Source of the DNA: Geothrix edaphica
GTDB taxonomy: Bacteria > Acidobacteriota > Holophagae > Holophagales > Holophagaceae
NCBI RefSeq assembly: GCF_030268045.1
Contig: NZ_BSDC01000002.1
Span: forward strand, 496,001 to 560,000
Length of the DNA: 64,000 nucleotides
Direction: 5' to 3'
The notes beneath the pieces are model-generated. The model was not told the origin of the DNA and did not search any database. It worked only from the letters and a program-made list of their open reading frames with translations. Positions 1 through 64,000 of the stretch are shown here, piece after piece. Position 1 is the first letter of the stretch. Every line of letters begins with the position of its first letter. The position numbers and the translations under genes were made by a program.

Positions 1-1551
1 CTGTCCCGGTGGCCCGTGAACCGGGGCAAGGGCGCGGCCGTGGTGGAGGCCCTCCGCCGCGCCCGGGCCGAGGGCTTCACCCATGCCCTCCAGGTGGATG
101 CGGACGGCCAGCACGATGCCGCCGCGGTCGCCCCGTTCCTGGTGCTCGGCGAGGCGCGGCCGGACGCCGTCATCGCCGGAGTGCCGGTCTACGATGCCTC
201 CGTGCCCGCCGCCCGGAAATTCGGCCGCCGCTTCACCCATGCCTGGGTCTGGCTGGAGACCCTCTCCTTCGACATCGGGGACTCCCTCTGCGGCTTCCGG
301 CTCTATCCCCTCGAAGCCGTGGGCCGGCTCCTCGCGCACACCACCCTGCCGGCCCGCATGGACTTCGACACGGCGGCCATCGTGCGCCTCCACTGGGCGG
401 GGGTGCCGGTGGTGAACGCCCCGGTCCGGGTGGTCTATCCCGAGGACGGCGTCTCCCACTTCCACCTGGTCCGCGACAACCTGCGGCTGACGCGGATGCA
501 CACCCGGCTGGTGCTGGGCATGCTCCTCCGCCTGCCGGTCCTGCTTGGGCGGCGCTTCCGGCGCGAGGCCCCCCGGGACCACCGGTGGACCAGGATCCGG
601 GAGCGGGGCACGGCCCTCGGCCTGCGCACCGCCCACCTGATCTTCCGCCTGACGGGGGCACGCGGCCTCCGCTGGCTCACGGAGATCCTGGCCGCCTATT
701 TCTTCCTGACGGGCCGCGCCGCGCGCCGGGCCTCGAGCCAGTACCTCGACCGCCTCTTCCGCCATGCGGGGCCCCTCCCGGACCTGCCCGTGAAACCCGG
801 GCTCCGGGCCCAGTACCGGCACATCCGGACCTTCGCCCTCTCCTATGTGGACCGCTTCCTGGCCTGGATGGACGCCAGCGACGCCGAGCTGGTCTTCCCC
901 GAAGAGCAGGCCTTCCAGGACCTCATCCGCTCGGGCCGCGGCGCCCTCTTCCTCAGCGCCCACCTGGGCCACCTGGACATGCTGCGGGGCCTCGGCGCCG
1001 CCCGCGGGATTCAAGGCCTGAACGCGGTGATCTACTCTGAGCACGTCATCCGGTTCCAGGAGCTCCTGGGGCGGATCAATCCGAACTACAACGCCAACCT
1101 GATCCATGTGGCGGAGGCCGGACCCGAGACCGCCCTGCTGCTGGAGGAGCGCATCGCCCGAGGGGAGAGCCTCTTCATCGTCGGAGACCGCCCCCCCGCC
1201 TCCGAGAATGGCCGCACCCTGGACATCCCCTTCCTGGGGCGGGACGCGCCGTTCCCCATCGGCCCCCTCTTCCTGGCGCACCTGCTCCAGTGCCCCGTCT
1301 ACCTCTTCTTCTGCATCAAGGACGGCCCCCGGTACCGGATCCACATGGAGCCCTTCGCCGAGCGCGTGGACCTGCCGCGGAAGGGGCGGGAGGTGGCCCT
1401 CCGCAGCTGGCTCGGGCGGTATGCCCAGGCCATCGAGGCGCGGTGCCGGGAGACGCCGTTCCAGTGGTTTAATTTCTATGACTTCTGGGGAGAGGCGGAG
1501 CCCCTTCCACTCCCGCCGATCGCACCGCCCGCCGGATCCCCCCGACCATGA
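1..1551 (+). CDS. Glycosyltransferase family 2 / lipid A-type acyltransferase fusion (5' partial)
   Basis: The reading frame is open from base 1, so the N-terminus lies outside the window. The first visible residues (NRGKGAA, then VDADGQHD) are the nucleotide-sugar and DxD-like motifs of GT2 enzymes, so the GTG at 16 is internal and not the start. About 180 residues of GT2 are followed by an LpxL/HtrB-like acyltransferase domain, with SAHLGHLDM as the HxxxxD-type catalytic motif and a GDRPP motif further on. This GT2-LPLAT architecture is known from aryl-polyene and flexirubin clusters, where it is thought to help build the lipid anchor at the inner membrane. Its stop overlaps the thioesterase start (ATGA), and the five following genes support that assignment. 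Confidence 0.85.
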   Translation: MSRWPVNRGKGAAVVEALRRARAEGFTHALQVDADGQHDAAAVAPFLVLGEARPDAVIAGVPVYDASVPAARKFGRRFTHAWVWLETLSFDIGDSLCGFRLYPLEAVGRLLAHTTLPARMDFDTAAIVRLHWAGVPVVNAPVRVVYPEDGVSHFHLVRDNLRLTRMHTRLVLGMLLRLPVLLGRRFRREAPRDHRWTRIRERGTALGLRTAHLIFRLTGARGLRWLTEILAAYFFLTGRAARRASSQYLDRLFRHAGPLPDLPVKPGLRAQYRHIRTFALSYVDRFLAWMDASDAELVFPEEQAFQDLIRSGRGALFLSAHLGHLDMLRGLGAARGIQGLNAVIYSEHVIRFQELLGRINPNYNANLIHVAEAGPETALLLEERIARGESLFIVGDRPPASENGRTLDIPFLGRDAPFPIGPLFLAHLLQCPVYLFFCIKDGPRYRIHMEPFAERVDLPRKGREVALRSWLGRYAQAIEARCRETPFQWFNFYDFWGEAEPLPLPPIAPPAGSPRP

Positions 1552-1964
1552 CCTTCCTGCAGACTTCCGTGAGCCTGGAAATCCCCTTCCATGATGTGGA
1601 TTCGATGGGGGTCGTCTGGCATGGGCACTACCTGAAATATTTCGAGATCGCCCGCACCGCCCTCATGCGCCGCGCCGGTCTGGACGTGGCCGACATGCTG
1701 GCCAGCGGGTGCGCCTGGCCCGTGGTCACCTGCGAGGTGAAGTACATCCGCCCCCTCCGCTACGGTCAGCGGATCCTGGTGGAGGCCCGGCTCGAGGAGT
1801 ACGAGGCCCGCATCGGCATCGCCTACACCGTGCGCGACGAGGCCACCGGCGAGCGCCTCACCCGGGGCCGAACCCGGCAGCTGCCCGTCGATTCGGCCAC
1901 CGGGGAGCTCTGCCCGGGAACCCCCCTTGGCATGGTCGCCGCCATCGAGCGGGCCCTCCCATGA
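1548..1964 (+). CDS. Acyl-CoA/ACP thioesterase, 4HBT hotdog fold (YbgC-like)
   Basis: This 138-residue single hotdog domain carries the 4-hydroxybenzoyl-CoA thioesterase signature near its N-terminus: DVDSMGVVWHGHYLKYFE, with the catalytic Asp in the usual D-x-x-G-V-V-x-H-x-x-Y context. Length is normal for YbgC/FadM-type enzymes. It overlaps the upstream fusion gene and the downstream ketosynthase by four bases each (ATGA), so it is translationally coupled within the polyene operon. A role in releasing or editing acyl intermediates of the pathway is inferred from context; the substrate is unknown. Confidence 0.85.
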   Translation: MTFLQTSVSLEIPFHDVDSMGVVWHGHYLKYFEIARTALMRRAGLDVADMLASGCAWPVVTCEVKYIRPLRYGQRILVEARLEEYEARIGIAYTVRDEATGERLTRGRTRQLPVDSATGELCPGTPLGMVAAIERALP

Positions 1965-3154
1965 CGCCGGTCGCGCCCTGCCACCTCTCCGCCCTGGGTC
2001 TTGTGAACGCGCTGGGGCGGGGGAAGCGTGAGGTGGCCGCGGGGCTGCTGTGCGGAGACACCTCGGGCCTGGTGGACGAAGAGGGCTGGCTGCCCGGACG
2101 GACGGCCCGCGTGGGACGGGTGCGGGGAGCCCTGGAGGCACTGCCGGAGCGCTTCGCCGCCGACGATTCCCGCAACACCCGTCTGCTCCTCCTCGCCCTG
2201 GAGGAGATCCGCGCCGAGGTGGACCGGGAGATCAGCCGTCACGGCACCCACCGCGTCGGCGTGGTGCTCGGCACCAGCACCTCCGGCATCGAGGCCGCCG
2301 AGCGGGCCGTCGCCCATCATCAGCAGCACCACACCCTGCCCGCCGGCTTCCACTACCGGCAGCAGGAGATCGGCCGACTGGCCCCCTTCCTGGCGGAATT
2401 CCTGGGGCTCCAGGGGCCGGCGATCACGGTGTCCACGGCCTGCACCTCCAGCGGCAAGGCCCTGGTCACGGCCCGGAACCTGCTCCGGCTGGGCCTCTGC
2501 GATGCCGTGATCACCGGCGGTGCGGACTCCCTCTGCCGGCTGACCCTCAACGGGTTCGCCTCCCTCGAATCCGTCTCCCCGGGCCCCTGCAATCCCATGA
2601 GCCGGAACCGCGCCGGCATCAACGTGGGCGAAGGGGCGGCCCTCTTCATCCTCCGGAAGGAACCCGCGGCGGTGGCCCTGCTGGGGGCCGGCGCTTCCAG
2701 CGACGCCCATCACATCTCCTCGCCCGATCCCTCCGGTGCCGGCGCGGAGGCTGCCATGCGCGCGGCCCTGGCCGAGGCGGGCCCGGACGTGGCGGTGGGC
2801 TACCTCAACCTGCACGCCACGGCCACGGCGAAGAACGACGAGATGGAGAGCCGCGCCACCCAGGTCGTCTTCCCCGCCGGGATCGCCTGCAGCGGCACCA
2901 AGCCCCTCACCGGACACCTGCTCGGCGCCGCCGCGGCCACGGAGTTGGCGTTCTGCTGGCTCCTGGCCCAGGAGGCCTGGAATCCCGACGGGCTCCTGCC
3001 GCCCCACCGCTGGGACGGGGAGGCCGACCGGGACCTGCCGGCCCTGGACCTCGTGACCGACGGCGCAGCCTTCCGGGGAGCGCGGATCTGCATGTCCAAC
3101 GCCTTCGCCTTCGGCGGCAACAACCTCAGCCTGATCCTGGGACCCGCCCGATGA
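1961..3154 (+). CDS. Beta-ketoacyl-ACP synthase (ApeO-like)
   Basis: This 397-residue FabF-family ketosynthase has the thiolase-fold triad: Cys161 in STACTSSGK, His285 in LNLHATATAK and His319 in PLTGHLLGA. The in-frame open region extends upstream, but the ATG at 1961 overlaps the thioesterase stop (ATGA) and begins a normal KS N-terminus. The order KS, hotdog dehydratase, ketoreductase, KS matches the apeO-apeP-apeQ-apeR segment of aryl-polyene clusters, where these enzymes iteratively extend and desaturate an aryl-primed chain on an ACP. The exact subfamily cannot be fixed by eye. ACP, chain-length factor and ammonia-lyase genes, if present, lie left of the window. Confidence 0.85.
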   Translation: MTPVAPCHLSALGLVNALGRGKREVAAGLLCGDTSGLVDEEGWLPGRTARVGRVRGALEALPERFAADDSRNTRLLLLALEEIRAEVDREISRHGTHRVGVVLGTSTSGIEAAERAVAHHQQHHTLPAGFHYRQQEIGRLAPFLAEFLGLQGPAITVSTACTSSGKALVTARNLLRLGLCDAVITGGADSLCRLTLNGFASLESVSPGPCNPMSRNRAGINVGEGAALFILRKEPAAVALLGAGASSDAHHISSPDPSGAGAEAAMRAALAEAGPDVAVGYLNLHATATAKNDEMESRATQVVFPAGIACSGTKPLTGHLLGAAAATELAFCWLLAQEAWNPDGLLPPHRWDGEADRDLPALDLVTDGAAFRGARICMSNAFAFGGNNLSLILGPAR

Positions 3155-3579
3155 CCGAAAACCCGCTCCCCGCCGAAGCGCTGCTTCCGCATCGTGGCCC
3201 CTCCCTGCTCCTGCACCGGATCCTCGACCTCTCCGAGGAGCACTGCCTCGCCAGCGCGCGGGTGGAGCCCGGCGCCTGGTACCTCGATGACCGCGGCGCG
3301 GCCCCGGCCTGGCTCGCCCTCGAGTGGATGGCCCAGGCGGCCGCGGCCTTCAGCGGGAACCGCCACCTCCAGGCGGGCCGCGCGCCCCGCATCGGCTTCC
3401 TGCTGGGCACCCGCCGGTTCGAGGCGATGGTGCCGACCTTCCCCCTTGGCACCGAGTTCGAGGTGGAGGCCCGGCTCATCTTCCTCGACGAGGCCGGCCC
3501 CAGCGCCTTCTCCTGCCAGGTCCGGCGTGGGGCCGAAACCCTCGCCCGTGCTACGTTGAAAGCCGTCGAAGCCCCATGA
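3151..3579 (+). CDS. Hotdog 3-hydroxyacyl-ACP dehydratase (ApeP-like)
   Basis: This 142-residue protein begins with LLPHRGPSLLLHRIL, the PHR..ML-type start of FabZ/ApeP-like hotdog dehydratases, with the catalytic His in that motif. Near residues 55-65 is a LALEWMAQAAAAF helix equivalent to the hot-dog helix with its acidic residue. It is coupled to both neighbours by overlapping start/stop codons. Within an APE pathway it would dehydrate the 3-hydroxyacyl intermediate to install each double bond of the conjugated polyene. Assignment to the ApeP family rests on the motif plus gene order. Confidence 0.8.
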   Translation: MTENPLPAEALLPHRGPSLLLHRILDLSEEHCLASARVEPGAWYLDDRGAAPAWLALEWMAQAAAAFSGNRHLQAGRAPRIGFLLGTRRFEAMVPTFPLGTEFEVEARLIFLDEAGPSAFSCQVRRGAETLARATLKAVEAP

Positions 3580-4322
3580 ACGAACCCTCCTCCCAACCCC
3601 CCAGGAACGCGCTCGTCACGGGCGGCAGCGGCCGCATCGGCCGGGCCATCGCCCGTCAGTTGGCCCGGGACGGCTACCGTGTGACCGTGCACTGCCGCAG
3701 CCGCGTGGACGAGGCCCAGGCCGTGGTGGACGCCATTTGCGCGGAGGGCGGCCAGGCCGACTGGATCGCCTTCGACGTGGCCGACCGCGCGGAAGCGGCC
3801 CGCTGCCTGGAGGCGAAGGTCGCCGCCGACGGCCCCTACCACTGCATCGTCTGCAATGCGGGCATCACTCGGGACGGCGCCTTCCCGGCCCTCAGCGGCG
3901 AGGACTGGGACCTGGTCCTGGGCGTGGGGCTCGATGGCTTCTTCAACGTGGTCCAGCCCCTCCTCATCCCGATGATCAAGACCCGCAAGGGGGGGCGCAT
4001 TGTCTGCATCTCCAGCGTCTCCGGGGTGGTGGGAAACCGCGGTCAGGTGAACTACAGCGCCGCCAAGGCGGGCCTCATCGGTGCCGCCAAGGCCCTGGCC
4101 GTCGAGCTGGCCAGCCGCGGGATCACCGTGAACTGCATCGCGCCCGGCCTGATCGAATCGGAGCTGGTGGATGAGCTCGTGCTCGAACATGCCCTGAAGG
4201 CCATCCCCATGGACCGGGTCGGCCAGCCCGAGGACGTGGCCTCCCTGGCGGGCTTCCTCTGCTCGGACGCCGCGGGCTATATCACGCGCCAGGTCATCGG
4301 CGTGAACGGGGGACTGGTCTGA
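3576..4322 (+). CDS. 3-oxoacyl-ACP reductase, SDR family (ApeQ/FabG-like)
   Basis: This 248-residue classical short-chain dehydrogenase/reductase has the cofactor motif VTGGSGRIGRAIA near residue 15, the NAG motif (CNAGITRDGAF) and the catalytic Ser followed by YSAAKAG (YxxxK). The IAPGLIESE loop after strand beta-6 is typical of FabG. The Arg in the TGGSGRIGR region and the HCRSR that ends strand 2 suggest NADPH preference. The ATG at 3576 overlaps the dehydratase stop. In the polyene pathway it would reduce the 3-oxo group after each condensation. Fatty-acid FabG is the alternative, but the operon argues for the secondary pathway. Confidence 0.88.
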   Translation: MNEPSSQPPRNALVTGGSGRIGRAIARQLARDGYRVTVHCRSRVDEAQAVVDAICAEGGQADWIAFDVADRAEAARCLEAKVAADGPYHCIVCNAGITRDGAFPALSGEDWDLVLGVGLDGFFNVVQPLLIPMIKTRKGGRIVCISSVSGVVGNRGQVNYSAAKAGLIGAAKALAVELASRGITVNCIAPGLIESELVDELVLEHALKAIPMDRVGQPEDVASLAGFLCSDAAGYITRQVIGVNGGLV

Positions 4323-5551
4323 TGCGGCGGGTGGTGGTGACGGGCATGGGGGGCGTCACCCCCTTCGGCGAGACCTGGGAGGCCATCGACCGCGCGGTCT
4401 CCGCCGGGCGGAGCGGCGTGAAGGTCATGCGGGAATGGGATCAGTATCCCGAGATCCAGACCCGCCTCGGGGTGCCCATCGAGGGCTTCGAGGTGCCGGC
4501 CCACTATCCCCGGAAGATGGTGCGCTCCATGGGCCGCGTGGCCCTCCTGGGGGTCCGCGCCACGGAACTGGCCCTGCGGGATGCCGGGCTCCTGGATGAC
4601 GCGATCCTGCGCGGCGGCCGCGTCGGCGTGGCCTACGGCTCCTCCTTCGGCAGCGTGGATCCCATCGTGTCCCTGGGCCGCAGCCTGGCATCGGGACGCA
4701 TCGGCGGCCTCAGCGCCACGGGCTACATCCAGGCCATGAGCCACACGGCCGCCGTCAACATCGGGGTGTACTTCGGCCTCACGGGACGCGTCATCCCCAC
4801 CAGCACCGCCTGCACCAGCAGCAGCCAGGCCATCGGCTACGCCTACGAATCCATCCGGGAGGGCCGCCAGACCATCATGGTGTCCGGCGGCTCGGACGAG
4901 CTGTCGGTGTTCACGGCGGCGGTCTTCGACACCCTGTACGCCACCAGCCAGCGCAACGACGCCCCCGACCAGTCCCCCCGGCCCTTCGACCGGGACCGCG
5001 ACGGCCTGGTGGTGGGCGAGGGGGGCTGCACCCTCATCCTCGAGGACCGGGACCACGCCCTGGCCCGCGGGGCCCGCATCCACGCGGAGATCCTGGGCTT
5101 CGGGACCAACTCCGACGGCGCCCACATCACCCAGCCCCAGCAGTCCACCATGGCCGAGACCATGCGCCTGGCCCTGGCCGATGCCGGCCTCCCGGCCGAT
5201 GCCATCGGCTGGGTCAACGCCCACGGCACCGCCACCGAGTACGGCGACATCGCCGAGAGCCACGCCACCCGCGAGGTCTTCCAGAAGCGCGTGCCCATCA
5301 CCTCCTTCAAGAGCTACATGGGCCACCCCCTGGGCGCCTGCGGCTCCCTCGAAGCCTGGATGGGCATCGAGATGTCCCGGGCCGGGCGCATCGCCCCCAC
5401 CCTGAACCTGGTCGAGCCCGATCCCCGCTGCGCCGATCTGGATTACCTCCAGTTCACCCATCGCGACCTGGACGCGGCTTGTTTCATTTCCAACAATTTC
5501 GCCTTCGGCGGCATCAACACCTCCCTCGTGTTCCAGCGCGGGGATTCGTGA
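4322..5551 (+). CDS. Beta-ketoacyl-ACP synthase (ApeR-like)
   Basis: This 409-residue ketosynthase is paralogous to the one at 1961, with Cys164 in STACTSSSQA, His301 in NAHGTATEYGD and His335 in YMGHPLGA. It starts at an ATG that shares one base with the ketoreductase stop (TGATG). It is the last gene of the run; about 60 bases separate it from the next gene. Two ketosynthases around a dehydratase and reductase is the arrangement seen in aryl-polyene clusters. Both enzymes retain the full triad, so neither is a chain-length-factor (Cys-less) subunit. Confidence 0.85.
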   Translation: MRRVVVTGMGGVTPFGETWEAIDRAVSAGRSGVKVMREWDQYPEIQTRLGVPIEGFEVPAHYPRKMVRSMGRVALLGVRATELALRDAGLLDDAILRGGRVGVAYGSSFGSVDPIVSLGRSLASGRIGGLSATGYIQAMSHTAAVNIGVYFGLTGRVIPTSTACTSSSQAIGYAYESIREGRQTIMVSGGSDELSVFTAAVFDTLYATSQRNDAPDQSPRPFDRDRDGLVVGEGGCTLILEDRDHALARGARIHAEILGFGTNSDGAHITQPQQSTMAETMRLALADAGLPADAIGWVNAHGTATEYGDIAESHATREVFQKRVPITSFKSYMGHPLGACGSLEAWMGIEMSRAGRIAPTLNLVEPDPRCADLDYLQFTHRDLDAACFISNNFAFGGINTSLVFQRGDS

Positions 5552-5612
5552 CCGAATCGCAGAAGGGCCCCGGTAGCATGGCCGAAGGCTCGGATCGGGC
5601 CGGAGGTCTTTT

Positions 5613-7472
5613 ATGGATGCCATCACGTCTGTCCTTCGCCGCTGCGAAATCTTCTCGGGGCTGTCCGACGCCGACCTGGGCCTGATCGCCAAAGCCGCCC
5701 GCCGGCGCGAAGTCCCCGCGGGAACCCGCCTCTTCACCCAGGGTGAGCCCCGCAAGGGCGCCACGGTCATCGCCGAGGGCCGGGTCGAGATCACCCGCGA
5801 CAACGGCGAGGGCGCCGAGCCCGTGGTCATCCTGGGCCCCGGCGACGTGGCCGGCGAGCAGTCCTTCCTGGCCGTCAGCACCCACACGGCCACGGGCGCG
5901 GCCCTCACCTCCGCGGTGCTGCTGGACCTGGACCGCGAAGCCGTCCTCCAGAGCCTCGGGCAGGATGGCGCCGCAGCCATCGCCGTGCTCAGCAAGGTCG
6001 CCAACGTCCTGCACCAGCGCATCCTCTACTCGGCCACGCCCCGCACCGGCCGGGAGCAGGCCTACGCCAGCGGCCGCACCCGCCGCGAATCCGACCTCAT
6101 CGGCCCCCTGGACGTGCCCGAGGACGCCCTCTTCGGCGTGCAGACCCTGCGCGCCGTGCACAACTTCCCCATCACGGGCACGCCCACCAGCCACTTTCCG
6201 GCCATGATCCGCGCCCTGGCCATGGTGAAGCAGGCCGCGGCCCGAGCCAACGCCCGCCTGGGCCTGCTGGACCCGGCCATCGCCGATGCCATCGACCGCG
6301 CCTCGCAGGAGATCATCGACGGGCACTGGCACGGCCACTTCCCCACGGACATGGTGCAGGGCGGCGCGGGCACCTCCACGAACATGAACGCCAACGAGGT
6401 CATCGCCAACCGCGCCCTGGAGCTGCTGGGCCACAAGCGGGGCGACTACGGACATTGCCACCCCAACGATCACGTGAACCTGGGCCAGAGCACCAACGAC
6501 GTCTACCCCACCGCTCTGCGCCTCAGCACCATCTTCATGCTGAAGAACCTGCTGGACGCCATGGAACGCCTGAAGGCCGCCCTCCACGCCAAGGGCCGCG
6601 AGTTCTCCGATGTCATCAAGATGGGCCGCACCCAGCTGCAGGACGCCGTGCCCATGACGCTCGGCCAGGAGTTCGAGGCCTACGCGGTCACCACCGGCGA
6701 GGACATCCAGCGCCTGCAGGAGACCGCCCGCCTCTTCCTGGAGGTGAACATGGGCGGCACGGCCATCGGCACGGGCATCTGCGCCGATCCCAACTACCCC
6801 CAGGTGGTGGTGGAGGAGCTCCGGAAGGTGACGGGGCTGGAAATCCTGCTGGCGGAGAACCTCGTGGAGGCCACGCCGGACACCGGCGCCTTCGTCATGT
6901 TCTCGGGCGTGGTGAAGCGGGCCGCGGTGAAGCTCAGCAAGCTCTGCAACGACCTGCGCCTGCTCAGCAGCGGCCCCCGCTGCGGCTTCGGCGAGCTCAA
7001 CCTGCCCCCCATGCAGCCCGGCAGCAGCATCATGCCCGGCAAGGTGAACCCCGTGATCCCCGAGGTGGTGAACCAGGTGGCCTTCTCGGTCATCGGCAAC
7101 GACCTCACCATCACCCTGGCCGCCGAGGCCGGCCAGCTCCAACTGAACGTGATGGAACCCATCCTGGCCTACAGCCTCGCCACCAGCCTGCGCACCCTGA
7201 CAGCGGCCGTGAACGTGCTCACCACCAAGTGCATCGTGGGCATCACCGCCAACCGCGACCGCTGCCGCGACCTGGTGGAGCACAGCATCGGCATCGTCAC
7301 CGCCGTCATGCCCGCCATCGGCTACAAACGTGCCACCGAGGTGGCCAAGGAGGCCCTGGAGACCGGCGTGCCGGTCCGGGAGCTCATCCTCCGCAAGGGC
7401 TACCTCACCCCCGCGGAGCTGGACGAGGCCTTCAGCCTCGAGGCCATGACCCAGCCCCGGCCCATCCGCTAG
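5613..7472 (+). CDS. aspA: Aspartate ammonia-lyase with N-terminal cyclic nucleotide-binding domain
   Basis: This 619-residue fusion is longer than ordinary aspartase (about 470). Residues about 10-125 form a CRP-type cNMP-binding beta-roll (GLSDADL start; GEQSFLA at 81-87 as the phosphate-binding cassette). At the position of the cassette's phosphate-binding Arg there is His91/Thr92, so classical cAMP binding is doubtful. From about residue 155 the protein is a complete aspartase/fumarase-superfamily enzyme: TSTNMNANEV, HPNDHVNLGQSTND, and the catalytic loop GSSIMPGKVNP starting at residue 470. The expected reaction is L-aspartate to fumarate plus ammonia in the cytoplasm. No second frame or frameshift separates the domains. 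Aspartase rather than fumarase fits the HPNDHVN and QLQLNVMEP context, but kinetics are unproven. Confidence 0.85.
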   Translation: MDAITSVLRRCEIFSGLSDADLGLIAKAARRREVPAGTRLFTQGEPRKGATVIAEGRVEITRDNGEGAEPVVILGPGDVAGEQSFLAVSTHTATGAALTSAVLLDLDREAVLQSLGQDGAAAIAVLSKVANVLHQRILYSATPRTGREQAYASGRTRRESDLIGPLDVPEDALFGVQTLRAVHNFPITGTPTSHFPAMIRALAMVKQAAARANARLGLLDPAIADAIDRASQEIIDGHWHGHFPTDMVQGGAGTSTNMNANEVIANRALELLGHKRGDYGHCHPNDHVNLGQSTNDVYPTALRLSTIFMLKNLLDAMERLKAALHAKGREFSDVIKMGRTQLQDAVPMTLGQEFEAYAVTTGEDIQRLQETARLFLEVNMGGTAIGTGICADPNYPQVVVEELRKVTGLEILLAENLVEATPDTGAFVMFSGVVKRAAVKLSKLCNDLRLLSSGPRCGFGELNLPPMQPGSSIMPGKVNPVIPEVVNQVAFSVIGNDLTITLAAEAGQLQLNVMEPILAYSLATSLRTLTAAVNVLTTKCIVGITANRDRCRDLVEHSIGIVTAVMPAIGYKRATEVAKEALETGVPVRELILRKGYLTPAELDEAFSLEAMTQPRPIR

Positions 7473-7553
7473 GGCTTCCGGAGCCCGGCGCGGTTAAACT
7501 GACAGCTGATCCCCCAACGATCCGCTGCCCGTTTTCCGTGCCCGGGAGTCCCC

Positions 7554-9092
<1,539 letters not shown>

Positions 9093-9100
9093 GAGCATCC

Positions 9101-10186
9101 ATGCGTGCCGTCCTCCTCGTCCTCGCCACGCTCACCCTTGCCGCGCAGGACGAGCGCGCCTTCCTGGAATCCATGGCCCGCCTCGAACGGCAGGATCCCG
9201 CCGGGAAGAAGGATCTTGAGGACGGCAGCCCCCTCCGCGCCGGCGCCCTGGCCATGGATCCCGCCAAGGCGAATGAGAAGGACCGCTACGCCGCCGCCAC
9301 GTGGCTCTGGGCCACCAACCTGATCCGGGGGTTCCACCACGGCAAGGACCAGACCTACCTGCAGGCGGCCCGCGGGCAGGCCGATCTCCTGAAGGCCTGG
9401 TCGCTGCTGGAGGGCGTGGGGGGGGAGCTCGCCCGCTCCCGGGATGGCCTGCGGCTGGAACTGGCCTGGCGGCTCCTGGACCTGGGCCGGATGAGGACGG
9501 CCTATGCCGCCGTCTCCGGCCGCTCCGACCTGAATGTCCGCGAGCTCGTCCACTGCTTCTTCGTCTCCGCCCACCTCGGCGACTTGGCCGCCATGAAGAA
9601 GCACGCCCAGGCCCTCACGGCCCAGGGCGGGAAGCTGGAGGGCCTCCACGGGGCGGCCGAGGCCACCCTGACGATGTTCGACTACGAGTCGCTGCTCAAG
9701 GCCGTCGATGCCGGCCGACCGGGCCCGGCCGCAGGTCCCCTGGCGGTCCGGAGCCACCGCGTCTTCAGGCAGCGGGTGAAGATCCAGCGCATCTCCGGGG
9801 GCGACAAGGCCCTCCTGAAGGAGTCCGAGTCCTGGCCCCGGGATTGGGTGGCCAAGCCCGACGCGACCACGGGCCTCCTGCAGGTGGGTGCCGCGGCCCA
9901 CTGGGTCGAGGGCAGCGCCCAGCCGCCGGTGTCCGGCTTCCTCGACGCCACCCGGCTCTACCTCGTGGGATACCGCGAAGTCCAGGGCGAGGGCGGCGAT
10001 TCGGGCCGCCAGGACCAAGTGTGGGACCTGCACCCGGACCCCGGGACGCCCGGCCGGTGGCGCGGGACCAACACGCTCACGGTCTGGCGGGCGGGCGGAA
10101 ATCCGAAGGCCGGGCCCGCGCTCCAGGTGCAGTTCGAAGTGGAGTGGGACATGCGCGCCACGGAGACCTACCCCGAGACCCCCTGA
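9101..10186 (+). CDS. Exported protein of unknown function
   Basis: The ATG at 9101 follows AGGAGCATCC, a good ribosome-binding site. The N-terminus MRAVLLVLATLTLAAQ is a short signal peptide. The remaining 345 residues are soluble; the first half is alpha-helical and TPR-like (repeated ALAM, LARSR, LAWRLL segments), while the last third has beta-strand character with VYLVGYREVQ-type segments. No catalytic motif was recognised. It starts eight bases after the carboxyltransferase gene and is followed 25 bases on by another exported TPR protein, so the three are probably cotranscribed. No link between them is known. Confidence 0.7.
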   Translation: MRAVLLVLATLTLAAQDERAFLESMARLERQDPAGKKDLEDGSPLRAGALAMDPAKANEKDRYAAATWLWATNLIRGFHHGKDQTYLQAARGQADLLKAWSLLEGVGGELARSRDGLRLELAWRLLDLGRMRTAYAAVSGRSDLNVRELVHCFFVSAHLGDLAAMKKHAQALTAQGGKLEGLHGAAEATLTMFDYESLLKAVDAGRPGPAAGPLAVRSHRVFRQRVKIQRISGGDKALLKESESWPRDWVAKPDATTGLLQVGAAAHWVEGSAQPPVSGFLDATRLYLVGYREVQGEGGDSGRQDQVWDLHPDPGTPGRWRGTNTLTVWRAGGNPKAGPALQVQFEVEWDMRATETYPETP

Positions 10187-10211
10187 GCCCCGCTTTCCGG
10201 AGTGGCCCACC

Positions 10212-10832
10212 ATGCGCCCCCTTCCCCTCCTCGCCCTCAGCGCCCTGAGCCTCGCGGCCCAGGCCCCGAAAGCCACCCCGGTCTTCGACGAGACCTTCTT
10301 CAACGGTGACCGCCGGATCATCCTCGGGGGTTGCGCCGATCGGGCGCGGGCCATCAAGCCCCGGGACGCCAAATACCTGGCCGAGTTCGGCCGGGCCTAC
10401 CTGGCGGCCCTCGACAAACCCCGGGCGGAGGCCGCCTTCAGGGAGGCCGAGCAGCGCGAGCCCAAGGACGGCCAGGTGCTCCACCTCATAGCCCAGGCCT
10501 GGCTGAAGCACGGCTACAAGACGGAGGCCCTGGAGGGCTACGAGAAGATCCTCACCCGCGATCCCAAAAACAAGGAGGCCCTCGCCCAGACCGGCGTGGA
10601 CCTGGCGGAGGTGGGCCTCGTGGCCGAGGCCGAGCGCTACATGCTCGCCCTGGCGGCCCTGGAGAAGGATGACTGGGAGCGCTTCCTGAGGTTCGGCCGG
10701 GCCTTCCTGGTGGCCGGGCAGCGGAAGAGGGCCGCGGCCTGGTTCGCCCGCGCCGTGGCCCTGAAGCCCGACGAGGAGAAGGTCTTCCTGGAGATCAGCC
10801 GCGCCTTCGCCGAGACCCAGAGCGTGATGTAG
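10212..10832 (+). CDS. Exported tetratricopeptide-repeat protein
   Basis: This 206-residue protein has a signal peptide (MRPLPLLALSALSLAAQ) followed by at least four helix-turn-helix TPR-like units, for example AYLAALDKPRAEAAFREAE, AWLKHGYKTEALEGYEKIL and AFLVAGQRKRAAAWFARAV, each with the A-x-x-x-F/Y and P spacing of TPRs. The ATG at 10212 was chosen because it begins the signal peptide; the in-frame open region extends further upstream without coding character. It probably acts as a periplasmic scaffold. It is convergent with the GNAT gene, whose stop lies only 16 bases away. Confidence 0.75.
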   Translation: MRPLPLLALSALSLAAQAPKATPVFDETFFNGDRRIILGGCADRARAIKPRDAKYLAEFGRAYLAALDKPRAEAAFREAEQREPKDGQVLHLIAQAWLKHGYKTEALEGYEKILTRDPKNKEALAQTGVDLAEVGLVAEAERYMLALAALEKDDWERFLRFGRAFLVAGQRKRAAAWFARAVALKPDEEKVFLEISRAFAETQSVM

Positions 10833-10848
10833 GGCCTGTGGTGCGGAG

Positions 10849-11349
10849 TCAGTGGCGGTTCTTCCACAGTTTCGGAGTCTTGATCCCCGCCCCCATGACC
10901 AGGCGCATCTCGCTGGTGGGCACGAAACCCATGCGCTGGTAGAGGCCCTCGGCCTCGAGGCTCGCGTGCAGCTCCATGATCTCCAGGCCCAGGTCGCGGG
11001 CCAGATCCAGGGCCGCATCCGTGAGGCGGGCGGCCAGGCCCTGGCGGCGGTGCGTGGGCTCCGTGTAGATGTTGAAGAGGTAGCCCCGCACCGAGAGCGG
11101 CGTCACCGGCGTGGGGAGCGTCTCCCGCATCAGCATCAGCACGCCGGCCACGGGGCGGCCCTCATCCTCCAGGAGGAAACCCCGGCACTGGCCCGTCACC
11201 AGCCAGTTCCGCAGCTGGACGCGGAAGGTGTCGGCCATGCGGCGGAGCCCGTCCTCGGAGCCCATCTCCATGTCGCGGAACAGGGCCACGCGATGGGCCA
11301 CGTGGATCTCCAGATCCAGGGTCGAGGAGGGGCGGAGAGAGAGCTTCAT
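10849..11349 (-). CDS. GNAT-family N-acetyltransferase
   Basis: This 166-residue single GNAT domain has motif A as RRQGLAARLTDAALD (Q/RxxGxG/A acetyl-CoA loop), preceded by strand-forming VRGYLFNIYTEP, and a C-terminal LYQRMGFVPTSEMRL, the Y..GF element of the family. The start at 11349 is preferred to an in-frame ATG at 11379 because the latter would overlap the divergently transcribed gene at 11378. With the chosen start, the two genes share a 28-base intergenic region. The substrate is unknown. Confidence 0.8.
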   Translation of the reverse strand: MKLSLRPSSTLDLEIHVAHRVALFRDMEMGSEDGLRRMADTFRVQLRNWLVTGQCRGFLLEDEGRPVAGVLMLMRETLPTPVTPLSVRGYLFNIYTEPTHRRQGLAARLTDAALDLARDLGLEIMELHASLEAEGLYQRMGFVPTSEMRLVMGAGIKTPKLWKNRH

Positions 11350-11377
11350 GCGGTCAGTGTAGGCGCTATCCTGGGCC

Positions 11378-12154
11378 ATGCACTACGCGGCCCTGGCCTC
11401 CGGTTCCAAGGGGAACTGCCACGCCCTTTCCGGGGGCGGCCGGACCCTGCTCATCGATGCGGGCATCTCCCTGCTCCAGATCCGCCGCCGCCTGGAGGTC
11501 CTGGGCCTGGAGCCCGGGTCCGTGCGGGCCCTGGCCCTCACCCACGAGCACTCGGACCACATCGGGGCGGTGGGGGTCATCGTCCGGCGCACGGACTGGG
11601 CCATCCTCGCCACCGCCGCCACCCGCTCGGCCGTACAGCGGATCCAGGGCATCGAGATCCCCGCCGCGCGCTGGATCGAGGTGGAGGCCGGCCGGCCCAC
11701 CGACTGGGAAGGCTGGCGCCTGCTGCCCTTCGCCCTCCCCCACGACGCGGAGGATCCGGTGGCCTACCGGGTCGAGGCCGGGGGCATCGCCGCGGCCGTC
11801 GTGACCGACCTGGGCCACCCCACGGCCCTGGTGGCGGACCACCTCCAGGACCTGGATCTGCTGGTGCTGGAGGCCAATCACGACGTGGACATGCTTCGCG
11901 AGGGGAGCTACCCCCCCCAACTCAAGGCCCGCATCCTCAGCCGCGTGGGCCACCTGAGCAATGCCGCCATGGCCGAGCTGCTGGGCCGGGTGACCTCCCC
12001 GCGGCTGAAGCAGGTGGTGCTGGCGCACCTGAGCGAGTCCAACAACGATCCCGGCCTGGCCCGGTTCGCCGCCGAGGAGATCCTCCGGGGCACCCCGGCG
12101 GCGCTGCACGTGGCCCATCAGCGGGAGCCCCTCGCCCTCCCCCCGGTCGCCTGA
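11378..12154 (+). CDS. MBL-fold metallohydrolase, YycJ/WalJ-like
   Basis: This 258-residue metallo-beta-lactamase fold protein opens with ALASGSKGNCHAL, the SGSxGN start typical of YycJ/WalJ relatives, has the metal motif LTHEHSDHIG, a DLGHPT loop and a GHLSN segment in which His would be a further ligand. WalJ-type proteins are reported as 5'-to-3' exonucleases linked to DNA processing and the WalRK region in Firmicutes, but here no such neighbours exist. A nuclease role is therefore only family-level inference. It is followed nine bases on by the LolA-like gene. Confidence 0.82.
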   Translation: MHYAALASGSKGNCHALSGGGRTLLIDAGISLLQIRRRLEVLGLEPGSVRALALTHEHSDHIGAVGVIVRRTDWAILATAATRSAVQRIQGIEIPAARWIEVEAGRPTDWEGWRLLPFALPHDAEDPVAYRVEAGGIAAAVVTDLGHPTALVADHLQDLDLLVLEANHDVDMLREGSYPPQLKARILSRVGHLSNAAMAELLGRVTSPRLKQVVLAHLSESNNDPGLARFAAEEILRGTPAALHVAHQREPLALPPVA

Positions 12155-12163
12155 AGGAGCCCG

Positions 12164-12844
12164 ATGATCCGCCGCGCCCTCTTCCGCCTTCTGCTGGCGC
12201 TCCCCCTGGGGGCCCAGACCGCGCCGCCCTCGCTGCGGGAGGCCGTGGAGCGTTTCGACGCCGCCCAGGCCCAGGTGCAGACGCTGCAGTGCCCCTTCAC
12301 GCTGACCCTGCGCCGGGCCCTGCTGAAGACGCCCTCGGTGACGAAGGGAACCCTCTACCTCCAGGGCTCCGAGTTCGCCCACTTCGCCTTCCAGCCGCCC
12401 GAGGACCTGATCCTCCACCTCACCCCCAAGGCCCTCATCTCCTACAGCCCCGAGGCCAAGGCCGGCGAGCTCATGAAGATCGGCCTCATCAAGAACGCCA
12501 ACCGGAAGTTCCTGGGCCTCGGCCAGAAGCTCAGCTACCTGTCCGAGTACTTCCAGATCCAGCTGGGCGAGGCCAAGGATCTGCCCGGCACCTGGCTCCT
12601 GGCCATGGCCCCCCGCACCCTCTCCATGCGCAAGCGGATGCAGGCCCTGAACCTCTGGGTGGACAAGGAGACGTGGCTGCCCCGGCAGGTCCAGTGGGTC
12701 GAGCGCAGCGGGGACTCCTGGCTGGTGGAGCTGGGCCCGCTGAAGACCAACCAGGCCCTGCCCGCCGCGGTGACCGGGTTCAAGCTCCCGGAGGGCATTC
12801 CCCTCCGGAACGAGTTCAGCTTCTTCGCCACCCGGAAGAAGTAG
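12164..12844 (+). CDS. Outer-membrane lipoprotein carrier-like protein (LolA family)
   Basis: This 226-residue protein has a signal peptide (MIRRALFRLLLALPLGAQ) and a LolA/LolB-like beta-barrel half: an initial helix LREAVERFDAAQAQVQTL, a strand pair with GTLYLQGSEFAHFAFQPPEDLILHL, and late strands LNLWVDKETWLPRQVQWVE. In gram-negatives, LolA shuttles lipoproteins across the periplasm. LolA-like relatives also occur in APE clusters, but this one sits nearly 7 kb from the polyene genes and next to the FHA/TPR pair. True LolA versus a LolA-fold relative cannot be settled by eye. Confidence 0.72.
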   Translation: MIRRALFRLLLALPLGAQTAPPSLREAVERFDAAQAQVQTLQCPFTLTLRRALLKTPSVTKGTLYLQGSEFAHFAFQPPEDLILHLTPKALISYSPEAKAGELMKIGLIKNANRKFLGLGQKLSYLSEYFQIQLGEAKDLPGTWLLAMAPRTLSMRKRMQALNLWVDKETWLPRQVQWVERSGDSWLVELGPLKTNQALPAAVTGFKLPEGIPLRNEFSFFATRKK

Positions 12845-12878
12845 CGGTAGACTGCACTGGAGATCACACGGGGGCCCG

Positions 12879-13505
12879 ATGATTGTGGTGTGCCCGGCCT
12901 GCCAGGCCCGCTTCCAGTACGACGACAGCCGGTTCGGCCAAGCCCGAGCCAAGCGGTTCAAGTGCCCGAAGTGCGCCCACCTCTTCGAGGTGGCCAATCC
13001 GGCGACGACGATGAGTCTGCCGCCGGTCCAGGAGGAGCCCCTCCCGCCCCCGCCCCTCACGATGCCCATCCCCGAGCAGGAACCCCCCAACGAGGCCACG
13101 CTGGCCTCGGCCTTCACCACCGCCCGCCGAGACCGCGACTCCATCCTGGTGGCCGCCGGCATCCAGCAGGCGGGCCTGCCGGCGGGGTTCAAGTTCAGCC
13201 TGGCCTTCCTCACCGGCCCCCAGGCCTCCACGGTGCAGGTGCTGGACCGGCCCGTCATCGTCCTCGGTCGGGAGGAGGGTGACGTCATCACCCAGGATCC
13301 CGAGACTTCCCGCCGCCACGCGGTGCTGGAAATCCGGGGGGATGGAACCGTATGGATCACCGATCAGGACTCCACCAACGGCACCCAGGTCAACGGCGAG
13401 CGCATCACCGGCACGGTCCAGCTTCTCAGCCAGCAGGAATTCACCTGCGGGAACAGCACCTTCATGCTGCTGATCCGCAACACCAACGAGTACCCGCTGC
13501 ACTGA
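12879..13505 (+). CDS. MJ0042 zinc-ribbon / FHA-domain protein
   Basis: The 208-residue protein begins with an MJ0042-type zinc ribbon: CPACQARFQYDD, then KCPKCAHLFEV. A proline-rich linker (about residues 45-75) leads to a C-terminal FHA domain with its phosphothreonine-binding signature: LGREEGD, SRRHAVLE and DSTNGTQVNG, i.e. the conserved Gly-Arg, Ser-x-x-His and Asn-Gly. FHA domains bind phosphothreonine peptides, so the protein probably reports on Ser/Thr kinase signalling. No kinase gene is adjacent. It lies 35 bases after the LolA-like gene and upstream of the TPR membrane protein. Confidence 0.85.
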   Translation: MIVVCPACQARFQYDDSRFGQARAKRFKCPKCAHLFEVANPATTMSLPPVQEEPLPPPPLTMPIPEQEPPNEATLASAFTTARRDRDSILVAAGIQQAGLPAGFKFSLAFLTGPQASTVQVLDRPVIVLGREEGDVITQDPETSRRHAVLEIRGDGTVWITDQDSTNGTQVNGERITGTVQLLSQQEFTCGNSTFMLLIRNTNEYPLH

Positions 13506-13540
13506 ACCCCTGCTCCCACAGATCCGAGCCGAGCGACACC

Positions 13541-15289
13541 ATGACGCCAGACCCCTACGCGCCCTACCTCCGCCAGGCGGACGAGCTTTTCGCCCGGGGC
13601 GAGATTGTCAAGGCGGGCCAGATCTGGCAGGCGATCCTCAAGCAGCAGCCCACCCACACCGAAGCCCGGGAGCGCCTGGTGGCCCTGCGCGAGCGCCTCC
13701 TGGCCGAGCGGGAGGCCCAGGCTGAGGCGGCGCTTCCGCCTCCCGCCCCGGAACCTGCCCCGCAACCTGCCCCGGAACCCGAACCAGCTCCCGCCCCGGT
13801 GCCCGAGCCCCTTCCCCCGGCCACCCCCGTGGTCTCCTCCGAGGAGCCCGACCGCCTGGTGATCCAGGGTTGCACGCTCTACGACATGGGCCAGGTGCCC
13901 GACGCCCTCCAGAAATGGGAGCAGGTGCTGGCCATCGATCCCACGCACAGCCTGGCCCTGGGCTATGCCAACGCGGCCCGCCGCGAGCTGGGGCTCCCCC
14001 CCCTCCAGGGTTCCGCCCCCGCCGCGCCCGTGGAGGAACCCGCCCGCGTGGTCGACGAGGATGTGGACAAGCTCCTGCGGGAGGCCGTCCAGCTCTACGA
14101 CATGGGCCTCACGGAGGAGGCCATCTCCAAGTGGGAGCACGTCCTGACCCTGGAACCCCAGCGGGAGGAGATCCGGGGCTACCTGCGCCAGGCCCGCCAT
14201 GAGTTGACCCTCCCGGGGACCCAGCCGGCGGCCCCGGCTCCCCCACCAGCGCCCGCACCGGCGCCTGCACCGGCCCCCACCCCCGCGCCCATCCAGGCCG
14301 TGCATCCCGACGCGCAGGCCCTGGCCCTGAAGCTGCGGCAGGCGGATCACCTGCTGACCCTCCAGCGCCATGACGAGGCCGCCTTCACTTACCGGCAGGC
14401 CCTCCAGCTGGCCCCGGGCCATCCCGAAGCCCTGGCGGGCCTTGAGCGCTGCCTGCACCCCCAGAGCCCCGCCCTAGACGCCCAGAGCCGCATCGCCATG
14501 GTCGAGGAGGAGCCCACCCTCATCATCCCGGATCCCGGCCAGGTGGAGCCCCCCGCCTCCGTGACGCGGACCGCCGGCACCCCGCGGGAGGGTCTCAGCC
14601 TCCCGGGCCGGCTCCGGGAGGCCTCGTCCGGCCTGCCCTGGCTGCAGGAGCCCAAGGTCTGGGCCATGGCCGGCGGTGGCGTCCTGGTCCTGGCCGCGGG
14701 TCTCTACGCCCTGCACACCTACCGGCAGGACCAGGAGCTGAAGGAGGCCGTCAAGGCCGCCCGCCTGGCGGCCGTGACCCCGGTCCTCCAGCAGGCCCAG
14801 GCGCCGGATCTCGCCGAGACCCCGGCCGCCATCCTCCGCGAAGGCGAGGCCGCCCTGGAGACGGAGCCGCTGCGCGCCTACTACCGGGCCCAGGCGGTCC
14901 TGGCCCAGAACCCCGGCGATGCCGCCGCCGCCCAGCTCCTGGAGAAGGCCCGCGCCGCCCTGCCCGGGGGAGCCACCGGAGCGAGCCTCGCGGAGTTCCA
15001 GAAGCACCTCCAGAATGGCGATCTGGACGCGGCTGCCAAGGTCATGGATGCGCTCCTGCGGGCCCAGCCCGAGGACGCCGACCTCCGGGCCCGGGCCGCC
15101 CGCCTGTACCTCGCCACCTGCGGGGCCCACGCGGCCCTGGCCAAGTGGGATGAGGCCGCCGAGGATCTGCGCCGGGGCCGGGCCCTCTTCCCCAGCGACA
15201 AGTCCTGGCAGGCCCGCCTCCACCTCCTCGAGCGCCTGAAGACCCTGCCCAAGTCCCAGCAGGCGGCCTGGCTTCCCCTCCTCGGATAG
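13541..15289 (+). CDS. Membrane-anchored TPR protein with proline/alanine-rich linkers
   Basis: This 582-residue protein starts at the ATG at 13541. The N-terminal cytoplasmic part has three to four TPR units (LFARGEIVKAGQIWQAIL; LYDMGQVPDALQKWEQVL; LYDMGLTEEAISKWEHVL) separated by Pro/Ala-rich linkers near residues 65-105 and 225-250. One transmembrane helix is at about residues 374-395 (WAMAGGGVLVLAAGLYAL). A second helical repeat region of about 190 residues follows. It begins 35 bases after the FHA gene, suggesting a shared scaffold function. The two internal repeats LYDMGx(V/L)x(D/E)A are near-identical, indicating repeat duplication. No enzyme motif is seen. Confidence 0.8.
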   Translation: MTPDPYAPYLRQADELFARGEIVKAGQIWQAILKQQPTHTEARERLVALRERLLAEREAQAEAALPPPAPEPAPQPAPEPEPAPAPVPEPLPPATPVVSSEEPDRLVIQGCTLYDMGQVPDALQKWEQVLAIDPTHSLALGYANAARRELGLPPLQGSAPAAPVEEPARVVDEDVDKLLREAVQLYDMGLTEEAISKWEHVLTLEPQREEIRGYLRQARHELTLPGTQPAAPAPPPAPAPAPAPAPTPAPIQAVHPDAQALALKLRQADHLLTLQRHDEAAFTYRQALQLAPGHPEALAGLERCLHPQSPALDAQSRIAMVEEEPTLIIPDPGQVEPPASVTRTAGTPREGLSLPGRLREASSGLPWLQEPKVWAMAGGGVLVLAAGLYALHTYRQDQELKEAVKAARLAAVTPVLQQAQAPDLAETPAAILREGEAALETEPLRAYYRAQAVLAQNPGDAAAAQLLEKARAALPGGATGASLAEFQKHLQNGDLDAAAKVMDALLRAQPEDADLRARAARLYLATCGAHAALAKWDEAAEDLRRGRALFPSDKSWQARLHLLERLKTLPKSQQAAWLPLLG

Positions 15290-15294
15290 AGACC

Positions 15295-16449
15295 TCAGTC
15301 CACCCACACCTCGGGCGGCACGGGGTGGCTCAGGAAGTGGGTCATCCCCTCGTTCAGGCCGTAGGCGCCCGTGGTGCCGAAGGCGAGCAGGTCGCCCGCG
15401 GTCAGCGCCGGCAGGCGCACCTCGCCCAGGCGATCCAGGCTCGTGCAGAGGGGCCCGGCGAGCGTGTGGGGGACCGCCTCACCGGCCCTGCCCACGGCCT
15501 TCGCCGGGAAGGGCTCGCCCGTGAGGAGGGGGCGGATGAGGTGGTTGATGCCGCCTTCCAGGATGGCGAAGCGGGTGCCGCGGCTCTCCTTGAGGCGCAC
15601 CACCCGGGCCAGGTAGACCCCGCACGGGCCCGCGAGGAAGCGGCCCGGCTCCAGGATCAGCTCGCCCTCGAACCAGGCGTGCCGCGCCAGCAGGTCCGAC
15701 AAGTTCTGTCCAAAGGCCGCCAGGTCCAGAGGCGCTTCATCCGGGGCGTAAGGCACGCCCAGGCCACCGCCCAGGTCGATCTGCTCGAAGGCGAGGCCAT
15801 GGGCCTCGTGCAGGCGCTTCGCCAGATCCAGCACAGCGCCGTGGATGGCCCGCAGCTTGGCGGCATCGCGCTGGTTGCTGGCAGCGAAGACGTGCAGGCC
15901 CTTGATGCGCACGTGCGCCAGCCTCGCGGCCTTCTCCAGCAGGGCCGGCACCGCCTCCTCGTCCACGCCGAAGGCCGAGGGCCCGCTGCCGCCGATGATG
16001 CGGTTGCCCTCGTCGATGTCGAAGGCGGGGTGCACCCGCAGGTTCACGGCAGTTTCCCGGGTGGCCAGAGCGTCGAGGCGGGCCAGGTCCTCGAAGCCCT
16101 CCGCCTGCACGCGGACGCCCATGGACAGGGCCTTCTGCAGCTCGGAGGCCCGCTTGCCGGGCCCGGCAAAGAAGGTGCGGCCCGCCGGCAGGCCCAGGGC
16201 CTCCACCCGCTCCAGCTCCCCGATGGAGGCGCAGTCGAAGCTGGCGCCCAGACCGGCGAAGCACCGCAACAGGTCTGCGTGCGGGTTGGCCTTCACGGCG
16301 TAGGCGATCCGCACCCGCGAAGGCAGCACCGCCCGGAGCGCCCTGAACCCCGCCGTCGCCACCGCCCCTGAATAGGCGAAGCAGGGCGTGCCGTGGGCCT
16401 CCGCCAGTCGCTGGCAGGTGGCGTCGTCGAAGGCGAAGAGAGCGGTCAT
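15295..16449 (-). CDS. lysA: Diaminopimelate decarboxylase (PLP fold-type III)
   Basis: This 384-residue fold-type III PLP decarboxylase has the Schiff-base lysine at Lys53 in AYAVKANPH, the glycine-rich phosphate loop DLGGGLGVPY and EPGRFLAGPCG. As last gene of the lysine operon it would convert meso-diaminopimelate to L-lysine plus CO2. Two features are atypical: it is shorter than most LysA proteins (about 415-430), and the substrate-site motif, usually CESGD in LysA, reads CTSLD here. That variant resembles related decarboxylases of other pathways. Context favours LysA; specificity is not proven. Its stop lies five bases from the stop of the convergent TPR gene. Confidence 0.75.
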   Translation of the reverse strand: MTALFAFDDATCQRLAEAHGTPCFAYSGAVATAGFRALRAVLPSRVRIAYAVKANPHADLLRCFAGLGASFDCASIGELERVEALGLPAGRTFFAGPGKRASELQKALSMGVRVQAEGFEDLARLDALATRETAVNLRVHPAFDIDEGNRIIGGSGPSAFGVDEEAVPALLEKAARLAHVRIKGLHVFAASNQRDAAKLRAIHGAVLDLAKRLHEAHGLAFEQIDLGGGLGVPYAPDEAPLDLAAFGQNLSDLLARHAWFEGELILEPGRFLAGPCGVYLARVVRLKESRGTRFAILEGGINHLIRPLLTGEPFPAKAVGRAGEAVPHTLAGPLCTSLDRLGEVRLPALTAGDLLAFGTTGAYGLNEGMTHFLSHPVPPEVWVD

Positions 16450-16482
16450 GGGGCGCCCATGGGAAGAGAGGTCGAGGGTGGG

Positions 16483-17049
16483 TCAGGCCTTCGGACGCAG
16501 GAGCTGCGGACGGAGGTTTGCAATCTGCCTGCGGTGGATCCCGAGGTGGAGCAGGTCCATCCGCAGCGCCTGCGCCAAGGTGATGGGCCCCGCCACGGGA
16601 TGGGTGAAGAAGGCCTGGCCGTGGGAGTCCTCCTTGGCCTCTTCCGCAAACGCGCGCAGCCAGCGCACATGCCCGTCCCAGGTAGCCCGCAGCTCGGCCA
16701 GGGACCGCTGGCCCGTCGGCAGCATCCGCCGGGAGGGCACCCGCACGGGGATCCGCAACTTCAGGACCAGCAGGACCAGGAAGTATTTGAGGCGGTGCTC
16801 CAGGCCGCGCGGCTGCACCACCAGTTCCGCCCTTGAGGGGAGCCCCAGCAGGATGACCGACTCGGCCACCACCACATGCTCCAGAATCTCCAGGATCGAC
16901 CAGGCCCCGGGCCGCGGCTTGGCCTGGAGTGCCGTGAGGTCGAGCGCCTCCAGCCCGTCCAGCAGCGCCCCCCTCTGGCTGTCCAGAGATTCGATCAGGT
17001 GATGCAGGGAACGGGGCATGGTGACCTTGACGGATGAGGCTGAGGACAT
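16483..17049 (-). CDS. DinB-like (YfiT/DinB_2) metal-dependent helical-bundle protein
   Basis: This 188-residue four-helix-bundle protein has the DinB-superfamily pattern of three scattered metal-binding histidines: WSILEILEHVVVAE in helix 2 and LHLGIHRRQIANL near the C-terminus. Family members are thiol-dependent transferases or of unknown function. It lies inside the lysine operon between the aminotransferase and lysA. Three starts are possible: TTG at 17067 (overlapping the upstream stop), ATG at 17049, and ATG at 17019, which has AAGG five bases upstream. Its role in lysine synthesis, if any, is unknown; it may simply hitchhike. Confidence 0.72.
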   Translation of the reverse strand: MSSASSVKVTMPRSLHHLIESLDSQRGALLDGLEALDLTALQAKPRPGAWSILEILEHVVVAESVILLGLPSRAELVVQPRGLEHRLKYFLVLLVLKLRIPVRVPSRRMLPTGQRSLAELRATWDGHVRWLRAFAEEAKEDSHGQAFFTHPVAGPITLAQALRMDLLHLGIHRRQIANLRPQLLRPKA

Positions 17050-17063
17050 AGAGAAGAAGGGAA

Positions 17064-18179
17064 TCAACCCTTCCAGTAGGGCGCCAGCCGCCGCACGCCC
17101 TCCCGCAGCTGCTCAGGGGTGGCGGCGAAGCTGAGGCGCGCGTGGCCGCGGCCACCTTCGCCGAAGGCGAGGCCGGGGATGAGCACCACCTTGGCCTCGT
17201 CGCGCAGCTTCAAGGCGAAGGCCACGGGGTCCGCGTGGGCGGCTTCAGGCAGGGGCATGAAGTGGTAGAAGGTGCCGTCGGGGGCCGTCACCGCATGGCC
17301 CAGCTCCTCGCGCAGGGCCCCGGCCAGGGCCTGCCAGCGCTCCCCCACGGCGGCGCGGGCCTCGGCCAGGATCGCCTCCGAGTGTTCGATCAACGCCAGG
17401 GCGGCCCATTGCGCGGGCGTGGCCGTGCCCGTCACCGCGTAGCCGTGCACCGTGCGGGCGGGCACCAGCCAGGCGGGATCCCCCACGGCCCAGCCCACGC
17501 GCAGGCCCGGCGCACCCCAGCCCTTGCTCACGGAGCTGGTCACCACGCCGCGGTCCGTCACGTCCCGCAGGCTGGGGCAGCGGGTGCCGAAGTGCAGGTC
17601 CCGGTAGACCTCGTCGGAGATGAGCAGCACGCCCCGGGCCGTGCAGGCGTCGGCCACGCGCTTGAGCGCCTCCAGGCTCCCGCCGCCGCCCGTGGGGTTC
17701 GAGGGCAGGTTGAGAACCACCGCGGACACGTCCGGCGCGGCGTCCAGGGTGCGGACCAGCGCGTCCGCATCCAGGCGGAAGCGGTCCTTCGACAGGGGAT
17801 AGGCCACGGGCTCCGCACCCGCCATGCGCGCCAGGGCCGGATAGGCCACGAAGCCGGGGTCGGGCATGAGGACCTTGGTGCCAGGCTCCACCCAGGCCTG
17901 GAACAGCGAGAAGAGCGCGCCCTGGGAGCCGGTGGTGATGAGCACTTCGTCCACGTGGGCGCCGTGGAAGGCGGCCACGGCCCTCCGCAGCTCCAGCAGC
18001 CCGACGTGGGGCACGTAGGCGCAGGGGCCCGGGTTCCGCAGCAGGGCCTTCCGGCCCACTTCCGGCAGGTCCCAGGTGGGCTCGCCCAGGCCCAGGGGGA
18101 TGGCCCCAGGCGGCGTGCCATCTGTGATGGCGCGGATGGGCGAGGGCTTCAGCAGGGACAGGCGGGATGCGACGTTCAT
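17064..18179 (-). CDS. dapC: Aminotransferase class I/II, probable N-succinyldiaminopimelate aminotransferase
   Basis: This 371-residue fold-type I aminotransferase has the PLP lysine at Lys219 ([16 protein letters not shown]), LNLPSNPTG with the Asn and Pro of the cofactor site, and [10 protein letters not shown] with the Asp that binds the pyridine nitrogen. It lies directly after dapD (start/stop overlap at 18176-18179) and in the same operon as dapE, so transamination of N-succinyl-2-amino-6-ketopimelate is the likely reaction. The family also includes aspartate and other aminotransferases, so the substrate is inferred from context. Confidence 0.8.
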
Positions 18180-18997
18180 CTCAGGGCTTGCTCCAGGGCG
18201 GTGGCCGCGTCGGTCCTGTCGTCGCGGTACTTCACGATACAGGGGGCCGACACCTGGAGTCCGTGAGCCTTGGCATAGTCGCCCGAGGCCGGGCGCGACC
18301 CCGGCACCACCACGGCGCCCTCGGGCACCTCCTGGCGCAGCTCCCGACCGTGCACCAGATCGTAGATCACGGTGCTGCCGGTGATGACCACGCCCGAGGC
18401 CAGCACAGCCCGCTTCCGGACGACGATGCCCTCGAAGAGGCCCACGAGGCCGCCCACGAAGGCGTCATCCTCCACCACCACCGGCCGGGCGCCCGCGGGC
18501 TCCAGCACGCCGCCGATCTGGGCGGCGGCGGAGAGGTGCACCCGCTTGCCGATCTGGGCGCAGCTGCCCACCAGGGCGTGGCTGTCCACCATGGTGCCCT
18601 CGTCCACGAAGGCGCCCACGTTCACGTAGGCCGGCGGCATGATCACCACGCCCCGGGCGATGTGGGCGCCGCGGCGCACGGAGGAGCCGCCGGGCACGAG
18701 GCGCACGCCGTCCTCCAACCCGAAGTGGCGGGCCGGGTAGGCGGTCTTGTCGAACATGGGAAAGCCCGCGCCCGGCATCTCCACGATGTTCGTGCGCCGG
18801 AAGCCGCAGAGGATCGCCTGCTTCACCCAGGGATTGGCCTGCCAGCTGCCGTCCGGCCGTTGTTCGGCGGCCCGCACGATCCCGCTCTCCAGGGCGGACA
18901 GGAGCACCTGGTGCATGGCCGGCGCTTGGGGATCATTCGCCAGATCCTCGGGGGAGCGGCTGAAGAAGCGGTGGATGGTATCCGGGTCGACGACCAT
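18176..18997 (-). CDS. dapD: Tetrahydrodipicolinate N-succinyltransferase
   Basis: This 273-residue protein, the normal length for DapD, has a left-handed beta-helix of hexapeptide repeats from about residue 110 ([42 protein letters not shown]) and the conserved QIGGVLEP and GGLVGLFEG segments. It succinylates tetrahydrodipicolinate with succinyl-CoA, committing this organism to the succinylase branch of diaminopimelate synthesis, in agreement with the dapE and aminotransferase genes in the operon. Its ATG shares one base with the dapA stop (TGATG). Confidence 0.93.
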
Positions 18998-19899
18998 CAG
19001 ATCACTCCCGGGAAGGTGCCCTCGGTGGAGAGGCAGAGGGCTTCGGCCAGGCGGGTGCGCGTGGCGGCGACGGCGGGGACCAGGGGCAGGCGCAGGCCTT
19101 CTCCGCAGAGGCCCAGCATGCGGAGGGCGGCCTTCAGCGGGATGGGATTGCTCTCGAGGAACAGGGCGTCCATGAGGGGCAGCAGCTGCTGATGGAGGCG
19201 CAGGGCCCCGGCCCGGTCGCCCCGGCGGGCGGCGGCGACCATGGCGGCAGTCTCCCGGGGCAGGGCGTTGCCCAGCACCGAGATCAGGCCCGAGGCCCCC
19301 ACGGCGATGGAGGCCACGGCCAGGTTGTCGTCACCGGACAGGAGGACCTTCCCCCTCGGCAGCAGGCGGACGATCTCCGCGATCTGCGCGAGGTTGCCGC
19401 TGCTCTCCTTCACGGCCACCACCTGGGGGTTCTCCCAGAGCCGCGCCAGGACCGGCGGAGTCACGTTCAGCCCCGTGCGGCCCGGCACGTTGTAGGCGAC
19501 GATCGGAAGCCCCGGCGCGGCCTCGGCCACGGCGGCGTAGTGGGCCACCAGGCCGTCCGGCGTGGGCTTGTTGTAGTAGGGCGTCACCACCAGGGCACCC
19601 TGGGCCCCGAGGGCCTGGGCCCGCTTCGTCATCGCGGCGGCCTGGCGCGTGGCGTTGTGGCCCGTGCCCACCACGACGGGACGACCGCCCGCCTCCTCAA
19701 GGCAGGCCGAGATGATCGCGTCGCGCTCGGCGTCGACGATGGTGGCGGCCTCGCCGGTGGAGCCCAGGGGTACCAGGAAGTCCGCGCCGCCGGCCACCAC
19801 GTGCCGCGCCAGCTTCCGGAAGGCGGGGAGGTCCACCTCGCCCGAAGGCGTGAAGGGCGTGGCCAGGGCGACGGCCAGGCCGGACAGATCGAGGGTCAT
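18997..19899 (-). CDS. dapA: 4-hydroxy-tetrahydrodipicolinate synthase
   Basis: This 300-residue TIM-barrel protein of the DHDPS family has GSTGEAATI near residue 45 and [12 protein letters not shown] with the second Tyr of the catalytic triad. [11 protein letters not shown] carries the Tyr and the substrate-binding Arg, and VAVKESSGN the Schiff-base lysine. It condenses pyruvate with aspartate semialdehyde, the first step of the lysine-specific branch. The ATG at 19899 overlaps the dapB stop (ATGA), which is why it was preferred to the longer in-frame open region upstream. Confidence 0.95.
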
Positions 19900-20624
19900 G
19901 GTCTTCCTCCAAACACAAAGAGCGGGTCGAGCAGATCGGCGGCCAGGTCGTCCATGGTGAAGACCCCCTTGCGGCCGTGGAGCCAGCGGGCCGCCGCCAG
20001 GGCGCCCTGGGCGAAGGGGGCGCGGGAGCGGGCCCGGTGGGTGAGCTCCAGCACCTCGGCGGGTGCGTCCAGGCCCACGGTGTGGGTTCCGAACTCGGCG
20101 CCGGCCCGGATCACGCCCAGGCTCAGCTGGTGGGGCGCCGGCGTGCCGAGGGTCCATTCCGTCTTGCGGGGGCAGCCCGCCATCAGGGCCGCCGCCAGGG
20201 TCTTGGCCGTGCCCGAGGGGGCGTCCACCTTGAGCCGATGGTGGTGCTCCACCAGGTAGGGATCCCGGGCGGGCTCCAGGGCGGCGAAGCGCCCCAGCAC
20301 CGTGGCGAACCGGGCCATGAGGGCCACGGACAGGGAGAAGTTCGAGGCGGAGAGCACACCGATGCGCCCGGCCACACGAGCCTCGAGACCTGGCAGGGAC
20401 CAGCCCGTGGTGCCGATCACCAGGTCCGTGCCGGTGCTCAGCGCCCAGTCGAGGTGCGCCTCCACGGCCTCGGCCACGCTGGCATCGATGGCTACATCGG
20501 CTACGTCGGCCCCGGCTTCCGGCGTGTCGCCGCGACCCACCTGCCAGGCCAGGGACTCCGCCGCCTCGGCGGCGATGGCGGAACCCAGGCGGCCCCTTCC
20601 GAACAGCCCGATGCGGAGCGTCAC
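19896..20624 (-). CDS. dapB: 4-hydroxy-tetrahydrodipicolinate reductase
   Basis: This 242-residue protein has an N-terminal Rossmann domain (IGLFGRGRLGSAIA, an unusually Arg-containing version of the GxxGxxG loop), the interdomain motif GTTGW and the catalytic signature EHHHRLKVDAPSGTA with its His-His pair and Lys. It is slightly shorter than E. coli DapB (273). It produces tetrahydrodipicolinate with NAD(P)H. Overlapping start/stop codons tie it to lysC upstream and dapA downstream. Confidence 0.93.
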   Translation of the reverse strand: MTLRIGLFGRGRLGSAIAAEAAESLAWQVGRGDTPEAGADVADVAIDASVAEAVEAHLDWALSTGTDLVIGTTGWSLPGLEARVAGRIGVLSASNFSLSVALMARFATVLGRFAALEPARDPYLVEHHHRLKVDAPSGTAKTLAAALMAGCPRKTEWTLGTPAPHQLSLGVIRAGAEFGTHTVGLDAPAEVLELTHRARSRAPFAQGALAAARWLHGRKGVFTMDDLAADLLDPLFVFGGRP

Positions 20625-21961
20625 GGAGTTCCTCCCACCAGCACCTTGTGGAGGCGCCGCAGGGCCTCGTCGCCCTGCTCCTGCCGCACCACGAGGCTCA
20701 GGTTGATCTCATTGGCGCCCATGCTGATCATCTCCACGTTGATGTCCCCCAGCGAGGAGAGCAGCCGGGCGCCCAGGCCCGAGGTGGACTTCAGGCGCTC
20801 ACCCACGGCGGCGATGATGGCGCGGCCCTCATGCACCTCCACTGTGGCGAAGGCCGAGAGGTCCTCGATCAGGGCCCGCAGGGGCAGGTTGGCCTCCACA
20901 GTGAGCGAGACGCTCACCTCGGCGGTGGCCACCAGGTCCACGCTCACCCCGCGCCGGCCGAACACCTCGAAGAGGCGTGCCAGGAAGCCGCTCTGGGCCA
21001 GCATGCGCGAGCTGCTCACCGTGAGCACCGTCACTGGGCCACGGCTGGCCAGGGCCGTGATGGGACGACCGGTCCGGACTTCGGCGGAGATGGTGGTGAA
21101 GCGGCCCTCCGGCTTCTGCGTATGTCGCACGGTGACGGGGATGCGGGCTTCCACGGCGGGCTGGATGGTGGCCGGGTGCAGCACCTTGGCGCCGAAGGCC
21201 GCCAGCTCAGCGGCCTCCGCGAAACTCAGCTCCGGGATGGGCAGCGCTTCCGGCACGATCCGGGGATCGCAGGTGAGCACCCCCTCCACATCCGTCCAGA
21301 TCTGCACTTCCGCCGCACCCATCGCCGCGCCGAAGAGGGCCGCCGAGAAGTCGCTGCCGCCCCGGCCCAGGGTGGTGGTGAGACCATCCTCTGTGGCGCC
21401 GATGTAGCCCTGGGTGACCACAGCCTGGCCCGGCCCCAGCAGGGGTTTCAGGTGTTCCCGCGCGAGGGCCTTGATCGCCTCGGGTTGGGGGGTGGCCTCG
21501 CCGAACACGGCGTCCGTGCGAAGCACGGTGCGGGCATCGACCCAGGCGCCCCCCGCGAAGGCGGCGAAGATCCGCGTGGACAGGCGCTCGCCAAGGGAGG
21601 CGATGGCATCCATGCTGCGGGGGCTCAGCTCCCGCAGCATGGCCACGCCCCGGAGCAGGAGCTCCAGCTCCCCGAAGAGGTCTGTCAGGGCCGCGTCCAG
21701 GTCCTCGGGCACGGCGCCGGCGAAGAGCTCCTCCGCCGCCTTGCGGTGGGCGGCCATGATCAGCCGCTGCCGCTCCATGGCCCCGCCCAGGTCCCCGGCC
21801 TCCGCCGCCTTGGCGGCACCGAAGAGGCCGTTGGTGGTCTTGCCCATGGCGGACAGCACCACCAGGGGCGACTGGGGCAGGGCCGCCTTCACCAGGCCCG
21901 CCACCTGCCGCATGCAGGCCGCATCGGCCACGCTGCTGCCGCCGAACTTGAGGACGATCAT
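20621..21961 (-). CDS. lysC: Aspartate kinase (monofunctional, LysC/aspartokinase III type)
   Basis: The 446-residue protein begins with VLKFGGSSVAD, the amino-acid kinase signature, and has LGRGGSDFSAAL and WTDVEGVLTCDPR of the catalytic domain. Two ACT domains follow from about residue 300 (VTVLTVSSSRMLAQSGFLARLF; INVEMISMGANEINLSLVV), the usual site of feedback inhibition by lysine. Length and SSSRM-type ACT sequence match single-domain aspartokinase III rather than the alpha/beta type or a homoserine dehydrogenase fusion. It overlaps asd and dapB by four bases each. Confidence 0.94.
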   Translation of the reverse strand: MIVLKFGGSSVADAACMRQVAGLVKAALPQSPLVVLSAMGKTTNGLFGAAKAAEAGDLGGAMERQRLIMAAHRKAAEELFAGAVPEDLDAALTDLFGELELLLRGVAMLRELSPRSMDAIASLGERLSTRIFAAFAGGAWVDARTVLRTDAVFGEATPQPEAIKALAREHLKPLLGPGQAVVTQGYIGATEDGLTTTLGRGGSDFSAALFGAAMGAAEVQIWTDVEGVLTCDPRIVPEALPIPELSFAEAAELAAFGAKVLHPATIQPAVEARIPVTVRHTQKPEGRFTTISAEVRTGRPITALASRGPVTVLTVSSSRMLAQSGFLARLFEVFGRRGVSVDLVATAEVSVSLTVEANLPLRALIEDLSAFATVEVHEGRAIIAAVGERLKSTSGLGARLLSSLGDINVEMISMGANEINLSLVVRQEQGDEALRRLHKVLVGGTP

Positions 21962-23013
21962 CGGAGGTACCCCTTCGCATGGGCCAGCTCGGCATTCAGG
22001 ATGCTGCCTCCGGCCGCGCCCCGTTCCGTGTTGTGGCCCAACAGCGCGAACTTCACCCCGAGGATGGGGCAGGGCCGCAAACGGCCCACATGGACGCTCA
22101 TGCCTTCGTCCGTCTCCACATCGCGCCTCACCTGGGGCCGGTCCTCCAGGGTGTGGACATGGATGGGCACGGGCGGCGCGGAGAAGAGCTTGAGCCGCTG
22201 GGGCTCGGGCCTCCAGGCCAGCCAGGCGTCGCGCACGGCATCGAGCGAGGGGTTGCCCTTCAGCTTCACGCTCACGGCCTCCGTGTGGCCCTCGATGACG
22301 GGGACGCGGTGGCAGAGGGCGCTCACGAGCATGGGCGCCAACTCCACGTCCTTGCCCGTGAAGCGACCCAGCATCTTGGGGGTCTCCTCCTCCACCTTGG
22401 GCTCCTCGTTGCGGATGAAGGGGATCACGTTGCCGAGGATGTCGAGGCTCGCCACGCCCGGGTAGCCTGCGCCGCTGATGGCCTGCATGGAAGTCATCAT
22501 CACGGCCTCGATGCCGAAGGCCTGGTGCAGGGGCGCCAGCGCCATCACCAGCACCGTGGCCGTGCAGTTGGCGTTGGTGACGATGCCGCCGGTCCAGCCG
22601 TGGTGGTGGCGCTGGACCTCCAGCAGGCCCAGGTGGTCCGCGTTCACCTCGGGCACCAGGAGCGGCACCTCCGGCGACATGCGGAAGGCCGCCGCGTTGG
22701 AGAACACCATGGCCCCGGCCCGCGCGAAGGCCGGCTCCAGCTCCTTGGCCGGGCCCGTGTCCAGGGCGCTGAAGATCACGGGTGACAAGGCGAACTCCGG
22801 CGTGCCCTCGGCCATGACCTGGTCGCCCAGGCCACCATAGGGCTCGCCATCGAGGCGCCAGGCGCAGGCATCGCGGTAGCGCTTGCCGGCGCTACGCTCG
22901 CTGGCCGCCAGGTGCTCGACGCGGAAGAGGGGGTGGTTGGCCAGCCGGCGCACGAAGCGCTGGCCCACGACGCCGGTGGCGCCCAGGACGGTGACGGGGA
23001 TTTTCGTGGACAT
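21958..23013 (-). CDS. asd: Aspartate-semialdehyde dehydrogenase (archaeal/fungal-type)
   Basis: This 351-residue protein has the Rossmann motif VLGATGVVGQRF at the N-terminus, the nucleophile Cys150 in TNANCTAT, and QAISGAGYPGV downstream. Residues such as HRVPVIEGHTEAVSV place it in the Asd branch common in archaea and fungi and found in several bacterial phyla, not the E. coli branch. It reduces aspartyl phosphate to aspartate semialdehyde. Located between dapE and lysC in the lysine operon. Confidence 0.93.
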   Translation of the reverse strand: MSTKIPVTVLGATGVVGQRFVRRLANHPLFRVEHLAASERSAGKRYRDACAWRLDGEPYGGLGDQVMAEGTPEFALSPVIFSALDTGPAKELEPAFARAGAMVFSNAAAFRMSPEVPLLVPEVNADHLGLLEVQRHHHGWTGGIVTNANCTATVLVMALAPLHQAFGIEAVMMTSMQAISGAGYPGVASLDILGNVIPFIRNEEPKVEEETPKMLGRFTGKDVELAPMLVSALCHRVPVIEGHTEAVSVKLKGNPSLDAVRDAWLAWRPEPQRLKLFSAPPVPIHVHTLEDRPQVRRDVETDEGMSVHVGRLRPCPILGVKFALLGHNTERGAAGGSILNAELAHAKGYLR

Positions 23014-23016
23014 GGT

Positions 23017-24051
23017 TCAGTCTCCCAGGAAGTGCAAGGCCAATCGGTGGTTGAGCTCCACGCCCGCCTCCAGCTCGGCGAGGGTGAGGTGCTCCTCCAG
23101 CGTGTGCGCCACGCGGATGCTGCCCGGCCCCGCCAGCACCACGGTGCGGTCCGGCACCAGGGCCCGCAGGGTGGGCGCGTCGGAGCCGAAGGGCATGGCC
23201 GCGTGGTCGAAACCGGGAACCTCGGGGTAGCGATCCGGCGGCTCGTCCAGGGTGAGGGCCACCGAGCCCTCAGGTGGGGCCAGGCGGCGGGCCTCGTCCA
23301 CGAAGGTGCTGCCGGGCAGCGTGCGGGCCATGAGCTTCGCCTCCGCCGAGGCGGGGATGGAGTTGAGGGCCTCACCCGCGCGGAGGATGCCCAGGTTCCA
23401 GACCTCCGGCCCCAGGGCCGGGTCCACGGGCCGGGGCTGCTCCCGCAGCCGCTGCAGCCAGTCCAGCAGGGGCCAGGTGGCGTTGAGGCCCAGCTCGGGA
23501 CTGCCGCTGTGGACGGCCCGGCCGGTGCAGTGGAGGCAGAGGTGCTGGGCGCCGCGCTGCCCCGTGGCCAGCTTCAGATCCGTGGGCTCGCCGTTGATCA
23601 GGACCTTGAGATCCCCGAGACGATCGGCCAGACCCAGGGCCGCGGTGGCTCCGGCGCTGTCCGTCTCCTCCCCCACCACCCCCAGCCAGGCGAGACCCTC
23701 GCGGCCTTCGGCCAGCAGGGCCTTCACGGCCCCCAGCTGGGCCACGATCTGGCCCTTGGCGTCGCAGGCCCCGCGGCCATGGAACACATCGCCCTCCAGG
23801 CGCGGCGGCAGGTAGGGCGGCACCGTGTCGAGGTGGGTGGAGAAGAGCACCCGCGGTCGGCCCCAGGTGGCCAGCACGTTGGTGCGGCCCTCGGCCACCC
23901 GCTGTTCGTGGATCACGGCCCCCAGGCCCGAGAGCAGTGCCCTCAGCGGGGCCAGCCCCCCGTCCTCCCGGCCCGAGGTCGTCTCGCAGGCGCACAGAGG
24001 CTGGAGACTGTTCGCAAGCCAGCTTCGGAGATCAGCGGGGGTGGCGTTCAT
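23017..24051 (-). CDS. dapE: M20-family deacylase, probable succinyl-diaminopimelate desuccinylase
   Basis: This 344-residue di-zinc peptidase of the M20 family has FSTHLDTVPP (first metal His/Asp), GRGACDAKGQIVAQ (bridging Asp), and VGEETDSAG (catalytic Glu pair). First gene of the lysine operon: its ATG lies 8 bases after a CCGAGG element at the 3' end of the lysine-riboswitch leader. M20 sequences of DapE, ArgE and LysK are close, so the desuccinylase assignment rests on the operon, which supplies DapD and otherwise lacks a deacylase. Confidence 0.82.
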   Translation of the reverse strand: MNATPADLRSWLANSLQPLCACETTSGREDGGLAPLRALLSGLGAVIHEQRVAEGRTNVLATWGRPRVLFSTHLDTVPPYLPPRLEGDVFHGRGACDAKGQIVAQLGAVKALLAEGREGLAWLGVVGEETDSAGATAALGLADRLGDLKVLINGEPTDLKLATGQRGAQHLCLHCTGRAVHSGSPELGLNATWPLLDWLQRLREQPRPVDPALGPEVWNLGILRAGEALNSIPASAEAKLMARTLPGSTFVDEARRLAPPEGSVALTLDEPPDRYPEVPGFDHAAMPFGSDAPTLRALVPDRTVVLAGPGSIRVAHTLEEHLTLAELEAGVELNHRLALHFLGD

Positions 24052-24109
24052 GGAAACCTCGGCGTGCCGACGGTGCCATCTGGAACGCGGTGGGAAGGCT
24101 CCCGCCGCC

Positions 24110-24284
24110 GCGCCTCAGGCCCTCCACGCCGGGTGACCAGCGCGACAGCCGCCGGGCTTTCGCCTCAACGTCCAGGGGCCGCGCCGATGATTCGCGAACC
24201 CTTCGGCGATCCTCCCCTTTCCCGTCGGGTCATCGGGTTCATCGCCCTCGCCGCCGGTACTGATGGGGACCGCTCCTCCATCGG
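24110..24284 (-). promoter_or_regulatory. Lysine riboswitch (L-box) in the leader of the lysine operon
   Basis: Read on the minus strand, the leader between the hydrolase stop and dapE matches the lysine aptamer block by block. There is a 5' GAGGAGCGG...CAGTACC corresponding to the GAGGUGC and loop-E AGUA elements. At 24221-24201 stands the invariant GAAAGGGGAG followed by TCGCCGAAG. The P3 stem CGCCGA/TCGGCG encloses GGTTCGCGAATC. GGCTGTC is at 24150-24144. The P5 stem CGCTGG-TCAC-CCGGCG is followed by TGGAGGG. The P1 helix is imperfect by eye. About 60 bases then lead to the dapE start, so control is probably at translation initiation or a following hairpin; no U-tract terminator was seen. 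Confidence 0.87.
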
Positions 24285-24325
24285 AATCTCCACCTTCCCA
24301 TGCCGGGGGCTTCCTCCGCAACCGG

Positions 24326-24850
24326 CTACCTGAATTCGGCGAGGAGGGCCTCGCCCCGGGGCCAGGGCCCGTGGCCGGAGGCCTGGTTCAGGTGCCCGCA
24401 GGGCCCCAGGTCCACGAAGCGGGCCCCCCAGTCCGCGGCCAGGGCCCGGGCCCTGGCGGGGGCCAGGAACGGGTCGTCGGAGGAGGCGGCCAGGATGGTC
24501 TCGAAGGGCAGCCGGTACCGCGGAATCGGTCCGAACGGCCGCAGGAGCTCCAGGCCGTCGGGCCGCTCCACGTCCGCGGGCGCCGCCAGGAGCGCCCCCC
24601 GGATCTCCCGGTCGTGGCTCCCGGCCCAGTGGACGATGGCCAGGCACCCCAGCGAGTGGCCCACGAGGATGGGTGGCTCCGTGCAAGCGGCGATGGCTTC
24701 ATCCAGAGCCTCCACCCAGTCCACCTTGCGGGGGAAGTCCCAGTTGGGCATCTCCACTCGGGCGGCATCCCCCAGGCTGGCCTCCCACAGGCTCTGCCAG
24801 TGGCCGGGGCCCGAGTTCTGGTAGCCGGGGACGATCAGGATGGAGGCCAT
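24326..24850 (-). CDS. RBBP9/YdeN-type alpha/beta serine hydrolase
   Basis: This 174-residue compact alpha/beta hydrolase starts MASILIVPGYQNSGPGHWQ, the beta-1 strand and oxyanion loop typical of RBBP9/YdeN proteins. The nucleophile elbow is VGHSLGC (Ser66); SSDDPFL and GPCGHLN supply the Asp and His. The internal ATG at 24850 was chosen because the family starts there; residues further upstream look non-coding. Substrate unknown. It is upstream of, but separated from, the riboswitch-controlled lysine operon. Confidence 0.8.
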   Translation of the reverse strand: MASILIVPGYQNSGPGHWQSLWEASLGDAARVEMPNWDFPRKVDWVEALDEAIAACTEPPILVGHSLGCLAIVHWAGSHDREIRGALLAAPADVERPDGLELLRPFGPIPRYRLPFETILAASSDDPFLAPARARALAADWGARFVDLGPCGHLNQASGHGPWPRGEALLAEFR

Positions 24851-24896
24851 GGAGCACCGGGGGATGGCTCCATGGAACGCCCCCAAGGGCCGGAGT

Positions 24897-25502
24897 TCAA
24901 GCCTTCCCTGAGGGCCCCGGCGGCACCAGGGCATCCGCCAGCTGGCGCACGTAGCCGCTGAGATCGGTCACGGCCTTCACGGCCTTGGGGGTGGTCCGCA
25001 GGAGCTGGAAATACCCGGCGTAGGCGGCGTAGGCCAGCAGGGCCCGCTGACGGGCCTCGGTTTCGGTCAGCCCCAGGGCCAGGAAGGCCTCGGCGCCGAA
25101 GGCCAGCCGGCGCTCCGTGGCCCGCCGGAGGAAGGGCGCCACGCGGGGATCCTCGCCGGAGACCGCCAGAGCGGCGAAGAAGAGGCCGTTCTCCACGTCC
25201 TCGAAGGCCGCGAAGAGCAGCACCCGCAGGCGCCGCCGGGGATCGGTGATGCCCCCGTAGCGGGTCACTACGTCCGCGCTCTGGTCCTGCTCCCAGTCCA
25301 CCAGGGCGGCCCGGATGAGGGCATCCCGGCTGTCGAAGTGCCAGTAGAAGCTCCCCTTCGTGACACCCAGGACCTGGGCCAGGGGCTCCACCGCCACCGC
25401 CGAGACGCCCTCCCGGATGATGAGGGCCTGGGCCGCCTTGACCCAGACCTCGGGAGACAGGGGCGTGGTGGGGCGACGGGGCTTTTTGCTGGGGGCGGGC
25501 AT
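24897..25502 (-). CDS. TetR/AcrR-family transcriptional regulator
   Basis: This 201-residue protein has an N-terminal helix-turn-helix of TetR type: AAQALIIREGVSAVAVEPLAQVLGVTKGSFYWHFDSRDALI, with the diagnostic GxxxxxFYWHF segment. It is followed by an all-helical ligand-binding domain. The ATG at 25502 has AAGG six bases upstream. It is divergent from the lipoprotein pair, and two palindromes lie between them, so autoregulation and control of the lipoproteins is the simple model. The ligand is unknown. Confidence 0.87.
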   Translation of the reverse strand: MPAPSKKPRRPTTPLSPEVWVKAAQALIIREGVSAVAVEPLAQVLGVTKGSFYWHFDSRDALIRAALVDWEQDQSADVVTRYGGITDPRRRLRVLLFAAFEDVENGLFFAALAVSGEDPRVAPFLRRATERRLAFGAEAFLALGLTETEARQRALLAYAAYAGYFQLLRTTPKAVKAVTDLSGYVRQLADALVPPGPSGKA

Positions 25503-25509
25503 GGCGGCC

Positions 25510-25570
25510 TTGACAGGTAACCGGACCAGCTTACCATACCATACCGTATGGCATCCATACGCATGCGTAT
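25510..25570. promoter_or_regulatory. Divergent promoter region with two palindromic operator candidates
   Basis: The 93-base gap between tetR and the lipoprotein gene is the AT-richer exception in its surroundings. It holds CCATAC-C-GTATGG (25539-25551) and a perfect 14-base palindrome ATACGCATGCGTAT (25557-25570). Both share the half-site ATAC/GTAT. A TTGACA at 25510-25515 with TACCAT 16 bases on (25532-25537) could be the rightward promoter, overlapped on its downstream side by the first palindrome. TetR regulators usually bind such palindromes; binding here is inferred. Confidence 0.65.
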
Positions 25571-25595
25571 TGAGTCCCATGATCCGGGAGGCCCC

Positions 25596-26408
25596 ATGCG
25601 ACCGTCCATCCTCTCCCTTCTCGCGGCGCTCGCGCTGCTGGCCGTGGGCTGCGGCGTCCCCGAGACCGTCCAGCGCCGCAGCAGCCTCTCCGCCTACATG
25701 GGGACCAAGGCCCAGCCGCCGGCGGACCCGGGCGCCCCCCCGGCCCGCCTCCAGCTCCCCCTGCGGCTGGGCATCGCCTTCGTGCCAGCGGACCCCACCC
25801 AGGTCAAGGGCGAGGCCGCCCTGGCCAGTCCGGTGGGGGCCCTGGCCCCGGGCCAGGAGCAGGAGCTGCACCAGCAGGTGGTCCGGGTCTTCGAGCAGAA
25901 GCCCTGGGCCCAGAGCTTCAAGGTGATCCCCTCCCTCTACCTCACCAAGGGCGGCGGCTTCGACGACCTGGAGCGCGTGGCCCGCAGCTTCGGCGTGGAC
26001 GTGGTGGCCCTCGTCTCCGTGGACCAGGTCCAGTTCAGCAGCCCCCGCTGGTACGCCTGGACCTACTGGACGCTGGTGGGCGCCTACATGGTGAAGGGCG
26101 ACAAGAACGACACCACCTCCATGGTGGACGCGGCCGTCTATCACGTGCCTTCGCGCACCTTCCTCTTCCGGGCCGGAGGCGTGGGCACCGCCAAGGGCAG
26201 CTCCACCTGGTCCCGGCGGGAGGAGGCGTTCCGCCAGCAGAGCCGGGAGAGCCTCGCCCTCGCCATGACCCAGCTCTCCACCTCCCTCGACCAGGGCGTG
26301 GCCGCCTTCAAGCAGGACCTGATCAAGGGCGCCCGCAGGGATGTGCAGCTGGTGGACAAGGAGGGGAACCCCCTGGGCAGCTCCGCCTACGATCCCACCC
26401 GGCGCTGA
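25596..26408 (+). CDS. Lipoprotein resembling the rhombotarget lipoprotein family
   Basis: This 270-residue protein has a lipoprotein signal peptide ending in the lipobox LAVGCG. The start at 25596 follows CGGGAGG. The body contains LGIAFVPAD, KVIPSLYLTKGGGFDDLERVARSFGVDVVALVSVDQVQF (here shown in parts: IPSLYL, GGGFDDLERVA, FGVDVVALVS), a YWTLVGAYMVKGDKNDT stretch and YHVPSRTFLFRA. These resemble sequences annotated as rhombotarget lipoproteins. No rhomboid protease is adjacent, and the name does not define a function. It heads a two-gene unit under the TetR operator region. Confidence 0.7.
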   Translation: MRPSILSLLAALALLAVGCGVPETVQRRSSLSAYMGTKAQPPADPGAPPARLQLPLRLGIAFVPADPTQVKGEAALASPVGALAPGQEQELHQQVVRVFEQKPWAQSFKVIPSLYLTKGGGFDDLERVARSFGVDVVALVSVDQVQFSSPRWYAWTYWTLVGAYMVKGDKNDTTSMVDAAVYHVPSRTFLFRAGGVGTAKGSSTWSRREEAFRQQSRESLALAMTQLSTSLDQGVAAFKQDLIKGARRDVQLVDKEGNPLGSSAYDPTRR

Positions 26409-26425
26409 CGCCTGGCTGAGGCCCG

Positions 26426-27088
26426 GTGAGACCCCTGCTCTGCACCCTTCTCGTGATCCTCGGAGGCCTGGGCTGCGCCCGGATCTACCGGCCCGTGACC
26501 CTCGCCCCGCCACCCGCCACCCTCCAGGGAGCGGACCTCTCAGGGCAGCTGGTCCTCCAGCCCTGGGGGGACAACTCGAGGTACGAGCGGAAGGCCCTCC
26601 AGGCGAACCTCCGGGTGCTGGTCCTGACCGTGGAGAACAGCACCGCCACCGACCTGGAGATCCTGCGGCTGGAGCTCCCGGAGGCGACGGCCGCCCTGCG
26701 GCCTGAGGCTGCGGTGAAGCTCGTGAAGCAGCCGAGCCTGGCCTACCTCCTCTACCCCGTGCTCCCGGGCCTGGCCGCCCTGGGGGCCAGTGACCGCGGT
26801 GGCTTCGGGCCCTCGGACCGGGCCCTGTTGCAGGGGTTCGCCATCCTCGGGGCATGCATCGGGGTTCCGAACGCCATCATCGCCACGCGGAGCAACCGGC
26901 ACCTGGAGGCCTTCTTCCGCGAGCAGGCCTGGTCCCCGGGGACCCTGGGTGCGAACCAGACCCGGCGGGGACTCGTGTTCCTCCGCTCTCCGGATCCCTA
27001 CGCCCCCCTCCCTCTGCAGCTGGTCTACCGGGGGCCTGGCGGCGAGCGGAGGCTGCCCCTGATCGGTCCGGGCGCGCGGCCGCTCTGA
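26426..27088 (+). CDS. Lipoprotein of unknown function
   Basis: This 220-residue protein starts at a GTG (26426) and has a signal peptide with lipobox LGGLGC. Residues about 55-95 look like an immunoglobulin-like or beta-rich segment (LRVLVLTVENSTATDLEIL), and hydrophobic stretches near residues 105-120 and 135-150 could be membrane-embedded. It follows the first lipoprotein by 17 bases and is probably cotranscribed with it. No family recognised. Confidence 0.65.
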   Translation: MRPLLCTLLVILGGLGCARIYRPVTLAPPPATLQGADLSGQLVLQPWGDNSRYERKALQANLRVLVLTVENSTATDLEILRLELPEATAALRPEAAVKLVKQPSLAYLLYPVLPGLAALGASDRGGFGPSDRALLQGFAILGACIGVPNAIIATRSNRHLEAFFREQAWSPGTLGANQTRRGLVFLRSPDPYAPLPLQLVYRGPGGERRLPLIGPGARPL

Positions 27089-27128
27089 GGGCCCCGGCCG
27101 GGGCTAGACTGGAGCTCCGGAGCGCCCC

Positions 27129-27905
27129 ATGTCCCTCGTCATCGCCGGCAAGACCTTCAGCAACCGCCTCGTCCTCGGCACGGGCAAGTACAAGGATTTC
27201 GCCACCATGCAGGCCTGCTACCGGGCCGCGCGGGTGGAGATGGTGACCCTGGCCGTGCGCCGCTTCGACCTGGCCGCCCAGGGCGAGGACAACATCCTCA
27301 ACTGGATCCCCAAGGACATCGCCCTGCTGCCCAACACCGCCGGCTGCTACACCCGCGAGGAGGCCCTGCGCGTGGCCCGCCTGGCCCGTGAGGCGCTCGA
27401 CACGAACTGGGTGAAGCTGGAGGTCATCGGCGACCAGAAGTCGCTCTATCCCGACAACGAGGAGACCCTGGAGGCCGCGAAGATCCTCGTGAAGGAGGGC
27501 TTCACGGTGCTGCCCTACGTGAACGCCGATCCCATCCTCGCCAAGAAGCTCTGCGACGCCGGCTGCGCCGCCGTCATGCCGCTGGGCAGCGCCATCGGCT
27601 CGGGCCTGGGTGTGCAGAACCCCATGACGCTGCTCCTGATCAAAGAGGTCGTGGAGACCTACCAGCTGCCCATGATCGTGGACGCCGGCGTGGGCACGGC
27701 CTCCGATGCCGCGCTCGCCATGGAGCTGGGGGCCGACGGCGTGCTGCTCAACACCGCGGTGGCCGAGGCCGGCGAACCCACCAAGATGGCCCAGGCCATG
27801 GACCACGCCGTGATCGCGGGCCGCCTCGCCTTCGAGAGCGGACGCATGCCCAAGCGCCTCTACGCCAGCGCCAGCAGCCCCGTGGCGGGCGTGGTGGGGC
27901 GATAG
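27129..27905 (+). CDS. thiG: Thiazole synthase
   Basis: This 258-residue TIM-barrel protein matches ThiG from end to end: [11 protein letters not shown] at the start, the Schiff-base lysine in [25 protein letters not shown], and the phosphate loop [11 protein letters not shown]. It forms the thiazole phosphate of thiamine from 1-deoxy-xylulose phosphate, dehydroglycine and ThiS thiocarboxylate. The sulfur carrier ThiS is not here but about 34 kb away at 61727. No thiamine-riboswitch motif was seen in the 40-base upstream gap. Confidence 0.95.
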
Positions 27906-27913
27906 GCGCACCC

Positions 27914-28546
27914 GTGCCCGATCTCGATCTCGCCCCCTTCGAATGCCGCGTCCTCGGCTGCCTGCTGGAGAAGCAGCTCAGCACGCCGGATATCTATCCT
28001 CTGTCCTTGAACGCCCTGGTGAACGCCTGTAACCAATCCAGCAACCGCGAACCCGTCCTGGCGATGACAGAAGCCGAGGTGCAGGCGGCGGTGGATGCCC
28101 TTATCGCGCGCGGCCTCGCGGAGCACTGGCCGGGCCGCGTGCTGAAGGTGGCCCACACCGCCAAGCCCACGTGGAACCTTTCAATCCAGGAAGCGGCCCT
28201 GCTGGCGGAGCTGCTGCTCCGAGGCCCGCAAACGCCCGGTGAGCTGCGCACGAACACCCGCCGCATGTACGTCTTCCCCGACCTTGCCGAACTGGAGAGC
28301 TGCCTCGCCGCCCTGATGGAGGCTGAGCCGCCCCTGGCCCTGCGCCTGGCCCGGGCCCCGGGCGCCCGGGAAGCGAGGGTGGCGCACCTGCTATCGGGCC
28401 CCGTGCCGACGGGGGTGGCAGCCCCTGGACCCGCCGCGCGCCCCGCTTCCGGCCGGTTGGACCAACTCGAAGCCGAGGTATCAACCCTCCGCGGGGAGCT
28501 CGCGGAGCTGAGAGCGGCCTTCGAGGCCTTCAAGGCCCAGTTCTAG
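27914..28546 (+). CDS. YceH family protein (DUF480)
   Basis: This 210-residue protein has the YceH pattern: RVLGCLLEKQLSTPDIYPLSLNALVNACNQ at the N-terminus (a winged-helix repeat; parts EKQLSTPD and YPLSLNAL are the conserved core), then a second winged-helix with LLRGPQTPGELRTNT and a C-terminal coiled coil. Begins at GTG 27914, nine bases after thiG. Function unknown; members are cytoplasmic, DNA-binding-like. Its TAG overlaps the stop of the convergent barstar gene by three bases. Confidence 0.85.
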   Translation: MPDLDLAPFECRVLGCLLEKQLSTPDIYPLSLNALVNACNQSSNREPVLAMTEAEVQAAVDALIARGLAEHWPGRVLKVAHTAKPTWNLSIQEAALLAELLLRGPQTPGELRTNTRRMYVFPDLAELESCLAALMEAEPPLALRLARAPGAREARVAHLLSGPVPTGVAAPGPAARPASGRLDQLEAEVSTLRGELAELRAAFEAFKAQF

Positions 28547-29001
28547 AGATCGCGGAACGCCACCCTGAGGGCGCGGAGACCCTCCACCAGGTCGCTGCGG
28601 CGGGTGGGCTCCACCTGGAGCACCAGGTGGAAGGGCTGGGGCGCCAGGTCCTCGGCGGCGTCCGCCAGGACGGCCATCAGGGTCACGCCATCATCCGGAG
28701 GCGCGTCTTGGAGCAGTTGATCCGCTTCCAGGATCAGGAAGGCGCCGCCCTCGGGCAGGTCCGAGAGGCTGTCCCGCAGGCTGTCCCAGGTGCCGCCGAA
28801 GTGCGGCGGGAATTGGGCTGCGGCGGCCCATTCATCCATGAGCCCCGCGCGGGTCCGCATGCGGCTTCCCCGCAGCCAGCGGAGCGGGCGGCCCGGCCCG
28901 GCCGGCGCGGCGTCCACCAGGGCGGAGGGGGTACCGGACCACACGTGCACGCGAGGGCGCTGGGTCGAGGCGAGGAAAGACCAGTCCACGTCTCGGGCCA
29001 T
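28543..29001 (-). CDS. Barstar-family RNase inhibitor (immunity protein)
   Basis: This 152-residue protein carries a C-terminal barstar fold: LMDEWAAAAQFPPHFGGTWDSLRDSL, the helix-loop-Trp-Asp element of barstar (split here as EWAAAAQFPPHF and GTWDSL), and a LILEADQLL strand. About 50 extra N-terminal residues precede the barstar core. The ATG at 29001 shares a base with the stop of the upstream barnase-like gene (TGATG), so the inhibitor is made with its toxin. It should bind and block the RNase in the cytoplasm. Confidence 0.85.
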   Translation of the reverse strand: MARDVDWSFLASTQRPRVHVWSGTPSALVDAAPAGPGRPLRWLRGSRMRTRAGLMDEWAAAAQFPPHFGGTWDSLRDSLSDLPEGGAFLILEADQLLQDAPPDDGVTLMAVLADAAEDLAPQPFHLVLQVEPTRRSDLVEGLRALRVAFRDL

Positions 29002-29417
29002 CACTTCACCTCGATGAAGGTGCGGTAGTGGTCCGCGGTGTACCACACCCGCCCATCACTGCCCGTGACCAGGCGCTCGACACCGCGGTTGCGCCCCTCG
29101 GCTTTGGGATGCACATCCCACTCCCGGTACTCGATGCGCTTGCGGCGGGTGTCGTAGCGGGGCAGCACGCCTTCATAGTTTCCGAAGATGCGCCCGCCCA
29201 CGTAGCCTGGTGGGGCGTAGCCGTGCTGGCGGATGTAGGCCAGGGTCTCGCGGGCATGGACCGGGATTGCATCCTTCGGGACCGCCTGGACCTGGGCCTG
29301 GGTTTGGGGCTGGACCGGGGGGGCCGCCTCCGGTCCGCAGGCCACCGGCGCCAGCAGGGCGGCCAGGGCGACCAGGCCACCAGCCAGGTGCGCGAGGGTC
29401 CTCCGCCAAAGCGTCAT
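29001..29417 (-). CDS. Exported barnase-type ribonuclease (microbial N1/T1 family)
   Basis: This 138-residue protein has a signal peptide (about residues 1-27, ending PVACG, possibly lipidated) and an 80-residue RNase domain that aligns with barnase: [13 protein letters not shown], then EYREWDV with catalytic Glu99, RNRGVER with Arg109 and Arg115, and YTADHYRTF with His130. Spacing Glu to first Arg (+10) equals that in barnase; a two-residue insertion shifts the rest. It would be a secreted or surface RNase toxin, with the overlapping downstream barstar as self-protection. The start at 29417 begins the signal peptide. Confidence 0.87.
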
Positions 29418-29458
29418 TTGGCCTCCAAAAACCGGTCCCAAGTCTACTCTCGCCGGAA

Positions 29459-30781
29459 TCACCCTCGTAAGGAGGATCCCGCCTCAAGCACGCCACCGTG
29501 CCGCTTATCCGCCCGCAGCAGCAAGAAGGCGAAGATCAGCCCAAGCAGTCCCAGCCCCGCGAACATGATCTGCGTGGAGGTGTAGGTGCCCGTCTTATCT
29601 CGCAACCAGCCGTTGAGCAGGGGGAACAGGCCCAGGCCGAGATTCTGAATGGCCGTCATGAGACCGAAGGCCGTGCCCACCCGGGATTCCTCCACCACGA
29701 GGGGAACCGAGGGCCACATGGCCGCGGGCACCAGCACAAAGGCCGCTCCCAGGACCACCATCATGGGAATGGGGTTCCAGTGCGTGATTCCCAGCAGCAA
29801 GTGGGCAGGTATGAGCAGGAGGGAGCCCAGCACCATGAGGGAGGCGCGCCTTCCGACTCGGTCCACAAGGCCCCCGGCGAAGGGCGCGAAGATCATCGAG
29901 GCGGCGATCACGATGCTGGTGACCCCGGGCGCCGTGGTGAACATGTGGGTGAAGTTGTAGAACACCTTGGTCAGGAAACCACCTGCCACGGCGTTCACGG
30001 AGGGCAGGCCCCACTTATCGTGGAACATGTCCGCGGCCAGATCCGTAAACGGGAAGATGGCGCTGTAGAAGGTCACGCAGAGCAGCACCACGAACCAGTA
30101 GGACGAAGTGAACTTCTTGATGTCCGAGAAGACGATCTTGTCCCCGGCCCCGGCAGTAGGCAGGGAGAGCACCTTCTCGCCATGCCGATCCATGACAACA
30201 AAGACCAGATTGCAGAGCACCGAGAACAGACAGAGCAGGGCCGCGGCCCAGAGCGCCGTCCGGAAGCTGTGGAAGTGGTCCGCGATGAGTTCCTCGGTGT
30301 TGAAGGCAAACAGGGTTCCCAGGCGGCTGATGGCGAGGGCGATGCCGAAGGCCATGGCCATCTCCTTGCCCTTGAACCAGCGGGCGATGATGGCGCTCTG
30401 GACCACGATGAGGGATTCCGAACCGGCCCCGAAGATGAGCCGACCCGTGAACAGCATCCACTTGGTCTTGGCCGCAGCCACGACGACCGCGCCAAGGAAG
30501 ACAAGACAGCTGAACAGGAGGCTGGCCTTGCGGGGCCCCAGCTTGTCGTAGAGCATGCCCCCGAAGAACACAATGGCGATGGCGGCCACCGAATAAGCCG
30601 CATAGAGCTTTCCGATGGTGGCGCGGTCGATGTGCAGCTCCTTGATCAGCGTCGTGGCCAGGGCGCCGATGCTGTCGTACGCGAAGTAGCTGCCCACCAC
30701 CAGCAGGCTGATGAAGATCAGGATGGTGAACCGGTAGAGCCGGGTGCTCGGGTGAAAGGCGCCGGGGATCGCGGTCGTCAT
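29459..30781 (-). CDS. MFS transporter, MFSD1-like
   Basis: This 440-residue protein has about 12 hydrophobic helices and the MFS motif between helices 2 and 3 as [15 protein letters not shown]. The first helix region, [15 protein letters not shown], and FFGGMLYD resemble animal MFSD1 and its bacterial relatives. A cytoplasmic loop separates two six-helix halves around residue 215. The ATG at 30781 follows AAAGGAC. Substrate unknown; peptide or sugar acid transport are possibilities from family knowledge. Codon use is somewhat less GC-extreme than the neighbours. Confidence 0.8.
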
Positions 30782-30875
30782 CGTGGGGTCCTTTATCGGC
30801 CGGGGGTCACCAGGAATCTGGGGCGGGACCTCCACGGCCCCAAAACCCCGATGGTGACAGGGCCGGCTTTGAACC

Positions 30876-30920
30876 TCTAAATAGAATTGATTCTCATAAA
30901 AATTCATAACACTTAACAAG
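30876..30920. promoter_or_regulatory. AT-rich divergent promoter region with Fur-like inverted repeat
   Basis: The 235-base gap between the MFS gene and the M4 peptidase contains one of the lowest-GC stretches of the window. At 30883-30894 is the inverted repeat AGAAT-tg-ATTCT; read on the minus strand it lies in ATGAGAATCAATTCTAT, similar to the TGAGAATnATTCTCA form of ferric-uptake-regulator boxes. Its place between divergent starts would let one regulator act on both genes. Similarity is by eye only. The rest of the gap shows no gene. Confidence 0.4.
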
Positions 30921-31016
30921 GCTGTTTTGCCTTCTGGCACCTAGGATTCATCCACGCACCTCAGTCCTTGTCATCCCCATCCACCCATCCGGAGCTCAAG
31001 CTCCCTGGAGGTCATC

Positions 31017-32681
31017 ATGCCGTCCCGTCTCGCCCTTCGCCTCGCGGCCGCCGCCCTGCTGGTGGTACCCGCCTTCGCCGCCCGTCCCGTGGACAGCGCA
31101 GTCGCCGACGAGGCCCGCCGCCACCTGGACGCCCGCGTCTTCCAGCTGGGCCTGGACCGGAACGCCGGCTTCGCCACCAAGAACGTGTTCGAAGAGGCCA
31201 CCGGCGAAGCCCATGTCCGCATGAACCAGTTCTACAAGGGCGTCCGCGTCTTCGAGGGCGAGGCCATCGTGCACATGAAGGGCGGCGCCGTCCTCGGCCG
31301 CACGGATGCGCTGGTCCGGGGCCTCAACCTGAACGTCACCCCCACCCTCGGTGCCTCGGAAGCCATGGCCGCGGCCCACCAGTTCCTGGCCCCTAAGGGC
31401 GCCTACGCCAGCACCCCCACCTCCGAGCTGGTGGTCGCCACCGTCGGCCGGCCCACCCTGGCCTACCACGTCCACACCGAGCTGGAGAACGGCGCCGAGG
31501 AGACCAGCCACACCGACTTCCTCGTGGACGCCCACAGCGGCGCCATCCTGGAGCAGTGGAGCACCCTCCACACCGCCACCGGCACCGGCAACTCCCAGTA
31601 TTCCGGCACGGTCGCCATCAACACTACGGCCAACGGCGCCACCTATGACCTGCGCGACACCGTCCGCGGCATGAACTTCGCGACCTACAACCTCAACCAC
31701 GCCACCACCGGCACCGGCACCCTCTACAACGATGCCGACAACACCTGGGGCGATGGCGCCAACTACGTCGCCGGTGGCAGCACCAGCAACGCCAACGGCC
31801 AGACCGCGGCCGTGGACGCCCACTACGGCGTGGGCCTCACCTACGACTTCTACAAGAACATCCTGGGCCGCAACGGCATCGACGGCAACGGCACCGCCAC
31901 CTACAGCCGCGTGCACTACAGCAGCGCCTATGACAACGCCTTCTGGTCCGACAGCTGCTTCTGCATGACCTACGGCGATGGCTCCTCCTTCAAGTCCCTC
32001 GAGTCCATCGACGTGGCCGGCCACGAGATGAGCCACGGCGTCTGCGCCCGCACCGCCAACCTCACCTACCGCGGTGAGTCGGGCGGCCTGAACGAAGCCA
32101 ACTCCGACATCTTCGGGACCATGGTGGAGTTCATGGCCCATGGCGGAGGCACCACCACCGTGCCCAACTACACCAACATCACCTCCACCATCAACGTCTA
32201 CTGGACCGGCGCCACCACCCCCACGCCCTCCACCTCCAAGGCCGTGCCCGCCGCCAACTACTACATCGGCGAGCAGCTCGCCACGGCCAAGTACGTCCGG
32301 CCCCTGCGCTTCATGCACAAGCCCAGCCTGGACGGCTCCAGCCCTGACGCCTGGACCAAGACCCTCGGCCGCCTCGACGTCCACTACAGCTCCGGCGTGG
32401 CCAACCACTTCTTCTTCCTGCTCTCCCACGGCAGCCAGGTCGACAGCTTCTCCGATGGCATCCAGTCCCCCATGGCCAACGGCGTCACCGGCATCGCCGG
32501 CCTCGGCAACGACAAGGCCACGCGCATCTGGTATCGCGCCCTGACGGTCTACATGACCAGCAGCACCAACTATGCTGGCGCCCGGGTGGCCACCCTGAAC
32601 GCCGCCACGGACCTCTACGGGGCCGGCTCGGTGGAATACAACACGGTGAACACCGCCTGGCTCGCGGTGAACGTGAAGTAG
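31017..32681 (+). CDS. Secreted thermolysin-like metallopeptidase (M4 family)
   Basis: This 554-residue preproenzyme has a signal peptide (about residues 1-22), a FTP/PepSY-type propeptide to about residue 190 (FYKGVRVFEGEAIVHMKGG region; LAYHVHTELENG), then the M4 domain. Zinc ligands and catalytic Glu lie in GHEMSHGV (His336, Glu337, His340), with the third ligand Glu360 in GLNEANSDIFG, the usual 20-residue spacing. A late His in the C-domain VHYSSGVANHFFFLL matches the M4 proton-donor region. Extracellular protein degradation is the expected role. A strong hairpin terminator follows. Confidence 0.92.
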   Translation: MPSRLALRLAAAALLVVPAFAARPVDSAVADEARRHLDARVFQLGLDRNAGFATKNVFEEATGEAHVRMNQFYKGVRVFEGEAIVHMKGGAVLGRTDALVRGLNLNVTPTLGASEAMAAAHQFLAPKGAYASTPTSELVVATVGRPTLAYHVHTELENGAEETSHTDFLVDAHSGAILEQWSTLHTATGTGNSQYSGTVAINTTANGATYDLRDTVRGMNFATYNLNHATTGTGTLYNDADNTWGDGANYVAGGSTSNANGQTAAVDAHYGVGLTYDFYKNILGRNGIDGNGTATYSRVHYSSAYDNAFWSDSCFCMTYGDGSSFKSLESIDVAGHEMSHGVCARTANLTYRGESGGLNEANSDIFGTMVEFMAHGGGTTTVPNYTNITSTINVYWTGATTPTPSTSKAVPAANYYIGEQLATAKYVRPLRFMHKPSLDGSSPDAWTKTLGRLDVHYSSGVANHFFFLLSHGSQVDSFSDGIQSPMANGVTGIAGLGNDKATRIWYRALTVYMTSSTNYAGARVATLNAATDLYGAGSVEYNTVNTAWLAVNVK

Positions 32682-32697
32682 CCTTCCTCCTCCACCC

Positions 32698-32724
32698 ACG
32701 CGCCCCGGCCCTGCCGGGGCGCGT
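32698..32724 (+). terminator. Hairpin terminator after the M4 peptidase
   Basis: A perfect 12-base stem (ACGCGCCCCGGC / GCCGGGGCGCGT) with a three-base loop CCT lies 16 bases after the peptidase stop. It is followed by TGCGTT rather than a full U-tract, so termination is likely but may be imperfect. Confidence 0.7.
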
Positions 32725-32773
32725 TGCGTTCCGGCGGGCTTCCATCGATGCGGCCCCTGGCCGATAGTGGTGC

Positions 32774-33496
32774 ATGATGACCGCCTCCACCCGGCGCACC
32801 TGCCCCAGCTGCCAGACCCGCCTTTCTGCCCTCGCGGCGGAATGCCCGGAGTGCGGCCTGACCCTGGCGCCGCCGAAACAGGGGCGGCCCATGCTCTTCC
32901 AGGCCTCCGCCCTGGCCCAGGTATCCCTTGAGGCCCCTCCGCGGGCCCTGACAGCCCCCGCCCTGGGTCGCGTGGCAGCCGTGGCGGTGGAGGTGGCCCC
33001 GGAGGAACTGGCGCGGCCCGATGCCGCGGTCCCCTCGCCTGGAACCGCACCCCACGGCCAGGCGGCCCTGGGCTTCCAGGAACCGGTCTCGAGCTTCTGG
33101 CCCCTGGTGAAGGTGGAGGCCACCGAAGCCCTCCTGCTCCTCCTGGTCCAGGGCCTGGCGCTGACCCTTCCGGCCTGGGCCCTGGGAGTCTCCCCCACCC
33201 GGCTCCTGGCCGGAGCCTGGCCCCTGGTGGTGCCCTACCTCCTGGCCGTGTCCTGGATCCTCTTCATGGCCCCCCTGGCGCTCACGGGGCAGTCGCCCCT
33301 CATGGCCGCCTTCGGGGTGACCCTCCCCGAGAACTCCCCCGAGCGGCGGATGGCCTTCTCGCTGGTCCACCTGCTGTCGGTGCTCTGCTTCCCCCTCAGC
33401 TTCCTCTGCATGGTGCTGGGCCCCCGCCACCGCACCCTGGGGGAGCTGCTCAGCGGCCAGGAGCTGCTGGCCCGCCCCACGGGCCGGATGCGCTGA
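32774..33496 (+). CDS. Zinc-ribbon / RDD-domain membrane protein
   Basis: This 240-residue protein begins with a zinc ribbon (CPSCQTRL then CPECGLTL), followed by a variable Pro/Ala-rich stretch, then a C-terminal RDD-like membrane domain from about residue 115 with three to four hydrophobic helices (LLLLLVQGLALTLPAWAL; WPLVVPYLLAVSWILF; LVHLLSVLCFPLSFL) and the family's TLGELLSG end motif. Function unknown. Convergent with the downstream permease, with three bases between stops. Confidence 0.75.
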   Translation: MMTASTRRTCPSCQTRLSALAAECPECGLTLAPPKQGRPMLFQASALAQVSLEAPPRALTAPALGRVAAVAVEVAPEELARPDAAVPSPGTAPHGQAALGFQEPVSSFWPLVKVEATEALLLLLVQGLALTLPAWALGVSPTRLLAGAWPLVVPYLLAVSWILFMAPLALTGQSPLMAAFGVTLPENSPERRMAFSLVHLLSVLCFPLSFLCMVLGPRHRTLGELLSGQELLARPTGRMR

Positions 33497-33499
33497 GCC

Positions 33500-35431
33500 C
33501 TACTCGGGCAGGTGCATGGGCACGGACGTGACGATCACGTCCTCCTTCAGCAGCAGGGCCGCCTTGATCCGCAGAGCGCTCTGGTTGTGCAGGAACTGCT
33601 GCCACCACTTGTGGGTGATGAACTCCGGCAGGATGACCGTGATGGCCAGCTCCGGCTCGGCGAGGCGGAGGCGGTCCACCTCCTCCAGGATCGGCTCCAC
33701 GATCTTGCGATAGGGGCTGGGGACGCAGCGCAGGGGGACCCCCATGCCGTAGATGGTCCAGTCGGCCCGCAGCTTCTCGATGGCGCGGCTCTCCCGGGTG
33801 CCGTCGGCGCCCAGGTCCACCGTCAGGGCCTCCACCCGGTCGCCGGCGATGAGGCGCCCATAGAGCAGGGCCTGCACCACCCCCCGGTGGATGCCGTTCA
33901 CCAGCACCAGGGCGTGGTGCTTGGTGGGGAGGAAGGCGTCCGTGCGGCTCGCCGCCAGCTTGGACTTCACGCCGACGTAGTGGCGGCGGATGTTGAAGTG
34001 GACCACCACCAGCACGGGCACCAGCAGGATCACGATCCAGGCGCCGTGGATGAACTTGGTGATGGCGATGTCCAGCAGCACCACGCAGGCGGTGATGGCG
34101 CCCAGGCCGTTGATGGCGGCCTTCAGGTGCCAGTGCGTCCCCCGGACCTTCCGCCAGTGCATCACCATGCCCGTCTGGCTGATGGTGAAGCCCATGAACA
34201 CACCTGCCGCATAGAGGGGCAGCAGGATGTCCGTGTTGGCGTGGAACGTCCAGACCAGGAGTCCCGAGAAGAAGAAGAGGATCAGGATGCCGTTGGAGAA
34301 CACCAGCCGGTCGCCCTGGCTGGCGAACTGCCGGGGCAGGAACCCGTCCCGGGCCTGGAGGGCCGCCAGGCGGGGGAAGTCGGCGAAGGCCGTGTTCGCG
34401 GCCACCACCAGGATGGCGAAGGTGAACCCCTGGACCACGTAGTAGACCAGCTTGGGGAGGCCGTGGCTGACATCCCCGAGGATGGCCTTGTTCAGCTTCG
34501 ACAGCAGCGTCTCCGCGACCACCGCGGGATCCGCGCTGTGCTGGTAGGTCACTCCGAACCGGTGGGCCAGGAGGGTGATCCCCAGGAACATGACCGCCAG
34601 GAGGCCCACCATCCAGAGCATGGTCTTGGCGGCGTTGGGACCGGCGGGGTCGCGGAAGGCCGTGGTGCCGTTGCTGATGGCCTCCACCCCCGTCAGGGCC
34701 GTGCAGCCGGCGCTGTAGGCCCGCATGAACACCCACACCATGGTCAGGCCCGCCAGGTGGGAGCCGTGCTGGGCCGCCTGCTGGACCTGGACCGGGCTGG
34801 GCCCGCCGGCGAAGACCAGCTTCAGGGTCCCGTAGCCCAGCAGCAGGAAGATGCTGACGACGAACCCGTAGGTGGGGATGGCGAACAGGGCCCCGCTCTC
34901 CTTGACGCCCCGCAGGTTCATCAGGGCGATGAAGCCGATGGCCACCAGCGTCAGGGAGACGTTGTGGCCCTCCAGGGCGGGCAGGGCCGCCGTGATGGCC
35001 GCCACGCCCGAGGAGACGGACACGGCCACCGTCAGGATGTAGTCGAGCAGCAGGGAGGCGCCCGCCGTCAGGGCCGCCAGGTCGCCCAGGTTCTCCATGG
35101 CGACGATGTAGGCCCCGCCCCCCCCGGGATAGGCGAGGATGGTCTGCCGGTAGCTGACCGCCAGGATGGCCAACAGGCCCACGATGCCCAGGGCCACCGG
35201 GATGGACCAGCCGAAGATCGCGTGGCCCACGGCGCCGGCAAGGATCCCGGCGCCCGCCGCCTGGATGAGGGATCCCGACAGGGAGGCCATGATCTCCTGG
35301 GTGGCGTAGGCCACCGAGGACAGCGCGTCGGAGCTGAACACCGCCAGGGCGATGGGATTGCTGATCTTGGTGTGCTGGGTCTCTTCGCTGGACAGCCGCC
35401 GCCCCAGCAGGATCCGCCTCAAGCTCTGCAT
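33500..35431 (-). CDS. APC-superfamily permease, KimA-like (copy 1)
   Basis: This 643-residue protein is about 30 residues longer than Bacillus KimA. It has about 12 membrane helices in the first 440 residues and a 190-residue cytoplasmic C-terminal domain. The N-terminal FSSDALSSVAYATQE and SYRQTILAYPGGGGAYIVA are the core motifs of KimA-type transporters, which import potassium in Bacillus. The second copy at 35453 is a clear paralogue. Potassium transport is inferred from the family; related APC proteins carry amino acids. Confidence 0.8.
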   Translation of the reverse strand: MQSLRRILLGRRLSSEETQHTKISNPIALAVFSSDALSSVAYATQEIMASLSGSLIQAAGAGILAGAVGHAIFGWSIPVALGIVGLLAILAVSYRQTILAYPGGGGAYIVAMENLGDLAALTAGASLLLDYILTVAVSVSSGVAAITAALPALEGHNVSLTLVAIGFIALMNLRGVKESGALFAIPTYGFVVSIFLLLGYGTLKLVFAGGPSPVQVQQAAQHGSHLAGLTMVWVFMRAYSAGCTALTGVEAISNGTTAFRDPAGPNAAKTMLWMVGLLAVMFLGITLLAHRFGVTYQHSADPAVVAETLLSKLNKAILGDVSHGLPKLVYYVVQGFTFAILVVAANTAFADFPRLAALQARDGFLPRQFASQGDRLVFSNGILILFFFSGLLVWTFHANTDILLPLYAAGVFMGFTISQTGMVMHWRKVRGTHWHLKAAINGLGAITACVVLLDIAITKFIHGAWIVILLVPVLVVVHFNIRRHYVGVKSKLAASRTDAFLPTKHHALVLVNGIHRGVVQALLYGRLIAGDRVEALTVDLGADGTRESRAIEKLRADWTIYGMGVPLRCVPSPYRKIVEPILEEVDRLRLAEPELAITVILPEFITHKWWQQFLHNQSALRIKAALLLKEDVIVTSVPMHLPE

Positions 35432-35452
35432 CCGTGTCTCCCGGACAGAAAG

Positions 35453-37342
35453 CTACTCCAGTATGGGCTCGAGGTGGTAGGGGATCGAGATGACCACGGT
35501 CTTGGGCTTCATGAGCAGGGTGGTCTTGATGCGCCAGGCGGTTTGGTTGTGGAGGAGGTTGGCCCACCAGTGGCCCGTGACGAACTCCGGCAGGATCACG
35601 GTGATGGTGTACTCCGGCTCCACGCGGCGCATGCGGTCCAGCTCCTCCACGATGGGCTCCACGATCTTGCGGTAGGGGCTGCGGATGGAGCGGAGGGGGA
35701 TGCCCTCGCAGTAGCGGGGCCAGTCCGAGCGCAGGCGCTCCAGGGCGGCGCTGTCGCGCCCGTTCTCGTCGGGGAAGTCCACGGTGAGGGCCTCGACCTC
35801 GCCGTGGTCCGCGATGACCTTGGCGTAGTTCAGCGACTGCACCACCCCGGAGTGGATGCCCGAGACCAGCACCACCACCCGGTTCTTGCGGGGGCTGATG
35901 AAGTCGGCGCGGCTGCCCGCCAGGATCGACTTCACCCGGATGTAGTGGCGGTGGATGTTGAAGAAGCCCATCACCATGACCGGCAGCACCAGCACCACCA
36001 CCCAGGCGCCGTGGGTGAACTTCGTCACGATGATGACCGCCATCACAACCAGCGTCGTGAGGGCCCCGGCCCCGTTGATGACCGACTTGAGGGCCCAGCG
36101 CTGTCCGCGCAGCTTGAGCCAGTGCCTGACCATGCCGGTCTGCGACAGGGTGAACCCCAGGAACACGCCCACGGCGTACAGCGGCAGCAGGTGGTGCTCA
36201 CGGGCGTTGAAGATCCACAGCAGGACCCCCGACAGGAACGACAGGATGAAGATGCCGTTCGAGAACACCAGGCGGTCGCCCTGGCTCGCGAACTGCCGGG
36301 GGAGGAAGCCGTCCCGGGCCATCATGGCCGCCAGGCGGGGGAAGTCCGCGTAGGCCGTGTTGGCCGCCAGACACAGGATCAGCATCGTGAAGGCCTGCAT
36401 GACCAGGTAGGTGACGTGGGGAAGGCCGGGGCCGTTCCCGAGAATCCGGTGCTCCAGCATGGACAGCAGGGACTCGCCTTCGCCGGTGTACATGATGCCG
36501 AAGTGGTTGGACAGCCAGGTGATGCCCAGGAACATGGCGCCGAGCATCAGCACCATGGCCACCATGGTCTTGCCTGCGTTCCGCGCCGTGGGCTCCCGGA
36601 AGGCAGACACGCCATTGGAGATGGCCTCCACCCCGGTCAGGGCCGTGCAGCCCGCGCTGTAGGCCTTCATGAACACCCAGATGGCCAGCCAGCCCGGAAG
36701 GGGCGGGGCCGCCACCGCGTGGTGCTCGCCGACGGACACGCCGCCCGCGAAGTAGCGCCAGAATCCCAGCCCGATGATCGCGAACATCGAGATCACGAAC
36801 CCGTAGGTCGGCACCGAGAACACCGCGCCGCTCTCCTTGACGCCCCGCAGGTTGATCAATCCGATGACGGCCACCACGGCCAGCGCCAGGGCCACCCGAT
36901 GGGCATCGGCCGCAGGAAAGGCGCTGGTGATGGCCGTGACGCCGGCGGAGACGCTCACCGCCACCGTCAGCACGTAATCCACCAGCAGCGAGGCGCCCGC
37001 CACCTGGGCCGGCACCTCGCCCAGGTTCTCCTTGGCCACGATGTAGGCACCGCCCCCGCTGGGGTAGGCGAAGATGGTCTGCCGGTAGCTGATGGTGAGG
37101 ATCGTCAGCAGCAGGACGATGCCCACGGCCACGGGCCAGGACCAGGACAGCACCGCCGGTCCGAAGGCCGCCATGGCCATGTAGGGGCCGAGCACGGCCA
37201 TGATCTCGCCGGTGGCATAGGCCACGGAGGAGAGCGCGTCCGAGCTGAACACCGCCAGGGCCACCGGGTTGCTGATGCGGGCTTCGTGGCTTTCTTCGCT
37301 GGCGAGGCGGCGGCCCAGCAGGAAGCGTCGGACATTGGCCAT
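35453..37342 (-). CDS. APC-superfamily permease, KimA-like (copy 2)
   Basis: This 629-residue paralogue of the next gene has the same FSSDALSSVAYATGE, SYRQTIFAYPSGGGAYIVAKENLG (core SYRQTIFAYP, GGGAYIVA) and C-terminal soluble domain with RKIVEPIVEELDRMRR. It lies 21 bases upstream of copy 1 and 16 bases downstream of the small EamA gene. Tandem duplication followed by divergence is likely: most membrane motifs are conserved, but the C-terminal domains differ clearly. Potassium uptake is the family-based suggestion. Confidence 0.8.
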   Translation of the reverse strand: MANVRRFLLGRRLASEESHEARISNPVALAVFSSDALSSVAYATGEIMAVLGPYMAMAAFGPAVLSWSWPVAVGIVLLLTILTISYRQTIFAYPSGGGAYIVAKENLGEVPAQVAGASLLVDYVLTVAVSVSAGVTAITSAFPAADAHRVALALAVVAVIGLINLRGVKESGAVFSVPTYGFVISMFAIIGLGFWRYFAGGVSVGEHHAVAAPPLPGWLAIWVFMKAYSAGCTALTGVEAISNGVSAFREPTARNAGKTMVAMVLMLGAMFLGITWLSNHFGIMYTGEGESLLSMLEHRILGNGPGLPHVTYLVMQAFTMLILCLAANTAYADFPRLAAMMARDGFLPRQFASQGDRLVFSNGIFILSFLSGVLLWIFNAREHHLLPLYAVGVFLGFTLSQTGMVRHWLKLRGQRWALKSVINGAGALTTLVVMAVIIVTKFTHGAWVVVLVLPVMVMGFFNIHRHYIRVKSILAGSRADFISPRKNRVVVLVSGIHSGVVQSLNYAKVIADHGEVEALTVDFPDENGRDSAALERLRSDWPRYCEGIPLRSIRSPYRKIVEPIVEELDRMRRVEPEYTITVILPEFVTGHWWANLLHNQTAWRIKTTLLMKPKTVVISIPYHLEPILE

Positions 37343-37358
37343 CTTCGGGGCTCCAGGT

Positions 37359-37775
37359 TCAGCGGGCCATCAGCCAGAGGCCGGATAGGGTCGCGGCAAG
37401 CCCCACCAGCTTGGAGGGCTGGAGCTGCTCGCGGAAAAGAAGAAAGGCCAGCAGGGCGACCAGGACGAAGTTGGCGTTCATGACCCCGATGGCCACGGCG
37501 GTCTTGGCTCCCCGGGTGAAGCTCTCGTTCACCAGGATCAGGGCCGTGGCGGTGCAGGCGCCGGCCACCAGACCCCAGGCCACGGCCCCGGCGGACCCGC
37601 CGGGGCGGCCCCGCCACAGCCAATAGGCCACGGCCAGGGGCAGCTCCCCGATCACCACCCAGAGGAGGACGGCCGCCGGGCTGAGCCCCCGCTGCCCCGC
37701 GGCCTTCATGCCCAGGTTGCCCAGGCCCATGAGGACCATCGATGCCAGTGCCCAGCCAAACCACGCCATACCCAT
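37359..37775 (-). CDS. Small EamA/DMT-superfamily membrane protein
   Basis: This 138-residue protein with about four to five hydrophobic helices is a single EamA repeat (WALASMVLMGLGNLGMKAA; ALILVNESFTRGAKTAVAI; LVALLAFLLFREQLQ), half the size of ten-helix DMT exporters, so it would have to dimerise. The ATG at 37775 follows TTGGAG. It is the first gene of a minus-strand unit with the two KimA-like permeases. Substrate unknown. Confidence 0.75.
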   Translation of the reverse strand: MGMAWFGWALASMVLMGLGNLGMKAAGQRGLSPAAVLLWVVIGELPLAVAYWLWRGRPGGSAGAVAWGLVAGACTATALILVNESFTRGAKTAVAIGVMNANFVLVALLAFLLFREQLQPSKLVGLAATLSGLWLMAR

Positions 37776-37946
37776 CACACTCCAAGGGAACCCATTATGG
37801 CGGTTGCCGCAGGCTGTGGGGACAAGGGTTGACGGAGGCCACACGCATTTTCGCCCTCCATTGGGTGGAGGCGACTCTCCCACCGCCCGGGAGGATGGCT
37901 TGGCCATTCCCCGGGGTTACGGGAAACTGGAAGATCAGGAGGCCCG

Positions 37947-38873
37947 ATGGCCCGTTTCTCCAAGCGTGTGGGCCGCGAAGTCCTCGACGGCCACCCCCGC
38001 CTGCCCGAGTGGATCACCAAGGAGCGGGTGAAACTCGGCGACCTGCACGGCATGAAGAAGGACCTGCGGGACTCGCACCTCCACACGGTCTGTGAGGAGG
38101 CCCGCTGCCCCAATCGGACCCACTGCTTCACCCACGGCACGGCCACCTTCCTGCTCATGGGCGAGGTCTGCACCCGGGCCTGCGGCTTCTGCAGCATCCA
38201 GAGCGGCAAGCCCCGCCTCCTGGACCCCCACGAGCCCCAGGAGACCGCCGAGCGCGTGGCGGCCCTGAACCTCCGCTTCGCCGTGCTCACCTCGGTGAAC
38301 CGCGACGACCTGCCGGACGGCGGCGCCGCCCACTTCGCCGAGACCGTCCTGGCCATCCGCCGCCGCAACCCCGGCGTGGGCGTGGAGGTGCTGGTGCCGG
38401 ACTTCCTGGGCGACCTGGACGCCGTGGCCCGGGTGGTGGCCGCGGGCCCCACCGTCTTCAACCACAACACGGAGACCGTGCCCAGCCTCTACCCCGAGGT
38501 GCGGCCCGCGGGCAGGTTTGAGCGGAGCCTTCGGGTGCTGGCGCATGCGAAGGCGCTGGGGACGGCCCTGTATGGGTCCGGGTTCCGCACCAAGAGCGGC
38601 CTCATGCTCGGGCTCGGCGAAACCGAGGCCGAGCTCATGACCACCTTCGAGGCCCTGGCCGCGCATGGCGTGGACATCCTCACCCTGGGCCAGTACCTGC
38701 GCCCCACCCGCCACCAGCTGCCCGTGAAGCGCTACGTGCCCCCCGAGGCGTTCGCGGAGCTGGGCGCCAAGGCCAAGGCCTTCGGCTTCCAGACCGTCTA
38801 CGCGGGCCCGCTGGTGCGCTCCAGCTTCAACGCCCACGAGGTTTCGGGCCTGGAAGGCATCAGCATCGCCTGA
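37947..38873 (+). CDS. lipA: Lipoyl synthase
   Basis: This 308-residue radical-SAM enzyme has both cysteine clusters of LipA: Cys49, Cys54, Cys60 (CEEARCPNRTHC) for the auxiliary 4Fe-4S cluster and Cys75, Cys79, Cys82 (CTRACGFC) for the SAM cluster. It ends with RSSFNAHEVSGLEGISIA, whose RSS motif is essential to the family. It inserts sulfur into protein-bound octanoyl groups. A decayed second copy of the 3' end lies at about 40320-40506. No lipB is adjacent. Confidence 0.95.
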   Translation: MARFSKRVGREVLDGHPRLPEWITKERVKLGDLHGMKKDLRDSHLHTVCEEARCPNRTHCFTHGTATFLLMGEVCTRACGFCSIQSGKPRLLDPHEPQETAERVAALNLRFAVLTSVNRDDLPDGGAAHFAETVLAIRRRNPGVGVEVLVPDFLGDLDAVARVVAAGPTVFNHNTETVPSLYPEVRPAGRFERSLRVLAHAKALGTALYGSGFRTKSGLMLGLGETEAELMTTFEALAAHGVDILTLGQYLRPTRHQLPVKRYVPPEAFAELGAKAKAFGFQTVYAGPLVRSSFNAHEVSGLEGISIA

Positions 38874-38921
38874 GGGACACCCACGCCGAAACCACGGGAC
38901 TGGTTGTTTGAGTAATAAAAA

Positions 38922-40202
38922 TTATCTGGTTTGAGCCGACCCGCTCGGAGCCAGGTGGATGGACAGCTTGGTGAGGGCCTCGGCCGCGGGGATGAAGAAG
39001 TTCATGTTGCCCCCCTTGAGGCCTGTGGCCAGATCCGCGATGCCCACCACGTATCCGGCCGCGTCCACCAGGGGGCCGCCGCTGTTGCCGGGGAGGATGG
39101 ACACATCGCTCTGAAGGAAACGACCGCCCGGAGCGTCCCGGAAGCCGCTCACCACGCCGCGGGTGACGGACCCATTGAATGTGTCACCCAGGGGGGAACC
39201 GATGGCAAACACTTCCTCGCCGGTCCCGGGGTCGCCGGCGCGGATGGGCAGGGGATCAAACGGGATGGCTGCGGTCTTGACAAGGGCGACGTCCCGCTTG
39301 GGATCGCAGCTCAGCACTTCACCCGGCAGCACCCGGCCGGTCGCCGTCTTGATCTTCACCAGCTTGGAGTTGCCCAACACGTGATTCGCCGTGAGGAGGT
39401 GACCATCCCTGCTGATATAAAACCCCGTCCCGGTTCTGGAGCCGGTCTCCACGGTCACCACGGCCGCCTGGATCAGCGCGCTGTTCTTCACGGTACCGCC
39501 GGCGAGGGCCTGGACCGCGGGGAAGGTGAAGGCGGCTTCAGCCTGCGCCGGGCCGGAAGGCAGGGGGGCGACAAGGGCCTCCTTGAAGGAGGGCTGGAGG
39601 AAGAGGTTGGACACCAGCGAATCAATCCCGGCATCCACGATCTTCGCCCAATGCATGTCCCGGGTGGGCATCACGAACGAGCCCGTGGAGGTGAACTCGC
39701 CCACGACCTTCTGGGTCTTCGGATTGAGCAGGGCCCACTTGGCCTCCAGGGATACGTCCCCTTTTGATTCCACGGTCGTGCACAGGTTCAGGGTCATTTT
39801 CTTGAGCAGGACCCCCAGTTCGAGCTCGGCTTCCTCGGGCTTGCTGGTGGACTCGAACACGGAGTCACTGGCCTTCGGTTCGGGGATGTGTTGGGTCGCG
39901 AGCTCCTTCTTGATCCGAGCATAGAGCTTGCCCCCCACCACCTTCTGGAGGTTCTCGTTCCAGACGATGTCGGTCGGATTACTGCACCACAGGCTGCGGG
40001 TCTGCTGTCCGATCACATCCCCGGTCTTCAGGCTCGCGACGAACCGCTTGAAAACCATTGTGTGGGGAGTGGGCTTGGGGCTCGGTGCGAGCGCGGAGGC
40101 TTGTGCGGGCGACGTGGCAGCCGGGCTGGAGGCGCTGGGCGAATCGGCCCAGAGCGCCACGGCCATTCCCAACCCAAGAAGACAAGACAGCGACGTGTGC
40201 AC
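38922..40202 (-). CDS. Exported trypsin-like serine protease (HtrA/S1C-related)
   Basis: This 426-residue protein starts at GTG 40202, six bases after AGGAG, and has a signal peptide. Residues about 45-235 form an unrecognised domain. A trypsin-like domain then carries the full triad: His274 in LTANHVLG, Asp304 in DPKRDVALVK and Ser374 in LPGNSGGPLVD. No PDZ domain follows; the chain ends soon after the protease, so it is not a standard DegP. The surrounding sequence is less GC-rich (for example 38905-38935), and the gene sits between lipA and a lipA remnant, suggesting acquisition by transfer. Confidence 0.82.
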   Translation of the reverse strand: MHTSLSCLLGLGMAVALWADSPSASSPAATSPAQASALAPSPKPTPHTMVFKRFVASLKTGDVIGQQTRSLWCSNPTDIVWNENLQKVVGGKLYARIKKELATQHIPEPKASDSVFESTSKPEEAELELGVLLKKMTLNLCTTVESKGDVSLEAKWALLNPKTQKVVGEFTSTGSFVMPTRDMHWAKIVDAGIDSLVSNLFLQPSFKEALVAPLPSGPAQAEAAFTFPAVQALAGGTVKNSALIQAAVVTVETGSRTGTGFYISRDGHLLTANHVLGNSKLVKIKTATGRVLPGEVLSCDPKRDVALVKTAAIPFDPLPIRAGDPGTGEEVFAIGSPLGDTFNGSVTRGVVSGFRDAPGGRFLQSDVSILPGNSGGPLVDAAGYVVGIADLATGLKGGNMNFFIPAAEALTKLSIHLAPSGSAQTR

Positions 40203-40319
40203 GAAAACTCCTCGCGAAGACAGACCCGGAATACGAGGCTGCGTGCACCCCAGGGTTTCTGATCTAAAGGTTATCTGATGCCGGGCCCTAGATCGCGGAT
40301 TCATCAGGTCCGCGGCGGA

Positions 40320-40506
40320 TGTTGGTCTCCGCGCACTAGACACGCAACCCGTCGCCCGCGACCTGCCACATGTCCCTCGAGCCCTTCTCGGAGCCGAATC
40401 GCAAGACCAAGGCTTCGACGTCAAAACCCTGTTCGCTGGTCCCCTTGTGCGCTCCAGCTTCAATGCCCACGAGGTTTCGGGCACGGAGGGCATCAGCATT
40501 GCCTGA
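40320..40506 (+). pseudogene. Decayed 3' fragment of a second lipA
   Basis: The + strand frame ending at the TGA at 40504 encodes FAGPLVRSSFNAHEVSG, TEGISIA-stop, nearly identical to the C-terminus of the intact lipA 1.6 kb upstream. Weaker similarity extends back about 35 residues (PHVPRALLGAESQDQGFDVKTL versus PEAFAELGAKAKAFGFQTV; parts shown). An in-frame stop at 40276 and loss of everything earlier make it a remnant. It differs at many codons, so it is an old or foreign copy rather than a recent duplication. Confidence 0.75.
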
Positions 40507-40520
40507 GGCGGTGGGGGTCG

Positions 40521-41555
40521 TTAGCGAGCCTTCAAGGCCATGGATGCCTGGAGCGGGTGGTGCTCCACTCGAACCTCGTTCCCAATGTGGATGGTCAGCA
40601 GGTCTTCCGCGCCCTGCAGGGGTCCCGTGTAGGTCGTCCGGGTTTGTGCCAGGACCCGCGCCGTATTGGGCGCGTGGGAATAGACCGCCAGGCGGGGCGC
40701 CACACGGCGGAATACCGTGCCCGCCTGCTCGGGCGTCGTGTGGTGCGCGATGATCGCGTCGACGATGGCCGGGCTTGGACGGTCCGGCCGGGTGCGGAGC
40801 ATCTCGGGATCGATGGCCTCGTGGATCAGTACGTCGACACCCCGCGCGTGGCGAATGAGGTTCTCCGAGACACGCGTATCGCCAGAGAGCACGACCGAAT
40901 GGCCGCCGTAATCGACGCGGTAGCCGAACGCCGGCCCCACCACACCGTGGTCGACGAGAAAAGCCGCCACCGTCAGCCCGTTCTCCTTGAAAACGACGCC
41001 TTCCTCCGTGATGTCGTGGCTCACCACCGTGATGCCGGCCGCAGGGAAATGCTCATCGACATCACGCCGCACGTGGATGTCGAAGGCGAAGGCCTGCTGC
41101 AGGTGGTTCATCATGTCGCGGGTACCCGTCGGCCCCCACACCGTGAGCGGCACGGCGCGCCGCCCGGCTGCCCAGCCGACCAGCAAGAGGTCGGGGAGCT
41201 GGATCACGTGGTCCGAATGCAGGTGCGTGAGGAATACCCGTGAGATCGAGCCGATCGGAATGCCGGCCTGCGCCAGCCGGAGGGTCGCCCCCCGACCGCA
41301 GTCGAAGAGGAGGCGCTGTCCGCCCGCCTCGACGAGGATGCTGGCGCCGTACTGCTCCAGGTTGACCACCGGTCCCACGCCCGTGCCGAGCAGGACGACC
41401 TTGAGGCTTTCGGGCTGGGGCGCCACTGGGGGTGCCGGAGGGCCGGTCTGCGCCGGTGGGACCCCGGCCGCACGAGCGGCGAGACTCGGGGCAAGGGCCG
41501 CAAACACCTGGGCCATAAGAAAGACACCGATGGCGGACGCGCGGTGCTTGGTCAT
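40521..41555 (-). CDS. Exported MBL-fold hydrolase (RNase Z/arylsulfatase-like)
   Basis: This 344-residue protein starts at ATG 41555 after GGGGAG and has a signal peptide of about 30 residues. The metallo-beta-lactamase core has LTHLHSDHVIQLPDL as zinc motif, a further His in VVSHDI, LSGDTRVSENL, and a late IAHHTTPEQAG His motif. The THLHSDH with GTG/PVVN start is typical of RNase Z-like and arylsulfatase-like hydrolases. Export and size argue against tRNA processing. Codon choice (many CGs, mixed third positions) is unlike the lysine or gyr genes, compatible with transfer. Confidence 0.8.
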   Translation of the reverse strand: MTKHRASAIGVFLMAQVFAALAPSLAARAAGVPPAQTGPPAPPVAPQPESLKVVLLGTGVGPVVNLEQYGASILVEAGGQRLLFDCGRGATLRLAQAGIPIGSISRVFLTHLHSDHVIQLPDLLLVGWAAGRRAVPLTVWGPTGTRDMMNHLQQAFAFDIHVRRDVDEHFPAAGITVVSHDITEEGVVFKENGLTVAAFLVDHGVVGPAFGYRVDYGGHSVVLSGDTRVSENLIRHARGVDVLIHEAIDPEMLRTRPDRPSPAIVDAIIAHHTTPEQAGTVFRRVAPRLAVYSHAPNTARVLAQTRTTYTGPLQGAEDLLTIHIGNEVRVEHHPLQASMALKAR

Positions 41556-41705
41556 CGGGGCTCCCCGGGGTGGACCAGTGCGGTTCAAGGTGCCATGCCG
41601 CCCGTCTTGCCGGCATGGGGCAGTGTGGTGCCCGGCGGACCAGGCCGCAACCGCGAAGGGAGTCCACCTTCTGGTGGGGCCCACCCTCGCAGATCCCGGC
41701 GGCCC

Positions 41706-42353
41706 TCAGCCCCGCCGCGGCTCCACGACGATGGCCGCCGGCTCGGCGGGACAGGCGAAGACGCACAGCCCACAGCCCGTGCAGACGTCCGCCTCCACCA
41801 CGGGATGGCCCACGGCCTCGCCCTCCCGGGGCTCGGCGATCCGGATGGCTTCTTCGGGATAGGGACAGCGGTCCACGCAGACGCGGCAGGCCCGGGGTTC
41901 CCGGTCCAGGTCGCCCCAGGTGGCGCATAGGCTGGGCTTCACGCGGGCGGTGCCCATGCGCACGGCCTTCGGCCCTTCGAGCACGGTGCCATCGGCCCGG
42001 ACGAGTCGGGGCCACACGAGGGCCTCGTCGTCGCACTCGGCAATGCAGGGCAGCGTGGTGCAGAGGAAGCAGGGGATGCTCCTCGGGTCCAGGTAGGGGG
42101 TCTTCAGGCCCAGGCCGGCGCTGGGCCCGGCCTTGAGGATGGCGTTTTCCGGGCAGGCCCGCATGCACTTGTCGCAGCGGGTGCACTTGGTGAGGAACTC
42201 CAGCTCGTCCAGGGCCCCGGGGGGCCGCAACAGCTTCGGCCCCAGGCTCGTCACCGCCTCCTCCACGCGGTTCGCCACGAAGCCGGCGAAGAGGGTCCCC
42301 AGGGACTTGAAGAAGTCGCCGCGTTCCTGGGGTTCCTCGAGCTTCTTGGCCAC
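41706..42353 (-). CDS. Four-cluster ferredoxin-type iron-sulfur protein (NapG/MauM-like)
   Basis: This 215-residue protein has several cysteine clusters: CTRCDKCMRACP, CFLCTTLPCIAEC, CRVCVDRCP and CTGCGLCVFACP, fitting up to four 4Fe-4S centres as in NapG/MauM and related electron carriers. No twin-arginine signal peptide is present, so it is probably cytoplasmic. It is the third gene of a minus-strand run with purB and the Asd-like gene (seven-base gap). The redox partner is unknown. The 150 bases between its stop and the MBL hydrolase show no gene. Confidence 0.82.
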   Translation of the reverse strand: MAKKLEEPQERGDFFKSLGTLFAGFVANRVEEAVTSLGPKLLRPPGALDELEFLTKCTRCDKCMRACPENAILKAGPSAGLGLKTPYLDPRSIPCFLCTTLPCIAECDDEALVWPRLVRADGTVLEGPKAVRMGTARVKPSLCATWGDLDREPRACRVCVDRCPYPEEAIRIAEPREGEAVGHPVVEADVCTGCGLCVFACPAEPAAIVVEPRRG

Positions 42354-42360
42354 GGCTGCT

Positions 42361-43191
42361 TCAATCCATCAATCCCAGCACCCGCATGGTGGGCCGCAGG
42401 GTGCCCCACAACACGGGGTCGAAGCCCAGGGTGAGGACCGCGGCCTTCCCGTCGCTGGCGAGGTCCAGGTGGGCCAGCAGGTCCGCGCTCACCGCCACGT
42501 CGCGGGAGCTGGGCGGGGCGGCCACCCAGGCCACGCCGGCCGGGGCGGCCTTTTTGGCCAGGGCCTTCCCCTCCGCGGCGCGAACCTGGAGGATCAGCAG
42601 ATCACCGTGAAAGGAGGGCACCCGGATCTCCATGAGGCGGCCCTTGCCCGCGACGGGCGCCACGGGCACCACTTCGAAGGCCTGGCGATAGCCCAGCTTG
42701 GCCAGGTCGGGATCTTCGCCGTTGAGGACCGCCAGGGTCTGCTCCACGAGGCCGTCCAGCCCCCGGTCGCCCATCCAGGCCACGGAGCGCAGGTGGGTCC
42801 CGCCCACCTCGCCCAGTCCCTCGACCAGGGAGGGCAGGAGGGCCAGCACCTGCTCCAGGGCCGGGCGACCCCGCAGCGACTTGGCGCCCTGGGGCCAGGG
42901 GCCGACCAGGGGCATGGGATCGATCCTGGCCTCGGGCTCGGAGCGGAGGTCCAGGATGCGGCCGGGGAACCCCTCCAGCAGGTCCGGGTCGGGTGTGTCC
43001 GCCAGGATCACCGCGTCCAGCCCCTCCAGCAGGAGGCGGCTCGGCGCGAAGACCACCAGGTCCCCCACCTCCTCCTCCACGGTGAGGGCGCCGATGGACA
43101 GGGGCAGCACGGAGGCGTCCCGGGCCTCCAGGGCCCCCACGAGTTCGCGACCCAGCAGGGTCTGGGCGCCGATGACGGCGAGCTTCAGCAT
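42361..43191 (-). CDS. Aspartate-semialdehyde dehydrogenase-like protein lacking the catalytic cysteine (Usg-like)
   Basis: The 276-residue protein starts at ATG 43191 after AAAGG. LAVIGAQTLLGRELV is an Asd-type Rossmann start, and the middle has Asd-like segments (LRSVAWMGDRGLDGLVEQ; FEVVPVAPVAGKG). The usual N-C-T nucleophile motif is absent and the protein has no cysteine, so it cannot catalyse the Asd reaction in the standard way. Similar Asd homologues such as E. coli Usg exist without known function. A genuine asd is in the lysine operon. Located between purB and the ferredoxin gene. Confidence 0.72.
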   Translation of the reverse strand: MLKLAVIGAQTLLGRELVGALEARDASVLPLSIGALTVEEEVGDLVVFAPSRLLLEGLDAVILADTPDPDLLEGFPGRILDLRSEPEARIDPMPLVGPWPQGAKSLRGRPALEQVLALLPSLVEGLGEVGGTHLRSVAWMGDRGLDGLVEQTLAVLNGEDPDLAKLGYRQAFEVVPVAPVAGKGRLMEIRVPSFHGDLLILQVRAAEGKALAKKAAPAGVAWVAAPPSSRDVAVSADLLAHLDLASDGKAAVLTLGFDPVLWGTLRPTMRVLGLMD

Positions 43192-43207
43192 GTCGAACCT
43201 TTCGATG

Positions 43208-44659
43208 TCAAACGCGGACGGCGGCCTCGTCGGCCGGGGCATGGTCGTTCAGGGCGGCGGCCACGGGGCCCGCCAGGAAGCGACGCACCTGGTCCCCGGC
43301 ACGGCCGGTGAAGCGGCTCGCATCCAGCAGGGCCGTCAGCTCCTGTTCCGTCATGGCCCAGGCGGGATCAGCGGCCAGGAGTTGCAGCAGCTCGTTGGGC
43401 CGGCCCTCGGCCTTGATGCGGCGACCCGCCTCCAGGGCCGCGACCCGGAAGCGCTCGTGAAGATCCTGGCGATCGCCCCCCCGCTTCACAGCCTCCATGA
43501 GCAGGACCTCGGCGGCCATGAAGGGCAGCTCCTGAGCGAGGCGCGCCTCGATCATCTTCGGGTAGACCACGAGCCCGGAGGCCACGTTGCGGAAGAGCAC
43601 CAGGATGGCGTCCGCGGCCAGCAGGCCCTGGCTGATGGTGAGGCGCCGGTGGGCGCTGTCGTCCAGGGTGCGCTCCATCCACTGGCTGGCGCTGGTCTGG
43701 TAGCTGGAGGGCATGAGCCCCAGCACGAAGCGGGCGAGGCTGTTGATGCGCTCCGAGCGCATGGGGTTGCGCTTGTAGGGCATGGCGCTGGAGCCGATCT
43801 GCTTCGACTCGAAGGGCTCTTCGACTTCCTTCAGGTGCTGGAGGAGGCGCAGGTCGCAGGCGAACTTGGACGCCGAGGCTGCGATGCCGCAGAGCACCTG
43901 GCCGATGCGGTCCTCAAGCTTGCGGGTGGCCGTCTGGCCGCTGACGGGGATGGCCGGGAAGCCCACCTTGGCGCAGAAGCGCTGCTCCAGCTCCTCCACC
44001 TTGTCCCCATCCCCCTCGAACAACTCCAGGAAACTGGCCTGGGTGCCTGTGGTGCCCTTCACGCCGCGCACCGGGGTGGTACGGATGAGATGGTCCAGGT
44101 CCTCCAGGTCCAGCAGCAGATCCTGGATCCACAGGGTGGCGCGCTTGCCCACGGTGGTGGGCTGGGCGGGCTGGAAGTGGGTGAAGCCCAGGGTCGCCTG
44201 ATCCTGCCACTGCGCGGCAAAGGCGGCCAGCGCTGCGATCACATCCTGGAGGCGGCGGCGGAGCAGGAGGAGGGCCTCCTGGGCGATGAGCAGGTCCCCG
44301 TTGTCCGTGACGAAGCAGCTGGTGGCGCCCAGGTGGATGATGGGCCGGGCAACCGGCGCCTGCTCGCCCCAGGCGTGGATGGCGGCCATGACGTCATGGC
44401 GCAGGGCGGACTCATGCTTCGCGATGGCGTCCAGGTCCACCTGGTCCTGGGTGGCCTTCAGCTCCGCGAGCTGGGCCTTCGTCACCGGCAGGCCTAGCTC
44501 GGATTCGGCCTCCGCCAGGGCGACCCAGAGCCGGCGCCAGACCCGCTGGCGGTAGAGCGGCGACAGCAGGCGCACCATGGACCGGCTCGCGTAGCGGCTG
44601 GCCAGGGGATGCTCGAAACGCTCCAGCTCGGGACCGTCGTGGGGCGGAAGGAAGGGCAT
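43208..44659 (-). CDS. purB: Adenylosuccinate lyase
   Basis: This 483-residue fumarase-superfamily lyase has the signature loop GSSAMPYKRNP and HLGATSCFVTDNGDL, and a catalytic His in GFTHFQPAQPTTVGKR (THFQPAQ). These are characteristic of PurB, and the length fits the human-like branch. It cleaves both SAICAR and adenylosuccinate in purine synthesis. The ATG at 44659 follows GGAG. It is divergent from glyA, with 118 bases between the starts, so the two one-carbon/purine-linked genes share a promoter region. Confidence 0.93.
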   Translation of the reverse strand: MPFLPPHDGPELERFEHPLASRYASRSMVRLLSPLYRQRVWRRLWVALAEAESELGLPVTKAQLAELKATQDQVDLDAIAKHESALRHDVMAAIHAWGEQAPVARPIIHLGATSCFVTDNGDLLIAQEALLLLRRRLQDVIAALAAFAAQWQDQATLGFTHFQPAQPTTVGKRATLWIQDLLLDLEDLDHLIRTTPVRGVKGTTGTQASFLELFEGDGDKVEELEQRFCAKVGFPAIPVSGQTATRKLEDRIGQVLCGIAASASKFACDLRLLQHLKEVEEPFESKQIGSSAMPYKRNPMRSERINSLARFVLGLMPSSYQTSASQWMERTLDDSAHRRLTISQGLLAADAILVLFRNVASGLVVYPKMIEARLAQELPFMAAEVLLMEAVKRGGDRQDLHERFRVAALEAGRRIKAEGRPNELLQLLAADPAWAMTEQELTALLDASRFTGRAGDQVRRFLAGPVAAALNDHAPADEAAVRV

Positions 44660-44777
44660 GGGAACTCCGGCCCACCAGTGTCTCACAGGCTCCGACCTGT
44701 GATCCGGCTCACGAAGAGGGCTCCATGCCGCCCGCGGACCGCGGCTAGGATAGGGGCATCACCCTGGAGCCTCCGCC

Positions 44778-46016
44778 ATGTACGAAGTGATCCGCTCTTC
44801 CGATCCCGCTGTGTTCCAGGCCCTGGAGCTGGAGGTGCAGCGCCAGCGGCACCACCTGGAACTCATCGCGTCGGAGAACTACGCCTCCCGGGCCGTCATG
44901 CAGAGCATGGGCTCCCACTTCACCAACAAGTACGCGGAAGGCTACCCGGGCAAGCGCTACTACGGCGGCTGCAGCCAGGTGGACATCGTCGAGAACCTCG
45001 CCCGGGACCGCGCCAAGCAGATCTTCGGCGCCGAGCATGCCAACGTGCAGCCCCACAGCGGCGCCCAGGCCAACATGGCGGTCTACCTTGCGGCCCTCAA
45101 GCCCGGTGACACGGTCATGGGCCTGGACCTGGCCCACGGCGGCCACCTCACCCACGGCCATCCCCTGAACAGCTCCGGCATCCTCTACAAGTTCGTGCCC
45201 TACCACGTCCGCAAGGAGGACGAGCGGGTGGACATGGACGAGGTCCGGGACCTGGCCCGGCAGCACCAGCCGAAGATGATCGTGGTGGGAGCCTCGGCCT
45301 ACAGCCGCACCTGGAACTTCCCCCTCTTCCGTGAGATCTGCGACGAGGTGGGCGCCCTGCTCATGGTGGACATGGCCCACATCGCCGGCCTGGTCGCCAC
45401 GGGCCACCACCCCAGCCCCGTGCCCCACGCGGATTATGTCACCACGACCACGCACAAGACGATGCGCGGACCCCGGGGCGGCATGATTCTCTGCAAGTCC
45501 CAGTATGCCAAGGACATCGATCGCGCCGTCTTCCCGGGTGTCCAGGGCGGGCCCCTCATGCATGTCATCGCCGCCAAGGCCGTGGCGTACCACGAGATCA
45601 TGCAGCCCGAGTTCAAGGCCTACAGCGGGCAGGTGATCCGCAACGCCCATGCCCTGGCCAAGGGACTCCAGGAGCGTGGCTGGCGCATCGTCAGTGGCGG
45701 CACGGACAACCACCTGTTCCTGGTGGACCTGCGCGACCACGACCTCCTGGGCCACGAGGCAGAGGCCTGCCTGCACCGGGCCGGCATGACCACCAACAAG
45801 AACGGCATCCCCTTCGACCCCAACCCGCCCCTCAAGCCCTCGGGCGTCCGCCTGGGCAGCCCTGCCCTCACGACCCGCGGCATGAAGGAGGAGGAGATGG
45901 ATCAGATCGCCCGCTTCTTCGATGTCACCTTGCGGCACCGGGGCGATGAGAGCACCTTCGCCCGCATCCGGCAGGAGGTCTTCCACCTCACGGATCAGTT
46001 CCCCATCCCCGAATAG
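44778..46016 (+). CDS. glyA: Serine hydroxymethyltransferase
   Basis: This 412-residue fold-type I PLP enzyme has [13 protein letters not shown] near residue 35, [10 protein letters not shown], and the PLP lysine in [14 protein letters not shown]. The length is typical of bacterial SHMT. It converts serine and tetrahydrofolate to glycine and methylene-THF, supplying one-carbon units, including for purine synthesis, whose gene purB is divergent from it. A strong intrinsic terminator follows 17 bases after the stop. Confidence 0.96.
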
Positions 46017-46033
46017 TCCCTCCTGTCTCGGCT

Positions 46034-46070
46034 ACCGCCAAAACGCCCTGCGTTTTGGCGGTATGTTTTT
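46034..46070 (+). terminator. Rho-independent terminator of glyA
   Basis: A perfect 13-base stem (ACCGCCAAAACGC / GCGTTTTGGCGGT) with loop CCT is followed by ATGTTTTT. This is the clearest intrinsic terminator in the window. Confidence 0.9.
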
Positions 46071-46082
46071 CAAGGGGGGGAT

Positions 46083-46511
46083 GTGGTCGCTGACGGGCTG
46101 TTCGTGTATGGGTCCTTGCGGGAGGGCGGGTCGAGCCACGCCTGGCTGATGCGGACCCATCCGGAGGGGCTGACCCGGGCCTGGGTGGCGGGGCGGCTCT
46201 TCCACCTGCCGGCCGGCTACCCCGCCCTGGTGCCGGGACCCGAGCCCCCGGATCCGCCCCCGGGAAGGGGTTGGGTCCGGGGCGACTTCGTGGGCTATGA
46301 CGACGAGGCCGACCTCGACTCGGCCATGGCCGACCTGGACGCCCTGCTGGGCGTGGAGGAGGGCCTCTTCAGCCGGGAGATCCTCCCCGTGCTCCTTGAA
46401 AGTGGCCACCGCTACCGCGCCTGGGTCCATGTGTTCCATGTGGAACGCCTGCCCAGGCTGGAGCGGGAGGCCGTGGAGCTGCCCGACGGCGACTGGGCGG
46501 CCTACCTCTGA
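46083..46511 (+). CDS. Gamma-glutamylcyclotransferase-like (GGCT/AIG2) protein
   Basis: This 142-residue protein begins LFVYGSLREGG, the substrate-binding YGSL(R) loop of GGCT/AIG2-like folds, and a conserved acidic segment is present near residues 95 and 75 (EEGLFSREI). The start is GTG at 46083, preceded by AAGGGGGG. The reaction, cyclisation of a gamma-glutamyl or related amine, is family inference. It stands alone between two hairpins and is probably transcribed by readthrough or a local promoter. Confidence 0.78.
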   Translation: MVADGLFVYGSLREGGSSHAWLMRTHPEGLTRAWVAGRLFHLPAGYPALVPGPEPPDPPPGRGWVRGDFVGYDDEADLDSAMADLDALLGVEEGLFSREILPVLLESGHRYRAWVHVFHVERLPRLEREAVELPDGDWAAYL

Positions 46512-46513
46512 CA

Positions 46514-46545
46514 CAGAACAGCGCGGGCAAGCCCGCGCTGTTCTG
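46514..46545. terminator. Bidirectional hairpin between the GGCT gene and gyrA
   Basis: A perfect 15-base stem (CAGAACAGCGCGGGC / GCCCGCGCTGTTCTG) with a two-base loop AA lies in the 58-base gap between the convergent gene stops. It lacks a clear U-tract on either side but is well placed to end both transcripts. Confidence 0.6.
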
Positions 46546-46569
46546 CATATGCCGAGATCCTCGGTGGAG

Positions 46570-49176
<2,607 letters not shown>

Positions 49177-49230
49177 GGGTTTCCCGGTGTTCTACGTGGA
49201 ACTCTGCTCGACATCCTGCAAAAACAGAAC

Positions 49231-51801
<2,571 letters not shown>

Positions 51802-51849
51802 TCACTTGGTTGGGTTCGGTGGTGTGCGGTACGGTGCTGCGGGCGCCGC

Positions 51850-52983
51850 TCAGGCGGTGGCGCTGGTGGCGAAGCGAACAGGCATGAGGACGTAGCGGAA
51901 GCTGAAGTCCTCGAGGCTGGGGGACATGAACACCCCCTGGCCCACCTCGTCCTTGAACTGGTAGACCACCTCGTCGCCCGGGAGCCGCTCCAGCAGCTCT
52001 GTGAGGTAGTCGATGTTGAAGGCCAGCTCGAAGGGCTGTTCCTCGCCCGTGAAGGGCAGCGTGGCCTGGTTCACGCCCTCGTCGGGGTGCTGGAAGACCG
52101 TGCGGAGGTTGGGGAATTCGTAGAACAGGCGCACGTTCTTGTTGTAGTCGTCCTTTTTCAGGCCCACGAAGCGCAGGGTGCGGAGGAAGACCTCGCGGTC
52201 CATGATCACGCGCTTGGGCAGCTCGGCGGGCAGCACCTTCTCATAGGCGGGATAGTTGCCCGTGACGAGGCGGGTGCTGAACTTGAGCCCCGGCTGGTCC
52301 AGGAATAGCGTGGTCCCGTCCCAGCAGAGCTCCACCTCGCCCTCGTCACCCAGCAGGGTGGGAATGAGGTCCAGGGCCCGCTTGGGGACGATGAGCCGGA
52401 CCTCGTCCTTCAGCTTCGTGTCGCAGGGGACCTCGGCCACGGCGAGCCGGAAGCCGTCCGTGGAGACCACGCGCACGTGGTGCTTGGAGAGGTGCACCAG
52501 CACGGCGGATAGCGTGGGCTTGGTGGCGTCCTTGCTGACGGCGATGGAGCCCAGCTGGATGGCGCGCTTGAAGCGCAGCACGGGGATCTTCACGACGGGA
52601 AGCTGCTTGCCTGGCCCGGGCAGCTCCGGGAAGCCTTCGCCGGGCTGGATGTTGTGCTCGGAGTTCATGCCCTTGGCCCGCAGCCACAGGCGACCGCCGG
52701 CATCGGGGCACTCCAGGCTCAGGATCCCCTCGGGGAACACGCGGACGGTCTCGATGAACTTCTTGCCGGGCACGGCCATGGTCCACTCGCCCTGGCCCTC
52801 GCCAGGCACGGTGGCCTCGAAGGCCAGCTCCATGTCCGTGGCCTTCAGCACAACCTCCTTGGGCCGCACGTCCACGAGGATGTGCTGGAGGATGGGCAGC
52901 GTGACCCGGCGGTCCAAGGCGTGCTTCAGGATCCCCAGGGTGCGATCCAGACGATCCTTGGAAACCTGTAACTGAAGACTCAT
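51850..52983 (-). CDS. dnaN: DNA polymerase III beta subunit (sliding clamp)
   Basis: This 377-residue protein is the normal length for the beta clamp and consists of three similar clamp domains: the N-terminal LQVSKDRLDRTLGILKHALDRR, a middle FRLAVAEV, and a C-terminal VLMPVRFAT that ends close to the canonical MPMR(L). It is downstream of dnaA across the oriC-like gap, in the usual dnaA-dnaN order. Confidence 0.96.
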   Translation of the reverse strand: MSLQLQVSKDRLDRTLGILKHALDRRVTLPILQHILVDVRPKEVVLKATDMELAFEATVPGEGQGEWTMAVPGKKFIETVRVFPEGILSLECPDAGGRLWLRAKGMNSEHNIQPGEGFPELPGPGKQLPVVKIPVLRFKRAIQLGSIAVSKDATKPTLSAVLVHLSKHHVRVVSTDGFRLAVAEVPCDTKLKDEVRLIVPKRALDLIPTLLGDEGEVELCWDGTTLFLDQPGLKFSTRLVTGNYPAYEKVLPAELPKRVIMDREVFLRTLRFVGLKKDDYNKNVRLFYEFPNLRTVFQHPDEGVNQATLPFTGEEQPFELAFNIDYLTELLERLPGDEVVYQFKDEVGQGVFMSPSLEDFSFRYVLMPVRFATSATA

Positions 52984-52989
52984 GAATCA

Positions 52990-53197
52990 CCCTTGATGAT
53001 GCTGAAGCCCAGGACAACCTGTGGAATGACGTCTCAAAGCCCTATTCTACCGGAGTTTCCCTGCATGGGACAGGCTGTGGAGAGGCCCTGTGGAGGTGCG
53101 GAATCGGGCGGTCTGGCGGGTTCCCGGAAGCTGCGGAGGGGGCCTTGTGGATTGCGCCGGATCCCTCGATGTGGAAAACAAGACAACCCAAGCTTAA
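52990..53197. other. Replication origin (oriC) candidate with DnaA-box-like repeats
   Basis: The 214-base gap between dnaA and dnaN contains five TGTGGA-containing sites in the same orientation, related to the DnaA box TGTGGATAA. They are TGTGGAATG at 53020, TGTGGAGAG at 53076, TGTGGAGGT at 53089, TGTGGATTG at 53146 and TGTGGAAAA at 53170. The last two match seven and eight of nine bases. The dnaA-side end (53165-53215) is AT-richer, a candidate unwinding element. The dnaA-dnaN gap is a standard oriC position. Confidence 0.75.
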
Positions 53198-54580
53198 TCA
53201 ATGAATGCTGTTGAGGAGAGCCTGGACCATCCTGTGGAATTCGGGATCGCGCTTCATGCGCTCCCGCACGGAGTCGATGGCGTTCATGACGGTGGAGTGG
53301 TGCATCGAGAACGAGCGGCCGATGTCCGTGAAGGGCGCCGAGGCGATCTCCCGGGCCAGGTACATGGCCACCTGGCGGGGCAGGAGGACGGCCTGCTGCC
53401 GCGAGCGTTTCTTCATGAGGTCGGCGAAGGGGAGGTTGAAGGTCTCCGCCGTCATGCGGTAGATCCGCTCCGGCGGGATGGCGGCCGTGGGCTCTTCGCC
53501 GCTCTGGCCTTGGAAGGCCGCATGGGCCACCTCCAGGGTGGGCGGGATGCCGATGAGGCTGGCCTGGAAGATGACGCGGGTGAGGAAGCCCTCCAGGTCG
53601 CGCACGCTGCCCTTGGCCTTGTGGGCGATGAAGGTGAGCACGTCGTCGGGGATGGGCGGCACGTTCTTGAAGTCCGCGTCCTCGAGCTTCTTCTTCAGGA
53701 TGGCGATCCGGGTCTCGAAGTCCGGGGGCTGGATGTCCGCCGTGAGGCCCCACTTGAAGCGGGTGATGAGCCGCTCGTGGCAGCCCTCCAGGCGCTGCGG
53801 GGGCTTGTCTGAGGTGAGGACGATCTGCTTTCCGTGCTGAAGCAGGTATTCCAGGATGTAGAAGATCTCCTCCTGGGTCCGCTCCATCTTCCCGAGGGTC
53901 TGCACATCGTCGAGCAGCAGCACGTCGTTCTGCTGGTACTTCTTGCGCATGGGCTCGGTGTTCTTGGCCTTGATGGCCACGGTGAGCTCGTTGAAGAAGT
54001 TGTCCACCTTGAGGTACGCCACGCGGAGCCTGGGGTTGCGCGCCAGCAGGCCCTTGCCGATGCCCACCATGAGGTGGGTCTTGCCCAGGCCCGCGCCGCC
54101 GTAGATGAACAGCGGATTCATGCTCAGCGGCGTGGCGGCCTTGCCGTAGCTGTCCACCACGGCCTTGGCCGCGGCAAAGGCCAGCTGGCTGCCGGGGCCC
54201 ACGACGAAGCGATCGAGGGTGTAGCGATTGAAGAGGTAGGGGAAGGACGACGCGGTGGGCGCCTCCAGCGCGGGGTGGCTGCCGGACTCGCCCTTCCGCG
54301 GCGCGGCCTTCGGCTCGGCGGGGGACACGCCCGAGACCTGGAACACCAGCTGGAGATCCGCGAGCCCGCCCTGGGCCAGGGCATCGTTGAACTCCTCGGG
54401 GAGCTGCTGCTCGATCCAGAGCTTGGCGGCGGCGCTGGGAACCTGGATCCACAGGGTTCCATCCTCGACCTTCACGGGCGCGCAGGGGGCGATCCACTCC
54501 TTGAAGCTGGCTTCAGGGAGCTGTTTGGACAATCCAAGTCGGATGGTGTCCCAGAGGGCGGTGGGATCGGCGGAGCGCAT
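53198..54580 (-). CDS. dnaA: Chromosomal replication initiator DnaA
   Basis: This 460-residue protein has all four DnaA regions: domain I ([21 protein letters not shown] in parts: [12 protein letters not shown]), a short linker, the AAA+ domain with Walker [11 protein letters not shown], Walker B VLLLDDVQ and sensor LTSDKPP, and the DNA-binding domain IV with [17 protein letters not shown], equivalent to the GGRDHSTV signature. The ATG at 54580 is preferred to a longer frame because it begins domain I. The 234-base gap to rpmH carries divergent promoters, no gene and no obvious DnaA boxes. Confidence 0.97.
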
Positions 54581-54814
54581 GGGTTCACCGGGTGCGGTGG
54601 TGGAGCGGCAGGCGTGGCGGGACGGCGCGCAGGCGCGCAGCTTCGGGGGCGGGCTTCGCACGCCCTCGGCCACGGAAGACTCGCGGGGAGGACCCCAAAT
54701 CTAGCACCCCGGGCGGTGGATGGGAGGATGGAAATGCCCTTGAGCGGCGCGCCCTCCGCTGATACCCTCGAAGGTTCGTCCTCCTCCCCGGGAGGGGACC
54801 CCCGAGGTGGAACC

Positions 54815-54949
54815 ATGAAGCGCACCTTTCAGCCCAACAATCGCCGCCGCGCGAAGACCCACGGCTTCCTGAGCCGGATGAAGACCAAGAACGGCCGTCT
54901 GGTGCTCAAGCGCCGCCGCGCGAAGGGCCGCCACGTCCTGGCGGTCTGA
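54815..54949 (+). CDS. rpmH: Ribosomal protein bL34
   Basis: This 44-residue basic protein [18 protein letters not shown]... is the complete bL34, including [13 protein letters not shown] at the end. The ATG at 54815 follows CGAGGTGGAACC. A possible promoter lies upstream (TTGAGC at 54740, TACCCT 17 bases on). It heads the rightward rpmH-rnpA-yidC-jag-mnmE unit, the standard order to the side of dnaA. Confidence 0.98.
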
Positions 54950-54959
54950 CGCCCGTCCC

Positions 54960-55328
54960 GTGATCTTTAAGGGCCGCTTTCGCACGGTCCGCCACAGGGA
55001 CCACGCGGTGCCCGTGCCCCCGCCCCGGCCGCTGCTGGGGCGAGATGCGTATCTGGACATCCGCATCTGGCGGCAGGCCACCGGTTCCGGGCCCCTGCTG
55101 CTCGTGACCTCCCCCCGGAAGACCGGCCCGGCCGTGCGCCGCAACCGCTTCCGCCGCCAGGTCCGCATGGCCTTCCTATCGCTTTCCGGGCGCCTCGCCG
55201 GCCAGCCCTGGGTCGTCTGGGTGCGCCCCGCCCGGAGCGCCCCCCCCCTTGACCGGCTCACCTTCCGGGACATCGAGGATCAGCTCGGGCTGGCCCTGCG
55301 CCGTCTCCCCCCCACGGACACGCCATGA
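54960..55328 (+). CDS. rnpA: Ribonuclease P protein component
   Basis: This 122-residue protein has the RnpA RNR motif AVRRNRFRRQVRMAF and the SPRKTGPAV strand before it, the site that binds P RNA and pre-tRNA. It starts at GTG 54960, ten bases after rpmH. Sequence outside the RNR motif is divergent, as usual for this family. Its stop overlaps the yidC start (ATGA). No yidD lies between them. Confidence 0.92.
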   Translation: MIFKGRFRTVRHRDHAVPVPPPRPLLGRDAYLDIRIWRQATGSGPLLLVTSPRKTGPAVRRNRFRRQVRMAFLSLSGRLAGQPWVVWVRPARSAPPLDRLTFRDIEDQLGLALRRLPPTDTP

Positions 55329-56872
55329 AAAACCGCAATGTCGTCTACTTCGTCATCGGCAGCGTGATCCTGCTCGCCGGCCAGTTCTGGCTCAGCTCGC
55401 GCTATGCCAAGCCGGTTCCGGCCGCCCAGGCGCAAACGCAGCCGCAGCCGGCCCCCACCGAGGCCGCCAAGCCTCAGGCTCCCACCCCGACCCCCGCCGC
55501 CCAGGGCGCGGTCCAGCCCGGGACCAAGGCTGCGGATCCGACCGCCACCCATACCCTGGCCACGGCGGACTTCCGCCTGACCTGGCAGGTGGCCACGGGC
55601 GCGCTGAAGCAGGCCACCTGGCTCCAGGACGGCACCCCGTTCTTCCCGGACACCTTCGCGGGCCTGGGCGCCTTCCAGGGCGCGGGCTTCGAGACCGTGC
55701 GCGAAGAGAAGGAGGCGGCGGGCACCAGCGTCATCTTCGAGAACGCCGCCGGAGATCGCCTGACCTACCACGTGCCCCCGAAGGGCTTCGAGCTCCGCGT
55801 GGAGGGGCTCTCCCCCCGGAACGCCGCCCTCCAGCTGGTCGCCAACCCCACCAGCGACGAGCCCGTGAAGCACCTGGGCCGCGTCTTCACCCTCTCCGAG
55901 AAGTCCGTCGAGGCCGTGACCTGGGCCGAGATGCTGCATGACCCCTTCTTCAGCTTCCTGGGCGCCAAGCGCAAGGAGCTTCCGCCCTCCGCCGCCCGCC
56001 TGGGCCTGGACGCGGGCGTGGAGAAGGACGCCAAGAGCCAGCGCAACCACTACTTCGCCGCCCTCTGGAAGCTCCCCCGCCCCGCGGGTCGCGATACCTC
56101 GGGCTACCAGCTGCTGCCCGAGGGCGGCCGCCTGGACGCCGCGCTCTACCTGGGCCCCAAGCAGGCGGAGCCGCTGCTGGCCTTCGAGAAGCCCTTCACG
56201 CGGGTCATCGACTACGGCTTCTTCGGCGCCGTGGCCCAGCTGCTCTTCTGGGTGCTCCGCATGGTCTACCGCGTGGTGGGCAACTGGGGCTGGGCCATCG
56301 TGCTCTTCACGGTGATCATCCGCCTGGCCACCTGGCACCTGAACACCAAGCAGACCATCTCCATGCTCCGCATGAAGGACTTCGAGCCGCACCAGAAGGC
56401 CCTCCAGGCCAAGTACGAGAAGTTCGGCGGCGACATGACCAAGAAGGCCGAGATGCAGAAGGAGCTCATGGAGCTCTACAAGAAGAACGGCCACAACCCC
56501 ATGGGCGGCTGCCTGCCCATGCTGCTCCAGATGCCCATCTTCCTGGCCCTCTGGTCCATGCTGAACGCCGTCTTCGAGCTGCGCCACGCGCCCTTCTTCG
56601 GCTGGATCGTCGACCTGTCCGCCAAGGATCCCTATTACATCTTCCCGGTGCTCATGGGCGCGTCCATGTTCGCCCAGCAGGCCATGACGCCCGCCGTGGG
56701 GGATCCCGCCCAGCGCAAGATGATGCTGGTCCTCATGCCCGCCATGATGACCTTCTTCTTCGCGCAGAGCCCCGCCGGGCTTACGATCTACTACTTCGTG
56801 TTCAACATGATCGGCCTCGCCCAGACCTGGTGGATCATGCGGTCCTACCAGCCCCAGCCCATCAAGGTGTAG
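55325..56872 (+). CDS. yidC: Membrane protein insertase YidC
   Basis: This 515-residue protein has the gram-negative form: an N-terminal helix (NVVYFVIGSVILLAGQFWL), a long Pro/Gln/Ala linker, a periplasmic beta-supersandwich (about residues 75-290) and the five-helix insertase core from about residue 300. The core includes WGWAIVLFTVIIRLATWHL with the conserved hydrophilic-groove Arg and a KKNGHNPMGGCLPMLLQMPIF region (core NPMGGCLP). It inserts inner-membrane proteins with or without SecYEG. It overlaps rnpA by four bases. Confidence 0.96.
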   Translation: MKNRNVVYFVIGSVILLAGQFWLSSRYAKPVPAAQAQTQPQPAPTEAAKPQAPTPTPAAQGAVQPGTKAADPTATHTLATADFRLTWQVATGALKQATWLQDGTPFFPDTFAGLGAFQGAGFETVREEKEAAGTSVIFENAAGDRLTYHVPPKGFELRVEGLSPRNAALQLVANPTSDEPVKHLGRVFTLSEKSVEAVTWAEMLHDPFFSFLGAKRKELPPSAARLGLDAGVEKDAKSQRNHYFAALWKLPRPAGRDTSGYQLLPEGGRLDAALYLGPKQAEPLLAFEKPFTRVIDYGFFGAVAQLLFWVLRMVYRVVGNWGWAIVLFTVIIRLATWHLNTKQTISMLRMKDFEPHQKALQAKYEKFGGDMTKKAEMQKELMELYKKNGHNPMGGCLPMLLQMPIFLALWSMLNAVFELRHAPFFGWIVDLSAKDPYYIFPVLMGASMFAQQAMTPAVGDPAQRKMMLVLMPAMMTFFFAQSPAGLTIYYFVFNMIGLAQTWWIMRSYQPQPIKV

Positions 56873-56882
56873 GAGTTTCGCC

Positions 56883-57347
56883 ATGCGGAAGAGCGGCGCC
56901 AGCCTGGAATCCGTGCCCGAGCTCATCGCCCGCTGGACGGCCCACCTGGGCCTGTCTGTGGAGGCGAAGCCCGCGCCCTCGGGCGACGAGGAGGCCTTCC
57001 CCAACCGCCTGTCGGTCTCGGGCCCCGATGCGGGCTGGCTCGCCGCCGACCGGGGCGCGGGCCTGGATGCCCTCCAGTTCCTGGTTCACGAGGCCCAGGG
57101 CGAGCGCGAGGATCACAAGCTGGCCTACCTGGATGTGAAGGGCGCCCGCCTCTTCCGCATGCAGGAGGTCATGGCCATGGGCCGCTTCGCTGCCGAGAAG
57201 GCGCGGGAGCTGGGCAGCCACACCCTGGGTGCCCTGAGCGCCCGCGAGCGCCGCTGGGTGCACCTGGTGGTGAGCCGCGAGGAGGGCCTGGGCACCGAGA
57301 GTGAAGGCGTGGGCACCTTCAAGCCGGTCAGGGTGTTCCGGAAGTAG
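56883..57347 (+). CDS. Jag/KhpB-type KH-R3H RNA-binding protein
   Basis: This 154-residue protein has a degenerate KH region (GLDALQFLVHEAQGERED and YLDVKGARLF) and a C-terminal R3H domain in which ARERRWVHLVVS carries the Arg-x3-His motif, ending SEGVGTFKPVRVFRK. This is the short Jag form without the N-terminal Jag domain. The position directly after yidC is the classic one. It would bind RNA and affect gene expression or cell division, as in firmicute KhpB. Confidence 0.88.
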   Translation: MRKSGASLESVPELIARWTAHLGLSVEAKPAPSGDEEAFPNRLSVSGPDAGWLAADRGAGLDALQFLVHEAQGEREDHKLAYLDVKGARLFRMQEVMAMGRFAAEKARELGSHTLGALSARERRWVHLVVSREEGLGTESEGVGTFKPVRVFRK

Positions 57348-57356
57348 ACTGGCCCG

Positions 57357-58658
57357 GTGATCCCGGAACCGATCTGTGCGCCCGCCACCCCGCCGGTCCC
57401 CTCGGCGGTGGCCCTGGTGCGGGTGTCGGGAACCGGCCTGGCGGCCCGCCTCGCGCCCCTGCTGAGTCTGCCGGAGCCCCGGACGGCCTCCCTCCGCACG
57501 CTCCGCTGGGATGGCTTCCGGGAGCGGGCCCTGGTGCTGTTCTTCCCGGCCCCGAGCAGTTACACCGGGGAGGACCTGGTCGAGCTCCAGGTGCACGGCA
57601 ATCCGCTGCTGGTGCGGCGCCTGCTGGAATGCCTGGGCTCCCTGGGCATCCGCCTGGCGGAGCCCGGTGAGTTCACCCGCCGGGCCCTCCTGAACGGCAA
57701 GCAGGGCCTGCTGGAGGCCGAGGCCCTGCGCGACCTGGTGGGCGCGGAAACCGACACTCAGCTCCGGCTGGCCCAGGCCCGGGCCGGGGCCCTGCCACCC
57801 TGGCTCCAGGAGGCCCGCCAGGCCCTGGCCCCCTGGGTGGCCCGGGCCGAGGCGGCGGTGGACTACGGGGAGGAAGAAGGCATCTTGCTGGATCTCTTGG
57901 CCTTGAATGGTGATCTCGCCCCCGTCCGACGCCAGTTCCACGTGGAACAGTCCCGAGCCCGGGCGGCCCGGCACCTCCAGGACGGCCTCCGGCTGGCCCT
58001 GGTGGGCCGCCCCAACTCGGGCAAGAGCACCCTCTTCAACGTCCTCGCGGGGGAGGACCGCGCCATCGTCACCGACATCCCCGGCACCACCCGGGACGTG
58101 CTGGAGGTCCGCTGCGAGTGGCGGGGCCTGCCCCTCCGCCTGTACGACACCGCCGGTCTGCGGGACACGGAAGATCCCGTGGAACGCCTCGGCGTGGCCC
58201 GGGTGCGCCCGGTTCTGGAGGGCGCGGACCTGGTGCTCCACCTCTGGCCGGCCCCGGATCCGGCCCCGGACCCGGTCCTCCGGGCGGCCCTGGCCCCCTT
58301 CCCCGGCAAGGTGCTGGACGTCCGCACCTTCGCGGATCTGGCCGAGGCCCCGGGCGTGGCCATCGCCGCCCACCGGGGGAACCTGGACGCCCTGGAGGTC
58401 GCCCTCCGGGAGCGGCTCCTGGGGGGGCTGGCGCCGGATGCCTGTCTGGGGGCCCTGGCCTCGGCCCGGCAGGTGGCCCTCCTGGAGGACCTGGCCCATC
58501 AGCTGGATCTCCTGGCCGACCTGGCGCCGGGCGGTCCGCCCGAGCTGCCGGCTTCCCTGTTGCAGGGCGCCTGGGGCCTCCTGGCCCGGCTGACCGGAGA
58601 GGACCGGGCGGAGCGCACCCTGGACGAACTCTTCAGCGGCTTCTGTCTCGGGAAATAG
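57357..58658 (+). CDS. mnmE: tRNA-modification GTPase MnmE
   Basis: This 433-residue protein starts at GTG 57357. The N-terminal tetrahydrofolate-binding domain includes YTGEDLVELQVHGNP and PGEFTRRALLNGK. The inserted G domain has GRPNSGKST (P-loop), a TTRD switch, DTAGLR and a divergent NKxD region. The C-terminus ends FSGFCLGK, with the Cys of the usual FCIGK motif. With MnmG it installs the cmnm5 group at U34 of tRNAs. mnmG is not in the window. Confidence 0.95.
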   Translation: MIPEPICAPATPPVPSAVALVRVSGTGLAARLAPLLSLPEPRTASLRTLRWDGFRERALVLFFPAPSSYTGEDLVELQVHGNPLLVRRLLECLGSLGIRLAEPGEFTRRALLNGKQGLLEAEALRDLVGAETDTQLRLAQARAGALPPWLQEARQALAPWVARAEAAVDYGEEEGILLDLLALNGDLAPVRRQFHVEQSRARAARHLQDGLRLALVGRPNSGKSTLFNVLAGEDRAIVTDIPGTTRDVLEVRCEWRGLPLRLYDTAGLRDTEDPVERLGVARVRPVLEGADLVLHLWPAPDPAPDPVLRAALAPFPGKVLDVRTFADLAEAPGVAIAAHRGNLDALEVALRERLLGGLAPDACLGALASARQVALLEDLAHQLDLLADLAPGGPPELPASLLQGAWGLLARLTGEDRAERTLDELFSGFCLGK

Positions 58659-58691
58659 GACCGCCGAAGTAGACTGGCCGGAGGGGGGTGC

Positions 58692-60152
58692 GTGAAGCCT
58701 GGGTTGGAAGCCATCATCGGTCTCGAGGTCCATGTCCAGCTGCGGACCCGGTCCAAGCTCTTCTGCGCCTGCCGAAACACCTACGGGGCCCCCCCGAACA
58801 CCCAGACCTGTCCGGTCTGCCTCGGCCTGCCCGGGGCCCTGCCCGTCCTCAACGGCGAGGCCGTGCGCCTGGGCATCGCCCTGGGCCTGGCGGTGGGGGC
58901 CCGGATCCGCGAGCACAGCACCTTCTACCGGAAGCAGTACTTCTACCCGGATCTGCCCAAGGGGTACCAGATCACCCAGGGGCCTGTGGCCCTGGTGGAA
59001 GGCGGCACCCTGGAGATCCCCGGCGATCCGGTGGTGCGCGGCATGGCCGGGCCCGTGCGCGTGGGCCTGGAGCGCGCCCACCTGGAGGAGGACGCCGGCA
59101 AGAGCAGCCACGACCAGCGGCCCGACGCCACCCTGGTGGACCTGAACCGGGCCGGGGTCCCGCTGTTGGAAGTGGTGGGAACGCCAGACTTGAGAAGCCC
59201 ACAGGAAGCTTCGGACTACCTGAAGGCCCTGCATCGGCTGGTGGTCTTCCTGGGGATCGGGGACGGCAACCTGGAGGAGGGGGGCTTCCGCTGCGACGCC
59301 AATGTCAGCCTCAGGGGGAGTGGGGAGACGGCCTTCGGCACCCGGGTGGAGGTGAAGAACCTCAACTCCTTCCGCTTCGTGAAGCAGGCCCTGGCCTTCG
59401 AGATCGAGCGGCAGGCCGCCCTCCTGGAGGCGGGCGGCACCGTGGCCCAGGAGACCCGGGGCTGGGATGCCGAGAAGGGCGAGACCCGGTCCCAGCGGAG
59501 CAAGGAAGCGGCCATGGACTACCGCTATTTCCCGGAGCCGGACCTGCCGGCCCTGGCCGTGACCGAAACCGAGATTGCCGCCGTGCGCGCGGCCCTGCCG
59601 GAGCTGCCGGAGGCGCGGAGCCGCCGCTGGCGCACGGCCTTCGGCCTCGGCGAAGAAGAGGCCGCCACCCTGCTCCAGGACCCCGCCTTTGCCGGGTACT
59701 TCGAGGCGCTGGCCGCGGCCTGCGGGAACGGCAAAGCGGCCGCCATCTGGATGCTGGGCGAGGTGAGCCGCACCCTCAACGAGCGGGGGGAGGCCATCGG
59801 GGCCCTGCCCTTGACGCCCACGGTCCTCGGGGAGCTGGTGGCGCTTGTCGAGGCCCGGGAGATCAGCTTCGGCACCGCCAAGGACCAGGTCTTCCCCGCC
59901 CTCCTGGCGGGCGAAGGCCGCGCCGGGGCCATCGTCGCGGCCAGGGGCCTGGCGCAGGTCAGCGACCGGGCGGCCATCGAGTCCCTGGTGGCCCAGGTGC
60001 TGGCGGCGAACCCCGGCCCCGTGGCCCAGTTCCGGTCCGGCAAAACGGGCCTCCAGGGCTTCCTTGTGGGCCAGGTCCTGAAGGCCGGCGGCGGCCGGCT
60101 CGACCCCAAGGTGGTGAACGAAGTGTTGGCCGAGGGGCTGGCCAAGGGCTGA
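58692..60152 (+). CDS. gatB: Aspartyl/glutamyl-tRNA amidotransferase subunit B
   Basis: This 486-residue protein begins GLEVHVQLRTRSKLFCAC, typical of GatB. It has the zinc-binding CxC/CxxC pair (FCAC, TCPVC), the kinase-like QKQYFYPDLPKGYQI segment (here KQYFYPDLPKGYQ) and a C-terminal YqeY-type tail domain. It transfers ammonia from GatA to phosphorylated Glu-tRNA(Gln) or Asp-tRNA(Asn). The start is GTG 58692 after GAGGGGGG. gatA and gatC are not here. Confidence 0.95.
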   Translation: MKPGLEAIIGLEVHVQLRTRSKLFCACRNTYGAPPNTQTCPVCLGLPGALPVLNGEAVRLGIALGLAVGARIREHSTFYRKQYFYPDLPKGYQITQGPVALVEGGTLEIPGDPVVRGMAGPVRVGLERAHLEEDAGKSSHDQRPDATLVDLNRAGVPLLEVVGTPDLRSPQEASDYLKALHRLVVFLGIGDGNLEEGGFRCDANVSLRGSGETAFGTRVEVKNLNSFRFVKQALAFEIERQAALLEAGGTVAQETRGWDAEKGETRSQRSKEAAMDYRYFPEPDLPALAVTETEIAAVRAALPELPEARSRRWRTAFGLGEEEAATLLQDPAFAGYFEALAAACGNGKAAAIWMLGEVSRTLNERGEAIGALPLTPTVLGELVALVEAREISFGTAKDQVFPALLAGEGRAGAIVAARGLAQVSDRAAIESLVAQVLAANPGPVAQFRSGKTGLQGFLVGQVLKAGGGRLDPKVVNEVLAEGLAKG

Positions 60153-60173
60153 TCCGCAACGCATGCTGGGCCC

Positions 60174-60461
60174 ATGAGCAACGAGATCCCCCCCTCCCTC
60201 TCGGCCTACCTCCCCGGCGTGGGCCATGTGTGCCAGGGCTGCGGGCGGATGATCGTGGACGCCGTGGAGGTTCCAGGCGAGCCCTTCCGGTGCTCCGACT
60301 GCCGCCCCCCGGCCTCGGCCCCGGAGGAGGAGCTGACCCGGGCGGCCCTGGAGGACCGGGAGCCCGTCGCCCAGCCGGACGGCCGGCCCACGGTGTGGCG
60401 GCTGGTGGCCGTCATCGCCTTCGCCGTGGTCGCGCTCGCCATCGTCTTCTGGAAGTGGTAG
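60174..60461 (+). CDS. Small zinc-ribbon protein with C-terminal membrane helix
   Basis: This 95-residue protein has CQGCGRMI and CSDCRP, a four-cysteine zinc ribbon in the first 45 residues, an acidic linker, and one hydrophobic helix at the C-terminus (VWRLVAVIAFAVVALAIVFW). It resembles tail-anchored zinc-ribbon proteins of unknown function. It begins 21 bases after gatB. Coding character is supported by strong third-position GC and its own GA-rich region upstream, but no family was recognised. Confidence 0.65.
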   Translation: MSNEIPPSLSAYLPGVGHVCQGCGRMIVDAVEVPGEPFRCSDCRPPASAPEEELTRAALEDREPVAQPDGRPTVWRLVAVIAFAVVALAIVFWKW

Positions 60462-60533
60462 GCCAGGCCCGGGTTCCGCGCCTATGCTGGGAGGCGGGAG
60501 CCTCGGTGCTCCACCGCTCCTGTTGAGGCCCAC

Positions 60534-61730
60534 ATGCCCATGCCCTGGGGACCCACCACCACCGCCATCCATTCCGGGAGACGCTTCAACCCCACCCGGG
60601 CCGTGACCACGCCCATCTTCCAGACCTCGGTGTTCCAGCTCCTGGAGAACCGCGAGGGCGCCGAGTTTGCTGCGGCCATCGAGCCGCCGGCCTTCTACAC
60701 CCGCTGGGGCAACCCCAACACCAGCGAGGTCGAGGCCGTGCTGGCCGAGCTGGAGGACGCGGAGCGCGCCCTGGTGACCGCCTCGGGTATGGCGGCCTTC
60801 GCCCTCGTGTTCGAAGCCTTCCTGAAGAACGGCGACCACCTGGTGGCCCCCGCCGCCATCTACCTGGGCACGGAGCAGCTCATCCGCCGCTGGGAGGCCG
60901 AGCGGGGCCTCCAGGTCACCTGGGTGCAGAACACCCTGGACCTGAATGAATGGGAGGCGGCGGTCCGGCCGGAGACCCGCATGATCTGGGTGGAGACGCC
61001 CTCCAACCCCACCCTGGCCCTCACGGACCTGGCCGGGGTGGCGGCCCTGGGCCGCAAGCATGGCATCCGCACCGTGGCCGACAACACCTTCCCCAGCCCC
61101 ATCCACACCAAGCCCCTGCGCCTGGGCATCGACCTCAGCGTGGCCTCGGCCACCAAGTACCTGGCGGGCCACTCGGACGTGGTGGCGGGTGTCATCGCCG
61201 GGCGGGACGCAGACGTGGTGGCCTGCTGGCACCTGACCAAGATCATGGGTCCCACCCTGGATCCCATGGCCGCCTGGCTGCTGCATCGGGGCCTCAAGAC
61301 CCTCGCCCTGCGCGTGCGCCGCGCCTCGGACAACGCCCAGGCCCTGGCCCAGTGGCTGCTCTGGCAGCCCCACGTGGCGCGGGTGGACTTCCCGGGCCTG
61401 CCCACCCATCCGGGCCATGAGATCGCCGCCCGGCAGATGGAGACGGGCTTCGGCGCCATGATCAGCTTCGAGCTGCGGGCGGGCCTGGAGGCCGGCCGCC
61501 GCTTCTGCGAGGCCCTGGAGGTCATCACCCGGGGCGTGAGCCTGGGCGGGGTGGAGAGCCTCATCCAGCACCCCGCCAGCATGAGCCACCTGAAGACGGC
61601 CCCGGAGGTGAAGGCCCGGCTGGGCATCACCGATGGCCTGCTGCGCTTCTCCGTGGGCATCGAGGACCAGGCGGACCTGGTCGCGGACCTGGAGCAGGGC
61701 TTCCAGGCGGCCGCCCAGGGGGCCCCGTGA
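60534..61730 (+). CDS. Cys/Met-metabolism PLP-dependent enzyme (MetB/MetY/MGL family)
   Basis: This 398-residue fold-type I enzyme has [13 protein letters not shown] with the phosphate-binding Tyr-x-Arg, [19 protein letters not shown], and the PLP lysine at Lys208 in [11 protein letters not shown]. Size is close to cystathionine gamma-synthase, gamma-lyase and methionine gamma-lyase (390-400) and below most O-acetylhomoserine sulfhydrylases (about 430), so the specific reaction is open. It overlaps thiS by four bases, so it is coupled to a sulfur-carrier protein, which suggests a link between its sulfur chemistry and the carrier. Confidence 0.85.
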
Positions 61731-61927
61731 AGCTGCACCTCAATGGCGAGCTCCGGGAGGCGCCGGAGCTGGCGACCCTGGCCGACCTGACCGCCTGGCT
61801 GGACCTCCCGGCCTTCGGCAGTGCGGTGGAGCTGAACGGCGAGGTCATCCGCCGGGCCGACCACCCGGCGACCCCCCTTCAGGAGGGCGACCGGCTCGAG
61901 GTGGTGCGGCTGGTGGGCGGGGGCTGA
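61727..61927 (+). CDS. thiS: Sulfur carrier protein ThiS
   Basis: This 66-residue beta-grasp protein with VELNGEVI in the middle and the C-terminal RLVGGG needed for thiocarboxylation. Ending in three glycines occurs in ordinary ThiS proteins too. The GTG start at 61727 overlaps the PLP-enzyme stop (GTGA). It would supply sulfur to ThiG at 27129; no thiF, thiC or other thiamine gene is nearby. Its coupling to a Cys/Met-type enzyme makes a second sulfur acceptor possible. It converges with the lipoprotein gene, with three bases between stops. Confidence 0.88.
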
Positions 61928-61930
61928 GGC

Positions 61931-63610
61931 TCAGTTCACCGTCAGGCCATAGGAGATGGTGCCGCTCGCGTAGGTGCGGAGGGGATCCACCCGCACCCGC
62001 ACCACATAGGTCCCGGCGGGCAGGCTGGTTCGGTTGATGACGCCATTGCCGCTGCTGGAGGCCTCGGCCCAGGTCAGCAGGCCAAAGGTGTCGAAGAGCT
62101 CCATCAGGAGGCCGCTGCCCGGGGTGGTGAGGGTCAGGGTCCGGGGGCCCGCGGCGCCCTGGACGAAGCGGAAGGCCTGCGCGGTGTCCCAGTCATAGAA
62201 GTAGCCCAGGGCGGGTCCGTTGGTGGAGAAACTGCCGGAAGCGCTGATGGGGAGCGGGGACACCGTCCACAGCGCCGGGCCGTTCAGGTAGATGGAGGAG
62301 GTGGGGTCCGTCCCGTTCCCCACGTTCTCCAGGGCCAGCTCGTTGGCGAGGGGCGTCGCGGCGGCGAGGCCAGCCAGGCGCTTGAGGCCCGTGAGGTAGG
62401 TGGGATAGCAGGCCAGCGGGGTCTTCCCGAATTCATAGTCGTTCGGGGTGAAGGCGGGGTTGGTGGCCTTCCACATCGTCTGCAGACCGGCCTGGGTGCC
62501 GTTGAAGATGGCCGGGTTCTTCCAGATGCCCCACAGGGTGCGGGCCACGGAGCCCGGGTAGAACTCGCCGCCGCCCGTGGGAGTGAAGCCCGTGTGCTGG
62601 TCCAGGCGGAAGACGGTGGGGAGGCCACCGCCCACGGGGATGTCGTAGGAGGCCGGATCATTGCGGAAGGCGCTGGACAGGAAGCTGCTGAAGCCGCTCA
62701 CGAAGGCGATGGCCGGCTCGGACGGGTCGGCGGGCAGGACGAACGCGTTGTCGTTGTCGCGCCGGACGATGGTGCCGTAGGTGCCGTTGCCGTAGGCCAG
62801 GCTGCCATCAGCGAAGAGCAGGCGGGCGAAGGCCTCCTGCAGGGCGCTGTCGTTGTAGGCGTCGGCCCCGCGATCTGCCGCGGCAGGAGCGGCGTACCGC
62901 ACACTGTGCTGGAAGATGGCCCGGCCGCCCAGGGCCGAGCTCTGCGTGAGCATGGTCGTGCCGCCGGGGCCCAGGGCCGCGGTGGGATAGGAGGTGGCGG
63001 TGGTGCCCGTCATCCAGAAGGCATAGAGCTCGGGGAGCTGGAGGGTCGGCTCGAGGCCGCGCATGCCCAGGGCGAAGGTGGCCATCTGGTCGGCGATGGC
63101 GAAGGCGGCCCCTTCACCGGTGGCGTCCAGGGCGCGCAGGGCGAGGGTTCCACTGGTGTTGGCGGAGACGTCGGCGCTGATCGTCGTCCAGGGGGTGATC
63201 TGGTTGAAGGCTTCAGCGCTGGCATAGGTGGCCATCGGGACGGCCTTCTTCACTTCCCCGTAGAAGTAGAAGCCGCTGCCGGAAGTGGTCGGGACCTCGA
63301 TGCTGGCGTAGAGGGCCACGTAGAAGGTGATGCCCTTGGGCACGGTGAACGTGCCCGTGCCGGCACCATCGAGGGTTCCGGAGGCCACCACCTGGCCCGA
63401 GCTGCTGTTCACCACCTGGGCATAGCTGTAGCGCGTGGGGAGGGTGGTGGTCGTGCCGACACCCGAAGCGGACAGGGTCCGCTTCTCGTACTGCCCCTGG
63501 ACCGTGACCGTGACGGCGCTGGGGCCGTCGGAGCTACCCCCACCGCCGCAAGCGGCCATGAGCAGGAGGCCGAGGAGGCCGGTGGAGACTCGCCAGATGG
63601 GTAGGCGCAT
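61931..63610 (-). CDS. Large lipoprotein of unknown function
   Basis: This 559-residue protein has a lipoprotein signal peptide with lipobox LLMAAC followed by GGGGSS, then a Ser/Thr/Gly-rich, beta-rich body. The first third contains VTVTVQGQYEKRTLSASG-like strands; the C-terminal approximately 100 residues resemble a pre-peptidase C-terminal-like beta-sandwich (AGTYVVRVRVDP). No catalytic motif was recognised. The ATG at 63610 starts the signal peptide. Probably at the outer membrane or cell surface. Confidence 0.7.
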   Translation of the reverse strand: MRLPIWRVSTGLLGLLLMAACGGGGSSDGPSAVTVTVQGQYEKRTLSASGVGTTTTLPTRYSYAQVVNSSSGQVVASGTLDGAGTGTFTVPKGITFYVALYASIEVPTTSGSGFYFYGEVKKAVPMATYASAEAFNQITPWTTISADVSANTSGTLALRALDATGEGAAFAIADQMATFALGMRGLEPTLQLPELYAFWMTGTTATSYPTAALGPGGTTMLTQSSALGGRAIFQHSVRYAAPAAADRGADAYNDSALQEAFARLLFADGSLAYGNGTYGTIVRRDNDNAFVLPADPSEPAIAFVSGFSSFLSSAFRNDPASYDIPVGGGLPTVFRLDQHTGFTPTGGGEFYPGSVARTLWGIWKNPAIFNGTQAGLQTMWKATNPAFTPNDYEFGKTPLACYPTYLTGLKRLAGLAAATPLANELALENVGNGTDPTSSIYLNGPALWTVSPLPISASGSFSTNGPALGYFYDWDTAQAFRFVQGAAGPRTLTLTTPGSGLLMELFDTFGLLTWAEASSSGNGVINRTSLPAGTYVVRVRVDPLRTYASGTISYGLTVN

Positions 63611-63689
63611 GGAAACTCCAGGGGAGGGAATCCCAGTATGACTCAAGGGTCGTGCCAGGAAGGGGTGGGGGCCAGTCCTGGACAGGCTT

Positions 63690-64000
63690 CTAGCGCCAGA
63701 CTTCCCAGCGGCCGCCCGCCCACCGGGCCCGGGCCCGGAGCTGCCAGGCCGGCGGGAGGGGCAGCTCTAGCGCGGTTCCCCCGGCGGGAAGGTCGCTCTG
63801 GAAGCGGTGGAATTCGTCGCCGAGCCCCTGCTCCAGGAAGGCCTGGACCAGGGTGCCGCCCCCCTCCACCAGCACCCGCCCCACACCCCGGGCGGCGAGT
63901 TCGTGCAACAGGTGCCGCAAACTGCATCCCCGCGGACCCGGGGGCAGGCGGAGATCCTCCACGCCCCGCAGGGGTTCGGGATCGCCCGTGACGGCCCGCA
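63690..64000 (-). CDS. RibD-like reductase domain protein, C-terminal end (5' partial)
   Basis: The minus-strand frame is open through base 64000, so the gene continues beyond the window. The visible approximately 103 residues include LHELAARGVGRVLVEGGGTLVQAFLEQGL, the ARG(V/I)xxVLVEGGGxL hallmark of the RibD C-terminal reductase (core VLVEGGGTL). In riboflavin synthesis this domain reduces the ribosylamino-pyrimidine with NADPH. Whether an N-terminal deaminase domain is present cannot be seen. The gap to the lipoprotein gene (63611-63689) shows nothing further. Confidence 0.75.
   Translation of the reverse strand, partial: RAVTGDPEPLRGVEDLRLPPGPRGCSLRHLLHELAARGVGRVLVEGGGTLVQAFLEQGLGDEFHRFQSDLPAGGTALELPLPPAWQLRARARWAGGRWEVWR

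Follow-up and report, generated by a model that had tools for sequence, protein, structure and literature searches.

The convergent junction behind lipA in Geothrix edaphica carries a real scar of gene gain, and one of a known kind. A block of 2.83 kb between lipA and its native neighbor consists of a protease gene, a second copy of the lipA tail, and a gene for an MBL-fold hydrolase. We are highly confident that the copy represents a lipA end, either displaced or duplicated, whose presence here is connected with an insertion, and comparison with relatives shows that the MBL-fold gene and the protease gene were added to the junction in this lineage. As to how the copy came about, we give roughly an even chance to its being the displaced end of an older lipA, pushed downstream by an incoming new lipA end and its cargo. 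The window, by which we mean the whole stretch of 64,000 nucleotides that was analyzed (G000:C2:496001-560000, where G000 is the label of the source genome), lies inside a contig of 660,716 bases and contains the following features.

37947 to 38873, plus strand: lipA, intact and native to the genus, encoding lipoyl synthase (open reading frame, homology in the genus, NCBIfam).
38874 to 41705, no strand: block between the lipA stop and the ferredoxin-gene stop, missing from sister-like relatives, right edge plus or minus a few bases (junction comparison).
38922 to 40202, minus strand: gene for an HtrA/S1C-like serine protease, probably starting with the GTG at 40202 that follows GAGGAG (Pfam Trypsin_2, E 8e-32; genome searches).
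40339 to 40506, plus strand: lipA 3'-end remnant (lipA positions 760 to 927), upstream part decayed, stop TGA at 40504 to 40506 (DNA alignment, nucleotide HMM, protein search).
40521 to 41555, minus strand: MBL-fold metallo-hydrolase gene (Pfam; genome searches).
41706 to 42353, minus strand: native NapG/MauM-like ferredoxin-type gene, ancestral convergent neighbor of lipA (Pfam, NCBIfam, junction comparison).

The intact gene encodes a lipoyl synthase (TIGR00510, 350 bits against a cut-off of 310.25), and this native lipA type is present in most same-genus genomes searched; among the best 80 of 522 confirmed matches, the named relatives are Geothrix species and Holophagaceae MAGs. We measured the gap from the lipA stop to the ferredoxin stop and retained 39 loci from 57 values, having dropped 17 duplicate records (all 17 pairs identical over 600 or fewer bases around the junction) and L144, whose broken lipA lies at a contig end. 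There is no gap value for L136, which has another lipA type, or for L168, L169, L024, L025, L026, L028, and L030, where no ferredoxin gene was found. The gap is at most 60 bp in 26 of the 39 loci, 155 to 181 bp in 3, and at least 500 bp in 10; in G060 the junction reads TGA-CCC-TCA. These comparisons show that in the ancestral state only a few bases separated the lipA stop from the convergent ferredoxin gene. The window keeps CCCTCAGCCCC on the ferredoxin side, which puts the break at the lipA stop or no more than a few bases from it. The stretches of 155 to 181 bp downstream of lipA in L139, L151, L153, and L163, together with part of the L151 insert, are lower in GC and share short, partly inverted, REP-like repeats at the lipA/ferredoxin junction. 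In L168 and L169 (G027 and G018) the lipA C terminus differs after EVAE and no ferredoxin gene was found downstream; in G018 it is located upstream of lipA instead, some 8 kb away and in the same orientation.

A sequence-only reading of this DNA had proposed that the LipA C terminus is repeated 1.6 kb past the intact lipA stop in the same orientation, and this is borne out. The copy spans 168 nt, and a nucleotide HMM of lipA genes from the genus detects it at E 2e-21, while 240 letter-shuffled controls searched with the same HMM (five for each of 48 downstream regions) gave no match at E ≤ 1. A whole-genome protein search also detects it (E 1.3e-10, LipA residues 258 to 308). The match is not limited to the last few codons, since the alignment with intact lipA extends over the full 168 nt. 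Conservation is uneven along the copy: 69 of the final 81 nt are identical to intact lipA, against 61 matches, 24 mismatches, and 3 gap positions ahead of them (Fisher p 0.04 for the difference). Because the matching lipA stretches in 13 intact relatives differ from the window lipA by only 2 to 16 of 86 positions in the upstream part (and by 7 to 15 of 81 in the tail), that part of the copy is preserved worse than the relatives' lipA genes. The best DNA alignment places a one-base shift of reading frame upstream of the tail; an alternative single-frame protein match covers LipA residues 259 to 308 at 63%. No stop interrupts this frame over 75 codons (40279 to 40503), and its sole ATG, GTG, or TTG is the GTG at 40447. 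As this only possible start sits within the tail, the copy is a remnant and not a gene, most likely without function of its own.

The source genome has a second lipA elsewhere (G000:C3:38073-38915), 51% identical to the first, and similar second copies occur in many genomes of the genus, so that possession of two divergent lipoyl synthases may characterize the genus. As a source of the displaced tail this gene was rejected, its match being short and weak, over about 40 bases only. The native lipA is itself a mosaic between species. G000 and G060 differ at 3 of 180 positions in two adjacent segments (window 38577 to 38756, lipA 631 to 810) and at up to 13 of 90 elsewhere in the gene, and lipA 631 to 810 is likely to be a recombination tract. 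In L023 the lipA gene (stop at 6990) has extra codons ahead of the terminal GGISIA, as if its tail had been split and then rejoined in frame.

The gene between lipA and the copy is an HtrA/S1C-like protease gene, as had been read from the letters, with four weaker HtrA-type relatives within the source genome (36 to 40% identical). The block was missed in part by that reading: it exceeds the protease and reaches 41705 with the MBL-fold gene. By eye, the catalytic motifs of both proteins look present. Among the 47 genus genomes, the source genome included, only the source genome matches the protease at E ≤ 1e-30 or the MBL protein at E ≤ 1e-20. In searches of 396 phylum genomes, capped at 4 or 5 scored candidates for each genome, only the source genome itself matches the protease at E ≤ 1e-40, and 73 genomes, the source genome among them, have a match to the MBL protein at E ≤ 1e-20; of these, the closest homologue is 72% identical and belongs to another family, and one in the same family is 34% identical. 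The first proposal, arrival of foreign DNA at the lipA 3' end, is partly supported: there was an insertion, lipA is native, and at these thresholds none of the 46 other genus genomes has the block genes. The different base composition claimed for the protease is a mild effect. GC3 is 0.834 for the protease and 0.836 for the MBL gene against 0.92 to 0.98 for six neighbors (lipA, the ferredoxin gene, 42361 to 43191, purB, KUP1, and gyrA), but GC3 alone does not mark the block, because the EamA gene outside it has 0.842.

Several other origins and roles of the block genes were considered and set aside. For a phage origin of the protease there was one pattern match in viral contigs and none confirmed, in a scan that reaches close relatives only. 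For a plasmid origin, 918 plasmid records match the protease, none over at least 80% of the protein, and 221 match the MBL protein, all at less than 60% identity and one over at least 80%. With regard to defense, PADLOC matches of the protease are confined to its protease domain region, and no match was obtained for the MBL protein. Rfam gave no family at the gathering threshold within 37800 to 42400. The motif TTATCTG, mentioned earlier as a possible boundary repeat, was rejected as chance: it occurs in the window only at 38922 and 40271 (both strands searched; 0.59 per strand expected from base composition), and some 7-mer is common to both flanks in 38% of 5000 shuffled pairs of 100-base flanks.

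The length of the copy recalls integration of a mobile element. In the available part of its description (PMC6379469), prophage e14 in icd leaves a displaced gene end of 163 bp, close to the 168 nt found here, and as in icd, the 3' end of a metabolic gene would have been replaced and an old end of about 160 bp left at the far side. Site-specific integration at the lipA 3' end with a replacement tail, followed by loss of the integrase and most other genes, would also fit the finding that 10 of 39 loci have inserts at this junction. However, Pfam finds neither an integrase nor a transposase in the two block genes or in 9 open reading frames from 8 of the other inserts, and the close-relative scan of viral contigs confirmed none as related to the protease. 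The lack of a transposase among the two block genes also speaks against insertion of an insertion sequence. Unlike e14 in icd, the lipA block has no integrase or phage gene that we found, its two lipA copies have diverged (12 of 81 tail positions and 24 of the 85 ahead of them, plus gaps), and most large inserts at the lipA junction (8 of 10) are without a clear tail copy. We consider such an integration improbable.

The MBL stop lies 14 bp past the remnant stop, a spacing that resembles a junction of lipA with a neighbor. Remnant and MBL gene might accordingly have been acquired jointly, if ordinary homologous recombination brought in part of the lipA-MBL junction of a donor, and the long branch of the remnant in a tree of lipA tails and the homologues that the MBL protein has in other families of the phylum, the best at 72%, would agree with this. 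Against it, the MBL gene stands beside lipA in none of the relatives whose loci were compared and has no match in any other genus genome at the threshold given above, and we think a joint arrival improbable as well. The tail tree (30 rows) leaves 18 of its 27 inner branches open, with the remnant of the window and the one described below both on long branches and neither placed; placing them by tree was dropped as uninformative. Comparison of the locus in relatives, as first suggested, established that they lack the protease block.

A second genome, also absent from the first reading, carries a scar of the same kind. In G063, on a contig of 3,733,873 bases, the order is intact lipA, a 0.9-kb insert with an open reading frame of 215 amino acids, a lipA 3' remnant, and the ferredoxin gene. 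The remnant corresponds to lipA positions 632 to 776 and 862 to 926, with the intervening stretch missing, and it runs as TGA-TCA into the ferredoxin gene, which is the native junction form of L135, L144, L149, L150, and others. Because the far copy thus occupies the place of the native lipA end, the near lipA end and the insert would be the added part in G063. This geometry favors the far copy as the old native end. The earlier part of the G063 remnant has 116 matches, 19 mismatches, and 1 gap against intact lipA, and 58 of its final 62 nt are identical to the intact tail, two of the four differences falling in the stop codon. Remnant and intact gene both carry a phenylalanine codon that is not seen in 17 other listed tails. 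Duplication or gene conversion would explain the 58/62 match and the common codon no less well than displacement. A tandem duplication of lipA, with decay of the second copy and insertion of foreign genes into or beside it, is therefore possible, above all for G063, and in the window, too, the remnant shares orientation and lipA type with the intact gene. But only the 3' ends survive in both cases, and none of the 48 regions downstream of lipA (42 of 5 kb and six shorter) holds a second full lipA or a complete tandem pair of the native type; relatives with the same arrangement and an intact second gene were likewise not seen. For the window, we rate duplication as unlikely.

Large inserts at 10 of 39 junctions are a further feature that the first reading had missed, and their contents differ. 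Pfam identifies a kelch-repeat protein (G024), a GGDEF protein (G016), and a GH5-like protein (G001) among the nine outside the window; the G019 insert has a rhodanese and a GntR/aminotransferase regulator, those of G014, G063, G028, and L023 encode proteins without a Pfam match, and that of L029 has no convincing gene by eye. No two large inserts share a nucleotide match longer than 67 bp (87%); this one links the window block with G063 and is the lipA tail. The inserts are not all strictly unrelated, as a 49-bp repeat is common to L151 and the short insert of L139; the many short, frame-hopping tblastx matches between inserts, mostly of L023 with L156, were taken as composition artifacts. 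Clear lipA remnants occur in 2 of the 48 downstream regions, those of the window and G063. Five weaker HMM matches (E 0.057 to 0.91) were rejected as remnants, that of L144 being the end of its own broken lipA and those of L024, L029 (twice), and L163 taken as chance.

Of two other nearby convergent junctions, used as a control, one has gaps of at least 500 bp in 4 of 29 loci and the other in none of 20, although long inserts might fall beyond the fetched stretches there. Three of the four control inserts are mutually related (87 to 91% over at least 2.1 kb) and were counted as one event. Inserts are more frequent at the lipA/ferredoxin junction (Fisher p 0.039 by loci, 0.010 with the three related inserts counted once), in a post hoc comparison that ignores relatedness among genomes and draws on partly different genomes. 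An insertion hotspot at this junction is suggested, not proved. At the next convergent junction, before gyrA (window 46511 to 46570), G069, G022, and G003 have a related insert of 2.2 to 2.3 kb, and G061 has one of 0.9 kb.

We favor displacement of an older lipA end for the window because the remnant is real, the gap is so short in 26 of the 39 loci, and the block genes are unmatched in the 46 other genus genomes at the thresholds given above; because G063 has the same order with the old end seemingly kept in place at TGA-TCA; because the 14-bp spacing is junction-like and lipA is mosaic between species; and because neither an integrase nor a transposase was seen with Pfam in the two block genes or the 9 open reading frames of other inserts. 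The lipA/ferredoxin junction would be an accretion site at which the MBL gene already lay behind the old lipA tail as an earlier addition. DNA of a related donor, with a lipA end and a different sequence behind it, would then have recombined by homology with the resident lipA on its left side and joined without homology, inside the old lipA 3' end, on its right. The resident lipA would remain whole, as a hybrid or a replacement, and the protease would enter as cargo; the old tail, with the MBL gene behind it, would be shifted by 1.6 kb and then decay. The two-step order is a further assumption, because the remnant in the window does not adjoin the ferredoxin gene and the MBL gene intervenes. 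Also against displacement are the tail tree, which places neither remnant, the 8 large inserts without a clear one, and the fact that neither a donor nor a same-species genome with an empty site was found among the genomes searched, so that the joint is not mappable.

Homology-facilitated illegitimate recombination is described for competent bacteria in the available part of PMC3240628, and we put our confidence in it as the route at about one-half. The DprA and ComEC families are present in the genome, which is compatible with DNA uptake; they say little, because each is also present in 10 of 14 control genomes, Escherichia coli included. For type VI secretion (T6SS) effector-immunity modules of Vibrio cholerae, the available part of PMC5361080 proposes this kind of recombination and 3'-displacement arrays, in which, as here, new DNA would enter behind a conserved upstream anchor and shift the older 3' part downstream. 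Unlike those arrays, as that part presents them, the lipA anchor is a metabolic gene, the displaced piece is apparently nonfunctional, and the cargo is no effector-immunity pair. At the lipA locus, as in the Vibrio paper, the recombination itself is a proposal. A broader idea, which we hold only tentatively and think unlikely as it stands, is that the lipA 3' end in Geothrix serves as a recurrent anchor for cargo acquired by DNA uptake, with genes arriving behind a fresh lipA end and displaced tails recording the order of events, as a metabolic-gene counterpart of the T6SS/Rhs 3'-displacement arrays. A literature search found no paper containing both "Geothrix" and "lipoyl synthase."

The lipA locus preserves a legible trace of the gain of foreign genes in Geothrix, at a tiny convergent junction to which different genes have been added on several occasions. 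If the anchor model holds, displaced gene ends could reveal the order of acquisitions; otherwise, they would be ordinary genome wear.
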